From a virus, in IMG/VR virus record IMGVR_UViG_3300015371_000186, positions 1 through 23,252 of that record: a stretch of 23,252 nucleotides of DNA, one strand, 5' to 3'. This document shows, in pieces, positions 1 to 23,252 of the stretch. Position 1 is the stretch's first letter, and every line of letters begins with the position of its first letter. A program made the position numbers and the translations under genes. The notes below the pieces were generated by a model. The model searched no databases. It saw only the letters and a program-made list of their open reading frames with translations, and had not been told where the DNA came from.

Positions 1-13
1 CCTCTGTGCTCAT
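1..13 (-). CDS. 5' end of a further gene, cut off by the window edge
   Basis: An ATG at 13-11 overlaps the TGA (12-10) of the winged-helix gene in the same ATGA arrangement used throughout this operon. Only Met-Ser-Thr-Glu can be read before the window ends. The call rests on the coupling pattern alone, and nothing can be said of function. Confidence 0.4.
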
Positions 14-333
14 GCCACGCCCCCGAGGATCTCGTCGCGCCGGGCGAGGAACGCAGTGCCCTTCTCCGTGCGCGCCCAGATGTTCCCCGAGTTGTGGCCG
101 CCGAACTGCTTGACGAGCCCTTCGAGGCTCATCGAGCGGATTCGCGCGGTGATGAAGGGGTTGGTGACGAGGCCGGCGTCGACGCCCCCGTCGATGATCT
201 CCTGCCGCAGGTCCTTGACCTGCCGGCCCTTCCAGTGGATCCCGCCGATCATGCCGACTTCCGGCAGCTTCTCGAGCAGGATGAAGTCCACTGGCTGGGC
301 CTTGTAGAAATTGCCCGCGTTTCTGCGGCTCAT
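10..333 (-). CDS. winged helix-turn-helix DNA-binding protein (107 aa)
   Basis: A small basic protein whose second half looks like a winged helix. Helical residues at about 55-75 (VTNPFITARIRSMSLEGLVK) are followed by a Gly-rich turn and a short strand pair ending WARTEKG at about 86-92, the typical end of MarR/PadR-like wings. The ATG at 333 is preferred over upstream codons because a GAGGAG Shine-Dalgarno lies just before it, and because it overlaps the stop of the preceding HTH gene by four bases. It probably binds DNA as a phage regulator, but its target is unknown. It is one of two adjacent HTH genes at the end of the replication operon and could bind the operators near 2.9 and 23.1 kb; that link is speculation. 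Confidence 0.6.
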   Translation of the reverse strand: MSRRNAGNFYKAQPVDFILLEKLPEVGMIGGIHWKGRQVKDLRQEIIDGGVDAGLVTNPFITARIRSMSLEGLVKQFGGHNSGNIWARTEKGTAFLARRDEILGGVA

Positions 334-581
334 GCTGGGGTCTCCTCGGTGTGTGTGTTGGTGGTGCCGGGGTGCACGACCACCGGCGGTGTTGTCTTGG
401 CCTGCTGGCGCTTCCACGCCAGCGAGCGGATTTCGTCGGCCCGCCACAACGTGGTGGCGGCGACTCGGCTGTACGGCGCAGGCAAGCCCGCCACCGTGCG
501 GAGGTTGGGTTGCTGCACTCCGAGCGTGCGGGCTGCCTCTTGCGCCCCCATCAGCTCGGGCTCGTCGATCCTGCGCTTCAT
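330..581 (-). CDS. small helix-turn-helix protein, MerR/AlpA-like (83 aa)
   Basis: Residues about 9-55 fit a short MerR/excisionase-type HTH: a helix containing MGAQEAARTLGV, a second helix after the turn (QQPNLRTVAGL), then a strand-like stretch ending TLWRADEIRSLAW, where the W-R-A-D-E-I pattern is usual for the end of such domains. The C-terminal 25 residues are Pro/Thr-rich and probably disordered. The start at 581 has an AAGGAGAAGGAG stretch upstream, which also encodes the Lys/Glu tail of the preceding gene. The stop overlaps the next start as ATGA. It could be a transcription factor or a recombination directionality factor. No integrase is visible, so the former is likelier. Confidence 0.6.
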   Translation of the reverse strand: MKRRIDEPELMGAQEAARTLGVQQPNLRTVAGLPAPYSRVAATTLWRADEIRSLAWKRQQAKTTPPVVVHPGTTNTHTEETPA

Positions 582-583
582 GG

Positions 584-739
584 CTACTTCTCCTTCTCCT
601 TGGGCGGTGTGTTCGGTGGCGCCTTCCGACGCTTGTTCGCGTCCCGCCCGATCACCGAGTGCGGGCAGCCTCGCGTGAGGCAGCCCGACCCGTTGATCGT
701 GTGAAACCACAGCCGCCCGCATGACGGGCAGTGGGTCAT
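584..739 (-). CDS. small zinc-ribbon-like protein (51 aa)
   Basis: This short reading frame starts at an ATG (739) that overlaps the stop of the preceding small frame as TGATG, and it ends with TAG two bases before the next gene. Near the N-terminus it has Cys4-x2-Cys7, followed by Cys20 and Cys25, a spacing that could hold one zinc ion. The C-terminal half is Lys/Pro-rich and looks disordered. Small proteins of this form (a CPSCG knuckle followed by a basic tail) are common in actinophage early operons and are of unknown function. The Cys pairs, the tight packing and the lack of any other use for this stretch support its being a gene. Confidence 0.55.
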   Translation of the reverse strand: MTHCPSCGRLWFHTINGSGCLTRGCPHSVIGRDANKRRKAPPNTPPKEKEK

Positions 740-865
740 CAGGCCGGCACCTTCTCAGGCTTGGCCGGGGTCTTGGGCGCCTTGAGGGGCGCCTTCTCGG
801 GGACCGGGTTCTTGACCGGCTCCACGATGATCGTGCGTTCTTCCTTGCCGATGTCGATAAGTCAT
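739..865 (-). CDS. small Lys/Pro-rich protein with a disrupted 5' end
   Basis: The frame ending at the TGA at 741-739 reads naturally as IDIGKEERTIIVEPVKNP and then a Lys-Pro-Ala repeat tail, a composition typical of small actinophage proteins. It has no ATG in frame. The obvious start, ATG at 865 behind AAAGGAGG, is one base out of frame. Removing one of the two T's at 860-859 would join it to this frame as Met-Thr-Ile-Asp-Ile-Gly. The alternatives are an ATC start near 858, a GTG start at 825 (28 aa), or the overlapping 36-aa frame 865-755, whose composition is unconvincing. I cannot tell a sequencing error from a real mutation or from a non-canonical start. Function unknown. Confidence 0.4.
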
Positions 866-1212
866 CGCCTCCTTTGGCGGTTGCAGGTTCGGCACTGACG
901 CTTCCCCTGCTTCGACGTGTATGTGTTGGCTGCGTCGTAGGGATGGCCCTGCGGGCAGTGGGTCTTCGCGGCGTTGGCCGCGACGATGGTGTTGCCGAGC
1001 ATCAGGTTCTGGCGATGCGTCACCAGCCTCAAGTGCTCGATCTCCACGCAAGCGCGGTTGCCGCACTCGTGGTCGATCTCATGGCCGGGTGGGATCGGGC
1101 CGATCAACTCCATCCACACGATCCGGTGGACGCCCTCCATGCGTCCCTCGTAAGGGCGACTGACATAGCCCTTGTTGTTGGGTCGGCCTGGGTGGATCTG
1201 GCAGGGCTTCAT
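862..1212 (-). CDS. HNH endonuclease (116 aa)
   Basis: This is a compact HNH nuclease. The ββα-metal motif runs from His29 (VHRIVW) through HEIDHECGN (residues 44-52), Cys55 and His60 to Asn69. The IDH residues would hold the catalytic His and metal ligand. A C-terminal zinc knuckle follows (CPQGH at 86-90, CRTC at 107-110), then an Arg-rich tail for DNA contact. The ATG at 1212 overlaps the upstream stop as ATGA. Longer in-frame extensions read through another gene and are rejected. Free-standing HNH genes of this size are common in phages, either as homing-type nucleases or as helpers in replication or packaging. Its position in the replication operon, far from the terminase, favours the former. 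The stop codon region also carries AAAGGAGG, which serves the next small frame. Confidence 0.85.
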   Translation of the reverse strand: MKPCQIHPGRPNNKGYVSRPYEGRMEGVHRIVWMELIGPIPPGHEIDHECGNRACVEIEHLRLVTHRQNLMLGNTIVAANAAKTHCPQGHPYDAANTYTSKQGKRQCRTCNRQRRR

Positions 1213-1730
1213 ATCGCCTTGCGGTGGCCGGGGATGAGGATGTTCTTCAGGCGGACCGGGACGCCGTAGGTGTCGCCGAGCCGCTCCGCGAGGTAGTGGG
1301 CCTCGAAGGGGACGTAGAGCGCGACCGGGTAGGACTTCTGGGCCCGCCAGCCCTGGGAGCCCTCGATCACCTTGCCCCAGTTGGCGACCTTGCCGACGAC
1401 ATGGAAGTAGCCGTTGTGCTCGGCGTCGTACTGGTGGTAGGTCATCGACATGAGGTGGGCGAGCGTCTTGGCCGAGTAGAACCCGCAGCTGCACTTCTCG
1501 CCCGGGACGTCCTCGCCGCAGCGCCTGCACTCCGCCTGGGAGAGCTTGCGCGGCTCCCAGAAGTAGGCGGTGTAGGTGACGCTGTAGAGCAGCGGGTGCG
1601 CCCAGCGCGGGGTGTCGGCCTGGATTCCCCACGCCCGCCAGCCCGACACGGTCCCGACCACGTCGGGGGCTTGGAAGTCGCGGTCACGCAGACCGCTGAA
1701 CTTCTCGGGGTCGAACGGCAGATCACTCAT
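1209..1730 (-). CDS. conserved-type phage protein with a Cys cluster (173 aa)
   Basis: I do not recognise a function. The protein is Trp/Tyr-rich, with a motif GWRAWG at about 30-35. Four cysteines (Cys68-x2-Cys71 and Cys80-x-Cys82, within CRRCGEDVPGEKCSCG) probably bind zinc, and the second half is predicted to be mixed α/β. Proteins with the GWRAW start and a CSCG(L/F)Y element recur in actinophages next to replication genes and are annotated as hypothetical. The start at 1730 overlaps the end of the ATPase gene by eight bases, and the stop overlaps the HNH start, so the three are translationally coupled. A role linked to DNA metabolism is only suggested by this context. Confidence 0.75.
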   Translation of the reverse strand: MSDLPFDPEKFSGLRDRDFQAPDVVGTVSGWRAWGIQADTPRWAHPLLYSVTYTAYFWEPRKLSQAECRRCGEDVPGEKCSCGFYSAKTLAHLMSMTYHQYDAEHNGYFHVVGKVANWGKVIEGSQGWRAQKSYPVALYVPFEAHYLAERLGDTYGVPVRLKNILIPGHRKAI

Positions 1731-2874
1731 CGTCGGCGTTGTCCTCCATCAGCCCACGCAGGGCCTCGTCCCAGTCGGCGTCGGGGTCGATGGGGAGCGG
1801 GTCGCCGTCGCCGGTGGTGTCGGTCACGGCCTCGTCGGCATCGAGCTCGTCCTCGACGACCCCTGCGTCGGGGACGTCCTCGCCCACGCCGAGCAGTCGC
1901 TTGACGTTCTCGGGCAGGTCCCAGGTGACCTTCGGCCCACCGCCCGGGGGATGCTTGACGATGTGCATCTCCTCGGCGGCGCGACGCACCGTCTTGGCGC
2001 TCATGTTGTACTGCTTGGCGTCCTCGAAGATCTGCGAGGAGGGCACGGGTCCGCCCGCCAGCGCGATGTACTCCGTGAGCCACTGAGCGGCCGCGGCACG
2101 CTTGTCGGGTGGGCGCCCGATCGTGCCCTTGCGCTTGGTGAACATGCTGATCGGGTCGAAGGCGGCCAGCTCCTCATCGAACGTCAGCAGCGGGGTGGTC
2201 CCGACCTGCGGGTGCTCCCACGTGTCCACCTCGAACGCCAGCGCCTGTGGGCGCTCGCGGATGTTGAGCTTGACGCAGGCGAGCACTCGGCGATCGGGGT
2301 CGCCGGGGTCGACGCCGAGCAGGAAGCCAGCTCGGGCCGCCGCCACGAGACCCGAACCGGTGCCGCCGATCATGCTCAGTGGGTCGGCGTCACGCCCCTT
2401 GGTGCCCTTCAGGACGTGCTCGACGATCAGCACCGCGCACTTGGTGTGGCTCAGGATCGGCTCCATCGGGTCCGTGACCTGGCGGATGTTGTCCGAGTGG
2501 CGGGAGATCCCACCGCTGAGGTGGGAGGCGAGCGGGTCGATCACGACCAGCCCGATGTTGTGCTTGACGATCGCGTTGGCCAGCTCCGGCCACTGGCCGG
2601 GGAGCTTGAAGCGCCACAGCAGAACGTTGTTCATGTTGACGCCCGCGGCCTCGAGGCGCGGGCGGGTCATCTGGCCGTGAGAGTCCTCGGCGGCTGAGTA
2701 CAGGACGCGGACACCGGCCCGGGAGGCCTCCGCTGCAACGTGTGCAGCGAACAGGCCTTTCCCTTGGTCGGCGCGGCCCGCGACCACGGAGATCATCCCC
2801 TTGGGGATGCGTTCCCGCCACAGCCATTCGATCCTCTCGGGCTTGACCCGATCTAGGCGGATCGGCTGGTCCAT
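1723..2874 (-). CDS. RecA-like AAA ATPase with C-terminal winged helix (RepA/AAA_25 type, 383 aa)
   Basis: This is a replication-type ATPase. Walker A is GRADQGKG (33-40), where the usual Ser/Thr after Lys is Gly, as in many actinophage relatives. Walker B is GLVVIDPL (108-115) with Asp113. VLIVEHVLKGTKG (148-160) and the basic loop that follows resemble the sensor region of RepA/RAD-like helicases. Residues about 256-318 form a helix-turn-helix (SAKTVRRAAEEMHIV), and the last 50 residues are strongly acidic. The ATG at 2874 is chosen because AAGGAGG lies just upstream. Further upstream codons lie inside the promoter. It is the first gene of its operon, behind the promoter and operator at 2889-2947. 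It may load or act as a replicative helicase, or bind origin DNA through its winged helix. Confidence 0.82.
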   Translation of the reverse strand: MDQPIRLDRVKPERIEWLWRERIPKGMISVVAGRADQGKGLFAAHVAAEASRAGVRVLYSAAEDSHGQMTRPRLEAAGVNMNNVLLWRFKLPGQWPELANAIVKHNIGLVVIDPLASHLSGGISRHSDNIRQVTDPMEPILSHTKCAVLIVEHVLKGTKGRDADPLSMIGGTGSGLVAAARAGFLLGVDPGDPDRRVLACVKLNIRERPQALAFEVDTWEHPQVGTTPLLTFDEELAAFDPISMFTKRKGTIGRPPDKRAAAAQWLTEYIALAGGPVPSSQIFEDAKQYNMSAKTVRRAAEEMHIVKHPPGGGPKVTWDLPENVKRLLGVGEDVPDAGVVEDELDADEAVTDTTGDGDPLPIDPDADWDEALRGLMEDNADDE

Positions 2875-2888
2875 CGAGCCTCCTTCGC

Positions 2889-2939
2889 TTTGGGCAAGTT
2901 GGGTGTGTTCATATGAACAGTATATCAAACTTGCCCAAA
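2889..2939. promoter_or_regulatory. operator: perfect 12-bp inverted repeat around a 14-bp palindrome
   Basis: Plus-strand TTTGGGCAAGTT (2889-2900) and AACTTGCCCAAA (2928-2939) are exact inverted copies 27 bases apart. Between them, nearly at the centre, lies the perfect palindrome TGTTCATATGAACA (2906-2919). One arm falls between the -35 and -10 boxes, the palindrome covers the predicted start site, and the other arm lies in the leader. The same core occurs four times at 23041-23144. This suggests a dimeric repressor or activator binding at several sites, or an origin-binding protein. Confidence 0.7.
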
Positions 2940-2947
2940 ATATACAA
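2919..2947 (-). promoter_or_regulatory. sigma70-type promoter for the ATPase operon
   Basis: On the minus strand, TTGTAT (2947-2942) and TATACT (2924-2919) are separated by exactly 17 bases, close to the -35/-10 consensus and very AT-rich for this genome. Transcription would start near 2912, about 38 bases before the ATPase ATG at 2874. The spacer holds one arm of the TGGGCAAGTT operator, and the expected start point lies in a 14-bp palindrome, so the promoter is probably repressible. Confidence 0.75.
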
Positions 2948-2979
2948 GGGGTATTGAGGAGGCCTCGGGGGTCGGCGGC

Positions 2980-3017
2980 ATAAAGAAGGCCCCCCAGCCG
3001 CTGCAAGCTGGGAGGCC
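2980..3017 (-). terminator. Rho-independent terminator after the tail genes
   Basis: Reading the minus strand, an 11-bp stem (3017-3007 with 2998-2988, one G-U pair) closes an 8-base loop and is followed by TTCTTTAT. It lies about 50 bases after the stop of the tail fibre gene and before the ATPase promoter, so it separates the two transcription units. A second small hairpin (3054-3048 with 3036-3030) lies just before it. The palindrome GGAGGCCTC occurs both in the stem (3011-3020) and downstream (2958-2966), allowing an alternative fold. Confidence 0.7.
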
Positions 3018-3069
3018 TCCGGGCAGGCCCGCGCTGAAGGGGGTCAGCAGCGCGATCGCAGCCGCCAGC

Positions 3070-3837
3070 TTAGAGCTTCACGATCCAGTTGAGAACCTGG
3101 AACGGCGTCATGTTGTCGTGCTCGGCCGAAGCGTTGACGGCAGCCACCGTGTTGGTGATGCCGGTGCTGCCGGGCATTCGGTCGGGCCCCTGAGCCTCGA
3201 AGGACGTGTCGGTGCGCAGGACATGGTGGTCGCCTATGACGGTGTTCAGCGGGTTGCCGGGCGTGTTGAGCATCGAGCCGTAGATGTCGGGATAGATGGC
3301 GTGCGAATGCGCCGGCGCCCCGGACTGGGCGGCGGTCAGCGTGACCGCGGTGACGCCGCCCTTGGCCTTGACCGTGCGCACCGGGTCACCGCTGGCGGGG
3401 ACGTTGACGGCGGCGATGCCGACGACCGTGCGCCCCCGCAGGTCGGGCAGGGTGGCGCCGATCGCCGTGTAGAGGTCGGCGGTCACGCCCGTGTTGGTGA
3501 TCGTCGCGCCATCACAGCTACGCCAGCCCGTGGGGGCGCCGGCCGTCAGGATCGCCGCCGTGACCCCTGCCGCGATGCTCGTGCGCAGCCAGGCCGTGCC
3601 GGTGTCGACGTAGTCGGCCACGACGTCGGTGGCGAAGTAGCGGCGGCCGGCCGTCCCGAACGCGGGGCGGGCAGAGAGCAGGCCGATCGTCGTGTCCTTG
3701 GCCTTGCTCTGGGTGTCGACCGGCGAGAGCACCGTCTCGATCCGGTTGGCCAGCGCCTGCAGCTGGGATGGTGCGTCGGCCGGGTCGCCGCCCTGCGGGT
3801 AGGGCAGCGCGTAGATGGGGGTGTTCTGGATGGTCAT
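3070..3837 (-). CDS. tail fibre with collar domain (255 aa)
   Basis: This is a receptor-binding or fibre-tip protein of the phage tail-collar family. The N-terminal 100 residues are a helical, baseplate-attaching part (ALPYPQGGDPADAPSQLQAL). The collar domain follows, with the typical PTGWRSCDGA at about 103-112, LPDLRGRTVVGI (about 130-141), an AHSH element near 178, and the closing DNMTPFQVLNWIVKL at the C-terminus. The last strand motif is diagnostic: collar proteins usually end in M-P-Y/F-x-x-L-x-Y/W-I-I-K. The start overlaps the upstream stop as ATGA. It is the last gene of the tail operon and is followed by a terminator. Its place after the gene for the I-like protein matches the P2/Mu order of baseplate then fibre. 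Confidence 0.85.
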   Translation of the reverse strand: MTIQNTPIYALPYPQGGDPADAPSQLQALANRIETVLSPVDTQSKAKDTTIGLLSARPAFGTAGRRYFATDVVADYVDTGTAWLRTSIAAGVTAAILTAGAPTGWRSCDGATITNTGVTADLYTAIGATLPDLRGRTVVGIAAVNVPASGDPVRTVKAKGGVTAVTLTAAQSGAPAHSHAIYPDIYGSMLNTPGNPLNTVIGDHHVLRTDTSFEAQGPDRMPGSTGITNTVAAVNASAEHDNMTPFQVLNWIVKL

Positions 3838-4016
3838 CTATGGCTCCCCCGCAGAGCGCCTTCCACGTTGCTCTGCGCGTCGTAGGTGAGTTGACGGATC
3901 AAGCCCTTCAGGGCGTTCTCCTGCTTGAGCGGCAGGTCGGCCGCCTCGATGGCCGAGAACAGCCCGCCCCGAACACGGTTGAAGCCGTCGCGGACCTCCT
4001 GGATGGCGGCGCTCAC
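3834..4016 (-). CDS. small helical protein between baseplate and fibre genes (60 aa)
   Basis: A short, almost wholly α-helical protein (AIQEVRDGFNRVRGG..., then a second helix with QENALKGLIRQLTYDAQ). I do not recognise the family. I prefer the GTG at 4016, which overlaps the preceding stop as GTGA, matching the coupling in this operon. A longer form from 4043 would add nine residues inside the preceding gene. Its position suggests a fibre-attachment or fibre-assembly helper, but this is inferred from context only. Confidence 0.65.
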   Translation of the reverse strand: MSAAIQEVRDGFNRVRGGLFSAIEAADLPLKQENALKGLIRQLTYDAQSNVEGALRGSHR

Positions 4017-4660
4017 GATGGGATCGGTTGCGGGCGGTCCCACACGATGATCCCCGGCGTCGAGGACTGGACCTCAGCCCACGTCGCGTAGGCGGCCTTG
4101 ACGTCGTTCCAGAGCGGCTTGGCCGCCTTGAGCGCCGCCCACGTCTGGCTGGTGGCGGTGGAGTAGTCGAGCTGGATGTCGGCGGGGAGAACCGAGTAGA
4201 TGTCGGCCAGCACCTGCTCGGGGTGTGGCGTCTGGGCAGCGTAGGTGCGGATCTGCAGGTAGTCCTCGGGGTGGGTCTGCCCGGCGCCCGAGCGCTCCAC
4301 GATCATCACCGCGCGGGCGCCGGTCAGCGAGCGCTGGGTGGCGCGGATGATCGAGTAGAACGTGCCGCGCTGCTGGTTGGGGTGGTCAGCCACCCACTCG
4401 CGCTGCATCGCCTCGGTCAAGCCGACCGGCAGACGCTCGCCCACGTACATGCCGAGGTGGGGGAGGGCTCGAGCCGGGCAGCGGGTCGGATCGAACAGCG
4501 GTCCCCAGCCGTCCTCCTCGCCGAGGAAGTTCACCAGCTCCTCGACGTCGTTGAACATCCAGCCGATGGCGTTGGCGTAGTCGGCGAGGTCCGGGGTCAG
4601 GTACGGCGCCCAGGCCTCGACGAGCAGTTCGCCGACCACGCTGACCGGGACCGGCGTCAT
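4013..4660 (-). CDS. baseplate protein, P2 gpI-like (215 aa)
   Basis: It lies directly after the J-like gene with an ATGA overlap and has the form of the P2 tail protein I family: an N-terminal helical part, an aromatic-acidic stretch (EEDGWGPLFDPTRCPARALPH, about 48-68), then L-P-H-L-G-x-Y-V-G and a Trp-containing segment that ends the domain. In P2 and Mu the I protein attaches the tail fibre to the J wedge. The C-terminal 45 residues have a spaced Trp pattern (TWAALKAAKPLWNDV, then TWAEV) seen in several actinophage tail proteins, probably a peripheral linker to the fibre. The fibre gene follows, as expected. Confidence 0.75.
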   Translation of the reverse strand: MTPVPVSVVGELLVEAWAPYLTPDLADYANAIGWMFNDVEELVNFLGEEDGWGPLFDPTRCPARALPHLGMYVGERLPVGLTEAMQREWVADHPNQQRGTFYSIIRATQRSLTGARAVMIVERSGAGQTHPEDYLQIRTYAAQTPHPEQVLADIYSVLPADIQLDYSTATSQTWAALKAAKPLWNDVKAAYATWAEVQSSTPGIIVWDRPQPIPS

Positions 4661-5769
4661 GTCACGGTCACGTTGATCGTGCCGGGCCGCGTCAGCGGTG
4701 CGGTGCCGGTCAGGTTGATGTCGGCGGTGCCGCCGTTGAGGGTCGCCGACTGCACGTAGCGGACCCCGGGCTGGGCGAGCACGCGCAGCAACTCGGAATA
4801 GCGCACCACGGTGTCGTTGAGCCAGTCATCGGTCGGCCCCTCGACCCCGCGCGGCCGGCCCCAGTTCAGCGGCGAGAGCCAGTCGGCGATGGCGCCCTCG
4901 CAGGCGGTGTCGATTGCGGCCGGCTCGTAGTCGGGCAGCGACACCACGGTGGCGGTGACGTTGATCGTCGTATAGGTCGGGTCGATCACGCTGTAGGTCG
5001 TGTTGACCTGGCGGTAGTCGTCGAACAGGTCCAGCACCGTGCCCTTGATGCTGCCCGGGCCCGTGCCGCCCGTGATGGCCTCGCCCGCCTCGTCGGTCAG
5101 CGCCACCGTCACCTGGCGCGCCTGGTTGACCATCGCGGTCGCTCGCCCCACGCCCGGGACCTGGAGCGCCATCAACTCGAAGTCGTGGCCGGTGACCAGC
5201 GTGGTGGTCTGCAGCTGCAGACGGTCGGCGAGGCGGTCCATGTAGGCGGCGTCGCTCTCGGAGTCTGAGCCGCCCGACGTCGGGGTCTGCACCTCGATCG
5301 AGGCGATCCACGGCAGGGGGGTCATCGGGTCGGCGAAGCCCCACTGGTCGTTGCCGTCGATGCCGATCTCGTTGGCGGTGATGGTGGCGGTGGCCGACGT
5401 GGTGCCCGGCGCGATGACCACGGGGTCGTCGGTCGTGAAGGCCACGCCGTCGAGGTCGAGCTCGACCGGCGTAGAGGTCGAGTAGCCGGCGTTGTCCAGA
5501 GCGGTGAAGACAGCGCTGCCGATCGCCGCCTGGCCCGGGTCGTAGGGAACGCCGACGAGCGAGATCCCGTAGTTGCGGAAGATGGCATCGGGCACGATCG
5601 AGGCGGCCTCGGCGACGTCGGCTGCCATCGCGGCCAGCGACTCGATCTGGATGACCTCGAGGTCGCCGTCCTGCCCCTCCCAGTCCTCCCAGGCATCGGC
5701 GAGGCGGTCAAGCGCCTCGTCGGCCAGCGCGTCCGCATCAAGGATGAATGGCACGACGATGTAGGGCAC
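4657..5769 (-). CDS. baseplate wedge protein, J-like (370 aa)
   Basis: Baseplate_J family protein (P2 gpJ / Mu gp47 / T4 gp6-like core). The N-terminus has helices followed by FRNYGISLVGVPYDPGQAA, close to the family pattern in which a Gly-rich stretch precedes an A-x-G-x-V strand. The central part holds the β-rich region with the conserved SDAAYMDRLADRLQL (about 170-184), then VPGVGRATAM, where new-wedge contacts form. The C-terminus has the usual LSPLNWGRPRG...VRYSELLRVLAQPGVRYV (about 294-338). It starts with GTG right after the TAA of the gp25-like gene. It should form the wedge ring joining hub to fibre. The length is in the family range. Confidence 0.85.
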   Translation of the reverse strand: MPYIVVPFILDADALADEALDRLADAWEDWEGQDGDLEVIQIESLAAMAADVAEAASIVPDAIFRNYGISLVGVPYDPGQAAIGSAVFTALDNAGYSTSTPVELDLDGVAFTTDDPVVIAPGTTSATATITANEIGIDGNDQWGFADPMTPLPWIASIEVQTPTSGGSDSESDAAYMDRLADRLQLQTTTLVTGHDFELMALQVPGVGRATAMVNQARQVTVALTDEAGEAITGGTGPGSIKGTVLDLFDDYRQVNTTYSVIDPTYTTINVTATVVSLPDYEPAAIDTACEGAIADWLSPLNWGRPRGVEGPTDDWLNDTVVRYSELLRVLAQPGVRYVQSATLNGGTADINLTGTAPLTRPGTINVTVT

Positions 5770-6165
5770 TTAGCTCTCCCCTCCTCCAGGTGATGGTGTG
5801 GCCCCGCCGAAGCCGCTGGACGCCTGCGAGGAGAAGGCCACGCCCTCGCCGGACAGCACCTGCACGACGTCGATGTGGCGGATGGCGGCGTCGGCCTCAT
5901 CGGCCCATTCGGTGATGTCCGCATCGGAGTCGGGCACGAGCCGCTGGAAGGCGTCGCGCAGGCCCGAGAGGTCGACGGGCACGTTGACGAACTCCGGCCA
6001 CTCCCAGCCGAAGTCGGGCCGCTCGTCACGGAAGCCCATCGGCGTCACGACCACGGCGAACTCCTGGCCGGTGATGTGCTCGGGCGAGCGCTGCTCGACC
6101 ACCGCCACCCGACCGTTGCTGCGTCGGAACGGGAAGGCGAAGTGCGGGAGGGTGGGGGTCGCCAT
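5770..6165 (-). CDS. baseplate wedge protein, gp25/W-like (131 aa)
   Basis: A small protein of the gp25-like family, which binds the sheath to the baseplate wedge in T4, P2 (gpW) and contractile injection systems. The family signature is visible in VVVTPMGFRDERPDFGWEW (about 38-56), where a strand is followed by G-x-R-x-x-R-P-D-F-G. A helical end (DAFQRLV, then ITEWADEADAAI) and a β strand follow (about 100-112). The last 20 residues are Gly/Ser/Pro-rich. The ATG at 6165 overlaps the preceding stop as TGATG. It is followed directly by the J-like gene, the standard order. Confidence 0.82.
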   Translation of the reverse strand: MATPTLPHFAFPFRRSNGRVAVVEQRSPEHITGQEFAVVVTPMGFRDERPDFGWEWPEFVNVPVDLSGLRDAFQRLVPDSDADITEWADEADAAIRHIDVVQVLSGEGVAFSSQASSGFGGATPSPGGGES

Positions 6166-6755
6166 CAGCCGACCCTCACCGGTGTGAGCTGCAGCCACCG
6201 CATCCGAACCGTCGAAGCCTGGCTCGCGTGGCGCTGCACCTGGTCCTTGACGACCGCCCCGGCAGCCAGCGTCCTCCTGAGCAGGATCGCCGTCGAACCT
6301 GAGACGCCGTTGACGCTCGGCACCCCCGCGTAAGCGTTGTCGGTGGCGGGGTCAGTGGAGCCGGTCCAGGCCAGGCCGACGTTCACGGCTCGCAACGTCG
6401 CGTCCGTGGTCTGGTAGGCGTTGGCCCCGTAGTGCATGTCGTAGATGCCCGCGAGCGGAGCCGTCTGCGGCAAGTTCCCGGCCGTCAGGTCGAGCCAAGC
6501 TACTGCCCCGATTGCCGTCGACACGGCGGCGTTGTACTCGCCTTCGAGCGGAGCGCCGCCAACGAACTGCCACTTGTAGGCGTCGCCGAAGCCCGCGTTG
6601 TAGCGCAGGTGCCACAACGAATCTTTGCCCGAGATGTAGTAGTAGACCTCCTGGCCGTCATACGGCGAAGCGGGCAGCGTCCCGACCGCAGCAGCGCCGC
6701 CGCCGGGGAGCACGTACTGCCAGGCGCTGCCGTCCCAGTACTTGAGCGCGGGCAT
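6165..6755 (-). CDS. tail/fibre-associated β-rich protein (196 aa)
   Basis: The N-terminus reads [13 protein letters not shown], the common Y-W-D-G-x-x-W motif of phage fibre anchors. It is followed by LPASPYDGQEVYYYISGKDS and LWHLRYN...YKWQFVGG (about 30-75), a combination frequent in actinophage minor tail proteins. The rest is β-rich (TAGNLPQTAPLAGIYDMHYG) and probably forms a jelly-roll. I use the ATG at 6755, which overlaps the upstream stop (TGATG). An earlier in-frame Met lies inside the upstream gene. It probably decorates the tail tip or forms a short fibre next to the large spike-fibre gene upstream. The specific role is unknown. Confidence 0.65.
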   Translation of the reverse strand: MPALKYWDGSAWQYVLPGGGAAAVGTLPASPYDGQEVYYYISGKDSLWHLRYNAGFGDAYKWQFVGGAPLEGEYNAAVSTAIGAVAWLDLTAGNLPQTAPLAGIYDMHYGANAYQTTDATLRAVNVGLAWTGSTDPATDNAYAGVPSVNGVSGSTAILLRRTLAAGAVVKDQVQRHASQASTVRMRWLQLTPVRVG

Positions 6756-9592
6756 CAGGCGACCGCCATCCAGTAGCACGAGTTCGACACGCTGCGTGAG
6801 GTCCCGTCCACGTAGGTGAAGCTGATCGTGAAGCCGCTCGAGGTGAGGGACGTGAAGTTGGCGCTGATGACACCGTTGGAGACCGGCGTCAAGCCGACGA
6901 AGCGTGGGACGACACCGAGGTTGTGCGTGACCGCCGTCGAACCGCTAACGGCAGCGGACGTCGTCAGGGTCGCCACGCCGAAGTCCATAGCGGTCGCTGG
7001 CGGGCCGGTCGGCCCCGTGGCCCCCATCGGTCCTTGCGGACCTGCGCCGACGCGTGTGATCGAGAAGCCACGACACTGGCTCGTCCCGGCCAGGGTCATC
7101 AAGGCCGTGCAGTACAGAACCGAGCCAGCGGCGAGATACCCCGAGCCCGACACGTTCACGATGTCCGCGGCCGAGGACGTGGCCCACACCGACGCCAGGT
7201 AGTTCTCGGCCGCCGCGTTGGTGCCGATCGACACGCGGTGCGGTGTCGAGACGTTGCTGAACAGGACCTGCGCCTGGAAGGCGTAGTAGCCCGCATCGCG
7301 GATCAGGACACCGCCGTCCCCCTGCTGCGTGAACGCCCCGGTCGGAACGCTGCTGGCGACGGTGCCGACCTGGTTGACCCAGGTCGCGGCCGGCTGCGTG
7401 GTGCCTGCCGTACCCCAGCCGACCATGTGGGCGTACTCGGTGGTGCCCGGGTCGCCTTTGGGCCCAGCCCCGACACGAGTGACGGTCAGGCCGCGATGGG
7501 TGCCGGTCGCACCACTCGCGCTCATCCGTGCCGTCATGTAGATCGTTTGCCCCGCCGCGAGCAGCGCAGTGCCCGACACGTTGAGGATCGTGGTCACCCC
7601 GGCCTGCCCCATCCCCTGCGACTCGCCGATGAAGCCCTGCGCGGTAGGGGCTACGCCGAGGGTCACCCAAACGCTCGAGGCGAGCGCGTTGAACAGGACC
7701 TGACCCGCGATGGTGTACCAGCCCGCATCACGGACGGTGACGGAGCCGTCCGCGTTCTCGGTGAAGGCGCCAGCGGGCGCAATCTGCGGCGTCCCGGACG
7801 GCTTCATCGTGATCCACGTCCCCACGCCAAACGCCTGGCCGCTGCCCCAGCCGCCGCTGCGGTAGGCGTACTCGACGGCACCGGCAATGACGGTCGAGTC
7901 GTCGGTGTCGACCCACAGCAGCTCCCCGGCACGCGGTGACGGCCCGGCTGCGGAGACGTTGACCTCCGTCGTTCCCGATCCCGCTGGTCCCTGCGGCCCA
8001 GCCGGCCCCTGAATCGAGCCGCCCGACACCCAGGCGGTGCCGTCCCAGACCCGGAGCGAGTCGTCGGACTGGACGATGTAGGCGTCGCCCTGGACGTTGC
8101 CCGTGCCAGCCGCGGTCGAGCGATAGACCAGCGACAGGGCCACCCAACCGGTAGCGCCGCTCGCCCATGTTCCGGCGAACGTGGCCGCGCCCGCCGTGGG
8201 CAGCGTCTGATACCCGGTGACGACGTTGAAGCTGTTGGCCGGGTTGTCGTGCAGCTCTTGCACCGCGCCAGTCGGTGTCGACGCGCTTGAACCGGAGAGG
8301 ACAGAGACGCCCCACAGCATCCGGTTGACGACGGTGGTGGTCAGCGCGGCCGTGGCGTAGGCGTTGGTGGTGCCAGTGGCGTTGACGGCGGCCACATCGA
8401 CTGCGAGCGGCGTCGTGACCTTGGCCGCCGCGATGTTCTTCGCCGAGGCTGTCGTGCCGCTGAACGTGGCGGTGATCGTCCCGCCGCTCGCCAATGCGGT
8501 CGTGGCCACCGCTCGTGCCGTGTAGGCGTTCGCAACCGTGCCGGTCGCGTTTGCGTCGACGGTGTACGTGTTGCCTGCCGAGTCGGTGACGCTCGTCAGC
8601 GTGCGGCTTGTGGTCTTGACCGCAACCGCGACGAGGATGGTGTCGCCGATGGCAACCGCCGCCGTGGTGGTCAAGACGACATTGTCGACGCCGACCACCG
8701 AGCTGTTCACACCGAGTGACGTGGGCGCAGGGACGGCCGGATTGGCTCCGGTCGGGAGGTCGCCGGGAGTCGCGACCTGCCCCTTCATGGTCAGGCTGTA
8801 GCCCTGCGGACCCTGTGGGCCCTGGATGCCCTGGGGCCCCTGAGAACCCGCCGCTCCGGGCACGCCCTGGGTGCCCTGAGCCCCGGGGTCACCCTTGACG
8901 CCTTGCGGGCCCTGCGGGCCGGTCGGGCCAGCAGGCCCCTGGGGGCCGGGTGCACCGGGCGTCGAGAACACGACGGCCGTGTCCCGGTTGTTCGCGGGCG
9001 GGGTTCCCGCACCATCGACGTAGGTGACCGGGTAGGAGCGCCATGTCCCCTGGTCGGTGCCGGGCGCAGTCAGCTGGAAGCGGCCCCACTTGGTGGCGTC
9101 ACTCGAGTCCTGGACATAGATGCGATCGCCGGGCTCCAGCGCTGCGAGCACGTTGGTCACGTCGTTACCGGCAGCGTTGGTCTCAGAGATGTTGACCTGC
9201 GTCGCCGTCGCCCAGGCCGTCGTGTTGATGCCGACCGCACGAGCAGCCGGGGCGGTGGTCGCGGTCGTCCAGTTCCAGTTGCCGGTGAGCGTCGTGCCAC
9301 CGCCGCCGCTGCCGAAGGAGTTGGGTCCGTCGTAGGAGGCCAGGTAGGCATCGCCAGCCTCGTCGAACATGATCAGGCAGGCGGCGTTGAGCTTGGGCAG
9401 GCTGGCGCCTCGAGGCGTCCAGTGGCCAGGCGGGACCTGGTAGGAGGCCTGCGCGGTGTAGCCCTGCGCGATCACCTCGATCGTGTCGGTGTCGGTGGCC
9501 GGCGCCTTGCGGATGACGCCCCGCAGCGCGGTCTGGCCACGGGCGCCGGTCGGGGCGGTGGGCTGGTTGAGGAGTTGGGAGAGGTCGGGCAT
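6755..9592 (-). CDS. spike/fibre protein: OB-fold, collagen-like repeats, two C1q-like domains (945 aa)
   Basis: This is a multi-domain adhesin-like protein. Residues about 20-90 resemble the OB-fold of gp5/gpV spikes (GVIRKAP... PRGASLPKL ... [18 protein letters not shown]). Residues 212-264 are a collagen-like (Gly-x-y) stretch of about 17 triplets. Residues about 290-490 form an all-β domain containing a DSAGNTYTV motif, common in actinobacterial secreted proteins. Short collagen-like pieces recur at 529-540, 708-716 and 850-866. Two ~105-residue segments (606-710 and 749-851) are copies of each other, sharing PxGAFT, RDAGxY, QVLF, NVSG, LAAG and RxGAGP, and look like trimeric C1q/jelly-roll heads. 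The β-rich C-terminus (870-945) is probably the tip. It may be a central spike fused to a fibre or a side fibre. Contacts are unknown. Confidence 0.72.
8801..8959 (-). repeat. collagen-like Gly-x-y coding repeat
   Basis: About 17 consecutive Gly-x-y triplets (residues 212-264 of the spike/fibre protein), mainly Gly-Pro-Gln and Gly-x-Pro, are encoded by a GGC/CAG/CCC-rich imperfect repeat. Such stretches form trimeric stalks in phage fibres and are prone to expansion or contraction. Confidence 0.85.
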
Positions 9593-9594
9593 GG

Positions 9595-11709
9595 TCAGTA
9601 GCCGAGTGGGCCGGAGCGGATAGCGTCGCTGGAGCTCCAGTCGGACTTGCCGTAGAAGTCCTCGGGCGAGGCGGCGCGCTTGGTCAGGTCGACGACCTTG
9701 ACGCCGAAGTGCACGTGGTCGTGGTGGCCCGTGACCTTCCAGCCCAGCTGGTAGCGCAGGCCGTCCTTGGTCTTGTCGTCGGTGCCGAAGTCATAGACGT
9801 GGTTGTGGTGCACGTTCATGCCGAACAGGCGGGCCAGCTCGTCGGCGAGGCCGTCGCCGTCCTTGGAGTCGATCGCCCCGTGGAAGGCCATGTCGGCGGC
9901 CCACGCCTGACTCGCCGGACCCTGGTGATCGGAGCGCCCGCCGCTGGAGGTTGCTCCGTGGCTGTCGTTGGCGGCCTTGACGTTGGCGGCGTTGAGCGTG
10001 CCGCCGCCCGAGGCAAACGCGTTGTGCTTGCGGCCGATCGGCAGCACGAACTCGTCGATGATCTCCTTCGGCGTCATCCCGCTGTCGATGTCCTTCAGCC
10101 TGCCGCCGGCGTTGGGCTGGCGCTCGCGCTCACGGATCTCGGTGGCGGGCTCGAGCTTCTCGCGCTCGGGCTGGCGCAGCGTGAAGGTCGAGCTGTAGGA
10201 GCCGCTCTGGCGGTTGATCTCCCAGATCAGCCAGCGCCCGGGCAGGCCCTTGGGGCGGGCCGTGGAGCCGGTCGAGAGCGGGCCGAAGCCGATCAGCTTG
10301 AAGACCTGGCCGGCGCGGAACTGGAACGGCTCGCAGATCAACTCCATCGTCATCTCGGTGGCCATGTGGCGCTCGCCGTCCCAGTTGGCATCGAAGCCGA
10401 TCAGCGCGGGGTCGTGGCGGTAGATGACCGCGGCCGGCTTCTGCCGGATCAGCGTCATGTCGGAGTCGAAGAAGACGGTCCGCCCATCGACGAACAGGCG
10501 CCAGCGGACCTCGTTGGCGAGCTCCTTCATCCCGTCCCAGTAGCGCTCCTTGGGATGCTCGGGCGTGCCGATCTGGAAGTTGTATTGCGCCCGGTAGTAG
10601 GTGCTGCCGCCCCCGAAGCCGTCGCCGTAGGCGGCCACCCACGCCTCGGCCTCGGACTCGTGCTCGCCGAAGAAGTCCTCCGCTGCCTTGTCGGAGCCGA
10701 AGTTGGAGCGGTTGCCCTGGTTGACGTAGCAGAGGTGGCCGAGCGAGCGATACGAGTCCGTCTTCTCCTTGTGCATCGCCTTGACGCCGCCGATCAGCCC
10801 GCCCTCGGGAGCGTTGAAGCCCTTGCCGCCGATCAGGCAATACTTGGCCATCATCTCGGTGTCGCTGGGCGGGACGTTGGCCGGGTCGGCCGCGAACATG
10901 CCGCTGTACTTCGACCCTCCCTGGTTGGTCATCAAGGCGCCCATGTTGGACTCGCCGATCGCCGTCATCATCAGCGCCACCGCGGCGTCGTGGGGGGCGT
11001 GCAGGCGCTTGGCGACGTCGAGGGCCCGCTCGGCCTGCCCGATCTGGGTCGGGTTCGCCTTGATGCCCTTGACGGTGACGTCGTCGCCCTTGTGCAGGCC
11101 CTGCCCCTTGTTGTCGTGGCGGTCCTTGGGATCAACCTTCTGGGTGCCGGCGATGTCCTGCTTGACGTGCAGCTCGTCGGACTTGAACTTCAGCGGGTGC
11201 TCCTTGACGTCCTGGACGAGGCTGCGTAGGAACTCGGCCCGGGTCGTCTTGCCGCGCCGGGTCTTCTTGGGCCCCTTCTTGTGCAGGAGCAGGACGACCG
11301 GGCGCTCCATGAAGGTCAGCGTCAACTCGAGCGCCTGGCCCGCCTGGGTCGAGAGGCCCAGCTGGGTCAGGCGCCACCAGTTGGCCGAGCGCGGCGGGTA
11401 CTGGATCTCGATCTTGTCCAGCTTGCCGTCGCGGTCGATATCGAAGAACTCATACAGCTCGAACTCGGGGTCGGCGACGGTGATCTCCAGCGTGCTCGAC
11501 CCCTCCACGGTGTCCATCACGCTCACGCTGAGGATGGCGTCGGTGAGGCGCTCGACCTTGGGGGCCTTCTTGTTGCCGTCGACCCGCTCCTGGCGGATCT
11601 GCTGGGCGATGGCGCCGTACTCGAAGCTCGACAGCGCGAACTCGCTGTCGACGTCGTCGATCTTGCGCTTGTCGCGGTGGCTGCGGGCGGTTCGGCTGGC
11701 GCTCGCCAT
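9595..11709 (-). CDS. baseplate hub with inserted lysozyme-like and C-terminal M15-like peptidase domains (704 aa)
   Basis: The hub part is split. Residues about 50-145 (strands such as [18 protein letters not shown]) and about 366-525 ([24 protein letters not shown], ..., [21 protein letters not shown]) fit the gp27/gpD-type hub. Between them is a lysozyme/transglycosylase-like insert (about 220-365), with candidate catalytic Glu253 in TAIGESN and a Gly-rich region after it. The C-terminus (about 575-670) resembles an M15-type peptidoglycan peptidase: SDHQGP (His595), AADMAFHG (Asp606) and HHDHVHFG (His665, His667) are the expected zinc ligands. It should puncture and locally digest the cell wall during injection, which suits a thick Gram-positive wall. 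It starts in a TGATG overlap with the LysM gene. Confidence 0.82.
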
Positions 11710-12494
11710 CAGACCTTCTTGGGGTTGCGGTGCTTGCGGCGGGTGACCACGCTGCCTGCCGTGACCGGACGGACGTACTGCGTCAACTCAACCACGCAGA
11801 GCTGGCGCACGCGCTCGCCCGTGTGGGGGTTGCGGATCGGGTCGGCGTCCCACTCGATGTCGCTGATCCACCACACCGGGGCGTTCGGGTTGTTCTTCGT
11901 CCACTGGTAGTTGAGCGGGATCAGCGGGATCGGGTTGCCGTTGGTGCCGGTGGTCGACACGCGGATGATCGAGCTCGGCCCCACCGCGGCGCCCGGGAAG
12001 TTGCCGCGGCCGGCCATCCGCTCCAACTCAGCGATGTCGTTCTCCACGCCCGAGCCATCGCTCATCTGAAAGCCATAGCGGTGGTCGCGGTCGACGCCCT
12101 CGAAGCGGATCGGGATCTGCATGACGATCGGGTTGAAGCCCGAGAACACCGACAGCGCTGAGCGCTCCGAGCGATTGACGGTGTCGATCTGGGCATAGCC
12201 CTGGATGATCGTCGGCGCCGTGTCGCCGGCGCGGACGTGGAAGAAGAACTCCGCCGAGAGCTTGTCGGGAACCTTCAGCGCCCGCCCGATCTTCAGCTTC
12301 TTGTAGGCCGAGCGGACGTGGTTCATCTGCTTGATCTTCGGTGCCAGCTCAGGGTGCCCGCGGTTGGCCGCGATCTTCTTGATCGTGCGGGCGCCCTTGC
12401 GGACACGGATCGTGCGTGTCCCCTCAAAGCGCGCATCGCCACCACGCTCGACCGCGAAGGAGATCAGCGGGGTGCCGTCGCCCGTGAAGGGCAT
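11709..12494 (-). CDS. LysM baseplate protein, gp53/Afp7-like (261 aa)
   Basis: Residues about 28-76 look like a LysM domain: a strand (TIRVRKGARTIKKIA), a short loop with RGHPELAPKIKQMNHV, and a final strand KIGRALKVP. The LysM protein of contractile tails and injection systems (T4 gp53, Afp7) lies at the baseplate and usually precedes the hub gene, as here. The C-terminal part is β-rich (IRFEGVDRDHRYGFQM, then WWISDIEWDADPIRNP). The start ATG (12494) overlaps the stop of the frameshift frame as TAATG. In most phages a tape measure gene lies between the chaperones and this gene; here there is none. Confidence 0.75.
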   Translation of the reverse strand: MPFTGDGTPLISFAVERGGDARFEGTRTIRVRKGARTIKKIAANRGHPELAPKIKQMNHVRSAYKKLKIGRALKVPDKLSAEFFFHVRAGDTAPTIIQGYAQIDTVNRSERSALSVFSGFNPIVMQIPIRFEGVDRDHRYGFQMSDGSGVENDIAELERMAGRGNFPGAAVGPSSIIRVSTTGTNGNPIPLIPLNYQWTKNNPNAPVWWISDIEWDADPIRNPHTGERVRQLCVVELTQYVRPVTAGSVVTRRKHRNPKKV

Positions 12495-13110
12495 TACTTC
12501 GCTGCCTCCTCTTGGGTGCGGCGAACCCGGTCCACCAGCGCCGACAGCCAGATCAGCATGGGCCGGTCCTCGGTCGTGTAGAGCACGACCGGGTCGATGG
12601 GGATGCCGCAGATGGTGGCGTTATGCGCGAGCACGATCAGGTCGTCGGAGAAAAATCCGCCGCTTGCTCCTCGTCGACGTCGGCCTCGGCGCTGGACAGC
12701 CACTCGACGTACTCGGCCCAGTGGCGGGTCAGGAAGGTGTCGCGGGTGAAGCAGGCCAGCACCGCCTGGCGCACCGTCAGGCCCTCGACGTCGATGCCGA
12801 GCATCTTGGCCAGGGCCGGCCCCCAACCGACGTTGAGCTCCTTGGCGCCCTCGGGCGTAATCTCGTAGGCATTGACCGACGCAGCGATCAGCTGGTCGGC
12901 GGCCGTGTAGATCTCCCGGGTCGCCTCGTCGCGCTGGCGCTCATGGCGGGCATTGATCTTGCGCCCCTCGGCGTAGGTCATGGCCCGGTACTCGACCTCG
13001 AGGATGCCCTCATAGCCAGGCACCTCCAGGCGCGTCGTCTGCCGGTCCAGCAGCACCTCGCGCCGCGCCTGCGCTCTCGCCTGCAGCGACCCTGCTCCGT
13101 TGGACTCCAT
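12494..13110 (-). CDS. tail assembly chaperone, frameshifted GT-type fusion (205 aa)
   Basis: This is the long product predicted from a -1 frameshift. Translation starts at 13110, slips one base back at the T-run at 12655-12651, and continues in the second frame to the TAA at 12496-12494. The fused protein is 205 residues: 153 from the first frame and 52 from the second (FFSDDLIVLAH... ending RRTQEEAAK). The second frame has no plausible start of its own and is fully protein-like only after the slip site. G/GT pairs of this type help fold or wrap the tail tube assembly in λ, P2 (E/E') and most tailed phages. The pair lies after the tube gene, the standard place. Confidence 0.7.
12637..13110 (-). 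CDS. tail assembly chaperone, short form (G-type, 157 aa)
   Basis: The unshifted product is a mainly helical protein with an acidic C-terminus (AEADVDEEQAADFSPTT). Motifs such as EVPGYEGILEVEYRAMTYAEGRKINAR (in pieces, residues about 28-55) are like the globular part of actinophage G proteins. It follows the tube gene after an 84-base gap. The start ATG (13110) has GGTGAAGG just upstream. A weak Shine-Dalgarno suits a protein needed in moderate amounts. Identification rests on the position and on the -1 extension. Confidence 0.72.
   Translation of the reverse strand: MESNGAGSLQARAQARREVLLDRQTTRLEVPGYEGILEVEYRAMTYAEGRKINARHERQRDEATREIYTAADQLIAASVNAYEITPEGAKELNVGWGPALAKMLGIDVEGLTVRQAVLACFTRDTFLTRHWAEYVEWLSSAEADVDEEQAADFSPTT
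12648..12658 (-). promoter_or_regulatory. probable -1 ribosomal frameshift site
   Basis: The minus strand here reads GGATTTTTCTC. In the first frame the codons are GAT TTT TCT. Slipping one base back on the five-T run re-pairs Phe-tRNA on TTT (12655-12653), and the next codon is TTC. The reading frame that follows is open to 12494 and encodes the C-terminal part of the GT-type chaperone. This is a single-tRNA or T-run slip rather than a perfect X-XXY-YYZ heptamer. It resembles the T-rich site of P2 E/E'. Confidence 0.65.
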
Positions 13111-13147
13111 CCTTCACCTCGCTTGCCCTCGCGGGCCTTGACTTGGT

Positions 13148-13167
13148 GTGTCTCGCCGTTGAGACAC
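13148..13167 (-). other. small hairpin between tube and chaperone genes
   Basis: A perfect 7-bp stem (GTGTCTC/GAGACAC) with a 6-base loop lies in the 84-base gap between the tube and chaperone genes. There is no T-run after it, so it is not a typical terminator. It could stabilise the abundant tube mRNA or reduce read-through into the chaperone gene. Confidence 0.5.
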
Positions 13168-13194
13168 CTATGCGCGTGCGTGTGTGGCTTGCTC

Positions 13195-13617
13195 CTAGGT
13201 CGCCAGCTCGTCCATCGACCCGACGACCTCGAGGAAGGCCACGTCGCCGGTGTTGACGTCGACGTTGGGGATCTGCACCGACTTGACGATCCCCTTGCGG
13301 GTGAACGAGAAGCCCGTGTCAGCGCTGCCGTTGATGTTCAGGTAGGTCACCGACACTTCCAGCGTGCCGCGGCCTGAGCGGCCCTCGAAGGTCTTCGCGA
13401 GGCCCGCGATAGCGTCCGTGAACTGCGTGGTGACCGTGATGTCGTTGCGGCTGGTCGGTCCGCCGATCGCGACCTGGCGTGTCATCCCGCCCGGCCGGGT
13501 CTTCTGGTCGTCGGCCTCGAGGCCACCGCCTTCGAGGGTCGCCCACATTCCGCCCACGGGGCGGCCATCCAGCTTGACCCGGATGTCCGCCATATCGGCT
13601 CGGATGTAATACGCCAT
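13195..13617 (-). CDS. tail tube protein (140 aa)
   Basis: A small, β-rich protein directly after the sheath gene, with the size and order of contractile-tail tube proteins (T4 gp19, P2 FII). The N-terminus reads MAYYIRADMADIRVKLDGRPVGG. Strands with alternating polarity follow (ITVTTQFTDAIAGLAK, then LEVSVTYLN). A loop (FEGRSGRGT) and the C-terminal pair (NVDVNTGDVAFLEVVGSM) fit the tube β-sandwich. AAGGAG lies at good distance from ATG 13617, fitting high expression. The tube forms the DNA channel, polymerising inside the sheath. A short intergenic hairpin follows. Confidence 0.75.
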   Translation of the reverse strand: MAYYIRADMADIRVKLDGRPVGGMWATLEGGGLEADDQKTRPGGMTRQVAIGGPTSRNDITVTTQFTDAIAGLAKTFEGRSGRGTLEVSVTYLNINGSADTGFSFTRKGIVKSVQIPNVDVNTGDVAFLEVVGSMDELAT

Positions 13618-13630
13618 GACTCTCCTTCAC

Positions 13631-14770
13631 CTAGACATTGCCGCCGACGGGCACCGTGACCAGCGAGATCTGCACGGCCTTGGCGTGCAGGGTGAGGCAC
13701 ACGTCGGCGACCGCCTTGAGCTGGCCCTGAGCGATCGAATTCGGCGTGTTGACTGTCGCGCCGACCTCGACGCGGAAGGCATCCTCGGGCGAGGCCCCGT
13801 ACAGCGCCCCCGCCTGGAAGTAGCCCAGCAGCATCCCTTCGAGCTGGTTCTTCAGCGCGTTGGCGAGCCGGCCCTGGCCGTCGATGGGGCGGAACATGTA
13901 GTTCTCGCCGATCGCCTGGGACTCCGCCACCAGCGCCATCCGGGTGCGTGAGCAGTTCAGCTGCCAGTAGGGGTTGTCGGCCGACTGCGGGACCAGCGAC
14001 TGGAAGCCGTAGTTCTCCAGCACGCCGTAGACCTCGGCCGACGTGTTGACACCCGCGTCCAGCATCTGGATGCGGTCGGCGGCCAAGAAGTCGTAGGCGA
14101 GGTCGTTGACGTACTGGTAGGGCAGCCAGCGGCCGGCCGCCGCCTGGTTGGGGTTGCCGGTCTCATCGACGCGGGCGCACAGGGCAGCGATCGCCGCCGA
14201 GGGCGGCAGCCTGCGGGCGGTGCCCGCCACCACGCCCGCGGGGGCCGGGACCAGCACGTAGGGGGCGAAGATGCCGCCTGAGCCGACTGTCTCGTCCTGG
14301 ACGAGGTTGCCGTAGGTCTTCAGGGCGGTGACGTCGCTGATGTCGGCGGTGTCGGCGATCGCCACGCGGTTGTTGCCCACCGCGTGGTTGAGCAGCGCCG
14401 TCAGGGTCGCCCCGGTGGCGTCCCAGACGTAGTTGACCGCGCTGACCTGGCCGGGGCCCATCGTGGCCGGGATGAGGTCGAGCGCCGCCTGCAGGCCCGA
14501 CACGGCGCCGCGACAGACGACCGCCCGCTTGCCGCCCTCGCGGAAGTAGACGTCCATGGCGTCCCAGAGCATGATGTTCTGGGCGGTGCGGATGCCGAAC
14601 TGCGCCTCGAAGTCAGCGAGGTCTCGGACCACGGTCGGGACGCCGGTCGGACCAACGTCCGTGTAGGCGGCGACGAACCAGGTGTCCGTGGCGGTGGGGA
14701 CGCCGCTGGTGGGCGGCGCAGTGCGTGTGGTGACGCTGACGCCCAGGGTCGGGCTGCCGTAGGTGGGCAC
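13631..14770 (-). CDS. contractile tail sheath protein (379 aa)
   Basis: The strongest evidence for a contractile tail. The C-terminal domain carries sheath-family features: RLANALKNQLEGMLLGYFQAGAL, then the conserved SPEDAFRVEVGATVNTPNSIAQGQL and the final strand VQISLVTVPVGG (about 320-378). The middle has PSAAIAALCARVDETGNPNQAAAG (about 187-210), the usual A-x-x-D-x-x-x-G-x-W/P-x-A-P-A-G region of sheath proteins. N-terminal strands (GVSVTTRT, ATDTWFVAAYTDVGP) fit the domain that swaps strands between subunits. At 379 residues it is compact, close to the core without large surface insertions. The start is GTG (14770), overlapping the preceding TAG, with GGAGG upstream. Tube, chaperone and baseplate genes follow. 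Confidence 0.9.
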   Translation of the reverse strand: MPTYGSPTLGVSVTTRTAPPTSGVPTATDTWFVAAYTDVGPTGVPTVVRDLADFEAQFGIRTAQNIMLWDAMDVYFREGGKRAVVCRGAVSGLQAALDLIPATMGPGQVSAVNYVWDATGATLTALLNHAVGNNRVAIADTADISDVTALKTYGNLVQDETVGSGGIFAPYVLVPAPAGVVAGTARRLPPSAAIAALCARVDETGNPNQAAAGRWLPYQYVNDLAYDFLAADRIQMLDAGVNTSAEVYGVLENYGFQSLVPQSADNPYWQLNCSRTRMALVAESQAIGENYMFRPIDGQGRLANALKNQLEGMLLGYFQAGALYGASPEDAFRVEVGATVNTPNSIAQGQLKAVADVCLTLHAKAVQISLVTVPVGGNV

Positions 14771-15480
14771 TACTCATCCTCCACGGACGGGGGTGTGTGC
14801 CCGGCGAAGTCCACAATGACCTCGTCTGAGGTCGGCACGTCGGGCCAGGGCTGGTCGGGATCGACCGGGGGGTCGGGCGGAAGGTCGGGGTCCGGGTTGA
14901 GGAACGGCGAGTCCGTGCCACGGCGGATCCACGGCACCCAGATGTCATACACGCCCATGCCCGCCGAGAGGGCGCGCGAGCGGTTGGTGGGGTCGTCGAT
15001 CGCCCGGGGGCGCTCAGAGACGACCTCGATGCCGCCGGCGAAGCCCTCGAGGCTGGGGCGGTCGAGCAGCATCATCGTCACCGCCGCGATGTAGAGCGAG
15101 CTCTGCAGGCGCGCCTCCACCATCGAGCGGCCGCGTGAGACGACCGAGATGGCCGTGCGGTAGGTGGCCGACCAGAAGTTGTCGCCGTCGCGCTGCCAGT
15201 CCAGGGCCTCTGCGGATGTGACGATCACGGTCGGCATCCGCGCGTCGGAGTAGAAGTCCTGATCGTCCTCCTCGTAGGTGGTGGTGTAGACGGTCGGGCG
15301 GGCCATCCAGCGCACGGGCTTGCCCTCGCGACGTTCGGCCTCAGACAGGTAGGTGTTCAGCCAGCGCTGCAGGAAGGAGACCACCGCCCGGTCGACCGTG
15401 ACCTGATGGATGAACGGCTTGTCGGCGATCGGCGCGACAACGCCCGGAGGCTTGGGCGTCGTAAACAGAGGGCCGCTCAT
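14770..15480 (-). CDS. head-tail or tail terminator protein (236 aa)
   Basis: I do not recognise it with certainty. The start at 15480 overlaps the preceding stop (ATGA). Longer extensions to the right read through the upstream gene. It begins MSGPLFTTPKPPG and has an α/β body with ARPTVYTTTYEEDD, MPTVIVTSAEA and YRTAISVVSRGRSMVEARLQSSLYIAAV (the last in pieces), a pattern like tail terminator or completion proteins that close the tail before head joining. The C-terminal 50 residues are Pro/Asp-rich (PDPDLPPDPPVDPDQPWPD) and likely disordered. Its place between the connectors and the sheath supports the terminator role. Confidence 0.6.
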   Translation of the reverse strand: MSGPLFTTPKPPGVVAPIADKPFIHQVTVDRAVVSFLQRWLNTYLSEAERREGKPVRWMARPTVYTTTYEEDDQDFYSDARMPTVIVTSAEALDWQRDGDNFWSATYRTAISVVSRGRSMVEARLQSSLYIAAVTMMLLDRPSLEGFAGGIEVVSERPRAIDDPTNRSRALSAGMGVYDIWVPWIRRGTDSPFLNPDPDLPPDPPVDPDQPWPDVPTSDEVIVDFAGHTPPSVEDE

Positions 15481-15956
15481 GGGGCGGGAGCGGGGTCGGG
15501 GGGCGGTACGACGGGCACGTCGAGCAGCCACAGCTCCCACGGCGGGATCGTCATCACGGAGCGCTGCATCACGGTGTCGACGGCCCGGTGCGCGACCTCC
15601 TCGCTCTCGCCCATGGCAGAGCCCAGCCCGCGGATGCCCTGCATGAGCAGGTCGCGGTAGAGCTGGACCTGGTCGTCGGTGAGCTGCTCGCGATAGAAGG
15701 AGCCCTCGATGAGGATGGCCGCGTAGAGCGCGGAGAGGTGCTGGCCGGCCGCCGCCCACGGTTCGGCCACCGAGCCGGGTAGCTGGGTCCAGATCGCGTT
15801 GGCGGCCTGGTCGATCAGCCGCTGCGCCTGGGTGTCGGTCGGGTAGGTGTCGGGCGTGAAGGTGTCCGCCGCGTAGCCGCCCTCAGTCACGAGGCGGGTC
15901 CGCACGAGGTCGGCCACCATCTGCTGCGTCGGAGTGATTTCGTCGAAGCTGGCCAT
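15477..15956 (-). CDS. head-tail connector/adaptor-like protein (159 aa)
   Basis: A mostly helical protein. The start at 15956 overlaps the preceding stop as TGATG and is preferred over a Met eight codons upstream. Residues about 1-65 have the form of gp15/gp6-type connectors (FDEITPTQQMVADLVRTRLV, then a loop with YPTDTQAQRLIDQAANAIW). The C-terminus is Pro-rich (VPPPDPAPAP). In SPP1- and HK97-like gene orders, such adaptor proteins bind below the portal. The position between portal/capsid and tail genes fits that, but the family is not certain. Confidence 0.6.
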   Translation of the reverse strand: MASFDEITPTQQMVADLVRTRLVTEGGYAADTFTPDTYPTDTQAQRLIDQAANAIWTQLPGSVAEPWAAAGQHLSALYAAILIEGSFYREQLTDDQVQLYRDLLMQGIRGLGSAMGESEEVAHRAVDTVMQRSVMTIPPWELWLLDVPVVPPPDPAPAP

Positions 15957-16180
15957 CACCAGACGTTCTGGTTGGTCCACGGCACGGTGTCGGCGAACTC
16001 GGCCTCGTCCTCGTAGACGTTCTTGAGCAGCAACGCCTCGTACTGGCGGAACAGGTCCTGATAGAGCGCGATGTCGGTGGCCGACAGCGACTCGAGCACG
16101 ACGGCCCGGTGGGCGAAGCGGGACACACGATCCGCGAGGAACCGCTCAAACCGCTCCTGCTCACCGGGCCACCAGGTCAT
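15956..16180 (-). CDS. small helical protein in the connector region (74 aa)
   Basis: A short helical protein rich in aromatic and charged residues (MTWWPGEQERFERFLADRV; LYQDLFRQYEALLLKNVYEDE). I cannot assign a family. It starts two bases after the preceding TAG and its stop overlaps the next start. It may be a connector or minor head protein. It is unlikely to be a shadow, because no other frame here looks coding. Confidence 0.6.
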   Translation of the reverse strand: MTWWPGEQERFERFLADRVSRFAHRAVVLESLSATDIALYQDLFRQYEALLLKNVYEDEAEFADTVPWTNQNVW

Positions 16181-16182
16181 GG

Positions 16183-16455
16183 CTACTTGTCCAGAACCGT
16201 CTTTGAGGAGTCGTAGTCGTCAGGCTCTACGAGGTCGCGCTCGCCGGGCGAGTTGGGGCCGGTCTCGAGCGCGAACTCCTTGTCGTCGAACGCCTCCGGT
16301 CGCTCGCCGAACCAGCCGCGCTCCTGGACCTTCTCCGGGTCCCAGTTGTCGTCGGACTCCTGCTGCTCGCCCTGCTGCTGCTCGGTATCAGCGGGCTGCT
16401 GCTCGCTCTGCTGGGGCCTGGACTCAGACTGCTTGGGCTTCGCGGATTCGGGCAT
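16183..16455 (-). CDS. Gln-rich acidic small protein (90 aa)
   Basis: The N-terminal 40 residues are low-complexity, rich in Gln, Ser and Glu (SEQQPADTEQQQGEQQESDD). The rest is acidic, with EKVQERGWFGERPEAFDDKEF. The start at 16455 has GGAGG seven bases upstream and overlaps the end of the glycosyltransferase-like gene by 32 bases. Function unknown. Such small acidic proteins near the capsid gene are often head decoration or assembly helpers, but I see no diagnostic motif. Confidence 0.6.
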   Translation of the reverse strand: MPESAKPKQSESRPQQSEQQPADTEQQQGEQQESDDNWDPEKVQERGWFGERPEAFDDKEFALETGPNSPGERDLVEPDDYDSSKTVLDK

Positions 16456-16963
16456 AGTGCGCCTCCGGTCGGTAGTGCATGGCGTGGGCCACGGGCGGGT
16501 TGTGGACGTGGAAGGTGGCCTCGAACGGCGCGCCGTCGAGGCCGAAGACGTGCCGCAGGGCGGCCGTCACGGCGACGTCGAGCATCTTCCACTCGTGCGT
16601 CACCCAGCGCTCATAGAGCTTGGGTGCCGCCGACATGACCTCGGCCGTCACCTTGAAGCAGCCGTTGGAGCCGAGCAGGGCATGGTCGCCCTGATCCTCG
16701 TTGACATCCCAGCGGCCCGGGAGCGGATAGTGGAAGCCGCACCAGTGGTGGCGGCAGTCGCGGACGGACTCGATCGCACCCGGCCACGGTGCGATGTCGT
16801 CCTCCACGATGACGAACGACTCGCCGTCCCGCCACAGCTCTGCCAGCAACTCCGCATAGGCGCAGTCGCCCTCGAGCACCCGGACCTCGGGCTCGAGGTT
16901 CTCGGCCCGCAGACAGCGGACCGCGACGTTGTCGCGAGACAGGGCGGGAACGACGATGCGCAT
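16424..16963 (-). CDS. glycosyltransferase-like protein (179 aa)
   Basis: A short nucleotide-sugar transferase-like fold. The N-terminus is a strand (RIVVPALSRDN), and VIVEDDIAP (51-59) fits a DxD metal/nucleotide motif with the usual hydrophobic strand before it. HALLGSNGCFKVTAEVM (94-110) resembles the G-x-N/G-x-x-F acceptor region of GT25-like or GT-A enzymes, and a basic-aromatic C-terminus follows (HNPPVAHAMHYRPEAHY). At 179 residues it is shorter than most GT-A enzymes. The ATG overlaps the capsid stop as TGATG, so it is translated with the major capsid protein. Phage-encoded transferases next to virion genes are known to glycosylate capsid or tail proteins in mycobacteriophages. That role here is inference. 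Confidence 0.65.
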   Translation of the reverse strand: MRIVVPALSRDNVAVRCLRAENLEPEVRVLEGDCAYAELLAELWRDGESFVIVEDDIAPWPGAIESVRDCRHHWCGFHYPLPGRWDVNEDQGDHALLGSNGCFKVTAEVMSAAPKLYERWVTHEWKMLDVAVTAALRHVFGLDGAPFEATFHVHNPPVAHAMHYRPEAHYARIREAQAV

Positions 16964-17925
16964 CAGACCGACGGCTTGATGAGCCGGCCGAACGGGAAGC
17001 GGTTGGCCTCCGTGGGCTGATCGAAGTTGATCGGGTTGGCGATCTGCCAGCCGAGCCGGAAGGTGACACGCAGCGCCACCATGTCCTGCTGCGGCAGGTT
17101 GAACTGGATCACGGGCGGCGTGCCGTTGTCCGTGATCACGCCTTCGGTGATCAGCTTGTAGTCGAAGTCATGGCGGATGCCGACGACGAGCTGGTCGAAG
17201 TCGCCGATGATGGCCTCGACGGTCGAGACCGCTGTCGGCCACAGGCCACGCATCGGGTAGCTGATGTTGACGCCGTACCAGTCCGCGGTGGTCAGCTGGG
17301 AGCCCAGCGCCGCTGAGACGGCCTGGGTCTGGGCCGCACCGAGGCCACGGATCATGCCGCGCAGGCCGGTGCGGGCGATGCCGCCCGTCGGGACGTAGCC
17401 GTCGTCCTCGAGCTTGACGATCAGGTCGGAGATGTCCTTGGCGATGCCGCCATCAGCTGCGACAGCGGTGCCTCGGACGACCGAGTTGCCGGCCGCGTTG
17501 GCTGCCGTGGAGATGTCGACCGGCTGTCCCGCCGGCTTGTTGACGCCGAGGAACACGGCCTGGTCGATGGCGCGTGAGATCGCCGTCTCCATCAGCGGCC
17601 GAAGCTCGGCCCAGATGTCGAAGTCGGTGTCCTCAAGCACGACCTCCGGCACCGGCACGATGACGGCGAGCTCGTCGACGGTGATGGTCTTGGAGCTCCA
17701 CGCGGCGGTCGTGGTCTGCTTCATCCCCGTGTCGCCCGTGACCCAGTAGGCGGTCGGCAGCGCCGACAGCACCGGGAAGGTCGTGGCACCGGCGGGGAGC
17801 TGGATGCGCGTACTGAGGTTGAGCGCCGCGGAGGTATCCGACAGCGAAGTCAGCATCTGGTTGCTGATTCGGCTGGGGATCCGCGTCGCAACGTCAGCGC
17901 GCTGGATCAGAGTGTTGTACGGCAT
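16963..17925 (-). CDS. major capsid protein, HK97 fold (320 aa)
   Basis: It follows the scaffold gene and has the features of an HK97-fold capsid protein: an N-terminal arm (MPYNTLIQRADVATRIPSRI), a P-domain/E-loop region with PAGATTFPVLSALPTAYWVTG (about 43-63), the conserved EVVLEDTDFDIWAELRPLM (about 94-112), and an AISRAIDQAVFLGVN helix (about 114-128). The end domain has YKLITEGVITDNG and RVTFRLGWQIANPINFDQP (about 257-307). GGAGGGGAG lies just upstream of the ATG (17925), fitting high expression. There is no separate maturation protease in the window, as in SPP1-like phages with a scaffold. Confidence 0.88.
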   Translation of the reverse strand: MPYNTLIQRADVATRIPSRISNQMLTSLSDTSAALNLSTRIQLPAGATTFPVLSALPTAYWVTGDTGMKQTTTAAWSSKTITVDELAVIVPVPEVVLEDTDFDIWAELRPLMETAISRAIDQAVFLGVNKPAGQPVDISTAANAAGNSVVRGTAVAADGGIAKDISDLIVKLEDDGYVPTGGIARTGLRGMIRGLGAAQTQAVSAALGSQLTTADWYGVNISYPMRGLWPTAVSTVEAIIGDFDQLVVGIRHDFDYKLITEGVITDNGTPPVIQFNLPQQDMVALRVTFRLGWQIANPINFDQPTEANRFPFGRLIKPSV

Positions 17926-17952
17926 ATCTCCCCTCCCGGGGGCTATTGGGGC

Positions 17953-18477
17953 CTAGCGGGGGAAGCCAGCCGCGCGGCGCAACGTCGCTGAGAAGTTGTC
18001 GCCGGGGTCGGTGCCACCGTTGGGGCGCGCTCCGGCTCCGAAGTCGGGCTGGCCTGCCGGCTGGGGCTGGCTGCTGCCGATCATCGCCTTCAGGGCGTCC
18101 GCATTGCGCTCCAACTCCTCCAGCGTGTCTCCGTGCAGGAAGCTGGCCGCATTGGCCGGCAGTCCGCGGGAGACCAGCACCTGTGAGCGCAGCGTTTCGA
18201 CACGCTGCGTCCTTAGCTCCTTGGCGAGGTCTTCGTTCTCGGCCTTCAGCCGCTCCATCTCAGACATGCCCTCGCGCTCGCGAGTGCGCTTCTCGAGCTG
18301 GGCCTGCTTGACCTCGTTGCGGAGCTCCTGGATCGTGTTCCATGCCCGCTCGGGCTGGAAGTCATCGCCCCAGGGTGGGGGAGTCGCCGGGGGCTGCTGG
18401 CCCTCGGGGGAGTTGGGCGCCTGGCCCTCGGGTGAGGGCTCCTGGCCCTCGGGGGGTTGCGTGGCCGTCTCGGTCAT
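17953..18477 (-). CDS. capsid scaffold protein (174 aa)
   Basis: It lies between portal and capsid, the usual scaffold position. The N-terminal 40 residues are Pro/Glu-rich (PEGQEPSPEG repeated). Residues about 41-100 are strongly charged and heptad-like (NEVKQAQLEKRTREREGMSEMERLKAENEDLAKELRTQ in pieces), a coiled coil. The C-terminal part has short helices and ends ATLRRAAGFPR, a basic end that could bind the capsid. Scaffold proteins with this disordered / coiled-coil / basic-tail layout are common. The start overlaps the portal stop as ATGA. Confidence 0.8.
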   Translation of the reverse strand: MTETATQPPEGQEPSPEGQAPNSPEGQQPPATPPPWGDDFQPERAWNTIQELRNEVKQAQLEKRTREREGMSEMERLKAENEDLAKELRTQRVETLRSQVLVSRGLPANAASFLHGDTLEELERNADALKAMIGSSQPQPAGQPDFGAGARPNGGTDPGDNFSATLRRAAGFPR

Positions 18478-19967
18478 CGCTGCTCAGGGACGCTACTGCG
18501 CTGAACGGACGAAGGCAACACGACCCCGCCCTGTGAGGTGGCGAGATCGTTGCGCCCGACCACCGGGGCTCCACCTGCGGCAGCTCGACGGGCGGCCTCG
18601 GCGGGGCTGTCGGGCAGGTTCATCATCGCCTTGGCCTGCACGATCTTCTGCTGGCTCCAGCCCAGCATCTCCCAGGCGAACTCGATCGGCGTCGACAGGC
18701 TCATCCGCATCTTCACGGCGGCGTCGACGGTCTGGGCGAGCGAGATGACCTCGGGGTTGCGCCACAGGCTCTCGACGGCCTTGGCCTTGCCGCGCGTGGT
18801 GTCGCCCTTGGCGAGGAAGGCGACGCGCATGACGTCCTCCCAGCCATCGCCGAAGGACAGGATCTTGTGCTGGCAGCGGTCGATCAGGCCGGCGTCGGCA
18901 GCGTGGAGGGCTTCGGCCGAGAGGTTGGCCATCTTGCCCTTGAGGTAGTAGGCCGGGGTCTGGGTGACGGCCGCGAGGTGGTCGACGTACATCTCGATCG
19001 GCTTGATGTAGTTGTCGACCTCGCCGACCTCGAAGGTGCCGAACTTGGTGTCGGGCGAGTTGGCCCGCACGAGGCGCGACTGGCCGACCTTCAGCTCGAC
19101 CTGCTCACCGGGCACCGCGTTGCCCGAGGAGTCGTATACGGCCTCCCAGCCCGCCGCCCAGCGCTGCGGGTAGGCGTGGTACTCGCTCGAGAGCATCATG
19201 TCCAAGCACAGCTTGTTGACCATGTCCTGGATCGGCATGGCCACCTCGAGGTCTGAGCGCCCGCCGTAGAGCAGGTCGGGGGCGTTCTCCAGCGGCACCA
19301 TCGGGACGACGCCGATCGTGTTGTTGGTGACCGGGTCATCGGCGACCGTCGAGGCCACCCACTGCATGTCGGCGAGCGTCTGGCCGACCGCGACCTCCTT
19401 GGTCGAGCGATAGCGGTAGACGACGTCGGGCAAAAACAGGTAGGCGTAGGCGTAGCGGTCGACCTCGTCGATCCAGCGCTTGATGGCGGCGAGGCGCTTG
19501 TGGCGGTTGGCGTAGTCGCAGAACACGTAGGACTGCGACGGGTGCTCGATCGTGATCAGCGGCTCCTCGCCGTTGGCAGGCGGCGTGACGAGGACGTTGC
19601 AGACACCGCACTTGATCGCCTCGGTGTGGGCGATCTGCGAGCCGGCGTCGAGGTTGTTGGCCTGCCAGATCGAGCGCGCGTCAGAGTCGGCGTCCTGATC
19701 CCAGCCGGGCTTGGTCGGGTCGGGGTCGAAGCGGAAGCCCTCGACCGCCAAACGTGAAACGGGCGTGTCGACGACCAGCTTCATCCAGTTGTTGGCCATC
19801 GGCGGGAAGTAGCGCGCAAAGGCCTCCCGGAACTTCGCCGTGGCGAAGGCCAGCTTGTGAACACCGTTGTAGTAGTCGGTGGGGGCTCGTACCGCCTCGG
19901 CCTGGGCGTCCAGCTTGCCGAGCATGAACTGGAGCCACTTGGCGGGGGAGAGCTGCGGCTCGGGCAT
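18474..19967 (-). CDS. portal protein, SPP1 gp6-like (497 aa)
   Basis: It begins at the ATG directly after the terminase TAG. The family features are visible. N-terminal residues about 10-60 contain DYYNGVHKLAFATAKFR, FPPMANNWMKLVVDTPVSRLAVEGF at about 54-78 is very close to the family's N-W-x-x-x-V-V-D-x-x-x-x-R-L motif, then NLDAGSQIAHTEAIKCG (about 105-121). Later come ENAPDLLYGGRSDLEVAMPIQDMVNKLCLDMML (about 220-260) and the clip/stem-like LSAEALHAADAGL. The portal is the dodecameric entry ring at one capsid vertex, where the terminase docks. The C-terminus is Ala/Gln-rich (AAARRAAAGGAPVV). Confidence 0.85.
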   Translation of the reverse strand: MPEPQLSPAKWLQFMLGKLDAQAEAVRAPTDYYNGVHKLAFATAKFREAFARYFPPMANNWMKLVVDTPVSRLAVEGFRFDPDPTKPGWDQDADSDARSIWQANNLDAGSQIAHTEAIKCGVCNVLVTPPANGEEPLITIEHPSQSYVFCDYANRHKRLAAIKRWIDEVDRYAYAYLFLPDVVYRYRSTKEVAVGQTLADMQWVASTVADDPVTNNTIGVVPMVPLENAPDLLYGGRSDLEVAMPIQDMVNKLCLDMMLSSEYHAYPQRWAAGWEAVYDSSGNAVPGEQVELKVGQSRLVRANSPDTKFGTFEVGEVDNYIKPIEMYVDHLAAVTQTPAYYLKGKMANLSAEALHAADAGLIDRCQHKILSFGDGWEDVMRVAFLAKGDTTRGKAKAVESLWRNPEVISLAQTVDAAVKMRMSLSTPIEFAWEMLGWSQQKIVQAKAMMNLPDSPAEAARRAAAGGAPVVGRNDLATSQGGVVLPSSVQRSSVPEQR

Positions 19968-21425
19968 CTAGTAGAGGGTGATGCTCCGATTGAGGGGCTT
20001 GACGCTGCGTAGCGTAACCGCTCGGTCAGCTGTCATCGCCAGGGCGACCGCCGCGTCGATGCGCTCCTTGCTCTTGCGCTTGGAGATCTTCCACCCTCCG
20101 CGCTCAGTCGGGGAGATGACGGCGTTGAGGACCTGCTCGCGAAACAGGGCGTCGCCATCGTGCACCAGCCGGCGGCCCACGACGAGCTCATAAAGCTGCT
20201 CGGAGGCGGGCGCCATGCGGGCCGCGTTCTGCGGGAACTCGACCATCGCGAGCCCCTCGTCAGCCAGAATCTCTGCAGACTCGCGGAAGCTCCACGGGTC
20301 ATAGCCGATCTCGCGGACCCCCGCCGAGTGGTCTCGGGCGCGTCCCGCCAGGCGGGCGCGGACATCGGAGACGCCGAAGTTCTCGCCCTCCTCCTCGGGC
20401 AGCATGATCTCCGAGCGGACGTGCAGGGTGTCGTCGTGCCACTGGCCCCAGACGATCGCGGCCGAGTCGCGCTTGATCCCCACGTCGAGGCACATGGCGA
20501 TGATCGGCTCGTCGGGGTTGATGACCACCTTGCCGCGGCACGCATCCCACTCGTAGGGCCGAATCCAGGCGTCTTCGGTTTCGGTCCATTGATTGAGGTG
20601 AAGGCGTCTAAAAACGCTCTCCGGGAGGCGCTTGGACTCGCGCTCGAGGTCCTCGAGGCGGATCCAGCTGGCGGGGTTGGCGGCTTGCCAGGCGACAGGG
20701 TCGCGCCAATCCAGCTCAGGGGCGGCCTCATGCCATTCAAAGAGGAAGCCCTCCTTGCGCATGGCCCTGATCCCGCCCTCGTCCTTGACCTCGCGGCCGT
20801 GGCGGTAGAGCTGGTAACAGATCGAATCGCGGTCCCAGCCGGCCGTGGTGATCGAGACGATCAGCGGGCTGATCTGGGCCAGCTGGCCGGTCGTGAGCGC
20901 GTAGTACAACTCAGGCGAGGGGTGCGCCCACAACTCGTCGATGATGACGAGGTAGGGGTTGAGGCCGTACTGCAGCGGGGCGTCGGAGGAGAGGACGCGG
21001 AAGATGCCGTTGTTGGCCTTGCAGGTGATGACGTTGCGGGTCGGCGTCAGCCAGTCCGACAGGCGCGGCGAGGCCTTGACGAACTGGACCGCCTGGTCAA
21101 AGACGATCCGGGCCTGGTCGCGGGAGGCGGCGGCGGCATAGACCTCGGGCGAGGGGTGGTCGGCGCCGAGCAGTCCGTGCAGGCCCAGGACCGCGGCCAT
21201 GGTCGACTTGCCGTTCTTGCGGGCGACCCCGACCAGGGCCTCCTGGTAGACGCGGGCGCCGTCGTCGTAGACGAGGAAGAGCTCGTCGAACAGCTTCTGC
21301 TGCCACGGCTCGACGTGCATGAAGCGCCCCGCCCAGCGGCCCTTGGTCTGCACGATCCACTCGCTGGCGAACTTGCTGACGCGAGCTCCATGCCCGCCAA
21401 GGATCTGGCGCTCAGCTGTTTGCAC
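19968..21425 (-). CDS. terL: terminase large subunit (485 aa)
   Basis: Packaging motor and headful/cos nuclease. Walker A is GVARKNGKST (66-75), the form usual in HK97- and λ-like terminases, and Walker B is YLVIIDE (158-164). The coupling motif SITTAGWDRDS (191-201) lies after it. The C-terminal RNase H-like nuclease has acidic residues Asp314 and Asp320 (MCLDVGIKRDS), Asp376 (EIGYDPWSF) and Asp457 (KERIDAAVALA). The start is GTG at 21425, four bases after the preceding stop, with no clear Shine-Dalgarno. An earlier start would overlap the small membrane protein. No small terminase gene is recognisable upstream, which is unusual, and it may lie outside the window. Confidence 0.92.
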   Translation of the reverse strand: MQTAERQILGGHGARVSKFASEWIVQTKGRWAGRFMHVEPWQQKLFDELFLVYDDGARVYQEALVGVARKNGKSTMAAVLGLHGLLGADHPSPEVYAAAASRDQARIVFDQAVQFVKASPRLSDWLTPTRNVITCKANNGIFRVLSSDAPLQYGLNPYLVIIDELWAHPSPELYYALTTGQLAQISPLIVSITTAGWDRDSICYQLYRHGREVKDEGGIRAMRKEGFLFEWHEAAPELDWRDPVAWQAANPASWIRLEDLERESKRLPESVFRRLHLNQWTETEDAWIRPYEWDACRGKVVINPDEPIIAMCLDVGIKRDSAAIVWGQWHDDTLHVRSEIMLPEEEGENFGVSDVRARLAGRARDHSAGVREIGYDPWSFRESAEILADEGLAMVEFPQNAARMAPASEQLYELVVGRRLVHDGDALFREQVLNAVISPTERGGWKISKRKSKERIDAAVALAMTADRAVTLRSVKPLNRSITLY

Positions 21426-21428
21426 CGG

Positions 21429-21557
21429 TCAGGCAGGCTGCTCGTTGGCAGCGAGTTCGGCGAGCTTGACCCACACGTAGGCGGCGACGATGGCGAGGAC
21501 CGCGACCAGCACGACGATCCCCACGTTCTCGTTGTGGTGGATCGTCAGGCGGATCAT
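21429..21557 (-). CDS. small single-span membrane protein (42 aa)
   Basis: The frame starts at ATG 21557 (or the GTG immediately before it) and ends at 21429, four bases before the terminase start. After a polar N-terminus (MIRLTIHHNEN) comes one hydrophobic helix (VGIVVLVAVLAIVAAYVWV), then a short polar tail ending NEQPA. The positive charge near the N-terminus and tight packing between genes support it. It could be a holin or antiholin paired with the 51-aa protein upstream, or a small phage membrane protein of other function. The topology alone does not decide this. Confidence 0.6.
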   Translation of the reverse strand: MIRLTIHHNENVGIVVLVAVLAIVAAYVWVKLAELAANEQPA

Positions 21558-21560
21558 CAC

Positions 21561-21716
21561 CTAGGGCGGGCCGCGGCGGCCGCGGTAGTCGCTGTAGCCG
21601 TAGGTGTGCGGCACGAACAGCAGGATGACGCCGAACACGATGCAGATGATGCCGATGACGAACCAGCCCGCCAGCAGCCACAGCAGCAACCCGATGAGGA
21701 TGAGAGCGAGGCCCAT
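21561..21716 (-). CDS. small holin-like membrane protein (51 aa)
   Basis: Two hydrophobic segments lie close together (GLALILIGLLLWLLAGW, then FVIGIICIVFGVILLFV), followed by a short polar and basic tail (YSDYRGRRGPP). The size and two-span hairpin shape match many small holins. The gene follows the GH5-like gene by 15 bases and is followed by another small membrane protein, an order like a lysis cassette. There is no recognisable endolysin, and the gene lacks a Shine-Dalgarno but shares a 10-base leader with the GH5-like gene. Confidence 0.62.
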   Translation of the reverse strand: MGLALILIGLLLWLLAGWFVIGIICIVFGVILLFVPHTYGYSDYRGRRGPP

Positions 21717-21731
21717 TACGCAGAAGCTACT

Positions 21732-22136
21732 TCAGCAGGCGCCCGTCTGCTGGAAGGTGGTCCGCACCGACGTGTTCTGGATCGAGTCGGGGTCGGTGAC
21801 GGCGATGGCCTGCCCGTCGTTCTTCCAGTGGCCGTAGATGCCGTCTTGGGTGAGGTCGCCGTCGCTCATGCGCCAGTCCCACCACAGCCAGCCGATGCCG
21901 TAGGTCTGGGCGTCGTGGATCGAGGGCCAGTAGTCGACCGGCCCGTCGATCCAGTCGCCGACGAAGGCGATGCCGGCCTGGATCGGGAGCCCGGAGTCGC
22001 GCACGGCCTGGAAGGCCTCGTGCAGGCTCATCCCGTACGTGTTCTGGTAGTAGCCGCTCTGGCCCCAGTAGCTCTGCCAGCCGAGCACGAGGTTGTGCAG
22101 CGGGTCGGCGTCGATGAGCTCCTGGCCGCGCGCGAG
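21732..22136 (-). pseudogene. C-terminal part of the GH5-like protein, in frame after the amber codon (134 aa)
   Basis: Directly after the TAG the same frame continues with LARGQELIDADPLHNLVLGW, the part that follows the NEP region in GH5 enzymes, and runs on to the TGA at 21734-21732. It includes the conserved-looking YGIGWLWWDWRMSDGD strand. In the family a catalytic Glu occurs in PxxxGEFG. Here the equivalent is LPIQAGIAF, with Ile in place of Glu. The His of the HxY motif is replaced in GWQSYW. It has no Shine-Dalgarno of its own; a GTG at 22088 is possible but loses 16 residues. The part may be translated only by read-through, or be dead. Confidence 0.6.
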
Positions 22137-22880
22137 CTATTTTGGCATATTGCGCCCACCGTTGCGCGACAGGATGTAGAGCGGCGCCTCATAGCCGGCC
22201 GCGCGGAGTCGGGCGATGGCGTCCTTGGCGTTGGCGGCCCACTGGGCGTCGGTGTCCTCGAAGCCCTCGCCCTTGGCGTGGATGACGATGTGGTCCTCGT
22301 AGCGCTTCAGGAGCGCTTGGACGTCTGAGCGCAGCAGCGTGTTGGTGGCGGCCGTGCCGCCCTCCTGGCCGTCGATGGCGATGTCGACGAGCATGTGCCC
22401 GGCGATCCCGCGCTGGATCAGGTCCTCGATCTGGGCCAGCGTGAAGGGCGGCTCGCCGGTCGGGGTCGGTGAGATGTACTCCGGCAGGACGCGGACGGTG
22501 TTGGCGCCGGTCTTGGCGATCTCGCTCACGAACGTCGGCGAGAGCCAGTTGGTCTGCCAGAACATCTGCTCGACGCCGCGCACGACGACCTTCTGGCCGC
22601 AGGGGTCCAGCAGGCTCGAGCCCTGCGTGTGGTAGACGGCCGCCGGCGTCGGGGTCGGAGTCGGAGTCGGAGTCGGAGTAGCCGTCGGAGTAGCCGTCGG
22701 GGTCGGGGTCGGGGTCGGGGTCTCCGTGGCCGTCGGGGTCGGCGTGACCGTCGGGGTCGGCGTCGGCGTCGAGCACGGCCAGTGCCGATTGCAGTGGGGT
22801 GGCTGCGCCGGGGCGCCGCTGTTCACAGCGGCAGTCAGAATGAGCGTCCCTGCCACAAGGGCCGCGATGCGGCGTGGCAT
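22137..22880 (-). CDS. secreted GH5-like protein, N-terminal part up to an amber codon (247 aa)
   Basis: From ATG 22880 the protein has a signal-peptide-like start (MPRRIAALVAGTLILTAAV, then a small-residue cleavage region SGAPAQ), a Thr-Pro linker (about 37-79), and a GH5 mannanase/cellulase-like domain from about 82. Evidence for the family: VVVRGVEQMFWQTNWLS, GANTVRVLPEYISP, HMLVDIAIDG, and the AIARLRAAGYEAPLYI helix-strand pair. The catalytic NEP site appears as KGEG (Glu205), so the Glu may remain but its neighbours do not. The frame stops at TAG 22139-22137, and the missing part of the same domain continues in the same frame. Translation may start at a TTG upstream, but the signal peptide favours 22880. 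Role unknown; possibly cell-surface binding. Confidence 0.68.
   Translation of the reverse strand: MPRRIAALVAGTLILTAAVNSGAPAQPPHCNRHWPCSTPTPTPTVTPTPTATETPTPTPTPTATPTATPTPTPTPTPTPAAVYHTQGSSLLDPCGQKVVVRGVEQMFWQTNWLSPTFVSEIAKTGANTVRVLPEYISPTPTGEPPFTLAQIEDLIQRGIAGHMLVDIAIDGQEGGTAATNTLLRSDVQALLKRYEDHIVIHAKGEGFEDTDAQWAANAKDAIARLRAAGYEAPLYILSRNGGRNMPK
22643..22770 (-). repeat. Thr-Pro linker coding repeat
   Basis: Imperfect 6-base units (plus strand GTCGGA, GTCGGG, GTCGGC) encode about 20 Thr-Pro pairs with a few Ala, Val and Glu interruptions. This is the extended linker between the signal peptide and the GH5-like domain, typical of secreted actinobacterial glycoside hydrolases. The simple repeat is likely to vary in length between isolates. 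Confidence 0.85.
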
Positions 22881-23207
22881 GGCGGAGAAGCTACTCGAGT
22901 TTGCGGCGGAGCACCTCGAGGTGGTTGCCGCAGCAACGGAGATCCCGGGATCTAGTCCGTCGGCGATCGCCAAACGGGAAAATGACCCCGTCGGCGACGC
23001 GAGAGACGTCGCGGAGGCGGAGGAGGGGGAAAATGCCCGCAGAACTTGCCCAGAACTAAAGGCAAAAGGGGGTTCTGGGCAAGTTCTCGCGGAGGCTAGA
23101 ACTTGCCCAGAACTAAAGGGAAAACCCCCTTTTGGGCAAGTTCTCGCTCCGGGGTGGCGGGCTTGACGGACCCGCCGTGAGGCCAGGGGTTAGGCCACCG
23201 TGATGGG
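22881..23207. other. gene-less upstream region
   Basis: No convincing gene is visible in this 327-base stretch on either strand. It holds the two tandem 57-bp hairpin repeats (23041 on), a GGCGATCGCC palindrome (22962-22971), a GCGACG/CGTCGC inverted repeat (22993-23011), and two copies of a GGGAAAATG motif followed by CCC (around 22976-22989 and 23028-23038). I see no convincing -35/-10 pair. Minus-strand reading frames are all very short. It probably contains regulatory DNA for the GH5-to-terminase operon. Confidence 0.55.
23041..23144. repeat. two tandem 57-bp units, each a strong hairpin with TGGGCAAGTT arms
   Basis: Unit 1 has perfect 16-bp arms, AGAACTTGCCCAGAAC (23041-23056) and its inverse (23072-23087). 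Unit 2 has the same left arm (23098-23113) and a right arm that pairs over 12 bp (23133-23144). The units start 57 bases apart. Differences cluster in the loops (GGCAAAAGGGGG versus GGGAAAACCCCC), so the arms look conserved. The core word is the same as in the operator at 2889-2939. Candidate roles: operators, origin iterons or a segregation/packaging site. Confidence 0.75.
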
Positions 23208-23252
23208 CTAGCGGAACGTGAAGAACAGCATCAGGAAGATCGCTAGCACGAG
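23208..23252 (-). CDS. 3' end of a small hydrophobic protein (partial)
   Basis: From the window edge, the minus strand reads LVLAIFLMLFFTFR and then TAG at 23210-23208. The 14 residues are wholly hydrophobic until the final Arg, as in the end of a small membrane protein. Its start lies outside the window. It is similar in type to the two small membrane proteins downstream. Too little is visible for a function. Confidence 0.4.
   Translation of the reverse strand, partial: LVLAIFLMLFFTFR

Follow-up and report, generated by a model that had tools for sequence, protein, structure and literature searches.

How does a nearly complete contractile tail module come to lack the gene for its tape measure protein (TMP)? 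Phages with long tails are considered to have such a protein almost without exception. The question is raised by the window, the stretch of DNA analysed here, which is the entire linear IMG/VR record IMGVR_UViG_3300015371_000186 (23,252 bp). Related records reach 41–60 kb, against 23,252 bp for the window, which represents about half a genome.

The late operon and its empty tape measure slot

Our analysis showed a myovirus-type late operon on the minus strand, with terminase, portal, capsid, sheath, tube, gp25-like wedge, J and I in a single operon. It runs from the large terminase (TerL) through portal, scaffold, capsid, connector-type protein, terminator-like protein, sheath, tube and the chaperone pair to the LysM-like protein, hub, fibre, gp25-like protein, J, I and collar (see table). 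A 179-aa protein encoded between the capsid and connector genes (16424–16963, minus strand), glycosyltransferase-like by eye only, is common to the relative L002 (62%) and was not seen in most relatives. The closest relatives in the head region, L002 and L008, have up to 82% identity but stop short of the slots discussed below.

Table. Features of the late operon of the window, from the terminase to the tail proteins
Feature	Coordinates	Strand	Remarks
Large terminase (TerL)	19968..21425	-	Pfam TerL; without the preceding small terminase gene seen in relatives
Head-tail connector-type protein, 167 aa	15477..15980	-	Conserved in 16 relatives; upstream of TCP slot
Vacated tail completion protein (TCP) slot	15477..15480	-	Genes 15980-15477 and 15480-14770 overlap by ATGA
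Probable tail terminator, 236 aa	14770..15480	-	Conserved in 12 relatives; position fits HK97 order; downstream of TCP slot
Tail sheath	13631..14770	-	PHROG 23, E 1.5e-19
Tail tube	13195..13617	-	PHROG 5102, E 2.4e-7
Tail assembly chaperone, first frame (TAC1), 157 aa	12637..13110	-	Homologous to chaperone in 11 relatives
Probable -1 slip site GGATTTTTC	12650..12658	-	Also present in L043 (GCGGATTTTTC); other relatives have GGATTTT-like sites
Chaperone -1 frame (TAC2 part)	12494..12703	-	Aligns with relatives' -1 product; about 7-9 residues shorter at end
Vacated TMP slot	12492..12496	-	TAATG junction; relatives have 548-849 aa TMP there
LysM-like baseplate protein, 261 aa, full length	11709..12494	-	Shares its start Met with relatives; 39-41% identical to them
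Hub with two lytic-domain regions, 704 aa	9595..11709	-	42% identity over residues 6-673 to L053 hub
Collagen-repeat tail fibre, 945 aa	6755..9592	-	Pfam Collagen 6.3e-9; tail-fibre PHROGs; not TMP
gp25-like baseplate wedge	5770..6198	-	51.6% identity to L053; PHROG 5026, weak
Baseplate J	4657..5769	-	Pfam Baseplate_J 6.1e-23
Tail protein I-like	4013..4660	-	Tail_P2_I E 0.012, below cut-off; 46-47% identity to L053 and L054

A sequence-only reading of this DNA had stated that there is no room for a TMP gene, since the second chaperone frame overlaps the LysM gene by one base. Both the coordinates and the TAATG junction hold: the TAA of the chaperone -1 frame, which ends at 12494, shares one base with the ATG of the LysM gene. 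The slot sequence, GCGAAGTAATGCCC, resembles the junctions between TMP and LysM genes in L053 and L059 (CTAATG). No tape measure gene follows the chaperone pair, and none was found in any frame of the 23,252-bp record upon tblastn search with the TMPs of seven relatives (best E 0.16). Profile HMMs with filters off found no significant TMP in the same record (best E 0.38), and a genome search of the record with the TMP alignment as query gave no match. A tape-measure search and a comparison of gene order in relatives had both been proposed in the sequence-only reading. The search, run here on the 23,252-bp record, found no TMP; the comparison found the slot filled in every relative that covers it and empty only in the window.

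The related contigs were found by alignment-based scans, and nine of them (L043/L057, L045/L061, L046/L056, L047/L058, L053, L054, L055, L059 and L060) have the same tail module as the window. When viral contigs were scanned with the sheath or LysM protein of the window as a single query, there were no matches; genome-contig scans with the sheath and LysM alignments found no relative and hence gave no host, and tblastn of the hub and LysM proteins against isolated phages gave no matches. All nine contigs have a TMP of 548–637 aa between the chaperone and LysM genes, and all four of these TMPs that were tested were labelled as tape measures by PHROGs. Four more distant contigs (L064, L070, L074 and L077) have a TMP or TMP-like gene of 626–849 aa in the slot, the one in L074 being recognised solely from its position, length and hydrophobic segments. 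A TMP is also annotated in the slot of the isolates Abba, DalanDe and Cantare. In total, the slot holds a TMP or TMP-like gene in 13/13 metagenomic relatives covering it and in 3/3 isolated phages, and the earlier judgement that an empty slot is unusual is well founded.

In the sheath tree, the window adjoins a group of 12 relatives, with L064, L070, L074, L077 and the isolates outside. Three of these 12 (L003, L016 and L044) stop short of the TMP slot and are uninformative about it. Because the outgroups carry TMP or TMP-like genes, the simplest reading is that TMP loss is a derived state on the window's branch. Judged from these comparisons, the absence is more than an annotation gap, and the TMP is a core gene of the clade that is missing specifically in the window.

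The contigs L053 (IMGVR_UViG_3300015373_000041) and L054 (IMGVR_UViG_3300046729_000010) match the window in tail gene order over the whole stretch between connector-type and collar genes, with 44–49% identity in the sheath and LysM proteins, and the L053 hub shares the M15-like C-terminus. Unlike the window, they have a TCP gene and a TMP of 599–625 aa in the usual slots. No match to the terminase, portal or capsid of the window turned up in the stretches of L053 and L054 compared. More broadly, the tail module of the window recurs in L053, L054, L059, L060 and L047, whose TerL, portal and capsid either fail to match those of the window or are not covered. Since several of these five share a different family of ~446 aa upstream, an exchange of head and tail modules is suggested. 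The TMP of L053, the nearest relative (L053:8124-10001), is of the PhageMin_Tail domain type, unlike most of the clade, and because of this difference the TMP slot may be an exchange point in the clade.

The contractile actinophages Abba (Arthrobacter), DalanDe (Gordonia) and Cantare (Brevibacterium) have the order sheath, tube, chaperone, TMP, LysM/minor tail protein, gp25-like protein and baseplate J. They differ from the window in the long TMP (1067–1366 aa) between chaperone and LysM genes, and in the tail completion/Neck1 gene that is annotated in Abba and Cantare. A second gene of Cantare (L007), at 36914–38137, is annotated as a tail length tape measure protein and lies far from the first (20369–24469).

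A second vacated slot and the small terminase region

Our census of head-tail families present in at least nine relatives showed that the window is without exactly two, TMP and TCP (gpZ-like). The TCP gene of the relatives (~140 aa) lies between the genes of the connector-type protein and the terminator in 14/14 relatives covering that slot. No TCP of the gpZ or HK97 gp10 type precedes the terminator in the window, and no match to it was found in the slot or in the 23,252-bp record. The slot reads CCATGAGCGG, which resembles the junctions between TCP and terminator genes in relatives, for example GAATGAGCGT in L046.

The relatives' gene is probably a TCP, as indicated by PHROG 5, Abba gp11 and synteny, and its family gives a profile match to the known TCP/Neck1 family. 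PHROG 5 ("tail completion or Neck1") matched 5 out of 13 members (best 7.4e-9), hhalign gave E 1.2e-7 against Abba gp11 (annotated tail completion/Neck1), and an HK97 gp10-family gene sits in the same gene order. The direct comparison with HK97 gp10 was not significant. An AlphaFold model of the TCP-like protein (mean pLDDT 66.5) gave no usable match in a PDB fold search. In the model, long helices at the N-terminus are followed by weak central strands and a C-terminal helix. This order resembles that of the 80alpha TCP as described, a similarity that we regard as no more than a lead. Within the tail of phage 80alpha, TCP and TMP bind each other, a contact seen only recently, and the TCP has been equated with lambda gpZ, SPP1 gp16.1 and HK97 gp10 (PMC11661146). 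By this precedent, the two missing proteins would be direct partners in the tail lumen.

A TerS-like gene (~180 aa; small terminase), named by us from position and sequence, lies upstream of TerL in 12/12 relative loci with sequence there. None was found in the window; the gene could sit just past the contig end, and we gave this absence less weight. The displacement or loss of TerS in the window suggests that the late operon was rearranged on the window's branch. The absence of a TMP from its slot, reported by the sequence-only reading, is upheld by our analysis; the parallel loss of TCP (15477/15480) and that of TerS from its slot had been missed.

In place of the TerS-like gene, the region 21426–21731 encodes a 51-aa membrane protein. 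Adjoining the TerL region, 21732–22973 (minus strand) encodes a secreted protein that resembles glycosidases, its family assigned by eye, and contains a Thr-Pro repeat linker. This gene has a single in-frame TAG at 22139–22137, and its protein had no Pfam match and no match in related loci.

The retained chaperone, the hub and the fibre

The frameshifted chaperone pair is present in the window, with a -1 frame overlap and the conserved slip site GGATTTTTC. As a measure of constraint, we used the window's identity to relatives divided by the identity among relatives. This ratio was 0.99 for TAC1 vs 0.81–0.92 for the other genes of at least 140 aa, and the chaperone thus seems not to be relaxed relative to other window genes. 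The client of this chaperone is the TMP, as established for lambda gpG/gpGT and gpH. Because the chaperone constraint and the slip site are kept, a TMP that is still made, or a very recent loss, is favoured.

The hub and fibre are the longest tail proteins in the window, and a takeover of the tape measure role by one of them would fit their length. We consider such a takeover very improbable. Upon search against PHROGs, no TMP family matched the hub or the fibre, and both proteins align with hubs or fibres of relatives that also have a TMP. The sequence-only reading had remarked that neither looks like a coiled-coil tape measure. The hub and fibre have no TMP sequence, their helix content is lower than that of TMPs, and they have at most one hydrophobic segment; both were rejected as candidates. 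The list of alternatives given earlier (the gene has moved, length is controlled in another way, or another protein took over) was a fair one, with this last option now disfavoured as far as the hub and fibre are concerned.

The pair of lytic domains in the hub had also been taken as a sign that TMP functions were redistributed. This was rejected, since such domains occur in relatives with an intact TMP. The alignment of the window hub to the hub of L053, which has a TMP, includes the M15-like C-terminus (by motif), and the hub of L043, which also has a TMP, has an NlpC/P60-like C-terminus (Pfam E 0.0013). The hubs of TMP-bearing relatives have a lysozyme-like middle region (by eye) of the same kind as that of the window.

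Explanations for the absence

Both tail-side junctions, of TMP and of TCP, retain clean stop/start overlaps, and the other core head-tail genes are full length. When random excisions were simulated in seven relatives, a window-like clean TMP junction arose in 0.84% of cases, the simulation being a simple one with generous limits set by us. An assembly or sequencing artefact would mean that stretches of TMP (~1.8 kb) and TCP (~0.4 kb) were dropped and that the real slots are filled. The IMG/VR record carries no coverage figure, both genes are present in every relative, and no second contig with either junction was found. However, two independent false joins must both have hit gene boundaries and kept the stop/start overlaps, for which the simulated frequency applies to one alone, and the chaperone and TMP gene ends of the relatives share no long word that could cause a false join. 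We regard an artefact as unlikely. The two clean junctions appear to argue against it and against random decay as well, and it is quite probable that in the actual genome, too, neither the TMP nor the TCP gene occupies its slot.

If so, the most likely reading is that the two genes are encoded elsewhere or supplied in trans, ahead of a recent defect and of a working tail without TMP. The phage could be defective or domesticated, having recently lost genes and forming no infectious particles of its own, as three normally essential genes (TerS, TCP and TMP) are missing from their slots and a cargo gene near the right end has an in-frame TAG. But the remaining core head-tail genes are full length, TerS may lie just beyond the contig end, and random decay is not expected to leave two clean excisions that keep the overlaps; we find this explanation improbable too. 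A working contractile tail could also need neither TMP nor TCP, with a different ruler, or limits on growth like those of the type VI secretion system (T6SS), determining its length. Such a tail would accord with the joint loss of both lumen partners, the clean junctions and the intact flanking genes. A precedent machine exists in T6SS classes 1–3, whose contractile sheath and tube form with no tape measure (PMC5924787). Unlike the T6SS, the window has the operon of a phage, in which a frameshifted chaperone accompanies terminase, portal and capsid, and no sign of T6SS-like length control. The chaperone and its frameshift site are retained and unrelaxed, the record holds no candidate replacement ruler, and the open-licence papers searched reported no phage without a TMP. 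We hold this possibility to be rather unlikely, and we place little credence in its extension to a working phage lineage without TMP and TCP, in which tail length and the holding of the DNA end are achieved by other means and the chaperone is kept.

Our favoured explanation, which we put forward tentatively, is a clean removal of TMP and TCP, with both encoded outside the fragment or supplied in trans and the TMP still in use. The two genes would have been cleanly excised from their ancestral slots in an otherwise intact head and contractile-tail operon. They would now be encoded in the part of the genome beyond the 23,252-bp fragment, or come from a helper or co-resident phage. Tail assembly would proceed as usual, from a nucleus of hub and TMP through growth of the tube to the length of the TMP, followed by the terminator and then the TCP. 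The chaperone normally serves the TMP, and from its retention we infer that the phage still uses a TMP, and therefore that TMP and TCP are most likely found elsewhere in the genome or in trans. A relocated TMP was not itself observed within the 23,252-bp fragment analysed. Relocation would have no precedent in the clade, because nine relatives were searched over the whole record and in each the TMP matches fell in one gene, in the usual slot. Two events would be needed, since the TMP and TCP genes are a few kb apart in relatives.

The window's lineage offers a natural test of whether TMP and TCP form one functional unit, and of whether a phage can assemble a contractile tail in their absence. 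Should the two genes sit elsewhere, the lineage would show how strongly conserved gene order can break.
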